From positions 3,968,001 through 4,032,000 of the forward strand of contig NZ_CP020892.1 of the NCBI RefSeq assembly GCF_002163625.1: a stretch of DNA of 64,000 nucleotides, read 5' to 3'. Within the stretch, counting starts at the first letter, position 1; the number at the start of each line of letters is the position of its first letter. This document shows, piece after piece, positions 1-64,000 of the stretch. Under the pieces are notes generated by a model, which worked only from the letters and a program-made list of their open reading frames with translations, had not been told where the DNA came from and ran no database searches. This DNA comes from Pseudomonas sp. M30-35 (GTDB lineage: Bacteria; Pseudomonadota; Gammaproteobacteria; Pseudomonadales; Pseudomonadaceae). The position numbers were made by a program, and so were the translations under genes.

Positions 1-354
1 ACCGAAATAAGGTCGCAGATGGCATATTTTGGAGACCAAGCCAATCGGGGCCTATTGCAAACAGCAATCGACCTAACAAAAGCCAATGCAGCAGCAGAAC
101 CGAATGCAACATTAAGACAGCGATTCCCAGATCTGCGAGTGTTCACAGGCTTAACAGCATTAACCACCGCGCCGGGCCTCACCCAAGCTAATCAGCTGCG
201 TAGCATGGGTAAACTCGACTGCGCAACGTTCGGCGAGGGGTACTCTTTCGACGCTTACACCTGCCGACAATATGAAATGAAAACACGTTCAACAATAGCC
301 GACAGCGCTTACTCTGATCAGACTCAGGGTTTTGTTTTCTTCAACCTTAAATAA
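1..354 (+). CDS. Type IV pilus minor pilin, PilX-like, C-terminal part (partial)
   Basis: The reading frame is open from base 1 and ends at TAA 352-354, so only the last 117 residues are present; the start lies upstream of the window. The visible part has no membrane segment. It ends with a stretch (YEMKTRSTIADS ... QGFVFFNLK) that looks like the last beta-strands of a PilX- or PilW-type pilus assembly protein. The main support is position: in Pseudomonas the minor pilin genes fimU-pilV-pilW-pilX lead directly into pilY1, and here only a small gene lies between. Two cysteines (DCATFG and YTCRQ) could form a disulfide, as in many pilin C-terminal domains. The next gene starts 13 nt downstream, so they are probably co-transcribed. 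PilX is my first guess and PilW the alternative. Confidence 0.55.
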   Translation, partial: TEIRSQMAYFGDQANRGLLQTAIDLTKANAAAEPNATLRQRFPDLRVFTGLTALTTAPGLTQANQLRSMGKLDCATFGEGYSFDAYTCRQYEMKTRSTIADSAYSDQTQGFVFFNLK

Positions 355-367
355 GGACAAGACTCTA

Positions 368-715
368 ATGAGAAAGTTAATTGCGCTTATCGGCCTGCTA
401 GTTACAACTATTACACTATCAACCCCTGTCGTCGCTGATGATGCAGAACCAGAGCCGCTCTATATCGAAAGCGCCGTATTTATTTTAAATATTAAAAACT
501 CAGCACCTGGAACCATAGACGGTACGATTCTGGCCACACCCTGCACGGGTTGTGCGCCGATAACACTAAAACTGGATAACAGCACAATAGTTTATTTAAA
601 CGGCAAACCAGTCGAATACAACCAATTGGGCCTAAAAATCGACTGGACAGGCTCTGTGTTTTACACACCCTCTCGCTTCCCGGTTGCCACTGAACTTTTT
701 TTGAATCAAAACTGA
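368..715 (+). CDS. Small secreted protein of the pilY1 operon, function unknown
   Basis: This encodes 115 residues from ATG 368. The frame is open further upstream, but this ATG begins a clear signal peptide (MRKLIALIGLLVTTITLS, then cleavage near VVADD). The mature part is about 90 residues, predicted mostly beta, with a CxxC pair (TPCTGCAP) and no membrane segment. It sits 13 nt after the minor pilin gene and 10 nt before pilY1, so it belongs to the pilin operon. P. aeruginosa has a small exported protein, PilY2, of similar size, but between pilY1 and pilE. I cannot show that this protein is its homologue. It may be a PilY2 counterpart in another position, or an unrelated periplasmic partner of PilY1 or the minor pilins. 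Confidence 0.6.
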   Translation: MRKLIALIGLLVTTITLSTPVVADDAEPEPLYIESAVFILNIKNSAPGTIDGTILATPCTGCAPITLKLDNSTIVYLNGKPVEYNQLGLKIDWTGSVFYTPSRFPVATELFLNQN

Positions 716-725
716 GGACTCGACC

Positions 726-3700
726 ATGAGCCTGACCCGTAAACTCGCAATTGGCGCCTCAGCCTTTACTTATTTAGCCTTGTCATTAAGCACCGCGCTT
801 GCCGATGATACCGAAATCTATACCACTCGCGACTTACCGGCAGATCAGCGGGTCAGGCCAAATATTTTATTTCTTATTGATACATCAGGCTCAATGCAGA
901 ACGGCGTTCCAGGCACCGACTGCAAAAGCTTGACCCCAATAAGAGGCTCATACCCAAGAGACTGGTGCACAAGAACCAGCACATACTATAGCGACGGCCA
1001 ACTCACCAGATTGCAAGTTGTGAAGCAAGTTGTAAACCAACTAGTTGATGAACTTGCAGTAACAGACGACTCAAATATCGGACTGGCGCGCTTTAGTTCT
1101 GACAACGAAGGTGGGTTTATTAACAACCCAGTCAAGCAGGCCAGCACCGCTGCCAGTTCGTTCAAGTCAAACCTGTCGAGCTATTATGCAAGTGGCGCTA
1201 CTCCGCTACTTGAGAGCTATCACGAAGCCGTACAATATATGCGTGGCAGCAACATTATTTATGGCAATAGCTCACAAGGCTATATCGAAAACAATACAGG
1301 TTCCACAAGAGTTAACCCATGGAATAGCAATAACGAGTCCAAGAAAAATAGCAGCACTTATTTGTCTCCTATTACCAACTCTTGCCAAAAATCCAACATC
1401 ATTGTGCTGACCGACGGCTTACCCAATGGCGACAGTAGCAGTAACGACACTATATCCAAATTAGTAAAAACCGAAGTTGCCAACACCCAGTACACCTCAT
1501 GTAACCGTGGCTACCCAACGGACGGAGAAAGCAATGCGGGTTGCTGGATGCCCGGCTTAGCCGAGTGGATGGCCAATAATGACAGCGGCCCAGCATCCTT
1601 GGCAGGCAAGCAAACGGTATCGACCTACACCATTGGTTTCGGTAATATCAGCGACACTCGACTGCTGCAAGACACCGCAACTCTTGGCAAGGGGAAGTTC
1701 TTTATCACTGAGAACACTTCTGGCCTGGTTAGCTCTCTTAAATCAATTGTTACCGACATTCTGGCGGAAAACACCACCTTCACCACACCGACAGTGTCGG
1801 TGAGTGCTTACAGTAACTTCGGTTACCGCAATGACCTTTATTACGCCCTCTTTCGCCCGGCTAAAGGCGCTCGCTGGGTCGGCAACGTCAAAAAATATAA
1901 AGCCACTACTACCGTCGATGGTGACCTAATCGTCACCGACAGCAAAGGACAAAATGCAATCGACTCCAGCACAGGCTTTTTCAGCGATAGCGCACAAAGC
2001 TTTTGGAGCCCGTCCGCTGACGGTAAAAACGCAGAAGCTGGCGGCGCAGCCAGCCGCTTGCCTAATCCCGCAACACGGGTTATCTATACCTATACAGGCA
2101 CCAACATTGAACCCGGTGCTAACCCGGCATCCGTCAACTTGGCGAGCGGAAGCGACAACAAACTATTGACAAATAACACTGCAGTTACCAAAGCAATGCT
2201 TGGCAGTGCGTCAATGACCGATACACAAAGATCCAACATCATTACATGGGCTCGAGGCACTAACCCAGCAGACAACTCTGTCCGCTATCAAATCGGCGAT
2301 ATTCTGCACAACACCCCCAAAGTCGTCGCTTACACCAGTGATGAAGACCTGACCCGGGCCAATACCAATAATAGTCAAGATAAGCTGGCGCTGTTCTATG
2401 GCACCAACGAGGGCTTTATTGGTGCAATCAACCCAGATACAGGTGCTGAATACTTTTCATTTATACCTAAAGAACTACTCGGTAACTTAAAGGCTTATTA
2501 CGAAGACCCACAGGGCAGCGTTAATAAAAAGTACGGAATGGATGGCCAGTTCGACCTGAAAGTCAGCTATGGCGATGTCAATCAAACGACCAAGTTGCGC
2601 ACGGTAACTGCAGTAAATTTATATGCAGGCATGGGCCGTGGTGGCCGTAACTATTACTCGCTGGACGTAACACCGAGCACCGCTGGTAACCCATCGTCCA
2701 TCAGCCCAAAACTAAAATGGGTAATACGCGGCGGCGCAAGCACCGGTTTCGCCCGCTTGGGCCAAACCTGGTCGACACCCAAAGTTGCCAAGGTCAATTG
2801 GAATGGCACTGAGACAGACGTACTGATTTTTACCGGTGGCTATGATCCTATCCAAGACAACGACACCACGCCGGATCTTCCCAAAACAGATACTTACGGC
2901 AATGCGCTTTATGTAGTTGACGCCGCTACGGGGCAAAAACTGTGGATGGCAGGGCCTAGCGGTGATACCGACGCCAACCTGAAATTAGCAACCATGACCA
3001 ACAGCATGCCAGCTGACCCAACCCTGGTTGACCTAGGCGGCGACGGGCTGATTGATACCATATTCACCTCCGATACCCGCGGCCAAATCTTCCGTTTCGA
3101 CATCAAGTCCAACAACACAGGTGCTGGTAACTTTGCATCTGGCGGTCGAATTGCCAACATTGCTGGCACCGATCAACTGAACAACCGTCGTTTCTATAAC
3201 AAACCAGACGTTTCGCTCATTAAAGAGCGCGGCGGCAAAACTTATTACACCATCAGCATTGGCTCGGGTTACCGCGGGCACCCACTGAGTGAGGCAGCTG
3301 TTGATCGTTTTTATATGATCAAAGACGCTAACGTTTACGCGGCTCCGGCAACCTATACCTCGGTTACCGAAAGCAATTTGACAGACGTTAGTAGCGTTAA
3401 CTTGTCGACTACCCAAGCGGCAGAGCTTCAGAGCCAAATCGATGTTAAACGCGCTGAAATTGACGCCCTTACCGCAAGTGAGACAGCCGCACGGGAAAAC
3501 TTCAGTAATTATCAGAGCAGCATTGGTTACACGGATAAAGCCAACAGCCTGCTGACGACCAATACCAGCATCAACCAGAAGCAAAGTGCGATTGATGCAA
3601 TTCTAACGAGTGATCCATACGTTACAGCGCACGCAGATGAGGCGAGCAAACAAACCCAGTTGCATAGCCTGACTGTCGTTGCTCAGGATGGCTTGAAACA

Positions 3701-4973
3701 AGTTACCGAGTTACAACCAACCACTGCCGAGGCCTCAGCCTTTAAAGCGGCTCAGCTGCAGAATGATGATGCGACCGACTGGGGCGCGCTCCAGGCGCGA
3801 ATCACCGCGCTGGCAAACTCTCCAGTCCAAGAGAACGACTACAACGCGATTACCGCAAAAGAACAAGAGATCATCGCCGCTCGAGAAGTGGATGCTGATA
3901 CCACAGCACTGGAAGCTGAGCTGGACAGCCTTAACGACAACTACCAAAGCTCTGCAGATGTCACTGCCCGCGCGGGTATCGTTGACCAGCTCAGCGAAAT
4001 CAATACCGCAATGGCCGAGGTCAAATCCCTACAGCTCGAAACCTTTAATGCCTATAACTCGAGTGATATAGCGACAGGCGATGCAAAGAAAGCTCAGCTA
4101 GCCGCCAAGCAAGCAGAGCTTGAGTCTTTGCTCGCAGGCCTTCCTCCCGCACCGGGCGGTATTGACAATGCCGAACTGCTTGCCGCTACCGCAGCAGCAG
4201 ATCAAACAGCACTTGAAGGCGTAAGCTCACCACTGGAGACTCAGACCGCGCTGCTGCAGACCCTGCAAGCCGAGCGTCTGGCACTTGCTGGCTTAGCATC
4301 TGGGCTTCAGGCTGATATCCAGGCACTCGCTGACTTGGCCTATGACCCATCCAGCAATCTGCTGACCGCTACCGAGCTAGCTGATGCAACCGCTAACGAT
4401 GCAGATGCACCATTAACTATGTTTGATGCCCATAACTACTTAATTAACAAGGCTCAAGCGGCTGCCGCGGCACAAATCCCGGGAAAACGCACTGAAATCA
4501 ACGACTTGTACGCTCAGCTCACCCCTGGCGACGACTACACCCCCGACCCCACCACGCTTGCCAACAGCAGCGGCTGGTTTATACGCTTCCCGGCGGGCGA
4601 GAAGGTGTTGGCCAACTCAGTAACCTTCGCAGGCGCTGTGTTGTTCACTACCTTCCGGCCAAACGGCTCGCAAGTGACAACCTGTGGCCCTGATGTCGGT
4701 AGCGGCCGCTTCTACGCCTTGAATCTCACCGACGCCAGCGCGGTATTCACCCAGACAATTTCTGGCACAAAGGAACCTAAGCGCAGCTTTGACCTGACCC
4801 ATGGCGGTATCCCTTCAAGTCCTGCGACGATAGTAAGCGATGGTAATCCCGTAGGTTTGCTTTGTGGTGCAGAGGGCTGCATTGATGAAGATGATGGTGT
4901 CGAATGCGCCGAAGGGCAAAAACTCTGCGAAATCAAAAACCCAATCCGCGGTCTGTATTGGAGAGAGAATTAA
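726..4973 (+). CDS. pilY1: Type IV pilus tip adhesin / biogenesis factor PilY1
   Basis: PilY1 (1415 residues) is a secreted, pilus-tip-associated protein that supports pilus extension, surface attachment and surface sensing with the minor pilins. A signal peptide (residues 1-26, ending STALA) is followed by a von Willebrand A-type domain with a MIDAS motif, DTSGS, at residues 52-56. The C-terminal beta-propeller begins around residue 555 ([15 protein letters not shown]). A Ca-binding-type loop, DLGGDGLID, lies at 769-777. Residues about 896-1278 are an Ala/Gln/Glu/Leu-rich helical, coiled-coil-like insertion, after which the propeller resumes ([13 protein letters not shown]) and runs to the end. 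P. aeruginosa PilY1 is about 1160 residues, so this one is clearly longer. I see no RGD integrin-binding triplet. The TAA stop overlaps the pilE ATG by one base (TAATG), which suggests translational coupling. Confidence 0.95.
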
Positions 4974-5410
4974 TGTTTAGGCAAAAGGGTTTCACCCTGA
5001 TGGAGCTGATGATCGTCGTCGCGATTATCGGTATTTTGGCCGCAATAGCGTACCCCAGCTATCAAGACTACGTCCTACGCTCCGGTCGCTCAGATGGGCA
5101 AGCGTGGCTGATGCGCATCATGCAGGCGCAAGAGCGCTTTTACTCGCAAAACCAAACCTACACCACGAATTTGGGGGCGGGTGGTTTGGCAATGGGTGTG
5201 GCCGCAAACGCTGCAGTAATCTCAGAAGACCAACGCTACAGCATTACTGCCGCAGCCTGTGCCAATGTGACAATTGCCAACTGCGTGATGCTAAGCGCTG
5301 CACCGCAGGGGGCTCAAGCTAGGGATAACGAGTGCGGTACGCTTACCCTTAACAGTCGTGGGACCAAAGGCGAAGGAGGCACTGCCGCAAGCTTCCAAGA
5401 TTGCTGGTAA
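4973..5410 (+). CDS. pilE: Type IV minor pilin PilE
   Basis: This prepilin of 145 residues has a class III leader. MFRQKG is followed by [20 protein letters not shown]; PilD should cut after Gly6 and methylate Phe7, and Glu11 is the conserved Glu5 of the mature protein. The hydrophobic N-terminal helix anchors it in the inner membrane and then in the pilus core. The globular part ([20 protein letters not shown], then [12 protein letters not shown]) is typical of the PilE minor pilin rather than the major pilin PilA. Four cysteines occur ([16 protein letters not shown]), so one or two disulfides are possible. I chose ATG 4973, which overlaps the pilY1 stop, because the leader starts there; upstream in-frame codons add only polar residues. 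It is the last gene of the operon, followed by a strong terminator. Confidence 0.93.
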
Positions 5411-5421
5411 GCGCAAAACAA

Positions 5422-5458
5422 CCAATAAAAAACCGCACAATGTGCGGTTTTTTATTGG
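5422..5458. terminator. Bidirectional terminator between pilE and ispH
   Basis: A perfect 17-bp inverted repeat with a 3-nt loop (AAT). The GC-rich inner stem (CCGCAC/GTGCGG) is flanked by A6 on the left and T6 on the right. It reads as a Rho-independent terminator in both directions and so serves the convergent genes pilE (+) and ispH (-). Confidence 0.9.
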
Positions 5459-5476
5459 AGCAAATTAGTTGAAAAA

Positions 5477-6421
5477 TTAAACCTGCTTCACCCGCAACTC
5501 TTTAGGCATTGAGAACGTCACATTCTCAGGCCGGCCAAGCAGTTCGCTTTCGCCGGTTGCGCCCCATGCGTGTAGCTGCGAGATAACGCCGCGCACCAGA
5601 ACCTCTGGTGCGGAGGCGCCGGCAGTGATGCCGATACCGCCGACCCCGTTAAACCATTCTTGCTTGAGGTCTTCAGCGCCGTCGATCAGGTAGGCTGGAG
5701 TGCCCATGCGCTCTGCCAGTTCGCGTAAGCGGTTGGAGTTAGAGCTGTTGGGGCTGCCGACGACTAGCAGTACATCGCATTCTGCGGCCAGCTGTTTAAC
5801 GGCATCCTGGCGGTTCTGGGTGGCGTAGCAAATGTCGTCTTTACGCGGCCCGCCGATCGCCGGAAACTTGCTGCGCAGGGCATCAATAACTTTGCTGGTG
5901 TCATCCATAGACAGCGTGGTTTGGGTGACGAACGCCAGTGCCTCAGGGTTGCGCACTTCCAGATTTTCGACGTCTTTCTCGTCTTCGACCAGATAAATAG
6001 CGCCGCCATTACTGGTGTCGTATTGACCCATGGTGCCTTCAACTTCTGGATGGCCAGCATGGCCGATAAGCACGCATTCACGTCCTTCCCGGCTGTAACG
6101 CACCACTTCCATATGCACTTTGGTCACCAGCGGGCAAGTCGCGTCAAAGACCTTCAGGCCACGCCTGTCAGCTTCAGCACGTACCGCCTGGGAAACGCCG
6201 TGCGCACTGAAGATAACGATGACATCGTCTGGCACCTGATCTAGCTCTTCGACGAAGACTGCGCCGCGCGCGCGTAAATCTTCAACCACAAACTTGTTAT
6301 GCACCACTTCGTGGCGCACATAGATAGGTGGCGAGAACACTTCCAGCGCACGGTTAACAATCTCAATTGCGCGATCAACGCCGGCACAGAAGCCACGTGG
6401 GTTTGCGAGTTTAATGTGCAT
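5477..6421 (-). CDS. ispH: 4-hydroxy-3-methylbut-2-enyl diphosphate reductase
   Basis: IspH (LytB, 314 residues) carries out the last step of the MEP isoprenoid pathway, reducing HMBPP to IPP and DMAPP in the cytosol. It is an iron-sulfur enzyme. The three cluster cysteines are visible at residue 12 ([11 protein letters not shown]), near residue 96 ([11 protein letters not shown]) and near residue 197 ([11 protein letters not shown]). HMBPP-binding elements are also present ([47 protein letters not shown]). Length is normal for the family. ATG 6421 is preceded by a GAGG ribosome-binding sequence. It is the last gene of a minus-strand run fkpB-lspA-ileS-ribF, but a 127-nt gap separates it from fkpB, so it may have some transcription of its own. 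Confidence 0.97.
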
Positions 6422-6548
6422 ACTGGCCTCGTTGCGCCGTGCAATTCGAAAGATACGGGTAATTAGCCTACATCAGGTGGCACGCAGTGCATATCCGCCA
6501 ATTTAGGACTTGTAGAAGTAGATGCGGGCGCCCTTCAACTGCACTCAA

Positions 6549-6986
6549 TCAGAGTGCTTTAACCTCGATGATTTCAACGTCAAAGCTCAGGGTTTTACCG
6601 GCCAAGGGATGGTTGAAATCAATCGTCACCTGGGTGTCGTCAAACTCTTTGACCACACCCGGCAGCTCGGCGTTGGCTGCATCATTGAAAATAATCAGCA
6701 AGCCGGGGGACAAATCCATGCCCTCGAACTGGTTGCGCGGCATCACTTGCAGGTTTTGCGGATTCGGCTGACCAAAGCCCTGCTCCGGCAATATCTGAAT
6801 GCTGCGCTTGTCGCCAGCCTTGAAACCGAACAGCGCGGCTTCAAAACCCGGCAACAAGTTGCCATCGCCCACTTTGAAGGTTGCTGGCTGCTTGTCGAAT
6901 GTGCTGTCGACAACATCGCCGTTTTCCAGCTTGATGGCGAAATGCAGAGTAACTTGCCTGTCCGGGCCGATACGAATATCAGTCAT
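6549..6986 (-). CDS. fkpB: FKBP-type peptidyl-prolyl isomerase, SlpA/FkpB type
   Basis: This is a 145-residue cytosolic prolyl isomerase of the SlpA/FkpB branch. The FKBP fold starts at residue 1 ([20 protein letters not shown]) and contains the insert-in-flap region (GFKAGDKRSIQILPEQGFGQ) that gives these proteins chaperone activity. The C-terminal strand is TLSFDVEIIEVKAL. There is no signal peptide. I chose ATG 6986, 19 codons inside the longest frame, because the family starts there and a strong AGGAGCAC ribosome-binding site precedes it. The start overlaps the lspA stop (6979-6981), so translation is probably coupled to lspA. The arrangement next to ispH and lspA is the usual one in Pseudomonas and E. 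coli relatives. Confidence 0.93.
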   Translation of the reverse strand: MTDIRIGPDRQVTLHFAIKLENGDVVDSTFDKQPATFKVGDGNLLPGFEAALFGFKAGDKRSIQILPEQGFGQPNPQNLQVMPRNQFEGMDLSPGLLIIFNDAANAELPGVVKEFDDTQVTIDFNHPLAGKTLSFDVEIIEVKAL

Positions 6987-7491
6987 CAGCGTGCTCCTCG
7001 GACTTTTTACTTTTGAACATGTCCAGACCCAACAGAATTGCACCTACAGTAATTGCGCTGTCGGCAAAGTTGAATGCAGGGAAGTACCAGCGGTTTTGCC
7101 AATGCACCAGAATGAAATCGACCACATGGCCCAGCACAATACGATCAACCAGATTGCCGATCGCACCGCCCAAGACCAGCGCAAGCGCCACCGCAAGTAA
7201 GGTTTCATCGGCTTTCAGGCGCTTCAACCAGACCACCAGCACCACACTCACCGCAATCGCGATAGCAGCGAAGAACCAGCGCTGCCAACCGGACTCAGTC
7301 GCGAGAAAGCTAAAGGCAGCGCCTTTGTTGTAAGCCAGCGTCCAACTGAAGTAATCCGGGATCACCACAATCTGCTGATACATGGTCAAGGTGTTGTCAA
7401 AATAGAATTTGCTGGCCTGATCGATGACAAACACCAAGAGCGTCAACCACAGCCAAGCAAGCCGCCCAAAGCGGCTCGGGACATTAGGCAT
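6979..7491 (-). CDS. lspA: Lipoprotein signal peptidase (signal peptidase II)
   Basis: LspA (170 residues) is the inner-membrane aspartyl peptidase that removes the signal peptide from prolipoproteins after Lgt has lipidated them. Four hydrophobic segments are visible (about residues 11-29, 68-86, 94-112 and 133-154). The conserved boxes are [24 protein letters not shown] and [21 protein letters not shown]; the last contains the two catalytic aspartates. I chose ATG 7491 ([13 protein letters not shown]), which overlaps the end of ileS by 8 nt, rather than the longer frame that begins inside ileS. It overlaps fkpB at its own 3' end, so ileS-lspA-fkpB form a tightly coupled unit. Confidence 0.95.
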
Positions 7492-10315
7492 AATGACGAA
7501 CCTCACCAGCACCCTCGATGTTGTCGACACAGCGACCACAGATTTCCGGGTGCGCTGGATTCACGCCAACGTCTTCACGGTGATGCCAGCAACGACCGCA
7601 CTTGGCATGCGCCGACTTAACCACTTTCAGCTTCAGGCCAGCGACTTCAGTTTCAACCGCATCAGCCGGAGCAGCGCTCAATGGCGCCAGGCTTGCGGTT
7701 GAGGTGATCAGAACAAAGCGCAGCTCGTTACCCAGCTTGTTCAAATCAGCGATAAGGCTGTCTTCACCGTATACGGTCACTTCAGCTTGCAGGTTGCCAC
7801 CGATGGCTTTTTCCTTGCGCTGATTTTCCAACTCTTTGTTGACCGCAACTTTAACCGCCATGACCCGCTCCCAGAATTCGCGGTTCATTTCGACGTCTTG
7901 CGATTGCTCAGTCAGGCCTTGATACCAGCCATTGAGCATCACCGACTCGTTACGCTCGCCCGGCAGGTACTGCCAGATTTCATCGGCGGTGAAGGCCAGA
8001 ATTGGCGCGATCCAGCGCACCAACGCTTCTGCGATGTGGAACAGTGCAGTTTGGCAGGAACGACGCGCGACACTATCGGCCGCCGTGGTGTACTGGCGAT
8101 CCTTGATGATGTCGAGATAGAAGCCACCCAACTCCTGCACACAGAAGTTGTGCACTTTCTGGTAAACATTCCAGAAACGGTAGCTGTCGTAGGCTTCTTC
8201 GATTTCACGCTGCAACAGCAAGGCACGATCCAGTGCCCAGCGATCGAGCGCAAGCATTTCATCGACTGGCAATGCGTGCTCGGCTGGCTCAAAACCGCTC
8301 AGGTTTGAGAGCAAAAAGCGCGCGGTGTTACGGATACGGCGGTACGAGTCAGCACTGCGCTGCAGGATGACGTTAGACACCGCCATCTCGCCGGAGTAAT
8401 CGGTCGACGACACCCACAAGCGCATGATGTCGGCGCCCAAGCTGTCGTTTACCTGCTGCGGTGCAACCACGTTACCCAGTGACTTAGACATCTTGCGGCC
8501 GTTTTCATCGACCACAAAGCCGTGAGTCAGCAACTCTTTATAAGGCGCGTGACCGTCAATTGCACAACCGGTGAGCAATGATGAATGGAACCAACCACGG
8601 TGCTGGTCGGAGCCTTCGAGGTACAGGTCGGCACGCGGGCCAGAGGTGTGCCCCAATGCGTGTGAGCCACGCAGAACGTGCCAGTGCGTGGTGCCCGAGT
8701 CGAACCACACGTCCAGCGTGTCGCTGATCTTGTCGTACTGCGCGGCTTCATCACCGAGCAACTCGCTGGCGTCGAGCTTGAACCAAGCCTCGATACCTTC
8801 AACTTCAATGCGCTTGGCCACTTCTTCCATCAGCTCAGCGGTGCGCGGGTGCAGGTCGCCGCTTTCCTTGTGCAGGAAGAACGGGATCGGCACGCCCCAG
8901 TTACGCTGACGCGAGATGCACCAGTCAGGACGGCCAGCAATCATGCTGTGCAGACGCGCCTGGCCCCAGGCTGGAACGAATTCAGTTTGCTCAATAGCAC
9001 CTAGCGCGCGCTCACGCAGCGTGTTGCCTTCATTGGGCTGCTTGTCCATGCCGACGAACCACTGCGCAGTCGCGCGATAGATCAGTGGTGTCTTGTGACG
9101 CCAGCAATGCATGTAGCTGTGCTGGATCGGCTGATGCTTGAGCAATGCACCCACTTCTTCGAGCTTGGCGACGATATTTGGGTTGGCTTTCCAGATGAAC
9201 TGGCCGCCAAAGAACGGCAGTGACTCAACGTAAACACCGTTGCTCTGCACCGGGCTGAGGATATCGTCGTTGCTCATGCCGTAGCCTTTGCACGAACGGA
9301 AGTCGTCCTCGCCATAGGCTGGAGCGGAGTGGACGATACCGGTACCGGAGCCCATCTCAACGTAGTCGGCCAGATACACAGGCGAGAAACGCTCGTAGAA
9401 CGGGTGACGGAAACGAATCAGTTCCAGGGCCTCGCCTTTAGCGGTCGCGATGACACTGCCTTGCAGGCCATAACGCTCAAGGCTGCTTTCTACCAACTCT
9501 TCGCCGAGCAGCAACAACTTGTCGCCAACATCGACCAGCGCGTAATTGAACTCAGGATGAACGTTAAGCGCCTGGTTGGCCGGGATGGTCCACGGCGTGG
9601 TGGTCCAGATGACGATGCTGGCAGGCTTCGGCAGGCTGCTTAAGCCAAATGCAGCGGCCAGCTTGTCGTTGTCTTCACAGGCAAACGCAACGTCGATGGC
9701 GTCAGATTTTTTATCTTGATATTCAACTTCAGCCTCAGCCAACGCCGAGCCGCAATCGAAACACCAGTTAACCGGCTTCAGGCCTTTAAAGACAAAACCT
9801 TGCTTGACCATTTCAGCCAGAGCGCGCACTTCGCCTGCTTCATTGGCGAAATCCATGGTGCGATAAGGCTTTTCCCAGTCGCCGAGAACGCCCAGGCGAA
9901 TGAAGTCAGTTTTCTGACCTTCGATCTGCTGGCCCGCGTAGGTGCGGCAGCGCTCACGAGTGAGGTCTGCTGGCTGATTTTTGCCAAAGGTGGTCTCGAC
10001 CTTGTGCTCAATCGGCAGGCCGTGACAATCCCAACCCGGTACATACGGCGCATCGTAGCCGGACAGGGTTTTCGAGCGGGTGATAATGTCTTTGAGAATC
10101 TTGTTGACCGCATGGCCGATATGAATGCTGCCGTTGGCATAGGGAGGACCATCATGCAGCACAAACTTTGGACGGCCTTCGCCCAGCTCGCGCAGTTTCT
10201 GATACAAGCCAATATCGTCCCAGCGCTTCAGGGTTTCCGGCTCGCGCGTCGGCAGGCCAGCCTTCATCGGGAACTTGGTATCAGGCAGGTTTAGCGTGGC
10301 TTTATAGTCGGTCAT
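7484..10315 (-). CDS. ileS: Isoleucyl-tRNA synthetase
   Basis: IleS (943 residues) charges tRNA-Ile with isoleucine in the cytosol. It is a class I synthetase. The HIGH motif is in [18 protein letters not shown] near residue 60, and the KMSKS motif is in [13 protein letters not shown] near residue 605. Between them lies the CP1 editing domain that hydrolyses mischarged Val-tRNA ([18 protein letters not shown]). The C-terminal zinc finger of the bacterial type I enzyme is intact (CGRCWHHRE ... CGRC). Length is normal. ATG 10315 lies 9 nt downstream of the ribF stop. The ribF-ileS-lspA-fkpB order is conserved across gammaproteobacteria. Confidence 0.98.
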
Positions 10316-10324
10316 CTCGGCTCT

Positions 10325-11263
10325 TCACTTAAGCGGTTGGCCCTGCCAATGGGCACGGGCGGCGGCAATATCGGCAGCAATTGCCGTCTTTAGCGCCTCA
10401 AGAGAGGCAAATCGCTGCTCATCACGCAGCTTGTGGTGGAACGCCACCGTCAAACGCCGGCCATAAACATCTCCGGCAAAATCTAAAAGGTGCACCTCAA
10501 GATGGGCGCTACCGTCACTCTTCACGCTGGGCCGTACGCCAATATTGGCGACGCCGGGCCAGTACTTACCGTCGATTTCAGTGCTGACCAGATAAACCCC
10601 GGTCAATGGCACTCGGCGACGCTTGAGCTGAATATTGGCTGTAGGCGCATTCAGCTGACGTCCCAATTTCTGGCCGTGCAAGACACGCCCTGCAATTTGG
10701 AATGGTCGCCCGAGTAGCAGTTCTGCAAGAGTGAAATCAGCGCTTTGCAGGGCTTCTCGAACCCGCGTACTGCTGACGCGAATCCCATCGAGCTCAACCG
10801 TGGTGGCGGCCTCAACGCTAAACCCTTCGCGCTTTGCGGCAGCGGACAAAAAGGCAAAGTCGCCGGCCCGATCGCAACCGAAGCGAAAATCATCACCCAC
10901 TTCCAAGTGACGCACACCCAAACCGTCGACCAGCACTTTGTGTACAAATTCTGCGGCGCTCAACTCACGCAAGCGCGGATTGAACGCCAGGCATAACACC
11001 CGATCAACGCCTTCAGCGGCCAACAAGGCAAGCTTGTCGCGCAAACGTGTCAGACGCGCCGGTGCAGTCTCTGGGCCAAAGAACTCGCGGGGTTGCGGCT
11101 CAAAAATCACCACGCAGCTGGGTACGCCAAGCTCTGCTGCTCGCTCACGCAATCGCGCCAAAATAGCCTGATGGCCACGATGGACGCCGTCAAAATTACC
11201 GATTGTGGCGACACAGTCCCGATGCTGGGGGCGCAGATTGTGTAGGCCTCGTACCAGCTGCAT
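10325..11263 (-). CDS. ribF: Bifunctional riboflavin kinase / FMN adenylyltransferase
   Basis: RibF (312 residues) turns riboflavin into FMN and then FAD. The N-terminal nucleotidyltransferase domain begins with TIGNFDGVHRGHQAILARL (the HxGH-like nucleotide-binding site). The C-terminal flavokinase domain contains GRVLHGQKLGRQLNAPTANI and GVYLVSTEIDGKYWPGVANIG. I chose ATG 11263 (MQLVRGLHNLRP), the start usual in Pseudomonas; the frame is open 13 codons further up but lacks homology there. The gene lies directly upstream of ileS in the same unit, with a 342-nt gene-free region before it that should hold the operon promoter. Confidence 0.96.
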   Translation of the reverse strand: MQLVRGLHNLRPQHRDCVATIGNFDGVHRGHQAILARLRERAAELGVPSCVVIFEPQPREFFGPETAPARLTRLRDKLALLAAEGVDRVLCLAFNPRLRELSAAEFVHKVLVDGLGVRHLEVGDDFRFGCDRAGDFAFLSAAAKREGFSVEAATTVELDGIRVSSTRVREALQSADFTLAELLLGRPFQIAGRVLHGQKLGRQLNAPTANIQLKRRRVPLTGVYLVSTEIDGKYWPGVANIGVRPSVKSDGSAHLEVHLLDFAGDVYGRRLTVAFHHKLRDEQRFASLEALKTAIAADIAAARAHWQGQPLK

Positions 11264-11390
11264 AACACGCTTCTTGCTCATAAAGTGGTCGATTATACGC
11301 ATACCCGACAGCAGACAACAGGCAACAACGTCGCGGTGATCAGAAATCTGCTACTCAATTAAGCCGGTTTCTACTCAGCGACCGGACAAT

Positions 11391-11568
11391 GCCAAGCTTG
11401 CCCAACAAGTCGCAACCAATAATCCAAACATTTGCACAAATGAATGGCGGGTAAAAAACCGTCATCCACCGGCGTAGGGTGCGACAACGCGAAGCTTGTC
11501 CACCAGGCTACAACCAATTTTCCAAATACTTGTGCAAACAGATGGCGGGTAAAAAGAGCGTTACCCGC
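11391..11568. repeat. Diverged direct repeat of about 80 nt, two copies
   Basis: Copy 1 starts at 11391 (GCCAAGCTTG) and copy 2 at 11489 (GCGAAGCTTG), 98 nt apart. Both run through CAACCAAT, TCCAAA, TTG(T)GCAAA and ATGGCGGGTAAAAA in the same order, with many substitutions. The second copy ends in a hairpin. Function is unknown. Confidence 0.6.
11474..11504 (+). repeat. 31-nt dispersed intergenic repeat, copy A
   Basis: This element begins GTAGGGTGCGACAACG and ends CTTGTCCACC. It is an exact reverse complement of the copies at 57339-57369 and 61185-61215, and one base different from that at 61071-61101. All copies are intergenic or at a gene's 3' end. Confidence 0.85.
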
Positions 11569-11605
11569 CCTACCTTATTTGGGGGCTAGGAAAACAAGTT
11601 GCAAG

Positions 11606-13144
11606 CTAGCCGATGGCCTTGCGCGAAAAATCGCGCACCCTCAAGCCCATCAACAATAAGCTGGCGAAGTAACTGATCAACCCCGCCGCAACCAGCACAC
11701 CAAGGCGCAGCAGGCGCTCAAGCATGCCGCCAGACGACCATTGCGGCATGTAATACATGATGCCAAACAACACCGACGCCATTACACATACCGCCAGTAC
11801 CAGCTTCAACAAGTACATCATCCAGCCGGGCTGCGGCTGAAACATGTCAGCCTTACGCAACTGCCAATACAGCAGACTGGCATTCAGGCACGCCGCCAGA
11901 CCGATGGACAAGGCCAGGCCAACATGAGCAAGCGGACCGACAAAGGCCAGATTCATCAACTGCGTCGAGAACAACGTAAAAATCGCAATCTTTACCGGTG
12001 TCTTGATGTTCTGCTGCGCGTAAAAACCGGGCGCCAGAATCTTCACCAAGATGATGCCAAGCAGACCGACAGAATAAGCAATCAACGCATGCTGGGTCAT
12101 CAAGGCATCATTCGCACTGAATTTACCGTACTGAAATAACGACACGGTCAAAGGCTCAGCCAACACAGCCAGCGCGACCGCGCTCGGCAATACCAACACA
12201 AAACACAGGCGCAGGCCCCAATCGAGCAGCCGCGAATAATCTTCGCGACTGGCGCTGGCGTAGGTTTTTGACAACGCTGGCAACAGAATCGTACCGAGCG
12301 CGACGCCGAGCACCCCGGACGGAAGCTCCATCAAACGGTCAGCGTAATACATCCACGAGACTGATCCAGCCACCAGAAATGAAGCAAAGATGGTGTTAAT
12401 GATCAGTGAAATCTGACTAACCGACACACCAAAAATCGCCGGGCCCATTTGCTTCAGGACCCGCCATACACCGCGATCCTTGAGATTCAGGCGTGGTAAT
12501 ACCAACATCCCGACCTTTTTCAGGTGCGGCAGCTGATAAAGCAGCTGCAGCAAACCACCGACCAACACCGCCCAGCCCAGCGCCATGATCGGCGGATCAA
12601 AATAGGGGCTTAAAAACAGCGCAAACACGATCATGCTGATGTTTAGCAGCGTAGGCACGAATGCCGGCACCGAAAATCGATTCCACGTATTGAGCACCGC
12701 CCCGGCAAGCGACGACAGTGAAATCAGCAATATATAAGGAAAGGTAACCCGCAAAAGATCAGTGGTGAGCGCGAAGCGATCAGGCTCATCGGCAAAGCCA
12801 GGAGCGGATATCCACACAATCCACGGTGCCGCCAACACCCCGAGCAAAGTCACGACCGCAAGCACCAATGTCAGCAGGCCGGTGACGTATGCGACAAAGG
12901 TCCGGGTCGCCTCCTCGCCTTGCTGGGTCTTGTATTCAGCCAAAATAGGCACAAATGCTTGCGAAAAAGCGCCTTCAGCAAAAATTCTTCGCAGCAAATT
13001 TGGCAACTTAAAAGCCACCACAAAGGCGTCCGAAGCCACGCCAGCGCCGAATGTACGGGCAATAATGGTATCGCGCACAAAACCTAAAACACGCGAGAGC
13101 ATGGTCAAAGAGCTAACGGCGGCCAGCGACTTAAGCAAATTCAT
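11606..13144 (-). CDS. murJ: Lipid II flippase MurJ (MviN)
   Basis: MurJ (512 residues) moves lipid II, the peptidoglycan precursor, across the inner membrane. It is a MOP-superfamily polytopic protein with about 14 predicted membrane helices. The family N-terminus is clear ([25 protein letters not shown]), followed by [22 protein letters not shown]. Conserved charged residues of the central cavity are visible (R in MLSRVLG and R in [10 protein letters not shown]). I chose ATG 13144 because homology begins there; the frame is open for 18 more codons. It is transcribed divergently from rpsT, with a 191-nt shared upstream region. The 3' end lies next to the repeat-bearing spacer before ribF. 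Confidence 0.96.
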
Positions 13145-13259
13145 GAGATAATGATTTTTCCGCATACGAGTGAGCCAGCGGACAATCCACCGGTTCACGA
13201 AGGCGTCGAGTGTAGCGGCCTGCCACTTGTCAGGCTAGCGCCAGGAATTGTCTTTAGTC

Positions 13260-13288
13260 TTGACAGACGAATACCTTCTAGGCATGAT
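13260..13288 (+). promoter_or_regulatory. Probable sigma-70 promoter of rpsT
   Basis: A -35 box TTGACA (13260-13265), a 17-nt spacer and a -10 box CATGAT (13283-13288) precede the rpsT start by about 48 nt. The -35 is perfect; the -10 matches 4 of 6. Confidence 0.6.
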
Positions 13289-13335
13289 TCGCGGCCTTAT
13301 TTGTTTGCAACCCCAAATTTTCGAGGAGCTTGACG

Positions 13336-13608
13336 GTGGCCAATACACCTTCTGCCAAAAAACGCGCAAAACAGGCTGAGAAGCGTCGTAGCCATAACGC
13401 CAGCCTGCGCTCGATGGTCCGTACCTACATCAAAAACGTTGTTAAAGCTATCGACGCTAAAGATGCTGGTCTGGCCCAAACTGCTTACACTGCAGCTGTT
13501 CCGGTCATCGACCGCATGGCTGACAAAGGCATCCTGCACAAGAACAAAGCAGCTCGTCATAAGAGCCGCCTGAATGCCCACATCAAGGCACTCAGCACTG
13601 CTGCTTAA
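13336..13608 (+). CDS. rpsT: 30S ribosomal protein S20
   Basis: S20 (90 residues) binds 16S rRNA early in 30S assembly. It is a small, very basic, helical protein ([20 protein letters not shown] at the start). The start is the GTG at 13336: it gives the standard S20 N-terminus and has a GAGGAG ribosome-binding site 8 nt upstream. A TTG two codons earlier is in frame but lies closer to that site and is less likely. A weak start codon is common for rpsT, which in E. coli is translationally self-regulated; regulation here is inference. It is monocistronic, with its own promoter and terminator, and divergent from murJ. Confidence 0.97.
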
Positions 13609-13637
13609 TTAGCAGTCAGTTCTTGGCGTAACGCCTT

Positions 13638-13665
13638 AAAAAACCGGTCTTATGACCGGTTTTTT
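13638..13665 (+). terminator. rpsT terminator
   Basis: A 12-bp perfect stem (core CCGGTC/GACCGG) with a 4-nt loop (TTAT), ending in T6. It lies 30 nt after the rpsT stop. Confidence 0.92.
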
Positions 13666-13721
13666 ATTGCCTGAAATAAAGCGCTCAACCCCAAAGCCTG
13701 TACACAGCCAAGCATAGACAG

Positions 13722-13750
13722 AAAAAAACCGCCGAAGTGGCGGTTTTTTT
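13722..13750 (-). terminator. creA terminator
   Basis: A 12-bp stem (AAAAAAACCGCC/GGCGGTTTTTTT) with a 5-nt loop, just past the creA stop on the minus strand. A-runs and T-runs on both sides mean it could also back up rpsT termination. Confidence 0.88.
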
Positions 13751-13760
13751 ACCAGAACGC

Positions 13761-14225
13761 TTACTTGCCAGATGGCCACGGCATGATGGGAATAGCCGCC
13801 ATTGAGTTTTGCGGACTGCCTTCGATCACCCGGTCGCTATACACCAGATAGATAAGCGCATTGCGCTTCTGGTCGAAGAAGCGCACCACCTGCATGGTTT
13901 TGAATATGAGCGAGGTACGCTGCTTGAATACCTCTTCGCCATCTTCAAGCTTGCCAGTAAAGCGAATCGGCCCAACCTGACGACAGTCAATCGAGGCATC
14001 AGAACGATCCTCAGCCAAACCCAGACCACCTTTAACACCGCCGGTCTTGGCCCGCGACAAATAGCAGGTCACACCCTCAACCTTAGGATCATCAAAAGCC
14101 TCAACGACAATTTTGTCGTTCGGCCCCATCCACTTGAAAACAGTGGATACCGAGCCAATTTCCTCAGCCGAAGCCAGAACAGGCAACACCATCAACGCAG
14201 CCAGCAATCCATTCGCCACACGCAT
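13761..14225 (-). CDS. CreA family periplasmic protein
   Basis: This 154-residue protein has a signal peptide ([20 protein letters not shown], then EEIGS). The mature part matches the CreA family ([58 protein letters not shown]). Two conserved cysteines (VTCYLS and IDCRQ) probably form a disulfide. The molecular function of CreA is not known to me, although E. coli creA sits upstream of creBCD. Here it follows proB by 12 nt on the same strand, so it is likely co-transcribed with obgE-proB. ATG 14225 has a GGAGG site before it. Confidence 0.9.
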
Positions 14226-14237
14226 CAGAGCGCCCTC

Positions 14238-15356
14238 CTAGACCAGTATCAAGTTATCCCTGTGCACCAACTCTGGCTCATCAACATAACCCAGCAGCGT
14301 TTCAATCGTATCAGATGACTGGCCAATAATTTTTTGCGCCTCAAGCGCACTGTAGTTGGCCAACCCACGGGCAATTTCACGACCATCAGCAGCCACACAT
14401 ACAACCATCTCGCCGCGACGGAAGCTGCCTTTTACTGCGCGAACACCCACCGGCAACAGACTTTTACGCCCTGTCGCCAGCGCTTTAACCGCGCCATCAT
14501 CAAGAACCAATGTACCGCGCGTCTGCAAGTGCCCGGCAAGCCATTGCTTGCGTGCTGCCAACATACCGCGCTCAGGCGCGAGCAAGGTCCCCAAGCGCTC
14601 GCCCGACTTAAGCCGCGCCAGCACTTGCTCAATTGCACCACCAACAATAACCGTATGCGCCCCTGAGCGTGCAGCAAGCCGCGCAGCGCGCAACTTAGTC
14701 TGCATGCCGCCACGACCCAGAGCGCCGCCGACGCCACCCGCAACAGCATCCAGGGCAGGATCGTCAGCACGCGCCTCGTGAATCAGCTTGGCATTCGGGT
14801 TATTACGCGGATCGGCGTCGAACATCCCTTCGCGATCAGTGAGAATAACCAGCAAGTCAGCTTCAACCAGATTGGCAACCAGCGCCGCCAAGGTATCGTT
14901 GTCACCGAAGCGAATTTCGTCAGTGACCACGGTGTCATTTTCATTGATCACCGGCACCACATCGAGCTCAACCAAGGTGCGCAAGGTGCTGCGCGCATTC
15001 AGATAGCGCTTGCGATCAGACAGGTCGTCATGCGTCAGCAGAATCTGCGCCGTGCGCCGACCGTGCTCGGCAAAGCTCGACTCCCACGCCTGAATCAACA
15101 CCATCTGACCGATGGCAGCAGATGCTTGCAACTCATGCATCGCGCTCGGCCGTGAAACCCAGCCCAGGCGACTCATACCGGCCGCCACAGCACCAGAAGA
15201 CACCAGCACCAACTCTACGCCTTGCTCACGCAATGCAACCATCTGCCGGACCCACACAGCCATTGCCGCACGATCCAGACCACGACCATCTGCCGTCAGC
15301 AGCGCACTGCCGATTTTAACCACCCAGCGCCGCGCGCCAGTCACCTTGTCACGCAT
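14238..15356 (-). CDS. proB: Glutamate 5-kinase
   Basis: ProB (372 residues) phosphorylates glutamate, the first and feedback-controlled step of proline synthesis. The N-terminal amino-acid kinase domain is complete ([83 protein letters not shown]). A C-terminal PUA domain starts near residue 275 ([20 protein letters not shown]). ATG 15356 has a GAGGAAT ribosome-binding site. In Pseudomonas proB follows obgE; here a terminator-like hairpin at 15421-15442 lies between them, so part of the transcription may stop or restart there. Confidence 0.97.
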
Positions 15357-15420
15357 GATTCCTCAACCCTAGCCTTGCACCCAAAAGCACAACGCATTCA
15401 CTAGTCACGAAACATACAAA

Positions 15421-15442
15421 AACGCCGCAATTAAGCGGCGTT
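15421..15442 (-). terminator. Terminator or attenuator between obgE and proB
   Basis: An 8-bp stem (AACGCCGC/GCGGCGTT) with a 6-nt loop, just past the obgE stop. On the minus strand it is followed by TTTTGTATGTTT. It probably ends or reduces rplU-rpmA-obgE transcription before proB. Confidence 0.75.
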
Positions 15443-15451
15443 GATAATGGC

Positions 15452-16696
<1,245 letters not shown>

Positions 16697-16810
16697 TCAA
16701 CAACAACAATCAAAGAACACAGGTGCTTGCAAAATTGACCTAGCACAAGGGCTTAATCATAAGCCTTTTATCAGGACAGTTTGGCAAGAACCCCAAGAAT
16801 ACAAAAACAA

Positions 16811-16839
16811 AAAAGCCCCGTCGCAAGGACAGGGCTTTT
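16811..16839 (-). terminator. Terminator downstream of rpmA
   Basis: An 8-bp stem (AAAAGCCC/GGGCTTTT) 14 nt past the rpmA stop. On the minus strand the stem is followed by a T-rich run (TTTTTTGTTTTTGT). It is probably partial, since obgE follows on the same strand. Confidence 0.8.
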
Positions 16840-16852
16840 AACCTTGCCGCGA

Positions 16853-17110
16853 TTAAGCCGCGACAACGCTCACGTAACGACGACCGAAGGCGCCCTTTAC
16901 TTCAAACTTGATCACGCCTTCGACTTTAGCGAAGAGAGTGTGATCTTTACCCATGCCAACGCCGTAACCAGCGTGGAATTGGGTGCCGCGCTGACGCACG
17001 ATGATGTTGCCTGCTTTGATAGCCTGGCCGCCATACATCTTAACGCCTAAGCGTTTGGCTTCTGAGTCGCGACCGTTGCGGGTGGAACCGCCAGCTTTTT
17101 TGTGTGCCAT
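16853..17110 (-). CDS. rpmA: 50S ribosomal protein L27
   Basis: L27 (85 residues) reaches into the peptidyl-transferase centre with its N-terminal tail. The sequence is typical ([20 protein letters not shown], then [20 protein letters not shown]). There is no cleavable N-terminal extension of the Firmicutes type. ATG 17110 is preceded by AGGAGTATTGACTC. It lies 38 nt after rplU in the conserved rplU-rpmA pair. Confidence 0.98.
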
Positions 17111-17148
17111 GAGTCAATACTCCTATAAAGGGATCAGGCTGAAATGAA

Positions 17149-17460
17149 TCAGGCCGAAATACCGGTGATTTTGATCTCAGTGAACCACTGACGGTGGCCC
17201 TGACGCTTCATGTGGTGCTTACGACGACGGAACTTGATGATGCGGATTTTATCATGACGACCTTGCGCCACAACTTCTGCAACAACTTTAGCGCCATCTA
17301 CAACAGGTGCGCCGATTTGAACGTCGTCACCGTTGCCGATCAACAAAACGCGATCGAAAGTGACGGATTCGCCAGTACCGATTTCGAGTTTTTCGATCTT
17401 CAGGAATTCGCCTTCGGTGACTTTGTATTGCTTGCCACCAGTAACAATTACAGCGTACAT
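17149..17460 (-). CDS. rplU: 50S ribosomal protein L21
   Basis: L21 (103 residues) binds 23S rRNA and needs L20 for assembly. The sequence is standard ([20 protein letters not shown], then [29 protein letters not shown] at the end). It is the first gene of the rplU-rpmA-obgE unit and is divergent from ispB. ATG 17460 has a GGAGATATACC ribosome-binding site. Confidence 0.98.
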
Positions 17461-17598
17461 GGTATATCTCCGTTAATCCTGCTCACCCAGCTCTTTAGAG
17501 GGATAGTTATCGGCTGGCATGGCTGCTCGGGGCCGGAAAAGACGCCCTTGCAATTGCGTAAGGCAGGGAAATGCCCAGGGGGAAGTTCAGGGTGCGCG

Positions 17599-17627
17599 AT
17601 TGTACGCAAGCTGATAACGCCGCGCAA
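17599..17627 (-). promoter_or_regulatory. Probable sigma-70 promoter of rplU-rpmA
   Basis: On the minus strand, -35 TTGCGC (plus-strand 17622-17627), a 17-nt spacer and -10 TACAAT (17599-17604). It lies about 140 nt upstream of the rplU start. Confidence 0.6.
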
Positions 17628-17781
17628 GCCCCCGCAGCCATCGCGAAACGGGAGGCTCCGAACTGCGGTGCAGTATATTGATGCAGAGCGGCATTTTATA
17701 ACAGTAATATAGCTACGCTCAGCCCTTTGTTAAGCTGTCATTCTAATACCTGAAACTGCTCAAGCGGGTCACGCCCTTGCC

Positions 17782-17810
17782 TTGACAGCCCCGGGCCCGC
17801 CGCCTAGCAT
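17782..17810 (+). promoter_or_regulatory. Probable sigma-70 promoter of ispB
   Basis: A perfect -35 TTGACA (17782-17787), 17-nt GC-rich spacer and -10 TAGCAT (17805-17810), ending 32 nt before the ispB ATG. Confidence 0.7.
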
Positions 17811-17842
17811 GCCGCGCAACCTTCGAGGAGCACCTGCAACTG

Positions 17843-18811
17843 ATGCAACCCCAGGCTTTCTACCGCGTGGTGGCGGACGACTTCACCGCCGTTGATGGCA
17901 TTATCCGTCAACAACTTGTCTCGCGTGTACCGCTGGTAGAGAAAATCGGCGACTACATTATCTCAGCTGGCGGCAAGCGCCTGCGTCCTTTATTAGTCTT
18001 GCTTAGCGGCAAGGCTCTTGGATTGCAGGACGACAACCTGCGCCTGCTGGCTGCGACCATTGAGTTCTTGCACACGGCAACCTTGCTGCATGACGACGTG
18101 GTTGATATGTCCGACATGCGCCGCGGACGCAGCACTGCCAATGCCCAATGGGGCAATGCTCCCAGTGTATTGGTTGGTGACTTCCTCTACTCGCGCTCTT
18201 TCGAGATGATGGTCGAACTGGGCTCGATGCCCGTTATGAAAATCCTCTCCAAGGCCACTCGCGTGATTGCTGAGGGTGAGGTTCTGCAGCTGTCGAAGAT
18301 CCGTGATGCCAGCACCACTGAAGAGACCTACATGGAAGTCATTCGCGGCAAAACCGCAATGCTTTTTGAGGCCTCAACTCACAGTGCGGCTGCATTAGCG
18401 GGCGCCACGGCAGAGCAGACCGAAGCACTGCGCACCTTTGGTGATCACCTTGGCGTTGCCTTCCAGCTGGTTGACGACTTGCTCGACTATCGCGGTGACG
18501 CGACCACCCTGGGCAAAAACGTCGGTGACGACCTGGCGGAGGGCAAACCTACCCTGCCGCTGATCTACACCATGCGCGAAGGCACACCCGAGCAAGCCGC
18601 ACTGGTGCGTCAGGCGATCCAGAAAGGTGGCATCGAAAATCTCGAAAGCATCCGCAACGCAGTTGAAACTGCCGGCGCGCTCGATTACACCGCTCAACAA
18701 GCCCGCGACTTTGCAGAACGTGCAATCGCCTGCCTGGATGTGCTGCCCGCCAGCGAGTACCGCGATGCATTGGTCGAACTGAGCCGCTTTGCCGTAGCCC
18801 GAACGCACTGA
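17843..18811 (+). CDS. ispB: Polyprenyl diphosphate synthase (ubiquinone side chain)
   Basis: IspB (322 residues) builds the long all-trans prenyl chain that becomes the ubiquinone tail; in Pseudomonas this is nonaprenyl (Q-9), which is inference from the genus. The two aspartate-rich Mg/substrate motifs are DDVVDMSDMRRG (near residue 84) and DDLLDY (near 212). The FARM region (LLHDDVVD) and the GKPTLPLIY box are also present. It is a soluble homodimer-type trans-prenyltransferase of normal length. It is transcribed alone from a strong promoter, divergent from rplU, and ends in a good terminator. Confidence 0.96.
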   Translation: MQPQAFYRVVADDFTAVDGIIRQQLVSRVPLVEKIGDYIISAGGKRLRPLLVLLSGKALGLQDDNLRLLAATIEFLHTATLLHDDVVDMSDMRRGRSTANAQWGNAPSVLVGDFLYSRSFEMMVELGSMPVMKILSKATRVIAEGEVLQLSKIRDASTTEETYMEVIRGKTAMLFEASTHSAAALAGATAEQTEALRTFGDHLGVAFQLVDDLLDYRGDATTLGKNVGDDLAEGKPTLPLIYTMREGTPEQAALVRQAIQKGGIENLESIRNAVETAGALDYTAQQARDFAERAIACLDVLPASEYRDALVELSRFAVARTH

Positions 18812-18829
18812 CACACTCGCAGCACCCAC

Positions 18830-18856
18830 AAAGCCCGTCCAAGCGACGGGCTTTTT
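18830..18856 (+). terminator. ispB terminator
   Basis: A 10-bp stem (AAAGCCCGTC/GACGGGCTTT) with a 5-nt loop, ending in TTTTT, 18 nt past the ispB stop. Confidence 0.92.
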
Positions 18857-18878
18857 AATGCCCGACGAATAACACTAA

Positions 18879-18914
18879 TTGACCCTTGCTATTATGCGAA
18901 TAGGAATTATTATC
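18879..18914 (+). promoter_or_regulatory. Promoter with Fur-box-like operator
   Basis: A -35 TTGACC (18879-18884) is followed by a 19-nt AT-rich element at 18896-18914 that matches 13 of 19 positions of the Fur consensus GATAATGATAATCATTATC. The element covers the place where the -10 should be (about 18901-18907), so a bound repressor would block the promoter. It serves the gene at 18940. Confidence 0.5.
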
Positions 18915-18939
18915 ATCTAACACTTCAGGGAGATGAGAC

Positions 18940-19269
18940 ATGACCTATTTAATCGACGCCTGGCTTGATCGGCCACAACCTTATCTGCGCATTCTCAACC
19001 GTGACACGGGTGAAGTCTGCGCGATGCTTGAGGAAGAAGCATTGGATGAGCTGCGTGATATGGGCGATCTGGACCTACACGAGCTGAATTCGAGCGAACC
19101 CTCAGTACTGAAAGAACTGGTGCGTAACCTGTTCCTGTTCTGCTACGCCCGCGCATTGCGCCCGGACAATCAAACCCTCGCGCTCAGAAAAAAGCGCGCA
19201 AACACGCTGCGTGACCGCTATGCCAGAACACATCAATCACGGCACTCAGCGTTTCTGAGCCCGGCATGA
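18940..19269 (+). CDS. Conserved hypothetical protein, possibly iron-regulated
   Basis: This encodes 109 residues with no signal peptide, membrane helix or recognised domain. The start is rich in hydrophobic and acidic residues (MTYLIDAWLDRPQPYLRILN). The second half has a helical stretch, KELVRNLFLFCYARALR, and a basic tail. It sits in the place occupied by PA4570 in P. aeruginosa, between ispB and the FKBP gene, and I take it as that family. A GGGAG ribosome-binding site precedes ATG 18940. The Fur-like box in its promoter suggests expression under iron limitation. I remember PA4570 appearing among iron-responsive genes but cannot verify that here. Function is unknown. Confidence 0.8.
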   Translation: MTYLIDAWLDRPQPYLRILNRDTGEVCAMLEEEALDELRDMGDLDLHELNSSEPSVLKELVRNLFLFCYARALRPDNQTLALRKKRANTLRDRYARTHQSRHSAFLSPA

Positions 19270-19284
19270 ATCTGCCGGGCTCAG
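19255..19284. terminator. Strong hairpin between convergent genes
   Basis: A 12-bp perfect GC-rich stem (CTGAGCCCGGCA/TGCCGGGCTCAG) with a 6-nt loop that contains the stop codon of the upstream gene. There is no T-run, so it is either a weak intrinsic terminator or an mRNA 3'-end stabiliser. Confidence 0.5.
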
Positions 19285-19296
19285 CACACACTGGAA

Positions 19297-19914
19297 TTAC
19301 AGGACTTCGAGCAGCTCGACGTCAAATACCAGTACGCTGTGCGGCGGAATGCTACCAACGCCTTGGGCGCCGTAAGCCAGTTCGCTAGGCACATACAGAC
19401 GCCATTTGCTGCCAGCAGTCATCAGCTGCAATGCCTCAGTCCAGCCGGCGATGACGCCGCCAACTGGGAATTCAGCAGGCTCACCGCGATCATAGGAGCT
19501 GTCGAAAACAGTGCCATCGATCAAGGTGCCGTGGTAGTGAGCACGAATGGTGTCTTCACGGGTTGGGGTTGCGCCCTCACCTGTAGCCAATACTTCATAC
19601 TGCAGGCCTGAAGCCAGCTGGTTGACACCTTCACGGCCAGCATTCTCAGCAAGAAATGCGATGCCAGCGCCCGCTGCCGCTTCGGCTTTAGCCTGTGCTT
19701 CAGCTTGCATGACTTCACGGATAACCTTGAAGCTGGCATTCATATCAGCTTCGCTAACACGGCTGTCTTTGCCCGCGAAGGCGTCAGTCAAGCCTGCAAG
19801 GATCGCGTCCAGGCTCACACCCGGTGGCGGATTATCACGCAATTGACCGCCAAGTTGACGACCAATGCCGTAGCTGACGCGTGTTTCGTCAGTAGTAAGA
19901 TTAAGTTCGGACAT
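19297..19914 (-). CDS. fklB: FKBP-type peptidyl-prolyl isomerase FklB
   Basis: FklB (205 residues) is a prolyl isomerase of the FkpA/FklB/Mip type without a signal peptide, so it is probably cytosolic. The N-terminal helical dimerisation domain (residues 1-90: TRVSYGIGRQLGGQL, DAFAGKDSRVSEADMNASF) is followed by an FKBP domain (LQYEVLATGEGATPTREDTI, YHGTLIDGTVFDSSYDRGEP, VIAGWTEALQLMTAGSKWRL, VPSELAYGAQGVGSIPPHSV). ATG 19914 follows a GGAGC site. It is convergent with the preceding small gene. The homologue in P. aeruginosa is PA4572. Confidence 0.94.
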   Translation of the reverse strand: MSELNLTTDETRVSYGIGRQLGGQLRDNPPPGVSLDAILAGLTDAFAGKDSRVSEADMNASFKVIREVMQAEAQAKAEAAAGAGIAFLAENAGREGVNQLASGLQYEVLATGEGATPTREDTIRAHYHGTLIDGTVFDSSYDRGEPAEFPVGGVIAGWTEALQLMTAGSKWRLYVPSELAYGAQGVGSIPPHSVLVFDVELLEVL

Positions 19915-20056
19915 GAACTGCTCCGCTGCGGGTTTAAAAGGCCGGCAAGCCTAGCACAAAGCAATCTCTGGCTTAACCACCGCGTGCGACTGTGTTGGTA
20001 CACCCAGGACATTGCTACCCCCAGAACATACGGGTTATCTGCCTGCTCAACGCAAA

Positions 20057-20087
20057 CCGCCCGCCAGGCTTGAAACCGGGCGGGCGG
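20057..20087 (-). terminator. GC-rich hairpin after the UPF0114 gene
   Basis: A stem of at least 9 bp (CCGCCCGCC/GGCGGGCGG) with a 13-nt loop, 28 nt past the UPF0114 stop on the minus strand. The T-run after it is short (TTTGCG), so it is at best a modest terminator. Confidence 0.45.
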
Positions 20088-20114
20088 CAACAACAATGCA
20101 GGTATAGCGCTGAA

Positions 20115-20609
20115 TCAGTTCTCGTGCTTGGTCAGCTTGTCGAGGTAACCCATGGCAAATGCGGAGAGTACAAAGGTCATGTGGATAATTACGTACCACA
20201 TCAACTTGTTGTCTGGGATGTTCTTCGCATCCATAAATACTTTGAGCAAATGGATCGACGAAATTGCCACAATCGACGCCGCGACCTTCATTTTTAATGA
20301 ACCGGAGTCCATCTTGCCCAACCAGCTGAGTTTCTCTTTGCCAGGACCAATATTCAGTTGTGAGACGAAGTTTTCGTAACCCGAAAGCATCACCATCACC
20401 AACAAGCCACCGACCAGCGCCATATCGATCAGAGAAAGGATGACCAGGACCAAGTCAGCTTCCGCCATCGAAAGCACGTTAGGCAGGATATGGAAAATTT
20501 CCTGGAAGAACTTGATCGCCAGCGCCAGCAAGCCCAACGACAACCCAAAATAAATTGGGGCGAGTAACCAGCGCGAGGTGTACATCGCATTCTCAATAAA
20601 GCGTTCCAT
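20115..20609 (-). CDS. UPF0114 family inner membrane protein (YqhA-like)
   Basis: This 164-residue protein belongs to the YqhA/UPF0114 family. Four hydrophobic segments are visible (about 15-33, 52-76, 108-124 and 135-153). Family boxes are [20 protein letters not shown] near the start, [20 protein letters not shown] in the middle, and [20 protein letters not shown]. The function of the family is not established. It is monocistronic, with a GAGG site before ATG 20609. Confidence 0.93.
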
Positions 20610-20791
20610 GAAGCCTCACTCAGGATAAATAGGTTGGCGATTATACTCGCGCAACGGTGCCGTAAAAGCCCCTTGAAATACCTTGAAGGGTTATTTTTCG
20701 CGCTGTGGATAACTCTGTGGAAAGATTAACAGCTGACCGCGCAAACGCAGGCTACACAAGCCTTTCTCAAAAGTTGGCTGGCGCTGCGCAA

Positions 20792-21199
20792 TCAGTTCTC
20801 TGGGCGGAACTGATAGTCCCCTAGATGAGAGCAGCGATGGCCATTCAACTGGCGCAGTTCAGACTGTATATGCAGACGCCAAATCAGCATATCAGGGCAA
20901 CAACCATAGCCTTGATCCGCCAGACTATCGGCTATTCCGGCCAACACCCCTTCTGCTACAGAAGGCCCGTAGAACGGGCCTTGAGCTTTGATTACCGAAG
21001 GTTGTGACCCGGAAATACCGGCAGCACAGATCAGCGTCCAAAGTCCATTTTCGCCAGCCAGTGGCAACACTACGCATTCGATACGCGTGACCAAACCCAA
21101 GCATTGACGTGTGAGGCAGAGACTACGCGACATCGCGGCGACCCTCTCATGATCAGAACTACAGCCTACACCCGAAAAGTACTCATAGGGAAGCCACAT
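20792..21199 (-). CDS. Conserved hypothetical protein
   Basis: This encodes 135 residues with no signal peptide, membrane helix or recognised domain. It is rich in cysteine (11), with paired forms such as GYGCCPDM and SLCLTRQCLG, which suggests metal binding or redox sensitivity, though the spacing fits no motif I know. A similar small gene occurs at this place in P. aeruginosa (PA4575 as I recall), just before the Lon-like protease gene. That synteny and the conserved look of the protein support it as real. ATG 21199 has only a weak ribosome-binding sequence. Confidence 0.6.
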   Translation of the reverse strand: MWLPYEYFSGVGCSSDHERVAAMSRSLCLTRQCLGLVTRIECVVLPLAGENGLWTLICAAGISGSQPSVIKAQGPFYGPSVAEGVLAGIADSLADQGYGCCPDMLIWRLHIQSELRQLNGHRCSHLGDYQFRPEN

Positions 21200-21324
21200 A
21201 CTTACGGCTTAATACCTGTGGGTAAGTGTGTGGATGAACAGTGCGAAGGCGCGTAACAAGGCCGTTGCCGGCTAGCACTCAAATACTGGCAATGCCCTCC
21301 AGTACCGAGCGCTATAACGGCAAG

Positions 21325-23835
21325 CTATTGCTCTGACTTTCCAGTCTTTGGAGCAGTGGGTTTGACTGGCACAGGTTTTTTCGCGGGCGGTTTTTTGGGG
21401 GACGGCGTTGGCACCGCTTTCGCAACCTTTTCGGCAAGCGCTTCCAGCTCTTTATCCTCTTCACCCATGCCAATCTCGGCGATCTCGCGAAGACGCTCAA
21501 CCACACGCGCGTTGACACTGCCGCTTGGAAACTGACCTTTGTCGTTTGGCGCCCCGACCTCTTCACCCACCAACAGGCTTAGTGCCTCATCAACCTGGCG
21601 CACCGCATAAATGTGGAACTGCCCGTCGCGAACCGCTTGCAACACACGATCATCAAGCATCAGCGTGGTGACGTTGGACTGCGGGATAATCGCGCCCTGC
21701 TCCCCCGTCAGGCCACGCGCTTCACAAAGGCGGAAGAAGCCTTCGATCTTCTCGTTTACCCCACCCACGGCCTGCACTTCGCCAAACTGGTTGATCGAAC
21801 CGGTAATCGCAAAGCACTGCTTAAGTGGCGTGCGCGACAAAGCTGAGATCAGCGTGCAGACCTCGCCAAGTGAAGCGCTGTCGCCATCGACATAACCGTA
21901 TGACTGCTCAAGCGCGATGCTCGCGGAGATCTCCAGCGGAAACTCCTGTGCATAACGACTGCCGAGATACCCCGTCAAAATCATCACGCCTTTGGAGTGA
22001 ATCGGCTGACCGAGGTTAACTTCACGCTCGATATCGACAATACCCGAACCGCCCGGATACACCGTAGCCGAGATCCGCGCGGGTACGCCAAAAGCAGAGT
22101 CACCAACCTGCAATACCGTCAACCCGTTGCATTTGCCCACTGCAGCGCCACGGGTGTCGATGAGGATAATTCCGGCCAGCATGTCATCGATGATTCGCGC
22201 TGAAACGCGCCCTGTACGGGTGGCCTTGGCTTTAAGTGCACGCTCGATATGGCCAACATCAGTCACCGTCTCGTTGGCTAGCTGACGGATAAAGTCCGCC
22301 TCGCTGACCAGTTGAAACAAGTCACCAATACGCGCCGACAAGCGACCTTGGTGCTCTGCCAGTCGGGCACTGAAGGTTGCCAGACGCGCCACCGCGGCTG
22401 CGGTCAGAGGCGCCATGCCTTCTTCAGTGGTACGGGTCTTCATCAACTGCGCGAACTGCTCCAGGCTTTCGTCACCCAGGGGAATGTCTTCGTCGAAATC
22501 GACCAGAACACGAAACATTTCCTGGAAGTCCGGATCATGATCCTGCAACGCGTAATACAACTGCCGAGCACCGATGATGATGACTTTGATCTGCAGCGGA
22601 ATAACCTGCGGATTGAGGCTGACAGTTGCAATACGACCGAGATCACCCAACGGTGACTCCATCTTCAGTTGCCGTGAATGCAGGGCACGTTTGAGTGCAT
22701 CCCAGACAAACGGCTCGCTGAGCATCTTCTCGGCTTCGAGAATCAGGAAACCACCATTGGCGCGGTGCAACGCACCTGGACGCAGCTGACGATAACTGGT
22801 GTAGAGCGCGCCTTGGTCATTGTTGTACTCAATGCGCCCGAACAGGTTGTCGAAGGTCGGATGCGGCTCGAAAACAACCGGCGCGCCACCGTCGACGTGA
22901 TGGCCAACTACCAGACTTGGGCAGTACTGTTCTTCAAGCAATTTACGCGTTTGCGCGTCAACCTTCTCAACATCAACCAGTTGCTCAACCACGGTTTTCA
23001 GCAGGTTAACTTGTACAGCTTGCAGATAAGCGCAAATTTCAGCGTTCTCGGCATACTTCTCCGACAACGGCGATAACAGCGGCTGCAAGGCAACGGTGAT
23101 GGTTTCTTCGTTCAACTGCCGGAGTTGGTTGCTCGACTCACGCTTCCACTGCGGCAAGCTGGCCAGCTCTTCGTTCAGACGCTCCTCAAGCATCGCGATA
23201 TCGAGATGAAAACGCTCGCGATCGGCTTCAGGTAACTGAGCAAATTCAGCCTCATCCAATGCCTTGCCTTCAAGCATTGGGGTAAAGGCAATGTTGCTGC
23301 TATCACGGTATAGCGCGATACCTTTTTCCAGTGACAGGCGCTCGATTACATCCAGCGCCTGGTCATAACGCTTGTTGAAGGCGCGATCAATTGCACTCTT
23401 CTTCTGCTGATAGGACGGATGTTCGAATACTGCGGGGAATGTCGCCAGCAGGTTATCGACAAGCAGATTGATATCCGCAATGAATTCGCCAGCAGAACCG
23501 GCGGTGAGCTCTAGCACGCGAGGTTCACGTGGCTCGTCAAAATGATTTACATACACATGGTCGGCAGGCGTATCCATACGCTTACCTTCGGCCTTGAGAT
23601 AACGCTGCACAAACGAGAAACGCCCAGTGCCGGGTTCTCCCATGACAAACACGTTATAACCGGGACGCGGCATCGCCACGCCAAACTGCAGGGCTTCTAC
23701 TGCACGTTCCTGACCCAAAACACCGCGAAAAGGCTCCAAGTCATCTGTGGTCGTGAAATTAAACTGCTCGGGAGCAAAGGGACGGGTTAGAGCTTCAGGC
23801 GCTAGCCGCAATTGGGTAGCAACAGATTCAGGCAT
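21325..23835 (-). CDS. Lon-like ATP-dependent protease (LonB / AAA_32 type)
   Basis: This 836-residue protease couples an AAA+ ATPase to a Lon-type (S16) serine protease. The N-terminal part carries a Walker-A-like VMGEPGTGRFSF near residue 65. A long helical region follows (residues about 110-300), then a second nucleotide-binding part (ANGGFLILEAEKML, Walker B-like). The protease domain near residues 570-770 has the Ser-Lys dyad: Ser in VDGDSASLGE and Lys in GGVNEKIEGFF. The last 50 residues are a Lys/Pro-rich tail. There is no LAN domain, so it is not classical Lon. I chose ATG 23835 (MPESVATQLR), with an AGGA site 7 nt upstream. Probable orthologue of PA4576; substrates unknown. Confidence 0.92.
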   Translation of the reverse strand: MPESVATQLRLAPEALTRPFAPEQFNFTTTDDLEPFRGVLGQERAVEALQFGVAMPRPGYNVFVMGEPGTGRFSFVQRYLKAEGKRMDTPADHVYVNHFDEPREPRVLELTAGSAGEFIADINLLVDNLLATFPAVFEHPSYQQKKSAIDRAFNKRYDQALDVIERLSLEKGIALYRDSSNIAFTPMLEGKALDEAEFAQLPEADRERFHLDIAMLEERLNEELASLPQWKRESSNQLRQLNEETITVALQPLLSPLSEKYAENAEICAYLQAVQVNLLKTVVEQLVDVEKVDAQTRKLLEEQYCPSLVVGHHVDGGAPVVFEPHPTFDNLFGRIEYNNDQGALYTSYRQLRPGALHRANGGFLILEAEKMLSEPFVWDALKRALHSRQLKMESPLGDLGRIATVSLNPQVIPLQIKVIIIGARQLYYALQDHDPDFQEMFRVLVDFDEDIPLGDESLEQFAQLMKTRTTEEGMAPLTAAAVARLATFSARLAEHQGRLSARIGDLFQLVSEADFIRQLANETVTDVGHIERALKAKATRTGRVSARIIDDMLAGIILIDTRGAAVGKCNGLTVLQVGDSAFGVPARISATVYPGGSGIVDIEREVNLGQPIHSKGVMILTGYLGSRYAQEFPLEISASIALEQSYGYVDGDSASLGEVCTLISALSRTPLKQCFAITGSINQFGEVQAVGGVNEKIEGFFRLCEARGLTGEQGAIIPQSNVTTLMLDDRVLQAVRDGQFHIYAVRQVDEALSLLVGEEVGAPNDKGQFPSGSVNARVVERLREIAEIGMGEEDKELEALAEKVAKAVPTPSPKKPPAKKPVPVKPTAPKTGKSEQ

Positions 23836-23954
23836 TGGAGATCCTTGTACGGAGGGCACACGCGAGAGAAATAATCGCCGCTTCGGACGCTGATCACAAG
23901 CTAAAGCAGCCGATCAATTTCGACTATTTTTTATCTGGCGCTAAGGACACGCTC

Positions 23955-24287
23955 TCAACTACCTATAGCGCTTTGCTCGGCGCATGCCAAACAATAGGCT
24001 GTGGCAGGCAATACTTGCAGTCGAGCGGACTCAATGGGTTCGGCGCACTTCAAGCATTGGCCATAAGTGCCTTCAGCTAAACGCAACTTGGCCAGGCCAA
24101 CCGCATGCCTGCCTTCCTCAGCCTCGGCTAACAGCGCCTCCAGAACTTCATCATTCTGTCTTTGCGTCGCTTGTTCGGCGAAGTCTGGCGAGTGGCTGTC
24201 AGACAGGGCCGTACGAATAGTCGCTGCACGGGCGCTGTACTCGTTAAGTAATGCATTTAACACCGCAGATGGATCGAACTCTGTCAT
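23955..24287 (-). CDS. DksA/TraR family zinc-finger protein
   Basis: This 110-residue protein belongs to the DksA/TraR family, whose members enter the RNA polymerase secondary channel and change initiation together with ppGpp. A helical N-terminal half (ALLNEYSARAATIRTALSDS, QNDEVLEALLAEAEEGRHAV) is followed by a four-cysteine zinc finger: C-X2-C in YGQCLKC and, 17 residues on, C-X2-C in YCLAC. It is shorter than DksA (about 150), so it resembles the short DksA-like proteins such as PA4577. I chose ATG 24287 (MTEFDPSAV), seven codons inside the longest frame, where the family similarity starts. It lies upstream of the Lon-like gene on the same strand. Confidence 0.87.
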   Translation of the reverse strand: MTEFDPSAVLNALLNEYSARAATIRTALSDSHSPDFAEQATQRQNDEVLEALLAEAEEGRHAVGLAKLRLAEGTYGQCLKCAEPIESARLQVLPATAYCLACAEQSAIGS

Positions 24288-24474
24288 GACAGGCTCCTCA
24301 CAGATCATCTGTGTACAGTGTGTGTCTTAATTGAGAAAGCTGCACGCACCAATGCTACAAAATAAACAGATAACCGCTTAAACAATTGGCCGCGATGTTG
24401 GTTCATGGCCTTGACACAAACCGCCAGCATCGCCAAAGCTCCAGTCTGGCCTTTCGTATAAGAACCTTAAAAAA

Positions 24475-26328
24475 TTGAAACGGATTTTGACAGTCCTGGT
24501 GGCTTCTTGCTGCGCAGCAGTACAGGCCGCTCCGAACATTCCTGAAGCGCAGTTGCAAGCATTGTCTGTGCAACCCTTCTGGATATCGTTGGGCCATTAT
24601 GAAACCGGTAAACTGGGCGGCTGGCGCAGTTACGTAGACGATGATGACTTCTTTATCGCCAGCAATGGTGACAGCGACCCAGCCGCGGAATTAAGCGCAA
24701 CCGTCAAAGCATTGTACGCACCCGCAAAACTGGCCGATGAACATGCCCAGTGCAAATTTCCCGCACGCACCCGCTGGCTGAGCGAGCAGCTTTCACTGAA
24801 TGACTTACCCAAACCGGTGTGCCAAAAGTACAGCGAGTGGATGACTGAAGTCTCGCCCAACAGCACCGTATTGGTATTCCCGGCCGCCTATCTCAACAGC
24901 CCGTCCTCGATGTTCGGTCACACATTGCTGCGTATCGATCAAGCTGACGTGGACAGCAATAACACCGCCCTGCTCAGTTATGCGCTAAATTTCGGTGCGT
25001 TTATTGAAGGCATGGACAACAGCATGCTCTATGCCTGGAAAGGCCTGATGGGCGGCTATCCCGGTTTTTTTGCAGTCGTGCCTTATCGGGAGAAGCTGGC
25101 GGAGTACCGCAGCCTGGAAAACCGCGACTTGTGGGAATACCGGCTGAACCTCACCCCGCAAGAAACCCGACGCATGATGGAACATGTCTGGGAGCTCAAG
25201 GATATTGAGTTCGACTACTTTTTCTTCGATGAAAACTGCTCATACCGCTTGCTTGAATTGCTGGAAATCGCGCGCCCCGGCATTGAGCTGACTGATGATT
25301 TTCCAATAACCGCTATTCCAACCGACACGGTGCGAGCAGTTGAAGATGCCGGGCTGATTGAACGCATTGACTATCGCCCATCCCGTGAACGCGAACTGCT
25401 GGGTCGCGCCAAGCAGCTAACAAATGACGAACAACAGTGGGTGCTGCGCTTGGCAGCCGATCAATCGACATTAGCTGATCCAGAATTCCAGCAGTTGCCC
25501 ACCGAACGTCGAGCGCTGATTCAAGATGGCGCGTTCCGCCTGCTGCGCTACCGGACAACCAGCGGTGAGCGCGACTCGACCACGGCTGCTCGCAGCTTTG
25601 ACTTACTCAAGTCGATTAATCAAAACCCGCCACCGCTGCTCGACCTTGAACGTCCCGACCTGCCCGAGGCGGGACATGAATCGCGCACGTGGCAGTTGGG
25701 CGCCGGCAGCCGTGGAGATGATGCCTTTGCGGAATACGGTTTACGCATGGCTTATCACGACCTCAACGACAATCTCTATGGCTTCCCGATAGGCGCACAG
25801 ATTGAGATCGCCCAGCTGAAACTACGCCAGTACGAGAATAATCATTGGCAGTTGCAGCAACTCGATCTGGCAAAAATTCGCTCGCTGACGCCGCGCAATG
25901 AACTGCTGCAGCCATGGTCGTGGCAGGTTTCAGGCGGAGCTGAGCGCGTGTCAGGTAAAGATGACGATGAGTCTCTGGCTACATATTTGACTGGCGGTGG
26001 CGGTGGTACATGGCAACTGACTGACAACACCATCGGTTTTGCGTTGGCCACTGCACGGATTGAGAACAACCGCGACTTTGCCGCCTTTGTCGCTCCGGCA
26101 GCCGGTTTTAACAGCGGACTATTGTGGCGCAACCCGCTGGGCAATCTGTTGCTGGAAGGCAAGGCTGATTATTTCCATAACGGCGAGGTGCGTCGCAGCA
26201 TCAACTTGACCCAACAATGGGAAATCTCACGCGACCTTGGCCTGCGCTTTAGTGCAACACGTGACTTCAGTCACATGAGTACCCCGGAAAACACTCTGAT
26301 GTTAGAGCTCAAGTGGTACAACTATTGA
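24475..26328 (+). CDS. DUF4105 (Lnb-type) exported protein
   Basis: This encodes 617 residues with a signal peptide (MKRILTVLVASCCAAVQA, then APNIPE). Residues about 110-275 form the DUF4105 / Lnb N-terminal periplasmic domain, a papain-like fold; the likely catalytic residues are His in SSMFGHTLLRID and Cys in DENCSYRLLELLEI. The C-terminal 230 residues are strand-rich and end in an aromatic residue (LELKWYNY), which suggests an outer-membrane beta-barrel. The start is TTG 24475, chosen because the signal peptide begins there; the ribosome-binding site is weak. It is divergent from the DksA-like gene. The function is unknown to me; peptidase or amidase activity is inference. Confidence 0.85.
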   Translation: MKRILTVLVASCCAAVQAAPNIPEAQLQALSVQPFWISLGHYETGKLGGWRSYVDDDDFFIASNGDSDPAAELSATVKALYAPAKLADEHAQCKFPARTRWLSEQLSLNDLPKPVCQKYSEWMTEVSPNSTVLVFPAAYLNSPSSMFGHTLLRIDQADVDSNNTALLSYALNFGAFIEGMDNSMLYAWKGLMGGYPGFFAVVPYREKLAEYRSLENRDLWEYRLNLTPQETRRMMEHVWELKDIEFDYFFFDENCSYRLLELLEIARPGIELTDDFPITAIPTDTVRAVEDAGLIERIDYRPSRERELLGRAKQLTNDEQQWVLRLAADQSTLADPEFQQLPTERRALIQDGAFRLLRYRTTSGERDSTTAARSFDLLKSINQNPPPLLDLERPDLPEAGHESRTWQLGAGSRGDDAFAEYGLRMAYHDLNDNLYGFPIGAQIEIAQLKLRQYENNHWQLQQLDLAKIRSLTPRNELLQPWSWQVSGGAERVSGKDDDESLATYLTGGGGGTWQLTDNTIGFALATARIENNRDFAAFVAPAAGFNSGLLWRNPLGNLLLEGKADYFHNGEVRRSINLTQQWEISRDLGLRFSATRDFSHMSTPENTLMLELKWYNY

Positions 26329-26460
26329 CATTGAGCGCGCAGAAAATAGGCGCTGCGGCGCAAAACATCCAAGTAATCGACTCAAGATGTTTTATGCGGC
26401 TGGCGAGGATCACGAAGCAACCTATCATTAATGCATATTCATGCCCGCTCGAAGGATCGT

Positions 26461-27057
26461 ATGCACAAACTCTTACCTATCGGCTCGCTGTTGACACTGC
26501 TTCTGGCCAATTACACCAGTGCAGCTGAAGTACCTGAGGCCGCGCAAAGCTGTGTTATCTGCCATGGCGCGCAAGGGCAAGGCACAACACAAGGCCCCAA
26601 GCTCGCTGGGCTCTCCAGTAGTTACATGAACGCTCAGATAGAACACTTCATTTCGGGTGATCGGAAGAACGTGATCATGACGTTGATGGCGCAGAGCTTG
26701 GTTGACCTTAATGTTCGCCAACAAGCGTTGGACTACTACGCCACGCAAGGCACAGCACCGAAGCTGCATAAACGCGGTGATGTGCTCAATCAGTCAGGCG
26801 CTGAAAAGCTCTATTACCAAGGTGACCTGCATCGCTCACTGCCCGCCTGTTATAGCTGCCACGGCCCATCAGCAGTTGGCGGTGGCCTGTTTCCGCGTTT
26901 AGCCGGACAACAGAGCAGCTACCTCAAAGATCAGCTAATCGCCTGGCAAAATAAAGAGCGTAGCGGTGACCCAGACAACACCATGGGCCACATCGCCAGC
27001 AAGCTAAAAGACAGCGAAATTCAGGCCTTGGCCGATTACCTGTCAGCCATCAAGTAG
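26461..27057 (+). CDS. tsdB: Di-haem cytochrome c, TsdB-like
   Basis: This 198-residue periplasmic cytochrome has a signal peptide (HKLLPIGSLLTLLLANYTSA) and two class I haem domains, with CVICH near residue 31 and CYSCH near residue 132. It resembles cytochrome c4. Its place, 11 nt before a TsdA-like gene, fits TsdB, the di-haem electron acceptor of thiosulfate dehydrogenase in Pseudomonas stutzeri-type operons. I chose ATG 26461 because the signal peptide starts there; the frame is open 10 codons further upstream. If the TsdA call is wrong, this is simply a cytochrome c4-type carrier. Confidence 0.8.
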   Translation: MHKLLPIGSLLTLLLANYTSAAEVPEAAQSCVICHGAQGQGTTQGPKLAGLSSSYMNAQIEHFISGDRKNVIMTLMAQSLVDLNVRQQALDYYATQGTAPKLHKRGDVLNQSGAEKLYYQGDLHRSLPACYSCHGPSAVGGGLFPRLAGQQSSYLKDQLIAWQNKERSGDPDNTMGHIASKLKDSEIQALADYLSAIK

Positions 27058-27068
27058 AGGAGCAACCG

Positions 27069-28124
27069 ATGCCTATCAACAAAGCGTGGCTGTTCCTGTT
27101 ACTGACTGGCAGCGGTGTTGCCAGCGCTGAAAGTTTTATGGCTGACATGCAGGACGAAATTCCAGCACAACAAAAAGCCGCAAATCTGGGTTATTTCGAA
27201 TCACGCGACCTGAGCAAAATCCCCGAAGGCGAGTTTGGCGATAAAGTCCGCAAAGGCTACGAGCTGTTCGTCAACACCCAGCAGCTCAAAGGCAAATACG
27301 TCGGCAACCAACTCAACTGCACCAACTGCCACCTCGATGCAGGCAGCAAAGCGTATGCAGCCCCCATGTGGGCGGCGTATCTGGCGTACCCGGCATTCCG
27401 TAAGAAAAACAATAAAGTCAGCAACTTTGCTGAACGCATCCAGGGTTGCTTCAACTTCTCCATGAACGGCAAAGCCCCGGCAGCTGACTCACCAGAACTG
27501 GTCGCGATATCGGCTTACTCGTACTGGCTGCTGATGGGCGGATTGCTCGACATGTTCGGCATGCACGATAAAGCTGTGCCTGAGATAAGCGACGCAGCCT
27601 TGCAACAAGGCGGTAATGTCGACTCGCTCAAACTGCCCGGGCCGCTAAGCGACAAGGTCAAACTCGATGGACGAGGACATATGCCGGGCCGTGCTTTTGC
27701 TGCGCTCGAAAAACCTCCGCACATCCCGTCACCTGAACGTGGCGCCAAGGTATACAGCGAGCACTGTGCCTTGTGTCATGGCGCCGAAGGTCAAGGTACA
27801 GTGATGGCGGATGTCCCGGTAATGCCTGCATTATGGGGCCCACAATCGTATAACTGGGGCGCGGGCATGCACCGGGTTAACACCGCGGCGACGTTTATCT
27901 TCGAGAACATGCCGCTGGGTAAGGCTGTGCAACTTACGCCTCAGCAAGCGTGGGATGTAGCGGCTTATATGAACAGCCGCGAACGCCCGCAGGACCCGCG
28001 CTTTACTGACAATGTAGAGACCACTGCCAAACAATTTCACGCTGATGATGACGGCTATTACGGCAAGGAGCTTGATGGCAGCGTATTAGGCAGCCAAGCC
28101 TTCCCGGCCACCACGGTGGAATAG
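27069..28124 (+). CDS. tsdA: Probable thiosulfate dehydrogenase TsdA (di-haem cytochrome c)
   Basis: TsdA joins two thiosulfates into tetrathionate in the periplasm (and can run in reverse), passing electrons to TsdB. The 351-residue protein has a signal peptide ending SGVASA. Haem 1 is CTNCH at residues 84-88 in LNCTNCHLDAGSKAY. The family's unusual Cys axial ligand is probably Cys127 in ERIQGCFNFSMNGKAPAADS. Haem 2 is CALCH at 233-237, with Met281 in FIFENMPLGK as a likely ligand. The conserved N-terminal block (YPAFRKKNNKVSNFAERIQG, AYSYWLLMGG) is what separates TsdA from other di-haem cytochromes. It follows tsdB by 11 nt and ends in a strong terminator. Confidence 0.82.
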   Translation: MPINKAWLFLLLTGSGVASAESFMADMQDEIPAQQKAANLGYFESRDLSKIPEGEFGDKVRKGYELFVNTQQLKGKYVGNQLNCTNCHLDAGSKAYAAPMWAAYLAYPAFRKKNNKVSNFAERIQGCFNFSMNGKAPAADSPELVAISAYSYWLLMGGLLDMFGMHDKAVPEISDAALQQGGNVDSLKLPGPLSDKVKLDGRGHMPGRAFAALEKPPHIPSPERGAKVYSEHCALCHGAEGQGTVMADVPVMPALWGPQSYNWGAGMHRVNTAATFIFENMPLGKAVQLTPQQAWDVAAYMNSRERPQDPRFTDNVETTAKQFHADDDGYYGKELDGSVLGSQAFPATTVE

Positions 28125-28164
28125 GTTTTGTGACCGTAAAAAAATGCCGGGGCGACAATTAAAC

Positions 28165-28194
28165 AATGCCGGGGCCACAGCTGGCCCCGGCATT
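28165..28194. terminator. Bidirectional terminator between tsdA and hutC
   Basis: A 13-bp perfect stem (AATGCCGGGGCCA/TGGCCCCGGCATT) with loop CAGC, followed by TTTATTG on the plus strand. It separates the convergent tsdA and hut operons. A half copy (AATGCCGGGGCGA) lies just to its left. Confidence 0.88.
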
Positions 28195-28223
28195 TTATTG
28201 TCTGGCAGTGGACTGAACGTGAC

Positions 28224-28937
28224 TCAACTACGCCGACTGGAACGTGAGCGCAGCTTGTAGCGGTCGCCGGGGTGAATCAGCCGCGCGTAGCTAACCAAGT
28301 GTTCATCCGACCAGGTGCGACGGACCATGCTCAGGCACGGCGTAGCGGTGCTGATATCCAGCCACTGCGCCGTTTGGTCGTCGACTAATAACGCTTCGAC
28401 AACATGCTCGACATCAGAAATCGGACAGTTGGCGACCAACACCTCATTGGGCGTCTTTTGCGAGAAGTCGGTTTGCAGATAATCCGGCACCCAACGCGGG
28501 TTAACAAAGCGATCTTCCAGTTGAATCGGCACGCCACTTTCACGGTGCACCAGAATCGTATGGAACACCTCAGTGCCAAGACGCACACCTAGGCGCAGCG
28601 CCACTTCATCGTCTGCCTCAATCGCTTCGCAACGAATCACGTCATTGCTGTATGCATGGCCACGGCTAATGACTTCGGTAGCAATATTCAAGACTTCATG
28701 CAGCGACGATTCGGCTTTGCGGTCAGTAACAAAAGTACCGAGCCCAGCCTGACGGATTAGATAACCTTTTTGCACCAAATCGCGAATAGCCTTATTGGCC
28801 GTCATTCGGCTTACGCCAAAGTCGCGGGCTAATTGCTCTTCGGGTGGAATTTGATGATGGACCGGGTATGCACCGCTGCTAATACGCTCTAGCAGGTGTT
28901 CTTCAATGACACGGTAACGTGGGGTCGTGCTGGCCAC
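28224..28937 (-). CDS. hutC: Histidine utilisation repressor HutC
   Basis: HutC (237 residues) is the GntR/HutC-family repressor of the hut genes, released by urocanate. The N-terminal winged helix-turn-helix is clear (YRVIEEHLLERISSGAYPV, IPPEEQLARDFGVSRMTANK, GLGTFVTDRK). The C-terminal UTRA ligand-binding domain spans residues about 90-230 (DVIRCEAIEADDEVALRLGV, PIQLEDRFVNPRWVPDYL, WSDEHLVSYARLIHPGDRY). It is the last gene of the minus-strand hut operon, after hutH by about 105 nt. TGTATATACA sites near hutI and hutD, at the other end of the operon, are its likely targets; if so, it controls its own synthesis. Confidence 0.95.
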   Translation of the reverse strand: MASTTPRYRVIEEHLLERISSGAYPVHHQIPPEEQLARDFGVSRMTANKAIRDLVQKGYLIRQAGLGTFVTDRKAESSLHEVLNIATEVISRGHAYSNDVIRCEAIEADDEVALRLGVRLGTEVFHTILVHRESGVPIQLEDRFVNPRWVPDYLQTDFSQKTPNEVLVANCPISDVEHVVEALLVDDQTAQWLDISTATPCLSMVRRTWSDEHLVSYARLIHPGDRYKLRSRSSRRS

Positions 28938-28984
28938 GTAAATTCCTTTGGGTGGGTGCGACGTCCTGATAATACAGGCCGCGA

Positions 28985-29024
28985 CAGATTAGGACGAGCC
29001 GCATGCGCTGCGCGGCCCAATCTG
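28985..29024 (-). other. Imperfect hairpin between hutH and hutC
   Basis: Outer arms CAGATT/AATCTG and inner arms GCCGC/GCGGC form an interrupted hairpin in the 105-nt space between hutH and hutC. It could reduce read-through or stabilise the upstream mRNA. No T-run follows. Confidence 0.35.
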
Positions 29025-29042
29025 CCGTGACCTTTTCGCCTT

Positions 29043-30578
29043 CTAACCCTGTGACGGCAACACTTTTGCCGGGATCAAGCCAGACAGTACGCGCTGCTTG
29101 AGCAACTCGTCAGCTGCGGCGATATCGGGGGCAAAAAAGCGATCCTCAACGTAGTAAGGCACCACATCTCGCAACACCTTGCGCGCTTGCTCCAACACTT
29201 CAGAGCTTTTCATGCCCGCACGGAAATCCAGGCCCTGACACGCACCCAGCCATTCAACCGCCAACACGCCACGACTATTGGCCGCCATCTCCCACAAGCG
29301 CTTGCCAGCAGCTGGCGCCATTGATACGTGGTCTTCCTGGTTGGCCGAAGTTGGCAAGCTGTCGACACTGTGCGGATGCGCCAATGCCTTGTTCTCGCTG
29401 GCGAGTGCCGCAGCGGTCACCTGAGCGATCATAAAGCCTGAGTTGACGCCGCCATTGGCTACCAGAAATGGCGGTAGCTGCGACATATGTTTATCCATCA
29501 TCAACGAGATACGCCGCTCACTCAAGGCGCCGATTTCAGCAATCGCCAGCGCCAGGTTATCCGCCGCCATAGCCACCGGTTCAGCGTGGAAGTTGCCACC
29601 CGAGATCACGTCACCTTCAGCGGCAAACACCAGCGGATTATCCGACACCGCATTGGCCTCAACCGCCAACACTTCTGCGACCTGGCGCAGCTGCGTCAGA
29701 CAAGCGCCCATGACCTGCGGCTGACAACGTAACGAATACGGGTCCTGCACCTTGTCGCAAGCTTCATGGGAGCGGCCAACTTCACTGCTCGACTCGAGCA
29801 GATAGCGATACACCGCAGCGGCATCAATCTGCCCTCGCTGGCCGCGTGCATCGTGGATTCGCGCATCAAATGGTGCACGTGAACCCAGCATGGCCTCAAC
29901 ACTCAAGGCGCCACAGACCGAGGCAGCAGCGTACAAGTCCTCGGCCTCAAACAGGCCGCGCAGCGCATAAGCGGTGGAAACCTGGGTGCCATTGAGCAAC
30001 GCCAGTCCTTCTTTTGCCGCTAGAGTCAGCGGCTCCAACCCGGCAATCGCCAGCGCCTCTTTTGCTGGCAGCCATTCGCCGCGATAACGGGCTTGGCTTT
30101 CACCAAGCAACACCAAAGACATATGCGCCAGCGGTGCGAGATCACCCGATGCACCCACCGAGCCCTTGAGCGGAATATGTGGATAAACCTCGGCATTGAT
30201 CAGCGCCAACAACGCATCAATAACCTTGCGACGGATACCCGAAAAGCCACGCGACAGGCTGTTGACTTTAAGCAGCATGATCAAACGCACCATGGCGTCA
30301 TCCAATGGCTCACCAATACCGGCGGCATGCGAAAGCACCAGCGAGCGCTGCAGGTTTTCCAGATCTTCCGTGGCAATACGGGTCTGCGCCAACAAGCCAA
30401 AACCAGTATTAATTCCGTAGGCGGTGCGGCCTTGATTGAGAATGCCCTGGACACAGGCGACACTGTTTTCAATGCCTTGATCAGCACTGCTATCAAGCGC
30501 TACATGCTGCGCTTGCTGATAAAAATTACGCAACTGGGCGAGGTTTAACTGGCCCGGCACCAAGGTTAAAACAGACAT
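29043..30578 (-). CDS. hutH: Histidine ammonia-lyase
   Basis: HutH (511 residues) removes ammonia from histidine to give urocanate, the first step of histidine breakdown. The MIO-forming triad Ala143-Ser144-Gly145 is intact ([17 protein letters not shown]). Other active-site elements are present: Tyr in [11 protein letters not shown], Asn in [10 protein letters not shown], Tyr and Arg in [11 protein letters not shown], Phe in [12 protein letters not shown], Glu in [10 protein letters not shown] chose ATG 30578 ([10 protein letters not shown]); a GTG four codons upstream, directly next to the stop of the preceding paralogue, is a possible alternative. It is probably translationally coupled to that paralogue. 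This is the copy expected to do the catalysis. Confidence 0.96.
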
Positions 30579-30590
30579 AATGGTATCCAC

Positions 30591-32129
30591 TCAAAGATCG
30601 AAATTCGGCAGAGCCTGACGCAAGGCGAACAGCGTGTTCACGTCGCGCAGCACTTCATAGGTGTGACGAATATCTTGATACAACGGATGTTCTTCTTCAT
30701 AACTGGCCACCAACTCGCGCAGCAAACCCCATGCGCACCCGGTGCCTTGGCCGAATGGCCGGATTTCAATAAAGTCGAAAGCCTGAGCAGCCAACAGGTA
30801 CTCAATCGCCAACACGTGAAACGCATTTTCAATGGCTTTATCCAACTTCAGTGCCGCGCTTTCACCCAAGCTCAGGTGGTCTTCTTGCAGCCCGGACGTC
30901 AGGAAGTTATCAGTGACTGCTGGCAATGCCAGACGCTTGTTATCCGCAACCAATGAAGCTGCGCTGTATTGAGCAATCATCATCCCTGATTTAACCCCGC
31001 TGCCCTTGGTCAAGAACGGCGGTAGTTTGTTGGCCTGCGGGGTCACCAAACGGTAAGCCCTGCGCTCGGAAATACTGCTCCACTCGCACACCGCAATCGT
31101 CAGCAAATCACAGGCCATGGCCACCGATTCACCGTGCGGATTGGCTTGCGAAATAATCCGGTATTCTGCACCGTCCTTGACCACCAACGGGTTGTCGGTG
31201 GCAGAGTTCAGTTCATCGCTGACTTGACGCGCAGCATGCTCCAGCTGATCACGGCAGGCGCCATGCACTTGCGGAATTGCGCGCAGGCTCAAGGCGTCTT
31301 GCAGGTGCGTGCCTTGACTCTTGGCCACGACTTCACTGCCGGCTAATAACTGGTGCAAGTTGGCCGCAGTCTTTTGCATACCGGTGTGAGCTTTACGTTG
31401 AATGGCCGCTAGACTGATCGCGTCGAACTGACAGCCCAATGCCTCGAAACTCATCGCCGCGACCACATCAGCGCAGCTCGCCAGATGATAAGTGTCAGCC
31501 AGGGTCAAACAGGCCAAGCCGGTCATCGCTGGCGTGCCGTTGACCAAGCACAAACCGTCCTTGGGGCCTAACTCGACTGGCTGCATATCGATACTGGCCA
31601 GCGCCTGACTGGCCGTGACGATTTGCCCGGCATATTCGACATCACCGATGCCCAGCAGCGCCAGGCCAATATGCGCCATGTGTGACAAGTAACCCACTGA
31701 GCCTTGCCCCGGAACCACCGGCGTAATGCCTTGGTTGAGCAAATTCAGCAGGCCGTCGACCACCGCGCCACTCACCCCGGAATAACCGTGGCTGTAGTTA
31801 ACCACCGCGCAGCACATGATCGCCCGCACCTGCTCGCTACGCAGCGGTGAGCTCACGCCGCAGGCATGACTCATCAGCGTATGTCGCGATAGCTTGCTCA
31901 GTTCGCTCGGGGCAAACACCACATCACACAATGCACCAAGGCCGGTGTTGATGCCGTAATGCGGCTTGCTCGAGTTGGCAATCGCCAACACCGCTTCACG
32001 GGCTTCATTAACCCGCATCCAGCGGTAGGCAGACAACTCCATCCGCGCCCCGAAGCGCGCTACGTTAACAACATCGGTCCAGGTAACGGACGCTTCGCTG
32101 AGCAGTACATCAGGCAATGGGTTGTTCAT
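30591..32129 (-). CDS. HutH paralogue lacking the MIO triad
   Basis: This 512-residue protein aligns over its whole length with histidine ammonia-lyase. It keeps YGINTGLGALC, CLVNGTPAMT, NSATDNPLVV, the Arg of LSLRAIPQ and the Glu of LQEDHLSL. The loop that should hold Ala-Ser-Gly reads GQGSVG (141-146) followed directly by YLSHMAHIGL: exactly three residues are missing, so the MIO cofactor cannot form. The active-site Tyr of QDPYSLR is also replaced (QDALSLR), and the GNFHAE motif is ANPHGE. The frame is otherwise intact, in an operon between a BCCT transporter (20-nt overlap) and hutH. It is probably not a lyase; it may assist or regulate HutH or bind a ligand. Confidence 0.9.
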   Translation of the reverse strand: MNNPLPDVLLSEASVTWTDVVNVARFGARMELSAYRWMRVNEAREAVLAIANSSKPHYGINTGLGALCDVVFAPSELSKLSRHTLMSHACGVSSPLRSEQVRAIMCCAVVNYSHGYSGVSGAVVDGLLNLLNQGITPVVPGQGSVGYLSHMAHIGLALLGIGDVEYAGQIVTASQALASIDMQPVELGPKDGLCLVNGTPAMTGLACLTLADTYHLASCADVVAAMSFEALGCQFDAISLAAIQRKAHTGMQKTAANLHQLLAGSEVVAKSQGTHLQDALSLRAIPQVHGACRDQLEHAARQVSDELNSATDNPLVVKDGAEYRIISQANPHGESVAMACDLLTIAVCEWSSISERRAYRLVTPQANKLPPFLTKGSGVKSGMMIAQYSAASLVADNKRLALPAVTDNFLTSGLQEDHLSLGESAALKLDKAIENAFHVLAIEYLLAAQAFDFIEIRPFGQGTGCAWGLLRELVASYEEEHPLYQDIRHTYEVLRDVNTLFALRQALPNFDL

Positions 32130-33714
32130 TTACTGCACCTTGCTGCTCACGACTGTCGAACACTTCAGTGTCTGGTGTTTCCTTTTTGAAAACGAACACT
32201 CGAGCGGCCGAAGCAGCGATAAGGATAAATAGAAACAGCACGGTGAAACCACCAGCTGCCGCGAGATACTTGATGCCATCGACGCCCTGCGCACCGCCAC
32301 CGTAAGCGACCATGATGAAGGCAATCGCACTGATCGAAAGACCCCAGATAATCTTCTGCGACTTGGGCGATTCTTCATCTGCACGAATGTTCTTGGTGCA
32401 GATTGAAGCGATGGTCGAGGTCATGGAGTCCGCCGCCGTGGCGAAGGAGATAATCAAGGTGAAGATCGCCAGTGGCACCAACAGACCTGACATCGGCAAG
32501 TGCTGCAAGAAACCCCACAAGCCAGCTACAGCGCCGTGATCGGTAATAACCTTGATCAAATCGAGGCTGCCATCGAGCTGCCACTTGATCGCCGAGGCAC
32601 CCCAGATTGCGAACCAAACCATGCCGAACACCGATGGCAGAATCCAGTTGATCAGCAGAAACTGACGCAGTGTGCGTCCGTATGAGATTCGCGCTAAAAA
32701 CAGCCCCATCAACGGTGCGTAGGCAATCCAGATCGACCAGTCATACATGGTCCACCACGTCACCAGTGCCTCGCCGCCAGACTCCTTAGTGTCAAACGAC
32801 CAGAGGAAAAAGTTATCCAACCAGTAACCGATCGAAGTCACCGACAGGCTGAAGATATAACTCAGCGGCCCGACGATCAGCAGAATCACCACGAAGGCGT
32901 AGAAAATATAGGCGTTGATTGAGGACAAGAACTGAATGCCGCGCTTGAGCCCCGACAACGCCGAGGTGACAAACACAGCTGTAATTACCAGCGACAACAC
33001 CAGCCATGTCATCGGGCTTGATTGAATGCCGTACTGCGATTCAATCCCCGAGCTAATCAACGCCAACCCCGCCCCAAGCGACGATGCCAGGCCCAGCGCG
33101 ATCGCCAGTACCGAGACAATATCGACCAGCGACCTAACCAGTGGCCGCTTACTATGCGCACCGATTACGGGCGACAAGGTTGAGGCAATCGAGAAGTCTT
33201 TTTTCCGGTTGTAATGCATGTAGGCGATCATCAAGCCGACAATCGAGTACATCGCATACGGAATAAAACTCCAGTTATGGAAACTACGCGCCAAGGCAAA
33301 AATCGCAGCTTCTGCGCTGTTTGGCGCAAACGATTGATTAGCAATTTCACCATAGATGTTACCCAGATAAATGATGGGTTCATTGACTGAGTAAGTCACC
33401 ACGCCGGTCGCAATCCCGCCAGTCAGAGCCATCGCAAAGTTGGAGGCAACTGAAAATGTCGGTTTTGCATTGGCGCCACCAAGGCGGATATCACCAGCCT
33501 TGGAGAAGAAGATGTAAGCCACCAGGCCCAGCACCGAAATCGCTAACAACTGATACAGCCAAGCAAAATCGGAGAGCGAAAAATAGAAGACGTCCTTGGC
33601 CACGCGGACCAACAACTCGTTGTTGAACAAGCCAACCGCTACCGCGATAACAACGACCAGAAATGTCGGGATAAAAACACTACGATTCAGGCTTTTTTGA
33701 CTATTGGAGTGCAT
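32110..33714 (-). CDS. BCCT family transporter, probably for histidine or urocanate
   Basis: This 534-residue inner-membrane carrier has about 12 hydrophobic segments and the betaine/carnitine/choline transporter signature region. The conserved TM8 region reads TMYDWSIWIAYAPLMGLFLA followed by RISYGRT. The usual aromatic box of betaine/choline carriers (YWAWWISWSP) is altered to YDWSIWIAYAP, and the TM2 region contains SVNEPIIYLG. The substrate is therefore probably not choline or betaine. Its place inside the hut operon suggests histidine, urocanate or a related imidazole, which is inference. I chose ATG 33714 (MHSNSQKSL) because AAGGCAG lies just upstream; the longer frame starts nine codons earlier. 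It overlaps the next gene by 20 nt. Confidence 0.85.
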   Translation of the reverse strand: MHSNSQKSLNRSVFIPTFLVVVIAVAVGLFNNELLVRVAKDVFYFSLSDFAWLYQLLAISVLGLVAYIFFSKAGDIRLGGANAKPTFSVASNFAMALTGGIATGVVTYSVNEPIIYLGNIYGEIANQSFAPNSAEAAIFALARSFHNWSFIPYAMYSIVGLMIAYMHYNRKKDFSIASTLSPVIGAHSKRPLVRSLVDIVSVLAIALGLASSLGAGLALISSGIESQYGIQSSPMTWLVLSLVITAVFVTSALSGLKRGIQFLSSINAYIFYAFVVILLIVGPLSYIFSLSVTSIGYWLDNFFLWSFDTKESGGEALVTWWTMYDWSIWIAYAPLMGLFLARISYGRTLRQFLLINWILPSVFGMVWFAIWGASAIKWQLDGSLDLIKVITDHGAVAGLWGFLQHLPMSGLLVPLAIFTLIISFATAADSMTSTIASICTKNIRADEESPKSQKIIWGLSISAIAFIMVAYGGGAQGVDGIKYLAAAGGFTVLFLFILIAASAARVFVFKKETPDTEVFDSREQQGAVNEQPIA

Positions 33715-33746
33715 TGTTGTCTGCCTTATGGGGTGTTGCATCCATT

Positions 33747-33781
33747 ACCCCGCCACTGGTGAGGTTCACCAGTGGCGGGGT
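33747..33781 (-). other. Perfect intercistronic hairpin between hutU and the BCCT gene
   Basis: A 16-bp perfect stem (arms ACCCCGCCACTGGTGA and its complement) with a 3-nt loop. It starts nine nt after the hutU stop and ends 33 nt before the BCCT start. No T-run follows on the minus strand, so a full terminator is unlikely; partial termination, or 3'-end protection of the hutU part of the mRNA, fits better. Confidence 0.6.
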
Positions 33782-33789
33782 CCTAAAGC

Positions 33790-35457
33790 TTAGCGGTCGC
33801 CTAGCATAGGTAAATCAAGCCCTTGCTCCCGCGCGCAATCTGCGGCGATATCATAACCAGCATCGGCATGACGCATGACTCCAGTACCCGGGTCGTTACG
33901 CAAAACGCGGCCCAGTCGAGCGCGCGCCTCAGGCGTGCCATCCGCCACGATAACCACACCGGAGTGCTGCGAATAGCCCATGCCAACGCCGCCGCCGTGG
34001 TGCAAAGACACCCATGTCGCCCCGCCAGCAGTGTTCAACAGGGCGTTGAGCAGCGGCCAATCAGACACTGCATCGGAGCCGTCGAGCATGCTTTCGGTTT
34101 CGCGGTTAGGGCTGGCGACCGAGCCTGAATCGAGGTGATCACGACCAATTACCACAGGCGCTTTCAGCTCACCGCTGGCGACCATGTCATTGAACGCTTG
34201 AGCAAGACGGGCGCGGTCTTTCAAGCCAACCCAGCAAATACGAGCTGGCAGACCTTGGAAGCTGATGCGCTCGCGAGCCATGTCCAGCCAGTTGTGCAGG
34301 TGCTTGTCATCCGGGATCAACTCTTTGACCTTGGCATCAGTTTTGTAGATGTCTTCTGGATCACCAGACAGCGCAACCCAGCGGAACGGACCAATGCCCT
34401 GACAGAACAGCGGACGAATATAAGCGGGCACAAAACCCGGGAAGTCGAACGCGTTGTCGACACCCTCTTCCAGTGCCATCTGGCGAATGTTGTTGCCGTA
34501 GTCGAAGGTCGGAATCCCCATGTTCTGGAATGCCAACATTGCGCTCACGTGCTCAGCCATCGACTGCTTGGCGGCTTTGACCACCGCGTCAGCATCGGTC
34601 AGTGCACGGTCGCGGTACTCTTCCCAACTCCAGCCTTTTGGCAGGTAACCATTGAGCGGATCATGCGCACTGGTCTGGTCGGTGACCATGTCCGGACGCA
34701 CACCTCGACGTACCAATTCAGGAAGAATTTCAGCCGCGTTGCCACACAGAGCAATAGAGATGGCTTTGCCTTCAGCTGTGTATTTGCTGATACGCGCCAA
34801 GGCATCGTCCAGGTCTGATGCTTGCTCGTCGACGTAACGGGTCTTCAAACGGAAATCGATACGGCTCTGCTGACATTCGATATTCAGCGAGCAGGCACCG
34901 GCCAGTGTTGCGGCCAATGGCTGAGCGCCGCCCATGCCGCCCAAACCTGCGGTGAGCACCCAGCGTCCGCTCAGGTTGCCGTCATAATGCTGGCGACCGG
35001 CTTCAACGAAGGTTTCGTAAGTGCCCTGAACGATGCCCTGCGAGCCGATGTAGATCCAGCTACCGGCGGTCATCTGGCCATACATGGCCAAGCCTTTGGC
35101 ATCGAGTTCGTTGAAGTGTTTCCAGGTCGCCCAATGCGGCACCAGGTTGGAGTTGGCGAGCAATACACGCGGTGCGTCGGCGTGGGTTTCAAATACACCG
35201 ACCGGCTTGCCCGACTGAATTAGCAGCGTTTGGTTGTCTTCAAGGCGGGTCAGCACTTCAACGATTTTGTCGTAGCATTCCCAGTTGCGTGCCGCACGAC
35301 CAATCCCGCCATAAACCACCAGCTCATTCGGGTTCTCAGCTACTTCAGGGTCGAGGTTGTTCATCAGCATGCGCAGTGGCGCTTCAGTCAACCAGCTTTT
35401 AGCGGTCAGTTTGCTGCCACGTGCAGCGCGGATTTCAGTATCACGGAAGAGGCTCAT
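33790..35457 (-). CDS. hutU: Urocanate hydratase
   Basis: HutU (555 residues) hydrates urocanate to imidazolone propionate using tightly bound NAD+ as an electrophile. The sequence is highly conserved: [20 protein letters not shown] near the start, [20 protein letters not shown] (NAD-binding), [19 protein letters not shown], and [20 protein letters not shown] with the active-site Cys. Length is standard for the family. The start ATG 35457 has a strong AAAGGAGCC site. It is followed by the hairpin at 33747-33781 and the BCCT gene. Confidence 0.98.
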
Positions 35458-35486
35458 AACAGGCTCCTTTAAAGTAGCGTCAAGGC

Positions 35487-36812
35487 TTAAATAAGGTTGA
35501 GTGAATGCACCAGGTAAGCCAGCGGGATGCTGAATACCAGGCTTAAAACAGTGCGCTGCAGCCAGACCAACAACAGGTCACGCAAGCGCAGGGGAATCCG
35601 CGTGGCAAGCACACAGGGAATCGATGCAGAGAGGAACAGCACGCTGCTGACCGAAACGATGGCGACGACAAACTTGACCATCACCTCGGCATCTTTGAGC
35701 AGTATTGCGGGGAGAAACATTTCGGCCAGACCCGACGCGATAGCACCGGCGACCTGCATCGGATCACTGACACCCAGCAGCCATGTCAACGGGTAAAACA
35801 GCACACCCAAGGCATCAAAAACCGGGGTGTATTTGGCGGCCAGCAAACCCAGCAGCCCTACCGCTAGGATGCTTGGCAAAATGGCTGCGGTCATACGCAA
35901 ACCATCAACAAAGGTTTCACGCAACGACAGCCACAAAGCCGGTGCCTGGCCAGCTTGCGCAAGGCCTGCATTCCATGCGCTGGCAATACGGCTTTCACCC
36001 ACTTTAAGCGCTGGCTCTGGGCGGCTCTCGTCAGGTAACTTCGACAGCGGATAGATGCGCGCACTCACCGCAGTCACGCTAAAGGTGACCAGCATTGCGC
36101 TCCAGAAATACAGGTTCCAGCTGCCCATCAGGCCGAGTGTCTTGGCGATGATGACCATGAATGGCGCCGACACGGTGGAGAACCCCGTCGCGATTATTGC
36201 CGCCTCGCGCAGGCTGTAATGGCCTTGTTGATACATGCGATCAGTAATCAGCAAGCCCACCGAGTAGCTACCGACAAACGAAGCCACCGCATCAATCGCT
36301 GATTTGCCCGGCGTGCGCCAGATTGGACGCATGACTGGCTGCATCAAAACACCAATCAATTCGAGCAGGCCAAAGCCAATCAGAAATACCAGCGCCAGCG
36401 CGCCCAGCGGTACGATCAGGGCAAGGCTCAACACCAGTTTATCGAACAGAAACGGCAGCATACCCGGTGCATAAAGCGCTTGCGGGCCGATGCGCAACAC
36501 ATACGCCACACCGATCAGCAGTCCACAGACCTTGAGCACGCTGAACACCGTGGTTGTCAGGTCCTTGCGCCAGCTACCACTGAGCCAGGGCTGCAATGCG
36601 CCATACAGCATAAACAGCAGAGCGATGACGATGACCAGCGGCCGGGCATTGGCTTGCAAGGCACTGGCAGCATGGTCGAGAAGAATGGTTGAGCGCCCAC
36701 CGATGGTGAACGGCACAAAAAAAATCAGCAGACCAATAAAGCTGTAACCCAACAGGCGCGCCAGGGCTCGTGGCTTTGACACGCCAGTCGTTAGCGATAG
36801 TTGTTCACTCAT
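35487..36812 (-). CDS. YjiH family / nucleoside-recognition (Gate) domain membrane protein
   Basis: This 441-residue inner-membrane protein has about 10 hydrophobic segments. It resembles the YjiH family with two nucleoside-recognition Gate-like halves ([40 protein letters not shown]; and [40 protein letters not shown]). Genes of this family are often found in hut operons, so a role in uptake or export of a histidine-pathway compound is likely, but the substrate is not known. It lies between hutG (115-nt gap) and hutU (29-nt gap) on the same strand. Confidence 0.85.
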
Positions 36813-36927
36813 GACAGCGCCCCTGCGAAGGACTGCAGGACGGTTTCGCCTGGGTTAGCGAAAACACTCATTGGGTAATTCCTCACTGTTGTTTTTGTTG
36901 GAGAAATAGCTGTGTTGGGCCTGCGCG

Positions 36928-37869
36928 TCAGCCAGTCAGAGACAGCAGGTGGATTAACCTCGCCGCAACCCGTGCGGTGCGAGTGTCGATGTCATGGTTT
37001 GGATTCAGCTCGGCCAAATCTGCAAGGCGTAACTTGCCGCTGTCGCGAATCTGCTCCAACAAGGGTTCAAGCAACGCTAACGGCACACCACGAGGCGCCG
37101 GAGCGCTGACACCTGGTGCCTCGCAGGCAGGCAATACGTCGATATCAATCGTCAGGTAGATAACATCGCAGGCATCGATAAAACCCTGCACGTCTGCAGC
37201 AATCTCGCGCAGGCTGTCGGGGCGGATTTGGCGGTCTTCGCGCACCAGAACATCCAGCGCCTCTGCACGCTGAAACAGCGCACGGGTGTTGCTTGCCCGG
37301 CTTACACCAAGGCAGGCATAACGAAATGGCCAATTGCGCTGCGCACATTGCTCGGCAATTTGCGCGAACGGTGTGCCGGATGAGCGCACAAAAGCGGGGT
37401 CACGCAGGTCAAAATGGGCATCGAAATTAATGATGCCAATGCGCGGTGCAACATCGTTAGCCATGTGCTGGGCAAGACCTTGCCAGCTACCAAAGGCAAC
37501 CTCATGTCCGCCACCCATCACAATCGGCAAGTGCCCGGCGTCGAGCAATGCCGCAACATTAACGCCGAGACGCGCCTGCGCTGCCTCAAGATTGTCATCT
37601 GCGCAGACCACATCACCAGCATCAAATGCCGGGCCGTTGCGGTGCCAAGCCAGATTAGCCAAGGCTTTACGCATAGCTTCAGGGCCAGCGGCAGCGCCGA
37701 CGCGACCATGATTGCGGCGCACACCTTCATCACTGGCAAAGCCGATTAACGCAACACCGGGCTGCGCATCAGAAGTCAGCGGTTGAATGCGCTGATGCCA
37801 GCGTGGGCTATCTGCCTCAGGGTCAGTGCGCCCGGCCCACAGCTGCATTGAGTGGCGATCAACGGTCAT
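36928..37869 (-). CDS. hutG: Formimidoylglutamase (arginase-type HutG)
   Basis: HutG (313 residues) splits N-formimidoylglutamate into glutamate and formamide. It belongs to the ureohydrolase (arginase/agmatinase) fold. The Mn-binding residues are visible: His in [10 protein letters not shown], Asp-x-His-x-Asp in [10 protein letters not shown], and Asp-x-Asp in [19 protein letters not shown] is also typical of formimidoylglutamase. This differs from the N-formylglutamate deformylase called HutG in P. putida, which works after HutF. No hutF is present in the window, so the local route is the four-step one. ATG 37869 overlaps the hutI stop by 11 nt, indicating coupling. Confidence 0.92.
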
Positions 37870-39076
37870 GGGTTAGCACTCCAGCAAATACACGCTGACG
37901 CAAACGGCCGGGCTGAACTGCATAAGCCAGCTCTGCAGGTTGCTGCACATCCCAAACACACAGGTTGGCAGGCGCACCGACCGCGATACAGCCAAGGTCT
38001 TTGCGCCCGATCGCCGCTGCCGCATGCGCAGTCATCCCGGCCAGTGCTTCACGTGGGGTCATGCGAAACAGGGTGCAGGCCAGATTGAGCATCAAGGTGG
38101 GAAAACAAATAGGTGAGGTGCCCGGATTAGCATCGCTGGCCAACGCCATTGGCACGGCGTTATCGCGTAGCAATTGAATCGGCGGTAACTGCGTTTCGCG
38201 CAAGGTATGGAACGCACCCGGCAATAGGGTCGCAACAGTACCCGCTGCGGCCATGGCCTTAACCCCGGCTTCATCAAGGAACTCAATATGGTCAGCCGAT
38301 AGCGCACCGTAGCGTGCAGCCAAGGCACTGGCGCCTTGATTAGACAGTTGCTCGGCATGCACTTTTATCGCCAGGCCATGGGCCTGAGCGGCTATGAACA
38401 CGCGTTCGGTTTGTGCAGGGCTAAAGGCAATGTTTTCACAAAACACATCCACCGCATCGGCCAAACCTTCGGCTGCGGCCGCCGGGATCATCTGCTCACA
38501 GACCAGGTCGATGTAGCCGTCGCTGTCATCAGCATACTCGGGCGGCAAGGCATGGGCGCCGAGCAATGTTGTGGTGATATGTACGGGGAGTTTTTCAGCA
38601 AGACGCCGCGCGACACGCAGCATCTTCAGCTCATCAGCGACGGTCAAACCGTAACCCGACTTGATCTCAACACTGGTGACGCCATCATCAATCAATGCCT
38701 GTAGCCGTGGCAGCGCCTGCGCTAGCAGTTCAGCTTCACTGGCTGCGCGAACGGCGCGTACTGAACTGATAATGCCGCCACCGGCGCGGGCAATCTCGGC
38801 GTAGCTGGCACCTTCAAGGCGCAGTTCAAACTCGGCGGCGCGGTTACCGGCAAACACCAGATGGGTGTGGCAGTCGACCAAGCCTGGCGTCATCACACCG
38901 CCCCGCCCTACTTCGACAGCACCCGACGCGTTGTGCAGATCAAAACTGGACTCTGGCCACAGCCCGGCGACCCAATCACCTTTAACCAACACGGCCATAG
39001 GCTCGGGTAGCGTCTGTATTCCATCGAAAACACTGACATCACGCCAGAGCTTTGCATCTTGACTGGATAACGGCAT
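37859..39076 (-). CDS. hutI: Imidazolonepropionase
   Basis: HutI (405 residues) hydrolyses imidazolone propionate to formimidoylglutamate. It is an amidohydrolase-fold metal enzyme. The metal-binding His pair is in [20 protein letters not shown]. The catalytic and further metal ligands are in [34 protein letters not shown] and [11 protein letters not shown]. It is the first gene of the minus-strand operon. ATG 39076 follows GGAGCAATCCG. A promoter with an overlapping HutC-type site lies 20-60 nt upstream (39098-39133). Confidence 0.97.
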
Positions 39077-39097
39077 CGGATTGCTCCTTAATTCTTA

Positions 39098-39107
39098 TGT
39101 ATATACA
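39098..39107. promoter_or_regulatory. HutC-type operator overlapping the hutI promoter
   Basis: The palindrome TGTATATACA (within ATGTATATACAT) fits the TGTA-N2-TACA site I know for Pseudomonas HutC. It overlaps the -10 box of the hut operon promoter, so binding would block RNA polymerase. Confidence 0.65.
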
Positions 39108-39133
39108 TTATGACTGATAAGTCGACGGGTCAA
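39105..39133 (-). promoter_or_regulatory. Probable sigma-70 promoter of the hut operon
   Basis: On the minus strand, -35 TTGACC (39128-39133), a 17-nt spacer and -10 TAATGT (39105-39110), 29 nt upstream of the hutI start. The -10 box shares bases with the operator palindrome. Confidence 0.65.
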
Positions 39134-39310
39134 GCCCCATTTCGACCGCCATGCACACAGCCAAATGATTGATCCACTCGGCCAAAATTTTGTGTAAGAC
39201 GTTGATTATCCCTGATAATTAGTATTAATTTGCTGATTCAACCCACGGCTTATACTTTAAATGACGAAAACCAAATAACTTTCAGAATATAATTTTCTAA
39301 CGGCGTTATT

Positions 39311-39320
39311 TGTATATACA
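39311..39320. promoter_or_regulatory. HutC-type operator in front of hutD
   Basis: A second, identical TGTATATACA lies 18 nt before the hutD start. A perfect TATAAT (39288-39293) just upstream may be the hutD -10 box, which would place the operator near the start of transcription. Confidence 0.65.
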
Positions 39321-39338
39321 TTTAACAGGACAAGACCC

Positions 39339-39947
39339 ATGAGCATCCGCAGAATTGACCTCGCAAACGCAAAGCACATGCCTTGGAAAAATGGCGCCGG
39401 CAGCACCGCAGAACTCGCCATTGCCCCGCCTGGCGCGAGCCTGGAAGATTTTGCCTGGCGCATCAGCAGCGCCAGGGTTGGCGCTCATGGCAGCTTTTCC
39501 AGCTTCACCGGATTGGATCGCAGCCTGGCGATATTGAGTGGTGCAGGCCTGCGCTTGCACACTGAGGATGCGGCTGCGTTTGAACTCACAGCCGACTCTC
39601 AACCTTGGGAGTTTCGGGGCGAGGCAAGCGTATATGCCGAACTGGTTGATGGTGAAGTGACTGATTTCAACGTGATCAGTCGCCGCGCCGATTGGGCGCA
39701 CAATTTGCAGTCTCTGGATATCAGCGCCAACCACAGCTTAGCTGCTGCGGAGCAAACAACAGTGTTGATGATTTACTGCCACGCAGGCGGGCCGCTGACC
39801 TGTCAGTTCAAGGGTGAACAGCAGCTATTAACCGCAGGACAAGGGCTGTTGCTGGACGAGGCAGATGCCAAACAAGCGATCACCCTCAGCACCCGAATGC
39901 CAAGCAAGGTGTACCTGGCGCATCTGCAGCAACGGGCAAGCTACTAA
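39339..39947 (+). CDS. hutD: HutD/Ves family protein
   Basis: HutD (202 residues) is a cupin-fold protein of the HutD/Ves family. It is known genetically in Pseudomonas fluorescens as a factor that limits the upper level of hut expression, possibly by binding formylglutamate or a similar ligand. The conserved start is SIRRIDLANAKHMPWKNGAG, followed by FAWRISSARVGAHGSFSSFT, GLDRSLAILSGAGLRL and DFNVISRRADW. It is divergent from the main hut operon, and both promoters carry the same operator, so co-regulation is expected. ATG 39339 follows an AGGA site. Confidence 0.93.
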   Translation: MSIRRIDLANAKHMPWKNGAGSTAELAIAPPGASLEDFAWRISSARVGAHGSFSSFTGLDRSLAILSGAGLRLHTEDAAAFELTADSQPWEFRGEASVYAELVDGEVTDFNVISRRADWAHNLQSLDISANHSLAAAEQTTVLMIYCHAGGPLTCQFKGEQQLLTAGQGLLLDEADAKQAITLSTRMPSKVYLAHLQQRASY

Positions 39948-40024
39948 ACGCACCGTAGCAAAGCACCTAGCGATGCCCCGTTCGAGAAGATGATTGCATC
40001 ACAGGCACAAATATCCGCAGCTGC

Positions 40025-41113
40025 TCAGCTGCTTTGTGCCTGAATCATCGCCCTCAATCGTTCGCCGTCAATTGCAGGGCAAACACCTTCGGGCTTTTGC
40101 ATTGGCGCATCTTCTGCCGCCAACATGGCGTTTAGCACAGCCTCTTCGGTGGCTTGCACCGCTGCCAAATAGATCGCATCGAAGCACTCATCATTCAGGT
40201 ACTCGAGGTTGAGTCTGGTTTGTGTCAGTTGCGGTAATGGCCGGGGATTAGCCACGCTGAATGCCAGAAAAATATCCCCAGAATTATTACCGCCGGGCGT
40301 ACCGCCGAGCCCAATACCGAGGCCAGCGCGTTGAGCCAAGCGTTTCAACTGGTGAGGCAGCAGCGGCGCATCGGTGGCAATCACTACAATGATTGAGCCA
40401 CGCTCACGCTCCAACCCTTTCGGCGCGGCATCCTCCCAACGTTCGCCGACTGGCGTGCCGAGCACTTTGAACCACTTGCGTTGACCATGATTGGCTTGCA
40501 CCAAGACGCCGAAGGTGTAGTTTTGGCCATCTATCTCAAGGCTACGCGAGGCTGTGCCGGTGCCGCCTTTGAAGCCATAGCAGATCATGCCGTTGCCGCC
40601 GCCAACATTACCTTCGGCGATCTCACCACGCGTGGCTGAGTTTATGGCGGCGAGCGCATCGGCTTCAGTGACGTGCTGACCGTTGATGTCGTTGATCACC
40701 CCGTCGTAAGTTTCTGCAACCACCGGCATCGCCCACAAATGCTCGGCCTGCCAAGCATCCGCGTAATGATTGATGATCCAGCGTGTAGCAGCGTGATGAA
40801 CGATACCCACGCTGTGCGTGTTGGTGATGCACATTGGCCCGACGAAGTAGCCGCCGTGCTCAACCCAATGCGTGCCAGTCATCTCACCGTTGCCATTGAG
40901 CGCGTGAAAACCAGCCCAGACCGGTTGGGGTTCGGATTGATAGCCGCGCGGCAGAATCGCCGTGACCCCAGTTTTCACCTGCTTACCGTTGGCGGCAACA
41001 GCGTTAATGGTTTGGTAGCCAACCAGCACCCCAGGTACATCGGTAATGGCATTGTTCGGGCCGGTTTTGCCGGGCATAGGCAGACCGAGTTCGCGGGCAC
41101 GGAGCTTAGCCAT
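40025..41113 (-). CDS. P1 family (DmpA-like) beta-aminopeptidase
   Basis: This 362-residue protein belongs to peptidase family S58 (DmpA/BapA), N-terminal-nucleophile enzymes that cleave themselves into two chains and remove N-terminal residues, including D- and beta-amino acids. Typical boxes are NAITDVPGVLVGYQTI, GNVGGGNGMICYGFKGGTGT and LAQRAGLGIGLGGTPGGNNS. The self-cleavage site is probably Gly239-Ser240 in ERERGSIIVVIATDAP; Ser240 would be the new N-terminal nucleophile. I chose ATG 41113 (MAKLRARELG), which overlaps the stop of the upstream permease. It is the last gene of a polyamine-type ABC transporter operon, which suggests a substrate amide or peptide brought in by that system. 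Confidence 0.88.
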   Translation of the reverse strand: MAKLRARELGLPMPGKTGPNNAITDVPGVLVGYQTINAVAANGKQVKTGVTAILPRGYQSEPQPVWAGFHALNGNGEMTGTHWVEHGGYFVGPMCITNTHSVGIVHHAATRWIINHYADAWQAEHLWAMPVVAETYDGVINDINGQHVTEADALAAINSATRGEIAEGNVGGGNGMICYGFKGGTGTASRSLEIDGQNYTFGVLVQANHGQRKWFKVLGTPVGERWEDAAPKGLERERGSIIVVIATDAPLLPHQLKRLAQRAGLGIGLGGTPGGNNSGDIFLAFSVANPRPLPQLTQTRLNLEYLNDECFDAIYLAAVQATEEAVLNAMLAAEDAPMQKPEGVCPAIDGERLRAMIQAQSS

Positions 41114-41966
41114 GTGTGTCTTCCTTGGTTGTCGCGGGCTGACGACTGCGCAGGTATAAACCGACCGCAGCGATAATGAATGAAGCAATCAGCAGCAGTG
41201 TCGCGATGGCGTTGATCTCAGGTTTGATGCCCCGACGGATCATGCCGTAGATATAAACCGGCAAGGTGGTTGAATCGACGCCGGAGATGAAATACGTAAT
41301 CACCAGATCGTCCATCGAAATGATAAACGCCAGCAACGCACCACCGATTACCCCCGGCAAAATCAACGGCAATGTGATGCGTCGGAAAGTCCACCAAGGC
41401 GATGCCCCGAGATCTGCTGAGGCTTCCTCAAGGCGTGTGTCCATCCCGGCCAGCCGCGCGCTGACCACCAGAAATACATAGCTGATGAGGAAGGTGCAGT
41501 GACCGATGATGATCGAGGTTTTGCCCAATGGCATGCCAACCCCAACGAAAAAAATCAACAGCGCGATACCCAGCACAATGTCAGGCATCAGCATCGGCAT
41601 AAACATCAGCACCCGGTAAAACCCTTGCAAGCGGAAGCGGTATCGCGCCAACGCTAGCGCCATCAACGTACCGGCAATCGTTGATATGGTGGTGGTGCTT
41701 AAGGCAATGATCAGGCTGGTACGCAAGGCCGCCAATAACTGGTCAGTGGACTCGACATACATCGCGCTTGAGCCAAGGCTGTTGGACATGCCGAACAACG
41801 AGCGATACCAGTCGAGCGATGCGCCACTCCAGATCATCATGTTGATCGGGTTGGAGTTGAACGAATAGATCACAATCAGCGCGATCGGCAGATACAGAAA
41901 AATGAAGAACGCTAAGCTATAGCCACCGAGCAAACCACGACCAATGCGTGCCATTAGTGAGTTCAT
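41106..41966 (-). CDS. Polyamine-type ABC transporter permease (PotI-like)
   Basis: This 286-residue inner-membrane permease has six hydrophobic segments. The EAA motif that contacts the ATPase is LEEASADLGASPWWTFRRIT followed by LPLILPGVIGGALLAF. It is the second permease of the set and resembles PotC/PotI. It overlaps the start of the peptidase gene and is itself overlapped by the first permease (ATG 41966, 4-nt overlap). The substrate is inferred to be putrescine or a related polyamine from family resemblance only. Confidence 0.88.
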   Translation of the reverse strand: MNSLMARIGRGLLGGYSLAFFIFLYLPIALIVIYSFNSNPINMMIWSGASLDWYRSLFGMSNSLGSSAMYVESTDQLLAALRTSLIIALSTTTISTIAGTLMALALARYRFRLQGFYRVLMFMPMLMPDIVLGIALLIFFVGVGMPLGKTSIIIGHCTFLISYVFLVVSARLAGMDTRLEEASADLGASPWWTFRRITLPLILPGVIGGALLAFIISMDDLVITYFISGVDSTTLPVYIYGMIRRGIKPEINAIATLLLIASFIIAAVGLYLRSRQPATTKEDTHG

Positions 41967-42853
41967 TGCGCACCTGCCTTGTTGCGACTCTGAGCCAGCG
42001 CATTAAGGGTCAGGCACACCAATACCGAGACCATAAGAAGCATTGCCAGTGCAGCGCCGAATGGCCAGTTACGGGCGGCAAGAAACTGTTGCTCGACCAA
42101 ACTGCCGATCATCAAAACCTGCGCGCCACCCAGCAACGACGGCACAATGAAGTTACCTAAGCTGGGGATGAATACGATGATCGAACCCGCCGCGATGCCT
42201 GGCAGTGTCATGGGAAAAATGATTTTCCAAAAACTCTGCCAGCGACTGGCTCCCAGGTCGGCTGAAGCCTCAAGCAAGCGGCGGTCAAGTTTTTCAACAC
42301 TGGCGTAAACCGGCATGAACATAAAAGGGATAAAGATATAGGTCATGCCAATCAGCACCGCGGTTTCGGTGTAGATCAGATTGATCGGGGTATTGATGCC
42401 CAGTGCCAAGAGGATTGTGTTGATAAAGCCACTCGGCCGCAGAATTATCACCCAGGCGTAGAGGCGCACGATCAGGCTGGTGAAAAACGGCAGCGTGATA
42501 AGGAACAGGCAGAAGTTGCGCCTCTTTTCCGGCTGGCGGGCAACCCAGAACGCAGCGGGATAACACACCAGTAGCGTCAGCACGACAGTGATCGCCGCGA
42601 GCTTGAACGAGCGCAGGATTATTTCCAGGTAAACAGGATCGAACTCTTCCAGCGTGCCATCGGCCCAGCCCAGTACACGACCAAAATTGTCTGGGTAAAA
42701 ATTCCACTCGACACCGCCGTAGAGGCCGGGCTCAAGCAGGCTGTACGTTGCCATAATCGCCAGCGGTGCGAGGAAGAACAGGCCAATCACAAATGTCGCA
42801 GGGCTCAACAAGCCAATCAACTGCAGGCGCCGACGGCCCGCTAAGCTGCTCAT
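41963..42853 (-). CDS. Polyamine-type ABC transporter permease (PotH-like)
   Basis: This 296-residue permease has six hydrophobic segments and resembles PotB/PotH. The EAA loop is LLEASADLGASRWQSFWKII, followed by FPMTLPGIAAGSIIVFIPSL. The long periplasmic region between the first two helices (LEPGLYGGVEWNFYPDNFGR) is usual for the first permease of this family. It overlaps the ATPase stop and the second permease start by 4 nt each, so the three transporter genes are translationally coupled. Confidence 0.88.
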   Translation of the reverse strand: MSSLAGRRRLQLIGLLSPATFVIGLFFLAPLAIMATYSLLEPGLYGGVEWNFYPDNFGRVLGWADGTLEEFDPVYLEIILRSFKLAAITVVLTLLVCYPAAFWVARQPEKRRNFCLFLITLPFFTSLIVRLYAWVIILRPSGFINTILLALGINTPINLIYTETAVLIGMTYIFIPFMFMPVYASVEKLDRRLLEASADLGASRWQSFWKIIFPMTLPGIAAGSIIVFIPSLGNFIVPSLLGGAQVLMIGSLVEQQFLAARNWPFGAALAMLLMVSVLVCLTLNALAQSRNKAGAQ

Positions 42854-43968
42854 TGCTTAGCCTCATCAAGCAGGTGTACGCCGTCCAGCGCATAGCGCAA
42901 TTGCAGGCTGCTGCCAGGCTGTAGACGGTGTAAATCATGGCGGCCAGTATCACGAATAACAGCCTTTACCTGCATACCATGCGCAGTTCGCAGGCTGACT
43001 TCAAAGTCTTTGCCGACAAACAGCGTCTGCTCAATGATACCTTCCAGCGCCGCACTATTTCCGCCGACACTGTCGAGCTGAAACTGCTCAGGACGTAACA
43101 TTGCTTGCAGTTTTTGACCAACCTGCAGCTGTGTGGCCGGTACGTGCAACACATCTCCCTGCTCACTGCGCAACTGCGCTACACCCGCGTTGACAGCCAC
43201 GACGCTGACATCGAACAGATTGCTTTCACCGATGAAACCCGCGACGAAGGCGTTGGCCGGGCGGTCGTATATCTCGGTTGGCGTACCAATTTGCTGAATA
43301 AGGCCGCCGTTGAGTATGACGATGCGATCAGACATGGTCAGCGCTTCTTCCTGGTCGTGGGTGACGAAGACGAAGGCGATGCCCAATTCATGCTGCAGCT
43401 TCTTTAGCTCGCGCTGCATGCTTTGGCGTAACTGGCGGTCGAGCGCCGACAGAGGTTCATCAAGCAGTAGCAGCGCTGGGCGATCGATCAATGCCCGAGC
43501 CAGTGCCACACGTTGTTGCTGGCCACCGGAAAGCTGGCCGGGTTTGCGCCGCTCCAGGCCCTCAAGACCGACTAGCTCGAGCGCTTCGCCTATGCGCTGA
43601 CGGCGTTCCGTTTTTCCAACGCCTTGTACTTCCAGCGCATAGCCGACGTTGTCACCCACACTCATGTGGGGAAACAACGCGTAGCTTTGAAATACCGTGT
43701 GTACCGGACGCCGATGCGCTGGCACGTTGTTCATTGGCTTGTTTTGAATCAGCAGTTCACCGCCGTCCAATTGTTCAAAACCACTGACCGTGCGCAGCAG
43801 GGTTGTTTTTCCACAGCCCGAAGGGCCGAGCAGAGTCACGAATTCATTGGCACCGACACTCAGGTCAATACCATCCAGCGCGCGCACCACGTGACCTTCG
43901 GGGGCTTGATAGTGCTTCACCGCGCCACGTATTTCGACGACCGGCGCAATACGGGTGTAAACGCTCAT
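42850..43968 (-). CDS. Polyamine-type ABC transporter ATP-binding protein (PotG-like)
   Basis: This 372-residue ATPase powers the importer at the inner face of the membrane. Walker A is [12 protein letters not shown], the signature is [16 protein letters not shown], and Walker B is [15 protein letters not shown]. The switch His is in [13 protein letters not shown]-terminal TOBE domain (about residues 285-365) probably senses substrate or regulates activity, as in PotA/PotG. It is followed by the two permeases with 4-nt overlaps and preceded by the binding-protein gene, from which a small hairpin (43981-44000) separates it. Confidence 0.92.
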
Positions 43969-43980
43969 GTATAACTCCGT

Positions 43981-44000
43981 CCCGGCCTCAAGTGGCCGGG
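43981..44000 (-). other. Intercistronic hairpin after the binding-protein gene
   Basis: A 7-bp GC stem (CCCGGCC/GGCCGGG) with a 6-nt loop between the binding-protein gene and the ATPase gene. Such hairpins often protect the 5' segment so that the binding protein is made in excess. This role is inference. Confidence 0.45.
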
Positions 44001-44037
44001 ATTAACAGCGGGAGATCAGGCGGGGACCGCCAACGAC

Positions 44038-45075
44038 TCAGTTGGCGGTGCGCACCTTGGTCCACGTGCGGTCGTACTGTTTGAGCGCTCTGCCGATGTC
44101 TTCAAACATCTGCAGCTTGGCCATCACTTCAGCCGGCGGATTAATCTGTGGATCGTTACGCAGCTCGTCGGGCAGCAGCTTAAGTGCCGCCTTGTTCGGC
44201 GTGCCATTGGTTTGCTGTTCGGTATTGAGCGCGGCGATTTCAGGCTTCAGGAAGAACTCCATAAACCGCTTGGCGTTGGCCTTATTCGGCGCATTCTTGA
44301 GTACGCAAATATCTTCTTGATACATGGTCGCACCGCCTTTTGGGATCACATAGGCGAGCTTCTCCGGCTCTTGTTTGACATACCTTTCGGCGCCAACGAA
44401 GTACTGCGCGGCGGCCGCATCACCAGACTGAACCATCGGCACGCTGTCATAAGTGAAGGCGGATATTAACGGTTTGCGTTCCAGCAGCCAGTCGGCAGCC
44501 AACTTTAGATCATCACGGTTGGTACTGTTAACCGACTTACCGTTCTCGATCAGGCCAACGCCGAGGGTTTCGCGCATGTCGTCGAGCATAATGACTTTCT
44601 TGCCAGCTTTGGCTTCAGCGAAGAAGTCATCCCAGGTCTCAATCGGTTTGGAAACCTTGGTCTTGTTGTAGAAAATACCGACTGTGCCCCATGCATAAGG
44701 CAAGCAGTACTCGCCTTTGGGGTCAGTCTTGGAACGCAAGAATTGCGGGTCGATATTGGCAAAGCCCGGACTCTGGTTGATGTTGGTTTTTTCCAACAAC
44801 CCCAACGCGGCCATGCTGTCGTGCATGTGTACCGATGGGAAGACGATATCGTAGCCACTGGCACCAGCCTGTAATTTGGCGAGCATTTCCTCGTTACTGC
44901 CATAGGTGTCGAGTGAAACCTTGACACCGGTTTCAGCAGTGAAGCGTTTTAGCACTTCGGGGTTTATATAGTCGCCCCAGTTATACAGATGCAGCTTTTC
45001 AGCGGCCTGCAAACCATTGGCGGCGAGAAGTGCGCCGAGGGCGACGTAGCGGGTAGTTTTACGCAGTGCGAGCAT
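44038..45075 (-). CDS. Polyamine-type ABC transporter substrate-binding protein (PotD/PotF-like)
   Basis: This 345-residue periplasmic binding protein has a signal peptide (LRKTTRYVALGALLAANGL, cut after QAA). The mature part begins KLHLYNWGDYINPEVLKRF, the PotD/PotF hallmark, and continues with YDIVFPSVHMHDSMAALGLL and LPYAWGTVGIFYNKTKV. A polyamine is the likely ligand, though related proteins bind other cations. I chose ATG 45075, which gives the signal peptide and has an AGGATC site; the frame is open 69 codons further upstream without homology. It is the first gene of the operon and divergent from the RpiR gene. Confidence 0.9.
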   Translation of the reverse strand: MLALRKTTRYVALGALLAANGLQAAEKLHLYNWGDYINPEVLKRFTAETGVKVSLDTYGSNEEMLAKLQAGASGYDIVFPSVHMHDSMAALGLLEKTNINQSPGFANIDPQFLRSKTDPKGEYCLPYAWGTVGIFYNKTKVSKPIETWDDFFAEAKAGKKVIMLDDMRETLGVGLIENGKSVNSTNRDDLKLAADWLLERKPLISAFTYDSVPMVQSGDAAAAQYFVGAERYVKQEPEKLAYVIPKGGATMYQEDICVLKNAPNKANAKRFMEFFLKPEIAALNTEQQTNGTPNKAALKLLPDELRNDPQINPPAEVMAKLQMFEDIGRALKQYDRTWTKVRTAN

Positions 45076-45320
45076 GATCCTGTTCTCCGTTGCTGGGTCG
45101 TACTGATGCAGCACGACTGCTGTAATTATTGTTGCGGCAGGAAAAGCGAGACCGGATGGCGGCAGGATGCTGGGTCTTGTTGAGTTGCGCAGACTTACCC
45201 ATGAGGCTGTCGACCGATATCTCATTGCGGTGCAATTTGAGAATAGAGTATATTTATTCCAAAGACCAACACATTGATACATTAATTCCAGAATTATTTA
45301 TCATAACCAAGGGTACGCAC

Positions 45321-46163
45321 ATGCTCGACAGCAGGATAGAACGTCTCGAAGGCAAGCTGACACCGGCTGAACGCACGCTGCTGGCCTATATCCAAGCCAA
45401 CCAGGAAACGCTCGTGTTTGAGACCGGGGCCACGCTTGCGACCAAGAGCGGTGTCAGCCCGAATACTGTCAGCCGTTTTTTGCGCCGCCTGGGCTACAAA
45501 GGCCTGAAAAGCTTAAAAGAAGAGCTTCGTGACGATGTGCGAATGCGGTCACTGCTCAACACCACTCTGATCGAACGCATGCAGCAACCGGAAGACCTCG
45601 TTGCTCATTTGCATCAGGAGGTGGCCGCGCTCAACGAGTTTGCCGACCAGCTTGGCAGTCAATATTGGCATGACATCGTCGCCAAGGTTAGTCAGGCCGA
45701 GCGGGTGTTTGTCTGCGGTTTCCAGACAATTCGCGGCTTGGCAGAAGATTTCGCCAACCGCCTCGCGCTGGTACGTTCCGGTGCAGAGTTTCTTGATCTT
45801 TACAGTGGCGTGCTCGGCCACTGGATTGACAGCCACGACCAGCAATGTTGCGTGATCCTGATTGACGTTGCGCCCTACGCTGACGCGGGTATCTCCTTTG
45901 CACAGAACTGCCTGAAGCAAAATACCGATCTGGTGGTTTTCACCGATGAATACGGCATCGCCAAGCACCTCGACACGCCCAACATCATCACCATGAAAAC
46001 CAAGACCGGCTTAATTTTAGAATCAACCGCCGGTCTGACCAGCGCCTTGAACGTGCTGCTGCACTGCGTGGCAGCGCAACACAAGGACCAGCTCCAAGAC
46101 CGTCTTGATGCCTATCGCGCTAGGGTTGAAAGCCTGCGACTGTATCGCGCAACGAGCAAGTGA
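45321..46163 (+). CDS. RpiR family transcriptional regulator
   Basis: This 280-residue regulator has an N-terminal helix-turn-helix of the RpiR type (TPAERTLLAYIQANQETLVF, ATLATKSGVSPNTVSRFLRR, LGYKGLKSLKEELRDD) and a C-terminal SIS domain (residues about 120-255: ERVFVCGFQTIRGLAEDFAN, CVILIDVAPYADAGISFAQN). SIS domains usually bind sugar phosphates; the ligand here is unknown. I chose ATG 45321 because the family starts near MLDSRIERLEGKLTPAERTL; the long upstream extension looks non-coding. Divergence from the ABC transporter operon, with a 245-nt shared region, makes that operon the most likely target. Confidence 0.88.
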   Translation: MLDSRIERLEGKLTPAERTLLAYIQANQETLVFETGATLATKSGVSPNTVSRFLRRLGYKGLKSLKEELRDDVRMRSLLNTTLIERMQQPEDLVAHLHQEVAALNEFADQLGSQYWHDIVAKVSQAERVFVCGFQTIRGLAEDFANRLALVRSGAEFLDLYSGVLGHWIDSHDQQCCVILIDVAPYADAGISFAQNCLKQNTDLVVFTDEYGIAKHLDTPNIITMKTKTGLILESTAGLTSALNVLLHCVAAQHKDQLQDRLDAYRARVESLRLYRATSK

Positions 46164-46260
46164 CAACTTTCTATGCGCTTGACGCTGCCCAAACGCTGCA
46201 CAGCCACGCAAAGCGCGGGTACTCATTATTCAGCCGCAGCATGGAGCGACTGATAGCTAT

Positions 46261-46293
46261 ACAAAAAATCCCGCGCATCGCGGGATTTTTTGT
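46261..46293. terminator. Bidirectional terminator between rpiR-like and spuD-like genes
   Basis: A 15-bp perfect stem (arms start ACAAAAAATCCCGCG) with a 3-nt loop (CAT), with T6 on each exit side. It serves both convergent genes. Confidence 0.93.
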
Positions 46294-46305
46294 GGCTGTA
46301 CGCGA

Positions 46306-47382
46306 TTAGATCCCGCTCTTTACCTTGCTCCAGATTCGCGTGCGAACGCGGTCAATTTTGAGCGGCATCGCCTCCAGCGTATACAGGTTAGCCATGACCT
46401 CTTGCGGTGGATAAACCTTGTTATCCGCCTTCAGCGCCGGATCAACCAAACTATCGGCGGCACCATTGCCGTTGGCGTAATGCACGAAATTAGTGATGTT
46501 AGCCATTACCTCGGGCTGCAGCAGATAGTTCATAAACGCATAACCTGCGGCTGGGTTTTTGCTGTCTGCTGGCATGGCCACCATATCAAACCACAGCGGT
46601 GCGCCCTCTTTAGGCACGACGTATTCGATATTCACTCCATTGTTCGCTTCAGCCGCGCGGCTAGCGGACTGCATGATGTCGCCTGAGAAGCCTACGGCAA
46701 CACAGATATCGCCATTGGCAAGGTCACTGACGTACTTTGATGAGTGAAAATACAATACGTTCTTGCGCATTTGCAGGAGCAAGGCTTCAGCTTTTTTGTA
46801 ATCAGCCGGATCTTTACTGTGATGAGGCAAACCCAGGTAGTGCAATGCAATCGGCAACAGTTCAGGGCCATTATCCAGTACCGCAACCCCACATTGGCTG
46901 AGCTTTTCCATGTTTTCTGGCTTGAAGATCAGCTCCCATGAATCCAACGGAACGTCAGGCCCCAACACCTCCTTGAGCTTGTCGACGTTGTAGCCGATAC
47001 CCGTTGTGCCCCACAGATAAGGGAAACCATGCTGGTTGCCTGGGTCATTGGTTTGCAATGCTTTGAGCAACGCTGGATTAAGGTATTTCCAGTTCGGTAG
47101 CTGGCTCTTATCAAGGTTTTTTAATGCGCCGCCTTTGATTTGCCGCGCCATGAAGTGATCAGAAGGAAACACCACGTCATAACCGGAATGCCCGGCCATC
47201 AACTTGGCGTCGAGCGTCTCATTACTGTCGTAGACATCATAGTGATTGCCAATGCCCGTGGCCTTTTGGAAGTTTGCCAGGGTGTCAGGAGCAATATATT
47301 CAGACCAGTTGTAGACGCGCACAGCCTCGGTGGCCTGGCACGTTGAAGCCAGCAACAGCATTGGGATGAGTTTCTTTAGCAT
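46306..47382 (-). CDS. Polyamine-binding periplasmic protein (SpuD/PotF-like)
   Basis: This 358-residue protein has a signal peptide (MLKKLIPMLLLASTCQAT) and a PotF/SpuD-type binding domain: VRVYNWSEYIAPDTLANFQK, SGYDVVFPSDHFMARQIKGG, HGFPYLWGTTGIGYNVDKL, and WFDMVAMPADSKNPAAGYAF. It is closer to the SpuD/SpuE group of P. aeruginosa than the PotF-like protein at 44038. No permease or ATPase gene is attached to it, so it may feed the nearby transporter or another one. It is the last gene of an oxidoreductase-cupin-binding-protein operon, 34 nt after the cupin gene. ATG 47382 follows AGAGG. Confidence 0.9.
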   Translation of the reverse strand: MLKKLIPMLLLASTCQATEAVRVYNWSEYIAPDTLANFQKATGIGNHYDVYDSNETLDAKLMAGHSGYDVVFPSDHFMARQIKGGALKNLDKSQLPNWKYLNPALLKALQTNDPGNQHGFPYLWGTTGIGYNVDKLKEVLGPDVPLDSWELIFKPENMEKLSQCGVAVLDNGPELLPIALHYLGLPHHSKDPADYKKAEALLLQMRKNVLYFHSSKYVSDLANGDICVAVGFSGDIMQSASRAAEANNGVNIEYVVPKEGAPLWFDMVAMPADSKNPAAGYAFMNYLLQPEVMANITNFVHYANGNGAADSLVDPALKADNKVYPPQEVMANLYTLEAMPLKIDRVRTRIWSKVKSGI

Positions 47383-47416
47383 GACGCTTACCTCTACTTC
47401 TTGTTGTTTTAATCTG

Positions 47417-47758
47417 TTAAAAAATCAGCACGTAGCTCTTACGCAGGGTTTCCTGAATATCCCAAACCCCCATTGAATTGGCCGGGAGCAAAATTGCATC
47501 ACCGGCCTCAATCACCACAGGCTCGCCGCCGTCTGGGGTGAAGGTGGCGCGACCGGCGATAAAGTGACAAAACTCCTGCTGCACAATCTGCCGTCTCCAG
47601 CGTCCCGGTGTGCACTCCCAAACCCCGGTTTCGACGCCGTCAGCGCGTTCAACGCTGTGGGTCGAAGCAATGGCCACGGGTTCACTAAGCGGCACGGCAA
47701 CGGGATTGGATTCATCCAGCAACAGTGTTGCGGTCTGTTTGAATTGAGTGATGCTCAT
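47417..47758 (-). CDS. Small cupin-domain protein
   Basis: This encodes 113 residues forming a single cupin barrel of the DUF861/Cupin_3 type (VWECTPGRWRRQIVQQEFCH, FIAGRATFTPDGGEPVVIEA, GDAILLPANSMGVWDIQETL). Metal-ligand positions of classical cupins are only partly kept, as usual for this subgroup. Small cupins of this type often sit next to polyamine catabolism genes, but the reaction is not known. It lies 54 nt after the FAD oxidoreductase gene and 34 nt before the SpuD-like gene. Confidence 0.85.
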   Translation of the reverse strand: MSITQFKQTATLLLDESNPVAVPLSEPVAIASTHSVERADGVETGVWECTPGRWRRQIVQQEFCHFIAGRATFTPDGGEPVVIEAGDAILLPANSMGVWDIQETLRKSYVLIF

Positions 47759-47812
47759 CGTTCTGCCCTGTTGTTATGGGTTATGAGGTTGTTCCACAGA
47801 AGGCCCATGCGA

Positions 47813-49219
47813 TCAGCGCATCAGGCCTTCCATAAATCCGGCCAAACGCTGGGCAAATTGGCGTCGCCAAGGCGCAGTTGCGGGGTTGGCTAGCACGCGA
47901 TCTTCGTGCACAAAACTTTTTATAATGGCGTTGTAACCAAGCCAGCGGCATGGCTCTGGCTCCCAACCGGATAAACTGCGCAGCGGCGTATCGCCCAGTA
48001 CCCAGGGCTGCTGAGTGAGCTGATTGTCTTGGCCGAGGATCAGCGCCGCCAGCGTCCGCCCTCCCAAATTGCTGGCGCCGACACCTTCGCCACCGTAACC
48101 GCCGGACAAGGCCAGCCCCGCTTTACGGTCAATCAACATGTGTGGGCGGAAACGCCGGGCGACGCCAAGGTTGCCACCCCATGAATGCGTCAGGCGAACG
48201 TTACGCAACTGTGGGAACAACTCACCAAACAAGTAGCGACGCAGCTCTAGCTCATGCTCTTTTAGGTTGAAGTCACTGCGCAAACGGCCACCGAACTGGT
48301 AACCACCGCGCGCACCAAAGACTAAACGATCATCCGCGCTACGCTGCCCATAAGTGACCTGCCGACTGTTCTCGCTAAACGCCTGCCCGCGGTCCAGACC
48401 GATTTGCGCCCACGTGTCAGCAGATAACGGCTCTGTTGCGACAATCAAACTTTGCACCGGCAATTGATAGCGCCCAAGCGGCGGTAATGACGCGGCATAT
48501 CCTTCAACCGCAGGTACCAGCCAATCGGCTTTTACTGAGCCCTGTGCAGTGCGCAGCAACCCTGTTTCCCAATGGGTTACCCGGCTCTGCTCAAAGATTT
48601 TGACGCCCATGCGTTCGACGCACTCAGCTAAGCCACGCACCAAACGCGCGGGTTGGATGGTCGCGCAATGCGGGCTGAACAATGCGCCGTATGGGTTGGC
48701 AATGCGCAACTGCCCGGCCAACTCAGTAGGTGTCAGCCAGCGGTAATCCTCTTCGCCCATGCCTTGCGCCCGAGCGGCCTGTAATTGTGCGCGCAGCGCA
48801 ACTTCCTGTTCCGGGTAACGGGCCGCGCAATACAGCACGCCACCTTTGCGGTAATCACAGTTGATGGATTCGCGTGCCAGCACATCGGCAACTTCATCAG
48901 GTATGCCGTGCAGCAGCGTGCGTGAGGCGTGTCGCGCTTGCGCTGAAAGCCCAGCAAGCAGCCGGTCGCTGCCGAGCAAGTCACCAATCAGCCAGCCACC
49001 ATTACGGCCCGAAGCGCCGAAGCCTGCGGTTTGCGCCTCGACAATCACAACCTTCAACTGCGGTGCCTGGCGCTTAAGGTAATAGGCCGTCCACAACCCG
49101 GTGTAACCGGCCCCCATGATGGCGACATCCGCCTGGATGTCTTCGCCCAGCGTCGGGCGAGCACGCAAAGGGTCATCTAGCTGGTCCATCCACAGGCTGA
49201 TATTGCGCCAGTCGCTCAC
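47813..49219 (-). CDS. FAD-dependent oxidoreductase (PuuB/PauB-like)
   Basis: This 468-residue flavoenzyme belongs to the DAO family. The FAD-binding motif is VAIMGAGYTGLWTAYYLKRQ near residue 30, with ASGRNGGWLIGDLLG following as in gamma-glutamylputrescine oxidase (PuuB/PauB). The C-terminal FAD motif is LALSGGYGGEGVGASNLGGR. Its neighbours (cupin, SpuD-like protein) fit oxidation of a gamma-glutamylated polyamine or a related amine. It is longer than PuuB (about 425 residues), mainly at the C-terminus (SLSGWEPEPCRWLGYNAIIK). The start is GTG 49219, with GGAG eight nt upstream. It is the first gene of its operon. Confidence 0.87.
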   Translation of the reverse strand: MSDWRNISLWMDQLDDPLRARPTLGEDIQADVAIMGAGYTGLWTAYYLKRQAPQLKVVIVEAQTAGFGASGRNGGWLIGDLLGSDRLLAGLSAQARHASRTLLHGIPDEVADVLARESINCDYRKGGVLYCAARYPEQEVALRAQLQAARAQGMGEEDYRWLTPTELAGQLRIANPYGALFSPHCATIQPARLVRGLAECVERMGVKIFEQSRVTHWETGLLRTAQGSVKADWLVPAVEGYAASLPPLGRYQLPVQSLIVATEPLSADTWAQIGLDRGQAFSENSRQVTYGQRSADDRLVFGARGGYQFGGRLRSDFNLKEHELELRRYLFGELFPQLRNVRLTHSWGGNLGVARRFRPHMLIDRKAGLALSGGYGGEGVGASNLGGRTLAALILGQDNQLTQQPWVLGDTPLRSLSGWEPEPCRWLGYNAIIKSFVHEDRVLANPATAPWRRQFAQRLAGFMEGLMR

Positions 49220-49497
49220 AACGATGCTCCGCTCAATTTAAAGTTGAGCGCAGACTATTAACTCGACCCATGGCTTGTCTTGCGTGCGGGCACGCAAGGA
49301 AAAAATTGCACAACGTGGGTGTGACAACGCAAACCCCATAGGACGGACAACACCAAGTCTGCCCGCCAAGGTTCAGTGCATAACCCGAATGTTCGTCGCC
49401 GAAATAGCGGATGAAAAAGCATCATTCAGCCGAAATATTCCGGCCAAAAAAAACCGGCCTCGGGAGAGACCGGTTCTTGACTCAAACCAAGAAAGCG
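49220..49497. other. Spacer before ettA, with a degenerate repeat
   Basis: This 278-nt region has no convincing gene. It contains a decayed relative of the dispersed repeat (GTGTGACAACGCAAACC, then GGACGGACAACACCAAG) at about 49319-49360, and the ettA terminator at its right end. Confidence 0.5.
49452..49475 (-). terminator. ettA terminator
   Basis: A 10-bp stem with one G-T-type mismatch (AACCGGCCTC/GAGACCGGTT) and a 4-nt loop, followed on the minus strand by T7. It lies 22 nt past the ettA stop. Confidence 0.85.
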
Positions 49498-51165
49498 TTA
49501 CTGCGCAAGCTTCTTGTGACGTACGCGATGCGGTTGCGCCGCGGCGTCGCCCAGGCGTTTCTTACGATCCGCTTCGTACTCGGTGTAGTTACCTTCAAAG
49601 AACTCAATGTGCGAGTCATCTTCGTACGCCAGAATATGCGTGGCAACGCGGTCGAGGAACCAGCGATCGTGCGAGATCACAATGGCAGCGCCAGGGAAAT
49701 CGAGCAGTGCTTCTTCCAGCGAACGCAAGGTTTCTACGTCGAGGTCGTTTGAGGGTTCGTCGAGCAGCAAGACGTTAGCGCCCTCTTTCAAGGTCAGCGC
49801 CAGGTGCAAACGGCCACGCTCACCACCAGAAAGGTCTTTAACGAACTTCTGTTGATCGCCACCTTTGAAGTTGAAGCGACCCACGTAGGTACGCGACGGC
49901 ACTTCATAGTTACCGATCTTGATCATGTCGGAACCACCCGATACGGCTTCCCACACAGTCTTGCTGCCGTCCAGGTCTTCGCGACTCTGGTCAACGCAGG
50001 CCATCTGCACGGTTTCACCGACTTCGATGGTGCCCGAGTCCGGCTGTTCTTTGCCCATCAGCATGCGGAACAGGGTCGACTTACCGGCACCGTTACCGCC
50101 GATCACACCGACGATGGCGCCTTTTGGCATGCTGAACGACAGGTTGTCGATCAATGCGCGGTCACCATAACCTTTGCTGACGTTAACAAAGTCGATAACT
50201 TTGTCACCCAGACGCGAACCCGCCGGAATATAAATCTCATTGGTTTCGCTGCGCTTCTGGAATTCCTGCGACTGCATTTCTTCGAAGCGTTGCAGGCGAG
50301 CCTTGGATTTTGACTGACGTGCCTTGGCGCCTTTGCGCACCCACTCCAGTTCGTCCTTCATGGCTTTCTCATGAGCCGACTGTTGCTTGGACTCTTGCGC
50401 CAAACGGTCCGACTTGGCCTCAAGCCAACCGGAGTAGTTGCCTTCGTACGGGATACCCGCGCCGCGGTCGAGTTCGAGAATCCAACCGGCGACGTTGTCC
50501 AGGAAGTAACGGTCGTGGGTAATCGCGACCACTGTGCCTGGGAAATCGTGCAAAAAGTGCTCAAGCCAAGCCACCGAATCAGCATCCAGGTGGTTGGTTG
50601 GTTCATCGAGCAGCAGCATGTCAGGCGCAGAGAGCAGCAGGCGACACAGGGCTACACGGCGTTTTTCACCACCAGACAGGTGCTCAACTTTAGCCTCCCA
50701 CGCAGGCAGTCTCAGCGCGTCGGCGGCCACTTCAAGCTGACGCTCAAGGTTGTGGCCATCCGAGGTTTGCAGGATGGCTTCAAGCTTGGCCTGCTCGGCC
50801 GCCAGCTTGTCGAAATCAGCATCTGGTTCTGCATAGGCGGCATACACCTGGTCAAGGCGCGCTTGGGCATCCTTGATGACGCTTACCGCTTCTTCGACCA
50901 CTTCACGGACGGTCTTGCTTGGGTCCAACACGGGTTCCTGCGGCAGGTAACCCACATTCAACTCAGGCATCGGACGCGCTTCACCGTCAAACTCGGTATC
51001 GACGCCAGCCATGATTTTCAGCAGCGTGGATTTACCTGAGCCGTTCAGGCCGAGCACGCCAATTTTGGCGCCTGGGAAAAACGACAGAGAAATATTTTTG
51101 AGAATTTCCCGCTTCGGCGGCACAACTTTGCTCAGCCGATGCATGGTGTAGACGTATTGGGCCAT
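49498..51165 (-). CDS. ettA: Energy-dependent translational throttle protein EttA
   Basis: EttA (555 residues) is an ABC-F ATPase that binds the ribosomal E site and slows the first peptide bond when the ADP/ATP ratio is high. It has two ABC domains and no membrane part. Domain 1 has GLNGSGKSTLLK and LSGGEKRRVALCRLLL. Domain 2 has GGNGAGKSTLFR and LSGGERGRLHLALTL. The arm and linker between them are rich in Lys/Gln (about residues 240-320). The N-terminus MAQYVYTMHRLSKVVPPKRE is diagnostic for EttA. A 485-nt spacer separates it from the divergent morA. Confidence 0.97.
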   Translation of the reverse strand: MAQYVYTMHRLSKVVPPKREILKNISLSFFPGAKIGVLGLNGSGKSTLLKIMAGVDTEFDGEARPMPELNVGYLPQEPVLDPSKTVREVVEEAVSVIKDAQARLDQVYAAYAEPDADFDKLAAEQAKLEAILQTSDGHNLERQLEVAADALRLPAWEAKVEHLSGGEKRRVALCRLLLSAPDMLLLDEPTNHLDADSVAWLEHFLHDFPGTVVAITHDRYFLDNVAGWILELDRGAGIPYEGNYSGWLEAKSDRLAQESKQQSAHEKAMKDELEWVRKGAKARQSKSKARLQRFEEMQSQEFQKRSETNEIYIPAGSRLGDKVIDFVNVSKGYGDRALIDNLSFSMPKGAIVGVIGGNGAGKSTLFRMLMGKEQPDSGTIEVGETVQMACVDQSREDLDGSKTVWEAVSGGSDMIKIGNYEVPSRTYVGRFNFKGGDQQKFVKDLSGGERGRLHLALTLKEGANVLLLDEPSNDLDVETLRSLEEALLDFPGAAIVISHDRWFLDRVATHILAYEDDSHIEFFEGNYTEYEADRKKRLGDAAAQPHRVRHKKLAQ

Positions 51166-51650
51166 GGATAACCTTGATACTTAGACTAGAAACGGGGACA
51201 GGAGCATGTCGCGCAACATGGCTCACTGAGGCGAAACAATTCGCCTTACGGATAAAGCGCTACGATACGCTCGCAGCAACTACAAACTCCGTGAATTTTG
51301 AGAACGCGTAACGATTCCGACGACCGGCTTTAAATACCGTGAAAATAACGCTGAAGGCCGATTTACCTAAGCAAATAAACACTTCAAGCTATTCAGACTG
51401 GCTTAAACCCTTACGTAGCGAATCTGTTTACAGCCTCTTAGGCAACATCTGAAAGAAAATTGCTCGCGCGTGACGAGCAAAGCTACCGGAATGCAGGCTT
51501 TAGGGCAAATTCCGCTCATCGGCAGGGCTGGCACTTTGCCACAACTGTGGCATTCTTGCCTGCCGCGCGCGATCAACTGTTTGCTGTGTACAAACGTCAG
51601 TGTTGAATCAAACGCTCAGCGCCTTTTGTCGTTGCAAGGTCTAATTACAC
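51166..51650. other. Gene-free divergent region between ettA and morA
   Basis: This 485-nt stretch has no convincing gene. It contains two short hairpins, TTGCTCG/CGAGCAA (51460-51480) and TGCCAC/GTGGCA (51537-51552), and should hold the ettA and morA promoters. I could not define a clear -35/-10 pair. An in-frame ATG-led frame at 51470-51694 looks non-coding. Confidence 0.6.
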
Positions 51651-54600
51651 GTGACATCTACCACGTCATCAAAGACTCCGCGCTCCCCGCTTGAGCCTCA
51701 AGTCACGCCTATGCGCAGCTCGCTTAAGCGTAGTCTGGTGGTATTGGTGCTGGTGATGCTGGCTTTGCTGTTGTGGCAATTACTGCTTGAGTCGCGCAAC
51801 CTGCTACAGACGCAGCGGCAACTGGGGCTGGTATACAGCGACCAGTTGGCCAACACCCTGAGCATGAACATGGCGATTAAGGCCCAGTCTGCTCAAGCCT
51901 TATTACGCTCAAAAAAGCTGACCAACGACGCACCTGATGACACACGGGAACTCGTCGCCACCCTGAGAGGCATTTACCCAGCCATAGAAAGCATCGCCCG
52001 CTTGTCTGCTAGCGGTGAAATTGCGGCAGATAGCGTAACCCATTCAGTGGATGCGCAGTTTATCGCCAGCCTGGTTAGTCGCAACGCTGGCGCGCCTTAT
52101 CACTATGCGTTCACTGCCGAGCCCAATGGGCGCTTTTACCTATTACTGACTAAGCGCAACGGTTATTGGCTGCTGCGCTTCAGTAGCGGAGCCATCGCCA
52201 CCTGGTTACACGATCGCCAACTGAATGCTTACCAATGGCTATTGGAAGACCGCTTGAACCAGCGCGCCATTGTTGGCCCACACAGCAAAGTCGGCCCACA
52301 CAGTAAAGCGGTGTCAGCCAAAAGAATTTTTCCGCCAATAACCGCGATTGATCTGGCACAGACCATTCATGTCTCGCCGATTGAACATAGCGACTGGCAA
52401 TTGCGTGCCTTATTTAACGAGAGCCTGGTGCTGGCCGAACAACTACCGACGCTCGCCGGTAAGTTTCTGCTGTTTATTCTGTGTTCGATTCTGACCTTAC
52501 TGGCCTTGTACAGACTGCTGCTCGACCAAAGCCGGTTGCACCAGGCAAATGCGGACTCGAGGCGCTCTCTGTATCAGGCGGCAAGTGCGCTTGGCGCCAT
52601 TGAAGAGCGGGTACTTGTTACCGACAGCCAAGGTTATATTGACTATTTAAACCCGCAAGCGGAAAGCCTCTTCGAATTGATCGATATGGCCCGCGGTCGA
52701 CATATTTTTGAAGTGCTGCCGCAGCTTGATCCGTTACTGCTGCAGGGCAACGCATTCAGCAACGACGTCAGCCCTGAACCGCTTGAAATTGAAGTCAGAG
52801 GCCACAAGCGTTTATTCGATATCAATCGTAGCAACCTGAGCGATGGCGAGAACCGCAATGGTTACGCCTGGGTACTACGTGATGTCACCGATGAGCAACA
52901 TGCCACACGCGTGCTGCTTAATGCGCGCCGACGTTACCAAGACATATTCGACGGCACCGGCACCGCTCTCTGTGTGCTCGATCTTTCAGCACTGACCCAA
53001 TACCTGAGTGATCAGCAGGTCACATCGCCAGCTGAGCTGAGCCAATGGCTGCAGGACAACCCCGAGCAACTTAAGCAGTTGCCTCTACTTATGCGGGTCA
53101 GCGAGACCAATCACGTCGCCCTGCGCCTGCTGAAAGTCAATTCTCCAAGCGATGTATGGGAACTGCTGTTCAACCGCGGTGAGTTGAACCTCAACGATTT
53201 TCGTGGCGATTTGCTTAACGCTCTGCTGACGCACAAAACTCAGCTTGATCAAGAAATCTGCCTGCTGACACCTGATGATCAAGAGCGGCACCTGTGGTTA
53301 CTGATTAATCTGCCTGAGGACAGCGATGACCTGGTCTCGGTGACCCTAAGCATCACCGACATCACCAGCCGTAAACAAACTGAACTGTCGCTGATCGAAC
53401 GAGAGCGCTTCTGGTCGGGCGTGGTACAGGCCGTGCCTGACACCCTCTACGTACATGATTTGAGCAATAAATCAGTGCTCTTCAGCAATCACCACCTAGG
53501 CTTGCAGCTTGGCTACAACAGCGAAGAACTAAAGGCCTTGGGCGAGTGTTTCTGGGAAGACCTGCTGCATCCCGATGACAGCGATTACTACCACCGAATC
53601 CGCAACCTGCAACACGTTGTCGGCAATGGCATTCTGCTTGAGTCACAGCTGCGCTGGCGCCACCGTGATGGTAACTGGCATTGGTTCAGCATCCGCGAGC
53701 AAGCCTTGTCGCGCAACGCCGCAGGTCACGTCGACCGACTGATCGGCGTCGCCAAGGATATTTCAGAGCAAATTGAACACAGTGAATCTCTGCGTGATAG
53801 TGAGCAGCGCTATCGACTGCTGGCTGAAAGCACCTCCGATGTCATTTTCTCAACCGATAGCTCACTTCAAGCCAACTACATCAGCCCGTCAATAAAGACC
53901 CTTCTCGGTTACGAACCTGAGCAGCTCAAAGGACAAGGTTTGTTCAGCCTGGCCGCCAAACCTGAACAACTGAAAGAGCTTATAGGCATCGTTGATGAGT
54001 TACGCACAGCGTTGGGTGACCCGATGCGCGTGGCCGAGTTGACTGGCAAGTTGCAACCGCAGCTATTTACCTTTGATTGTTTGCGCAGCGACGAACGAAA
54101 AGTTCCGATGGAGCTGCGTTTGGTCCCTATGTGGGATGAAGACAACCGATTCAAAGGCCTGCATGGCGTAGCACGGGATATTAGCCAACACCGTCGTGCC
54201 GAGAACGAGTTACGCATGGCTGCCACGGTATTCGAGCACTCGACCGCCGCCATTCTGGTCACCGACCCTGCCGGTTATATCGTGCAGACCAATGAAGCGT
54301 TCAGCCGCGTGACGGGCTACAGCTCAAAACAAGTGATTGACCAACTGCCGAGCAGGTTGACGGCTGATAAACAACAGGCAAACCAGCTGAACTTCATCCT
54401 CTCCCAGCTCAACCAGCGCGGTAGTTGGGAAGGCGAAGTGTGGCTGAAACGTCGCGACGGCGAGAACTTCCCGGCGTGGGTGGGCATTACCGCGGTACAG
54501 GATGATGAAGGCGATCTCGTCAGCTACGTGTGCTTCTTCAGCGACATCAGCGAGCGCAAAGCCAGCGAACAACGCATTCATCGTCTGGCTTACTACGATG

Positions 54601-55898
54601 CCCTGACTCTGCTGCCGAACCGCACATTGTTCCAGGATCGCCTGCATACCTCCCTGCACCAGGCCGAGCGTCATGAGGAATGGGTGGTACTGATGTTCCT
54701 CGACCTTGACCGTTTCAAGCCGATCAACGACTCGCTCGGCCATGCAGCCGGTGACCGTATGCTCAAAGACGTCGCAACCCGCTTGGCAGCCTGCGTCAAT
54801 GACGACGACACCGTTGCGCGTATGGGCGGTGATGAATTCACCCTCCTGCTAAAGCCTCACCCCAGCCGCGACAGCGCGCTGAACCGTGCGATCCACGTTG
54901 CCGAACAAATTCTCGCCAGCCTTGCCCGAGCGTTTGTGCTTGAGGGCCGTGAATTCTTTGTAACCGCCAGTATCGGTATTGCACTGAGCCCGCAAGACGG
55001 CAAAGAACTCAGCCAGTTGATGAAAAACGCCGACACCGCGATGTACCACGCCAAAGAGCGCGGCAAGAATAACTTCCAGTTCTATCAGAGCGATATGAAC
55101 GCTCGCGCGCTAGAGCGTATTGAGCTGGAAAGCGATCTGCGCCATGCGCTTGAACAGGGCGAACTGGTGCTGTTTTACCAACCGCAGTTCGCCGCTAACG
55201 GCCAACGCCTGACCGGCGTTGAAGCATTGCTGCGCTGGCACCACCCGAAACGTGGGCTGGTCTCACCGTCTGAATTCATCCCGGTACTGGAGGAGCTTGG
55301 CTTGGTTGCCGATGTCGGTGACTGGGTGATTGAAGAGGCATGTCGCCAGCTCAAGACCTGGCAAGACAACAAGGTCCGTGTCCCTAAAGTATCGGTCAAC
55401 CTGTCGGCCCGACAATTCGCGGATGGCGACCTCGACAAGCGCATTACCCGAATTCTCGCAGAAACTGGAGTCGCTGCCGCAAGCCTTGAGCTTGAGTTGA
55501 CCGAAAGCATCCTCATGAACGATGTGGCAAACGCGCTGCAAACCCTGACCAGCCTCAAAAGCCTGGGTTTGAGCATTGCGATTGATGACTTCGGTACCGG
55601 TTACTCGTCGCTGAACTATCTCAAGCAGTTCCCTATCGACGTACTCAAGATTGACCGCAGCTTCGTCGACGGCTTACCGCAAGGTGAACAGGACGCGCAG
55701 ATAGCCAGGGCGATCATTGCCATGGCTCACAGCTTGAGTTTGGCAGTGATTGCCGAAGGGGTCGAAACCCAAGCCCAGCTCGACTTCTTACGCCGCTACA
55801 ACTGCGATGAAATTCAAGGTTTTCTGCTCGGTCAGCCTATGCGCGCTCACCAAATAAGCGCCCAGTTCAGTGGTGCGGCGTTGTTCATACTTAACTGA
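51651..55898 (+). CDS. morA: Membrane c-di-GMP regulator MorA (PAS-GGDEF-EAL)
   Basis: This 1415-residue protein has the same length as I recall for P. aeruginosa MorA (PA4601), which controls flagellar timing, motility and biofilm. A membrane helix (residues 28-46), a periplasmic domain (about 47-275) and a second helix (about 276-296) are followed by four or five PAS domains (about 305-975). The GGDEF motif is at 1059-1063 and EAL at 1191-1193. EAL-domain residues needed for phosphodiesterase action are intact (NLSARQF, ELTES, DDFGTGYSSL, KIDRSFV, EGVET). The inhibitory I-site before GGDEF is degenerate (NDDD instead of RxxD). The start is GTG 51651, with AAGG 12 nt upstream; ATG 51711 is the alternative. 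glyA follows, as in P. aeruginosa. Confidence 0.94.
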   Translation: MTSTTSSKTPRSPLEPQVTPMRSSLKRSLVVLVLVMLALLLWQLLLESRNLLQTQRQLGLVYSDQLANTLSMNMAIKAQSAQALLRSKKLTNDAPDDTRELVATLRGIYPAIESIARLSASGEIAADSVTHSVDAQFIASLVSRNAGAPYHYAFTAEPNGRFYLLLTKRNGYWLLRFSSGAIATWLHDRQLNAYQWLLEDRLNQRAIVGPHSKVGPHSKAVSAKRIFPPITAIDLAQTIHVSPIEHSDWQLRALFNESLVLAEQLPTLAGKFLLFILCSILTLLALYRLLLDQSRLHQANADSRRSLYQAASALGAIEERVLVTDSQGYIDYLNPQAESLFELIDMARGRHIFEVLPQLDPLLLQGNAFSNDVSPEPLEIEVRGHKRLFDINRSNLSDGENRNGYAWVLRDVTDEQHATRVLLNARRRYQDIFDGTGTALCVLDLSALTQYLSDQQVTSPAELSQWLQDNPEQLKQLPLLMRVSETNHVALRLLKVNSPSDVWELLFNRGELNLNDFRGDLLNALLTHKTQLDQEICLLTPDDQERHLWLLINLPEDSDDLVSVTLSITDITSRKQTELSLIERERFWSGVVQAVPDTLYVHDLSNKSVLFSNHHLGLQLGYNSEELKALGECFWEDLLHPDDSDYYHRIRNLQHVVGNGILLESQLRWRHRDGNWHWFSIREQALSRNAAGHVDRLIGVAKDISEQIEHSESLRDSEQRYRLLAESTSDVIFSTDSSLQANYISPSIKTLLGYEPEQLKGQGLFSLAAKPEQLKELIGIVDELRTALGDPMRVAELTGKLQPQLFTFDCLRSDERKVPMELRLVPMWDEDNRFKGLHGVARDISQHRRAENELRMAATVFEHSTAAILVTDPAGYIVQTNEAFSRVTGYSSKQVIDQLPSRLTADKQQANQLNFILSQLNQRGSWEGEVWLKRRDGENFPAWVGITAVQDDEGDLVSYVCFFSDISERKASEQRIHRLAYYDALTLLPNRTLFQDRLHTSLHQAERHEEWVVLMFLDLDRFKPINDSLGHAAGDRMLKDVATRLAACVNDDDTVARMGGDEFTLLLKPHPSRDSALNRAIHVAEQILASLARAFVLEGREFFVTASIGIALSPQDGKELSQLMKNADTAMYHAKERGKNNFQFYQSDMNARALERIELESDLRHALEQGELVLFYQPQFAANGQRLTGVEALLRWHHPKRGLVSPSEFIPVLEELGLVADVGDWVIEEACRQLKTWQDNKVRVPKVSVNLSARQFADGDLDKRITRILAETGVAAASLELELTESILMNDVANALQTLTSLKSLGLSIAIDDFGTGYSSLNYLKQFPIDVLKIDRSFVDGLPQGEQDAQIARAIIAMAHSLSLAVIAEGVETQAQLDFLRRYNCDEIQGFLLGQPMRAHQISAQFSGAALFILN
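52272..52307 (+). repeat. 18-bp in-frame tandem duplication in morA
   Basis: Two adjacent 18-bp units each encode VGPHSK (residues 208-219) with two silent differences. It lies in the periplasmic sensor part of MorA. Confidence 0.85.
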
Positions 55899-56048
55899 TA
55901 CCCGCCAGCCTGACAGCAAAACCATTGTGCACTTGGCATGAGCTCCACTTGTCAGGCACATGACTGCCATTCATACCCGTACGACTGCAGTATGGGGTAG
56001 AATCCGCACCCTATTTCTTCAGCCCAGCTGTTTTCTCAGGGGATTGCC

Positions 56049-57302
56049 ATGTTCAGCCGTGATTTGAATCTTGCCCGTTTTGACGCCGAATTGTTTGCCG
56101 CGATGGAGCAAGAAGCCCAACGCCAGGAAGAACACATCGAGCTGATCGCCTCGGAAAACTACACCAGCCCAGCGGTGATGGAAGCCCAAGGCTCGGTGCT
56201 GACCAACAAGTATGCCGAAGGCTACCCGGGCAAGCGCTACTACGGCGGTTGCGAGTACGTTGATATCGTTGAGCAGGTCGCAATTGACCGTGCCAAACAA
56301 CTGTTTGGTGCTGACTACGCAAACGTCCAGCCACACTCAGGCTCGCAAGCTAACAGCGCGGTCTACATGGCTCTGCTCAATGCTGGCGACACTGTACTGG
56401 GCATGAGCCTGGCACACGGCGGCCACCTGACTCACGGCGCCAGCGTCAGCTTCTCCGGCAAGATCTACAACGCTGTGCAGTACGGCATCAACGACGACGG
56501 CCTGATCGATTACGATGAAGTTGAGCGCCTGGCCGTTGAGCACAAGCCAAAAATGATCATCGCTGGCTTCTCTGCCTACTCGCAGGTTCTCGACTTCCCA
56601 CGCTTCCGCGCAATCGCAGACAAAGTCGGTGCCTACCTGTTCGTCGACATGGCTCACGTTGCGGGCTTGGTCGCTGCTGGCGTGTACCCGAACCCTGTGC
56701 CATTCGCTGACGTTGTGACCACCACAACCCACAAGACCCTACGCGGTCCACGTGGCGGCTTGATTCTGGCGCGCAGCAACGAAGAACTGGAAAAGAAATT
56801 CAACTCGGCGGTATTCCCGGGCGGCCAAGGTGGCCCACTGGAACACGTGATTGCAGCGAAAGCAGTGTGCTTCAAAGAAGCCCTGCTGCCTGAGTTCAAG
56901 ACCTATCAGCAACAGGTCATCAAAAACGCTCAAACCATGGCCAGCGTATTCATGGAAAACGGCTATGACGTGGTTTCTGGCGGGACGGAGAACCACTTGT
57001 TCCTGCTGAGTCTGATCAAGCAAGACATCACCGGCAAAGAAGCAGATGCAGCACTGGGTCGCGCCTTTATCACCGTCAATAAAAACTCGGTGCCAAACGA
57101 CCCTCGCTCACCGTTTGTAACCTCTGGCCTGCGTATCGGCACCCCTGCCGTGACCACCCGCGGTTTCAAAGAAGACGAATGCCGTCAGTTGGCTAACTGG
57201 ATCTGCGAGATTCTCGCCAACATTGGTAATGACGTTGTCGAAACCAAGGTGCGTGACCAAGTTAAAGCCTTGTGCGCTCGCTTCCCGGTCTACGGTGCGT
57301 AA
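56049..57302 (+). CDS. glyA: Serine hydroxymethyltransferase
   Basis: GlyA (417 residues) converts serine and tetrahydrofolate to glycine and methylene-THF. It is a PLP enzyme; the Schiff-base lysine is Lys229 in [14 protein letters not shown]. Other conserved boxes are [40 protein letters not shown] and [20 protein letters not shown] 56049 follows a strong AGGGGATTGCC site. A possible -10 box TAGAAT lies at 55998-56003, without a good -35. It is probably one of several glyA copies of the genome (glyA3 in P. aeruginosa lies next to morA). Confidence 0.98.
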
Positions 57303-57338
57303 ACAGCTTGGGTGGGTAACACTTTTTACCCACCACTT

Positions 57339-57369
57339 GGTGGACAAGCTTCGCGTTGTCGCACCCTAC
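57339..57369 (-). repeat. 31-nt dispersed intergenic repeat, copy B
   Basis: An exact reverse complement of copy A (11474-11504). A hairpin with arms GGTGGGTAA/TTACCCACC at 57311-57334 lies next to it, just after the glyA stop. Copy A is also accompanied by such a hairpin (11544-11569). Confidence 0.85.
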
Positions 57370-57382
57370 GGCTAGTGAAACG

Positions 57383-57410
57383 AAAAAGCCCGCCATATGG
57401 CGGGCTTTTT
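57383..57410. terminator. Bidirectional terminator after glyA
   Basis: A perfect 28-bp palindrome (half AAAAAGCCCGCCAT) with T5 at the exit on both strands. It serves glyA (+) and the DUF3015 gene (-). Confidence 0.93.
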
Positions 57411-57424
57411 AATGCCTGGCAAAT

Positions 57425-57931
57425 TTACGCTGGAGTTTTAGCGTAAGTGGCCAATTTGCTATCGCGGCTCATCACGTCCAGAGTCGAAGCCAGAACTTGC
57501 TCACTGGTAACGTCTGCGGAAGAGAAGATCGTGTTGAAGTTCTCGTGAGTAACCTTGGCGAATTGCGCACGGTCGCTTGCCGGAATACCCAACAGTACAG
57601 CATAAGCATCCAGTGCCTCACCCTGACCTTGCGCCATGTCCACTGCGATAGAGTCGAGCATGCCGTTCATGGCAAGCATCGAACGACCACCATACGTAAG
57701 CTTACCGCCAGTGCTACAACCGTTAGTGCCAGACGTCATACCAAAGGTGGCATTACCGGAAGTGCCGTTAGTGGTACTGGCAAGAAAGTGCGGTGCAAGA
57801 CCGCGCTGGCCATCAAACAACATATTACCCCAACCGCAAGATGGACCGCCTGGCGCTTCTGCATATGCGCTAACACTGGCGACAGTTAACAAACCGAAAA
57901 TCAAGCCTTTGCTCAGCAATCGCTTTTCCAT
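57425..57931 (-). CDS. DUF3015 family exported protein
   Basis: This 168-residue protein has a signal peptide (MEKRLLSKGLIFGLLTVASV, cut after AYA). The mature N-terminal half is rich in Gly, Ser, Thr and Asn and carries the DUF3015 pattern: CGWGNMLFDGQRGLAPHFLA, then TSGTSGTNGC-like text around the second Cys. The C-terminal half is helical (MNGMLDSIAVDMAQGQGEAL, DRAQFAKVTHENFNTIF). Two cysteines probably form a disulfide. Function is unknown. I chose ATG 57931, where the signal peptide starts, 29 codons inside the longest frame. The homologue in P. aeruginosa lies in the same place (near PA4607). Confidence 0.87.
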   Translation of the reverse strand: MEKRLLSKGLIFGLLTVASVSAYAEAPGGPSCGWGNMLFDGQRGLAPHFLASTTNGTSGNATFGMTSGTNGCSTGGKLTYGGRSMLAMNGMLDSIAVDMAQGQGEALDAYAVLLGIPASDRAQFAKVTHENFNTIFSSADVTSEQVLASTLDVMSRDSKLATYAKTPA

Positions 57932-58172
57932 TTTTCTTTTGCTCCACGCTAAATAGTTATAAAGCTGCACTAGCAGCTTTGGCGAAAGTCGTAAAACTGT
58001 CAAATTCGATGCTGACATCAGCGTCTAGATAGCAAATAGCTAGCGCCGTGTTGCCCAACGATTTAAGGGGTTTCGCCAAAAAAGCAGTATCAAAATATTT
58101 TTCCATGCAAACAAACATATTTAGCTCGGCCGGCTTGGCTATAGTGTTGAGAGCATAAATCAGGAGCTGAAT

Positions 58173-58544
58173 ATGAGCGGCACAGACACAGAGCGTAGAC
58201 GCTTTCAGCGGATCGCCTTTGATGCACCGACAGAGATATCCCAGGGCACACAGCGTTGGGACGTGAAACTGCATGACGTTTCACTCAAAGGCCTGATGGT
58301 CGAGCGCCCCGCTGACTGGAAGGCAGACCCGGAGCAACTGTTTGACGTGCAGATCAGCCTCAGCGACGTCGCCAAAGTGCGCATGGAAGTAACTGAAACC
58401 CGCGATGATGACGGCCTACTCGGCTTTGCTTGTGAACACATTGACCTGGAGTCGATAAGCCACCTGCGCCGTCTGGTCGAACTGAACCTGGGTGATGAAT
58501 CGCTACTTGAACGTGAGCTCAGCGCGCTCGGCGAAGAAAACTAA
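58173..58544 (+). CDS. PilZ domain c-di-GMP-binding protein (PA4608/MapZ-like)
   Basis: This 123-residue single-domain PilZ protein has both c-di-GMP-binding motifs: RxxxR at residues 9-13 ([10 protein letters not shown]) and DxSxxG at 35-40 ([10 protein letters not shown]). Its size and place between the DUF3015 gene and radA match PA4608 (MapZ), which in P. aeruginosa binds the chemotaxis methyltransferase CheR1 when loaded with c-di-GMP and so affects flagellar motor switching. That role here is inferred from orthology. ATG 58173 has an AGGAGC site. Note the nearness of morA, which makes or destroys the same second messenger. Confidence 0.92.
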
Positions 58545-58577
58545 GTCGCGCTGAAATAACCACTCAATCAGGCGCGG

Positions 58578-59942
58578 TTAATCGAACAAAGCATCCAGCG
58601 CTTGCTCAAGCCGCGTGACGGCAATCACCTCAAGCCCCGCCGGGGATTCTTTCGGAGCGTTGCCTTTGGGCACAATGGCACGTTTAAAGCCATGCTTGGC
58701 GGCTTCCTTCAAGCGTTCCTGACCGCTTGGCACCGGCCGAATTTCGCCGGATAACCCCACTTCACCGAACACTAACAAGTCATTGGCTAACGGTCGATTA
58801 CGCAGGCTTGAAATAACCGCAGCCATCAGCGCCAAGTCTGATGCTGTCTCCAGCACCTTGACCCCACCGACGACGTTCAGAAAAACATCCTGATCATAAG
58901 TTGGAATGCCGCCATGACGATGCAACACCGCAAGCAGCATGGCTAAGCGGTTCTGATCGAGCCCCAGCGTCACCCGCCGCGGGTTGCCCAAGTGGCTGGT
59001 ATCGACCAGCGCCTGCACCTCAACCAGCATGGGCCGTGTGCCTTCCCAGGTTGCCATGACCACGCTGCCAGGCACTTCTTCCTGCGCCCGAGTCAGGAAA
59101 ATGGCTGAAGGATTGGTCACCTCTTTCAGGCCTTTGTCAGTCATGCCAAACACGCCGAGCTCGTTGATCGCGCCAAAGCGGTTCTTCACCGCTCGCAACA
59201 GACGCAAGCGGCCGTCTGACTCGCCCTCGAAATAGAGCACGGTATCGACCATGTGCTCCAGCACCCGTGGCCCGGCCAGCGCCCCTTCTTTGGTGACATG
59301 GCCGACCAGGAAGATTGCAGTACCGCTTTGCTTGGCATAGCGCACCAGCAAAGCGGCGCTTTCGCGTACTTGCGCCACGCCGCCAGGAGCGGATTGTAAC
59401 TGCTCAGTGAAGATGGTCTGGATTGAGTCGATCACCATTACCTTGGGCTTTTCCTGGCGTGCCGTGGCAATGATGCTTTCGATGCAGGTTTCAGTCATGA
59501 CCTTGAGTTTGTCTTCTGGCAAACCCAAGCGCCGCGCACGCATGGCAACCTGTTGCTGCGACTCCTCCCCCGTCACGTACAAGGCGGGGAATCGCGTAGC
59601 GATGTTGCACAGGGTTTGCAGCAAAATGGTCGACTTACCAATGCCAGGGTCCCCGCCGATCAGCACCACTGAGCCATCGACCAGGCCACCGCCCAGCACG
59701 CGGTCCAGTTCGCCGGATGCCGTCGAGAATCGCGGCATCTCTTCAACGCTGACTTCAGCCAAGGTTTTTAGCGGTGTCTGCTGGCCTGCCCAACCACTGC
59801 GCCCGCCAGGCGCAGCGGCATTCGCCTCAAGCATGGTTTCGACTAGGGTATTCCAGGCGCTGCACTCACCGCACTGACCGGCCCACTTGGGAAACGTGGC
59901 ACCGCATTCGGTGCAGCCATACAGGCGTTTGGCCTTAGCCAT
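58578..59942 (-). CDS. radA: DNA repair protein RadA
   Basis: RadA (454 residues) is a RecA-like ATPase with helicase activity that speeds branch migration during recombination. The N-terminal four-cysteine zinc finger is CTECGATFPKWAGQCGEC. Walker A is GGDPGIGKSTILL, and the RadA-specific KNRFG motif is VKNRFGAINELGVF. The C-terminal Lon-protease-like domain (residues about 280-454) includes DVFLNVVGGVKVLETASDLA and GEVGLSGEIRPVPSG; it lacks the protease function in RadA. Length is normal. The gene is convergent with the PilZ gene and monocistronic. Confidence 0.97.
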   Translation of the reverse strand: MAKAKRLYGCTECGATFPKWAGQCGECSAWNTLVETMLEANAAAPGGRSGWAGQQTPLKTLAEVSVEEMPRFSTASGELDRVLGGGLVDGSVVLIGGDPGIGKSTILLQTLCNIATRFPALYVTGEESQQQVAMRARRLGLPEDKLKVMTETCIESIIATARQEKPKVMVIDSIQTIFTEQLQSAPGGVAQVRESAALLVRYAKQSGTAIFLVGHVTKEGALAGPRVLEHMVDTVLYFEGESDGRLRLLRAVKNRFGAINELGVFGMTDKGLKEVTNPSAIFLTRAQEEVPGSVVMATWEGTRPMLVEVQALVDTSHLGNPRRVTLGLDQNRLAMLLAVLHRHGGIPTYDQDVFLNVVGGVKVLETASDLALMAAVISSLRNRPLANDLLVFGEVGLSGEIRPVPSGQERLKEAAKHGFKRAIVPKGNAPKESPAGLEVIAVTRLEQALDALFD

Positions 59943-60057
59943 CAGCAGACTTCCTCAGAGCAAAGCGCCCATCATAGCCTTTCCTGAGGAAACTGAGACA
60001 ACCCACATATCGTGAAAATGCCTCATTTGCCAACATGTGCCAAAGCGTTCCTAGGCC

Positions 60058-60303
60058 TTAACCTTCACTGTTGGTCAGCATGTTGGAGATTTCATCTTTG
60101 AGCGTCACGCGCTGCATCTTCAGGCCTTGCAAGTTCAGGTCATCCATCGAGCTGTGGCCGTCTTCGACTTCATAAATGCGTTTATCCAATGCCTCGTACT
60201 CTTCGGCAAGCCGGGCAAAACGCTTATTTGATTGCGCCAATGCGCTGAATTGGCTGGCGAATTGAGGAAACTCGTTCTTTAGTGAATGATGTTCCAGCGG
60301 CAT
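60058..60303 (-). CDS. YdcH family (DUF465) small protein
   Basis: This 81-residue cytosolic protein is almost wholly helical, probably a coiled-coil hairpin. The DUF465 pattern is visible: NKRFARLAEEYEALDKRIYE, then LNLQGLKMQRVTLKDEISNM. The function of the family is unknown. ATG 60303 follows GAGGGTGCAG. It stands alone between radA and the divergent mscL. Confidence 0.9.
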   Translation of the reverse strand: MPLEHHSLKNEFPQFASQFSALAQSNKRFARLAEEYEALDKRIYEVEDGHSSMDDLNLQGLKMQRVTLKDEISNMLTNSEG

Positions 60304-60539
60304 GTCTGCACCCTCTTGATGTATATACCTTCAGACTAGTTGAGCCTAGCAGCTCTGCTTGCCTGCAAGCGCATGTCTAAACAAGGCGCAAAACCTCACA
60401 GCCAAATTGTCAATTTTCAGCACTAATCAACTAATAGAGCCGAGCAGACACTCTTTTGACGGCCCCGACTTATCTAGTGGCTAAATGTAATTGAATGTTT
60501 AGAATAAGCAGACAACCAGACATCGCAAGGATTGGAAAC

Positions 60540-60947
60540 ATGAGCATTATCAGTGAATTCAAAGCTTTTGCCGTTAAAGGCAACGTGGTCGACATGGCTG
60601 TCGGTATTATCATCGGCGCGGCGTTCGGTAAGATCGTTGCATCCTTTGTTGGCGATCTGATCATGCCTGCTTTAGGTGTGCTGATCGGCGGTGTCGACTT
60701 CACAGACTTGGTCATCATCCTCAAAGCGGCACAGGGTGATCTCCCAGCCGTTACCATGAATTACGGTAAGTTCATCCAAACGCTGGTGGACTTTCTAATC
60801 GTGGCATTCGCTATTTTCATGGCGATCAAAGTCATGAACAGCCTCAAGCGCAAAGAGGAAGCAGCCCCAGCCGCGCCTCCTGCACCAACTCAGGAACAAG
60901 TATTACTGGCTGAGATCCGCGACCTGCTTAAAAGTAAGGCCGAATAA
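60540..60947 (+). CDS. mscL: Large-conductance mechanosensitive channel MscL
   Basis: MscL (135 residues) forms a homopentameric pore that opens under membrane tension during osmotic downshock. TM1 is [20 protein letters not shown] (with the pore-constriction glycines and valine), TM2 is [20 protein letters not shown]. The amphipathic N-terminal helix is [15 protein letters not shown], and the C-terminal helical bundle is [18 protein letters not shown] chose ATG 60540, the usual family start, with AAGGATT upstream; the frame is open 15 more codons. A TTGACG at 60456-60461 may be part of its promoter. Confidence 0.97.
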
Positions 60948-60971
60948 GCCATCGCGCTCGCCTGCTAGACA

Positions 60972-60993
60972 GCTTGGCGTGATCACGCCAAGC
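60972..60993 (+). terminator. Palindromic hairpin after mscL
   Basis: A perfect 22-bp palindrome (half GCTTGGCGTGA) 24 nt past the mscL stop, without a T-run. It may be a weak terminator or 3'-end stabiliser. Confidence 0.45.
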
Positions 60994-61011
60994 CTAGTTG
61001 AACCGAATGGC

Positions 61012-61102
61012 GGACGACGCTTTTTTCGTCCGCCAGCGGCAACCTGAATACTCAAACTATTCGCCACCTTGGTGGACAAGCTTCGCCTTGTCGCACCCTA
61101 CC
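61012..61102 (-). repeat. 91-bp tandem repeat, copy 1 (contains the 31-nt element)
   Basis: This unit and the one at 61126-61216 differ at a single base (61087 versus 61201) and are 114 nt apart. Each begins with a hairpin (GGACGA ... TCGTCC around a T6 run) and ends with the 31-nt dispersed element (here 61071-61101, one mismatch). Confidence 0.9.
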
Positions 61103-61125
61103 TGAGTCGCCTCAACCCGTAGGGT

Positions 61126-61216
61126 GGACGACGCTTTTTTCGTCCGCCAGCGGCAACCTGAATACTCAAACTATTCGCCACCTTGGTGGACAAGCTTCGC
61201 GTTGTCGCACCCTACC
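61126..61216 (-). repeat. 91-bp tandem repeat, copy 2 (reaches into fpr stop)
   Basis: The second copy. Its 31-nt element (61185-61215) is identical to copies A and B. The TAG at 61212-61214 (minus strand) that ends fpr is part of the element, so the repeat abuts the last fpr codon. Confidence 0.9.
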
Positions 61217-61988
61217 AATAATTCTCCACGGCTACTTGGCCTGGCCTGCGGGTAAGACTTAGCTGCATGTCGCGTTGTTTCAACAGCTGGCGCAGATCAT
61301 CAATCATCTGTGGGTTGCCGCAGAGCATCACCCGTGAGTTTTCGGCATCCATCGCCACCCCGGCAGCACGCTCCAACTCGCCATTCTCAAGCAATACGGT
61401 GATACGTTGATTGAGGCAGCCTGCAAGCGGCTCACGCGTGACCACCGGCACATACACCAACTTGTGTGCATGTTCAGCAAGATGTTCGAGGGTGCTGAGT
61501 TGTTTGATCAACTCTTGATAGGCCAACTCCTGAGCTGTGCGGGCGCTGTAAACCAGAATGATCCGCTCAAAGCGCTGCCACACTTCAAGGTCTTGTAATA
61601 TCGACAGGAACGGAGCCAAGCCCGTGCCGCTGGCGACCAACCACAGATCGCGACCATCAATAAACCGATCAAGCGTCAGAAAGCCAAAGGCTTGTTTATC
61701 CACAAGCAGCGTATCGCCAACGGACAAACGACTCAGTTCACTGGTGAACTCACCGTCTGGCACGACGATTGAGAAGAACTCGAGAAACTCGTCGTGCGGC
61801 GCTGAAACCATCGAATACGCTCGCCAGACAACACTGCCATCTGGCTTGTTGACCCCTAAACGGGCGAATTGCCCAGCACGAAATCTAAACCCCTGATCCC
61901 GTGAGCAGCGCAAGCTGAATAAAGTTGGCGACCAGACACGTACATCGCTAAGGGTTTGCCGGGTAAACTTCTCATCACTAGCGCTCAT
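61212..61988 (-). CDS. fpr: Ferredoxin/flavodoxin-NADP+ reductase
   Basis: Fpr (258 residues) moves electrons between NADPH and ferredoxin or flavodoxin via FAD. The FAD-binding region is FRAGQFARLGVNKPDGSVVW followed by RAYSMVSAPHDEFLEF. The NADPH-binding region includes LWLVASGTGLAPFLSILQDL and RVMLCGNPQMIDDLRQLL. The C-terminus ends in Tyr-Trp (RRPGQVAVENYW), as in E. coli Fpr, rather than the longer tail of the A. vinelandii type; it is therefore probably the PA4615-like (FprB) form. ATG 61988 follows GGGAG. The stop codon lies inside an intergenic repeat, but the protein ends at the normal family end. Confidence 0.93.
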   Translation of the reverse strand: MSASDEKFTRQTLSDVRVWSPTLFSLRCSRDQGFRFRAGQFARLGVNKPDGSVVWRAYSMVSAPHDEFLEFFSIVVPDGEFTSELSRLSVGDTLLVDKQAFGFLTLDRFIDGRDLWLVASGTGLAPFLSILQDLEVWQRFERIILVYSARTAQELAYQELIKQLSTLEHLAEHAHKLVYVPVVTREPLAGCLNQRITVLLENGELERAAGVAMDAENSRVMLCGNPQMIDDLRQLLKQRDMQLSLTRRPGQVAVENYW

Positions 61989-62148
61989 AGGACTCCCTAA
62001 GTGAGTCAGTGGTTGGGCTCGAGCAAATACCAGGCACTATTGCTGCACGGTGATCAGGCTAAAACAGCTAAGCTATAGCGCTCTAACCGCTCGGCTCATG
62101 AGACTGCAGTGTCGCGCACTTTTCCGTTGATAAAAACCAGCAGCTTAT

Positions 62149-63285
62149 ATGCCTATATTTGTTACGCCTTTTGCTGAGTTGGAGCTAATCCGCCAGCCTG
62201 AACAGTCACACGAAACCCTGCAGGCCTTTGATGCCGCAGACGAATACCTGCTTAACCAGTTTGCCGAGCAAGGCATTACTGCTGGCCTGCGCGTGTTGAT
62301 TCTCAACGACAACTTTGGTGCCCTCGCCTGCGCGCTGGCAGCCGTTGAACAAACGCCGATGGAGATTATCAGCAGTTCAGACTCGCACCTGGGGCACATG
62401 GCGCTACAGATCAACCTGCGGCGTAATCAATTGGCCGCAGACGCCGTCAACTTCGTACCGGCTGAACAGACAGTCCAAGGACCGTTTGATCGCGTACTTA
62501 TCCGCATCCCCAAGACACTGGCCTTACTTGAAGAGCAACTGATTCGTCTACATGGCCAGTTAGCACCGGGGGCTCAGGTTGTAGCTGCGGGTATGGTTAA
62601 ACATTTACCGCGCGCCGCGGGTGACCTGCTGGAAAAATACATCGGCCCGGTTCAGGCTTCTCTGGCTGTCAAAAAGGCGCGCCTTCTGATTGCATCGCCG
62701 GAACAAAAACCGCAGCCAGTCTCTCCCTACCCGAGCCGCTATACCTTGGAAAAACCGAGGCTCAGCCTGATTAATCATGCCAACGTTTTCTGTCGCGAAG
62801 GCCTCGACATTGGCACTCGGGCGTTCTTACCGCACCTGCCTAAACATCAAGTCCCGATGCGCGTGGCAGACGTGGGGTGCGGCAACGGCGTTCTGGCAAT
62901 TTGCTATGCGCTGAACAGCCCTGAGGCGCAACTGACATTGGTTGATGAGTCCTACATGGCGGTGCAATCCGCACGTGACAACTGGCGGGCAGCGCTAGGT
63001 GAACGCCCTGCAGATATCCGCGCAGGCGACGGTCTGGCTGAGCAAGCGGCTGACTCATTGGATCTGGTGCTGTGCAACCCACCCTTTCACCAGCAGCAGG
63101 TGGTTGGCGATTTTCTCGCCTGGCGCATGTTCCAACAAGCACATAGCGCGCTGGTCACCGGCGGTGAATTATGGATTGTCGGTAATCGCCACTTGGGCTA
63201 CCACCAAAAGCTCAAGCGCCTGTTTCGTGGCGTCGAACAAGTGGCGTCTAACCCTAAATTTGTCATCCTCAAAGCCATCAAGTAG
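62149..63285 (+). CDS. rlmG: 23S rRNA (guanine-1835-N2)-methyltransferase RlmG
   Basis: RlmG (378 residues) methylates G1835 of 23S rRNA. It is a duplicated methyltransferase of the RsmC/RlmG type: a degenerate N-terminal half (FGALACALAAVEQTPMEIIS) and an active C-terminal half with the SAM-binding motif VADVGCGNGVLAICYALNS and the catalytic NPPF motif in LVLCNPPFHQQQVVG. The linker includes VFCREGLDIGTRAFLPHLP, typical for the family. ATG 62149 has no strong ribosome-binding sequence, but the protein starts as the family does (MPIFVTPFAELELIRQ). It is monocistronic and divergent from fpr. Confidence 0.93.
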   Translation: MPIFVTPFAELELIRQPEQSHETLQAFDAADEYLLNQFAEQGITAGLRVLILNDNFGALACALAAVEQTPMEIISSSDSHLGHMALQINLRRNQLAADAVNFVPAEQTVQGPFDRVLIRIPKTLALLEEQLIRLHGQLAPGAQVVAAGMVKHLPRAAGDLLEKYIGPVQASLAVKKARLLIASPEQKPQPVSPYPSRYTLEKPRLSLINHANVFCREGLDIGTRAFLPHLPKHQVPMRVADVGCGNGVLAICYALNSPEAQLTLVDESYMAVQSARDNWRAALGERPADIRAGDGLAEQAADSLDLVLCNPPFHQQQVVGDFLAWRMFQQAHSALVTGGELWIVGNRHLGYHQKLKRLFRGVEQVASNPKFVILKAIK

Positions 63286-63437
63286 CTGATAACGACCGAC
63301 TTCCCTCTAAGCGACCAGCTACCTGCTCCGGACTTTTTCATTCAAGGCTTAACCTGTTATAACAAAGGGCCTTTACAAAAGGCCGATGCCAACAAATAAG
63401 AACGCAATAATGCGCTCAAAATAATAAGGACTCTCAC

Positions 63438-64000
63438 ATGAGAAAATTTTTTACCGGCTTGGCGATTAGCGCCAGCCTGCTAGGCGCTTCAATCACAGCT
63501 CAAGCGGGTCCAGTTCTTGATGATATTGTTAAATCAGGGGAGCTTAAAATTTGTTTCGATGCGGGCTACATGCCTTTCGAAATGAAGAGCAAGTCGGGCC
63601 AATTTATCGGCTTTGATATTGACATGGGCAAACTGCTTGCCAAGCAAATGGGGGTTAAATACGTCCCGGTCAACACAGCATGGGATGGCATCATTCCAAC
63701 CCTGCTGACGGGCAAGTGCCACATGATCAACGGCGGCATGACCATCAACACCCAGCGCAACATGCGTGTGAATTTCGCTGATCCGTATATCGTGATCGGC
63801 CAGAGCATTCTGCTGAACCCTAAGCTCAAGGGTAAAATCAAAGACTACAAAGACCTCAATGATCCGCAATACACCATCACCACCAAACTCGGCACCACCG
63901 GTGAGCAATCGGTCAAGCGCCTGCTGAGCAAAGCCAAGATCAATGTCTTTGAAACCCAGTCTGACGCAGTGCTTGAAGTCACCAACGGCAAAGCGGATGC
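63438..64000 (+). CDS. Amino-acid-type ABC transporter substrate-binding protein (partial)
   Basis: The gene starts at ATG 63438, with AAGGA nine nt upstream, and runs off the window after 187 codons. A signal peptide is clear (MRKFFTGLAISASLLGASIT, cut after AQA). The mature part is a family 3 periplasmic binding protein: LKICFDAGYMPFEMKSKSGQ, FIGFDIDMGKLLAKQMGVKY, AWDGIIPTLLTGKCHMINGG, MTINTQRNMRVNFADPY. Such proteins bind polar amino acids or related compounds. The specific ligand and the transporter genes lie beyond the window. Confidence 0.9.
   Translation, partial: MRKFFTGLAISASLLGASITAQAGPVLDDIVKSGELKICFDAGYMPFEMKSKSGQFIGFDIDMGKLLAKQMGVKYVPVNTAWDGIIPTLLTGKCHMINGGMTINTQRNMRVNFADPYIVIGQSILLNPKLKGKIKDYKDLNDPQYTITTKLGTTGEQSVKRLLSKAKINVFETQSDAVLEVTNGKAD

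Follow-up and report, generated by a model that had tools for sequence, protein, structure and literature searches.

A predicted hercynine trimethylamine-lyase encoded by a MIO-less hutH paralogue in the hut cluster of Pseudomonas sp. M30-35

We report that the hut cluster of Pseudomonas sp. M30-35 encodes, next to a canonical HutH, a full-length HutH paralogue without the MIO triad (Ala-Ser-Gly), which is probably a MIO-independent lyase that converts hercynine (N,N,N-trimethyl-histidine) to urocanate and trimethylamine and thereby feeds HutU. The gene (30591..32129, minus strand; HutH1 type, 512 amino acids, ATG start, no internal stops, PF00221 505.9 bits) lies in what we refer to as the window, i.e. 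the whole stretch of 64,000 nucleotides that was analysed (contig NZ_CP020892.1, positions 3,968,001 to 4,032,000), and its product is probably best described as a predicted hercynine trimethylamine-lyase. The proposal builds on the sequence, the predicted fold, conservation, selection and gene context; from these we infer the import step, what the paralogue acts on, the reaction and what its individual residues do, the residue roles being carried over from work on histidine ammonia-lyase (HAL).

Pairwise alignment with the HutH of the same operon makes the loop of the paralogue three residues shorter: GSVGY is followed directly by LSHMAHIGL, and Tyr147 occupies the place of the Asp that follows the triad in HutH (GSVGASGD, with the Ala-Ser-Gly codons at 30144..30152, minus strand). 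In the translation the shortened loop, Gly143-Ser-Val-Gly-Tyr147, is encoded by 31689..31703 (minus strand), with Tyr replacing Ala-Ser-Gly-Asp, the identity of the three "deleted" letters varying with the alignment. The paralogue moreover has QDALSLR for QDPYSLR of HutH (Tyr280 to Leu280) and ANPHGE for GNFHAE (Phe329 to Pro331), and Tyr58, His88, Asn197, Gln277, Arg283 and Glu416 are retained in the alignment. Alignment and translation thus agree with the initial annotation of this DNA, according to which the triad is absent between flanks that align, the Tyr and the Phe are lost and the other active-site residues stay. They also settle an objection which that annotation had raised against itself, namely that MIO residues might be supplied from another segment; Ala-Ser-Gly occurs nowhere in the whole translation of the paralogue, and this source of MIO is thereby ruled out. 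We take Tyr58, His88, Asn197 and Glu416 to be the equivalents of Tyr53, His83, Asn195 and Glu414 of HAL, with proton abstraction presumably the role of Tyr58 and with His88 and Glu416 on the imidazole side; the residues of the window HutH match the HAL numbering with an offset of one. The predicted HAL fold spans the full length of the paralogue, its score with the NCBIfam hutH equivalog model is 486.5 (cut-off 539.15; neighbouring HutH 726.2), and the defence library gave no match.

The short loop is shared by the whole family. GSVGY is present and GASGD absent in 120/120 of the best 120 of 7,396 homologues, and likewise in 80/80 loci, these being the best 80 of at least 579 encoding places in a genome scan. 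The scan covered a one-genome-per-species collection and was queried with two conserved stretches of the MIO-less family; because these patterns were taken from the family itself it could hardly find anything else, and its point is that there is no triad-bearing copy among the matches. One lyase (L137) has ASGD outside its loop, the loop itself being without the triad. Relative to the nearest relative fetched (L055), dN and dS are 0.021 and 0.877 for the paralogue and 0.027 and 0.945 for HutH. Purifying selection on the paralogue is as strong as on HutH, and together with the family-wide conservation it rules out decay to a pseudogene; the missing triad is a fixed family trait, neither chance nor decay.

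It had been suggested from the sequence that the protein is kept for a non-lyase purpose, i.e. as a dead histidase that either regulates HutH via mixed tetramers or acts as a sensor of histidine or urocanate. The loss of MIO, Tyr280 and Phe329 while the ligand-binding residues stay would suit such a protein, as would the tight clustering of the gene with BCCT on one side and hutH on the other; the proton-abstracting Tyr58, however, is identical in 21/21 aligned members. We consider a non-lyase purpose unlikely and the weaker reading, given that the HAL fold has a known MIO-less lyase, which the initial annotation had left out of account, and that the paralogue family is paired with betaine carriers (see below).

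That known lyase is ergothionase (PDB 6s7j), which acts on ergothioneine with trimethylamine as leaving group. The ergothionases of Treponema denticola and Burkholderia sp. HME13 (6s7j/6s7q) have, like the paralogue, the HAL fold without MIO; 6s7j also has Leu for Tyr280 and retains the His and the Glu of the imidazole side, and trimethylamine elimination, predicted for the paralogue, would be common to both. MIO would be unneeded because the substrate brings its own good leaving group. On the other hand, the ergothionase loop is one residue shorter and without Tyr whereas that of the paralogue is three shorter and with Tyr, the NGT motif of Asn195 is lost in ergothionase and kept in the paralogue, and the kin of ergothionase have a thiourocanate hydratase alongside where the paralogue has an ordinary HutU. 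Compared with the HutH of P. putida (1b8f, EC 4.3.1.3), the paralogue has the same fold, 36% identity and most substrate-binding residues in common, and urocanate, the HutH product, is also its predicted product, with a HutH in the same operon; it differs in being without the MIO triad, Tyr280 and Phe329 and in scoring under the equivalog cut-off.

Given the likeness to ergothionase, the substrate might be ergothioneine or some other imidazole or aromatic betaine rather than hercynine. The literature covered names no characterised MIO-less member of the fold besides ergothionase, and hercynine and ergothioneine are only one sulfur apart. The equivalents of His83 and Glu414 suggest an imidazole, yet ergothionase keeps both and they give no choice between the two compounds. 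Against ergothioneine, a search of this genome for thiourocanate hydratase (NF058530) at E 1e-220 gave nothing, and the HutU score falls short of the cut-offs of both the thiourocanate and the S-methylthiourocanate hydratase models. Moreover, ergothionase and the lyases that neighbour thiourocanate hydratase form a separate branch with other loops than that of the paralogue (SSIGEGD or GSIGCAD); an ergothionase-type lyase was found by tblastn at 4/5 thiourocanate hydratase loci, with the motifs read in two. A betaine other than hercynine as the substrate is therefore quite improbable.

In the 44-row tree the ergothionase-type group (6s7j and its kin) splits off with 100/99, and a core group of 17 rows that includes the window paralogue has 100/100 on the HAL side; the ergothionase-type group still has 100/100 when the columns of the loop and of both lost motifs are omitted and the long row L044 is dropped; both trees are unrooted and have long branches flagged. 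A single origin of all three-residue-short lyases has 71/85 in the 44-row tree, and with the trait columns and L044 left out the trait takes three changes (p-AU 0.325). Tree and loop rule out filing the paralogue directly under ergothionase; judged by these sequences it does not descend from the ergothionases but stands apart from them and nearer HAL, and its function would thus not be inherited from a characterised MIO-less enzyme. A deletion of MIO is the natural reading for the branch of the paralogue, and since the tree is unrooted MIO may also have been absent from the start.

The minus-strand gene order in the window is hutI, hutG, a YjiH-like gene, hutU, BCCT, the MIO-less paralogue, hutH and hutC. 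The hutI (37859..39076, imidazolonepropionase) and hutG-type (36928..37869, hydrolase) open reading frames are named from position and resemblance. For urocanase the genome gave a single PF01175 match, HutU, the urocanate hydratase (33790..35457; TIGR01228 995 bits). The BCCT (betaine/carnitine/choline) carrier (32110..33741; PF02028 388 bits, cut-off 27), which is the predicted hercynine importer, has an open reading frame that overlaps the start of the paralogue by 20 bases. Directly downstream of the paralogue is the canonical MIO histidase gene hutH (29043..30590; TIGR01225 726 bits, over cut-off), followed by the gene for the repressor HutC (28224..28937; TIGR02018 279.5 bits, over cut-off), both on the minus strand as are all the above. 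The YjiH-like membrane protein with a Gate domain (35487..36812, same direction as the cluster; PF07670) may carry a hut compound, and genes of this type recur in the hut clusters of Pseudomonas, Zobellella, Oceanimonas, Halomonas and Salinicola. No trimethylamine methyltransferase (PF06253) was found in this genome, and a third family member in it (L002, G000:C1:4350124-4351470) is by motif PAL/TAL-like with the MIO triad intact.

For a hercynine lyase in this setting, hercynine would be imported by the BCCT carrier, or in most Pseudomonas relatives by the OpuAC-type ABC transporter HutXWV. In the lyase, the retained His88 and Glu416 would bind the imidazole, and Arg283 and Asn197 the carboxylate; Tyr58 would take the beta proton, trimethylamine would leave and the urocanate so formed would be degraded by HutU and the other enzymes of the operon. 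The trimethylammonium pocket may consist of Tyr147 and the space opened by the changes of Tyr280 to Leu and Phe329 to Pro.

The paralogue is encoded beside a quaternary-amine carrier (BCCT), as is expected of the betaine trimethylamine-lyase class. A MIO-less lyase of at least 57% identity is present in 97/298 Pseudomonadaceae genomes, and in 92 of the 97 a betaine-family carrier lies beside it, 88 times HutXWV and four times BCCT (limits: BCCT within 3 kb, HutX within 5 kb of the lyase); HutX is an OpuAC protein, i.e. of the glycine betaine binding family. In the remaining five (G265, G005, G106, G083 and G100) an amino-acid ABC transporter is beside the lyase, the copy of G100 having one stop. 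Counted in reverse, 4/4 BCCT orthologues are close to a MIO-less lyase, as are 88/106 HutX orthologues of at least 67% identity (18/106 have no lyase within 5 kb) and 88/93 of at least 76% identity. The gene directly upstream, at the 80 loci, is that of the HutV ATPase in 62, BCCT in 15 and an NCS1 permease in one, with a contig end in two; the relatives were found by similarity to the paralogue, so that near copies are not independent events and the counts are inflated, and 62/78 upstream calls represent one arrangement in Pseudomonas and its kin. The emphasis that the initial annotation had put on the BCCT neighbour was well placed as far as a betaine-family carrier is concerned (92/97). The check it proposed, whether such homologues always occur with hutH and BCCT, gives a divided answer: BCCT is ruled out as constant partner, HutXWV being commoner (88/97 versus 4/97), while canonical HutH is found in nearly all of the genome handles tested (see below). 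BCCT is beside the lyase in some Pseudomonas, Halomonas, Vreelandella, Zobellella, Oceanimonas, Salinicola and Paracoccus, and HutXWV in other Pseudomonas. Two unrelated carrier families of the same substrate class thus swap places beside the lyase. The Erwinia and Rhizobium relatives have an amino-acid ABC transporter nearby and that of Priestia an MFS transporter. Two 45% identical MIO-less lyases of the same genus (L059 and L060, in G222 and G188) have flanks in which tblastn detected neither a hut gene nor a reference transporter; their motifs are QEDI and AHAVSA versus QEDH and ANPHGE, and with these changes the substrate may differ.

Among the partner BCCTs the stretch WWTMYDWSIWIAYAP is identical in 19/19, that of the window included. 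They belong to PF02028 like BetP and the trimethylamine transporter 8zw8, with which the ARIS-GRT stretch aligns, and differ in having MYDWSIW (19/19) where those two have IFYWAWW (WTIFYWAWW). By sequence, the partners form a distinct type, and the Asp in the MYDWSIW stretch would suit a substrate with an extra cationic or hydrogen-bonding group.

S. meliloti has a HutXWV-HutH2 operon, and its Hut transporter is said to carry both histidine and proline betaine; the HutH of its pSymB (L146), considered as a MIO-less HutH2, was ruled out since the triad is present. P. fluorescens SBW25 has a module hutTu-hutXWV-hutH1, in which HutH1 is described as a histidase (PMC8871633). The same review assigns HutXWV a part in histidine uptake; the presence of HutXWV alone is consequently no proof of a betaine, and this counts against a pure betaine carrier. 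By gene order alone HutH1 of SBW25 belongs to the same family as the lyases at the HutXWV loci, with HutXWV as its carrier where the window paralogue has BCCT. The earlier guess that the paralogue is recognised but uncharacterised appears correct in view of hutH1 of P. fluorescens (PMC8871633). A Gram-positive quaternary-amine ABC binding protein binds ergothioneine, with hercynine bound approximately 10,000-fold less (PMC9732360), which shows that such proteins can distinguish the two. No report of a hercynine lyase was found in open-licence PMC texts, a collection that mostly leaves subscription journals uncovered, and prior publication is possible.

Canonical HutH is encoded somewhere in 21/22 genome handles tested (of which two seem to be the same genome), and hutU and a HutH are in the flanks of 69/80 and 64/80 loci, respectively, with the context read by tblastn using reference proteins. 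The 21/22 leaves room for a partner of HutH, and thus also speaks for a dead histidase that forms mixed tetramers. Such tetramers, however, fit neither the pairing of the lyase with an importer instead of hutH nor the lone transporter-lyase units: no other hut gene was found in the fetched flanks of L128, L130, L137, L138 and L144, which consist of a gene that looks LysR-like, HutXWV and the lyase, nor in those of L080 (BCCT and lyase alone), while L077 has BCCT, lyase and HutD. Nor do they fit Salinicola, where 18 genomes were searched and the lyase was found in six and canonical HutH in two. Canonical HutH was not found in 5/6 lyase-bearing Salinicola genomes (completeness was given for none of these five, and one, G707 with the contig of L079, is a MAG), and these five have one cluster, hutC-hutU-BCCT-lyase-hutI. 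In the sixth (G701), a single contig carries two clusters, of which the first has a MIO HutH and amino-acid-type ABC genes and the second the MIO-less lyase and a nearby OpuAC protein. The full PF00221 list of G680, which is among the five, comprises the MIO-less lyase, a MIO enzyme that is PAL-like by motif, and a lyase of the ergothionase type with an OpuAC transporter next to it.

In the five Salinicola genomes no better candidate than the lyase is at hand for the opening step of the hut pathway, and it could also be a histidase with a different, MIO-free mechanism. This we regard as very improbable: MIO removal in the related lyase RxPAL (S153A) practically abolished activity (PMC3903478), and most of the paired carriers are of betaine families. 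A hercynine lyase remains the preferred reading, against which count the five of 97 genomes with an amino-acid ABC transporter, the amino-acid ABC and MFS transporters near the Erwinia, Rhizobium and Priestia relatives, the two 45% copies without a carrier, the 18/106 HutX without lyase, the position in the trees apart from ergothionase, the lack of a PF06253 match in this genome and the HutH in 21/22, as a HutH partner would show.

MIO-less members of the HAL fold are more varied than annotation suggests. In Salinicola corii an ergothionase-type MIO-less lyase (L078:13993-15528; GSLGAAD) has its own OpuAC ABC transporter adjacent and lies a few kb from the hut cluster, and a relative of it on a Rhizobium plasmid (L040) is near a gene whose annotation reads glycine betaine binding protein. 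A Klebsiella plasmid carries hutF, hutC, hutD, hutU, hutI and hutG around an OpuAC binding protein, permeases and a more distant MIO-less lyase, and a Priestia plasmid carries hutU, hutI and MFS transporters; in both records the MIO-less lyase is the only lyase matched. A second MIO-less type, with loops GSVGYLAVEGH or GSVGYLGPEGH, is found beside amino-acid ABC transporters (L062:9821-11413, L061:8917-10431) and retains the Tyr of QDxYSLR and NFDGS. The L062 lyase passes the NCBIfam PRK09367 histidase cut-off without MIO (540.2 > 524), and automatic histidase naming is therefore misleading. Further MIO-less lyases are on plasmids of Polaromonas, Sinorhizobium and Paracoccus (L042, L043 and L044; loops GSVGAAD, GSVGQAD and GSVGEAD); L042 has no hut gene annotated alongside, and the L043 and L044 records carry no annotation.

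We incline to the view that the Hut operons of approximately one third of Pseudomonadaceae species (97/298 genomes), of Halomonadaceae and of other bacteria have two entries, histidine via HutH and hercynine via a new hercynine trimethylamine-lyase, which would have arisen apart from ergothionase by MIO loss or by never having had MIO. Many "second histidase" genes would then represent a large unrecognised hercynine sink and trimethylamine source, with some lineages (Salinicola) running hut on the betaine alone. If true, this would add a new enzyme activity together with a transporter specificity (BCCT with MYDWSIW, and HutXWV), and a path by which the carbon and nitrogen of hercynine in the environment are used. 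Finally, the HAL fold would have found a second way of catalysis without MIO, and MIO would serve for activating poor leaving groups only.
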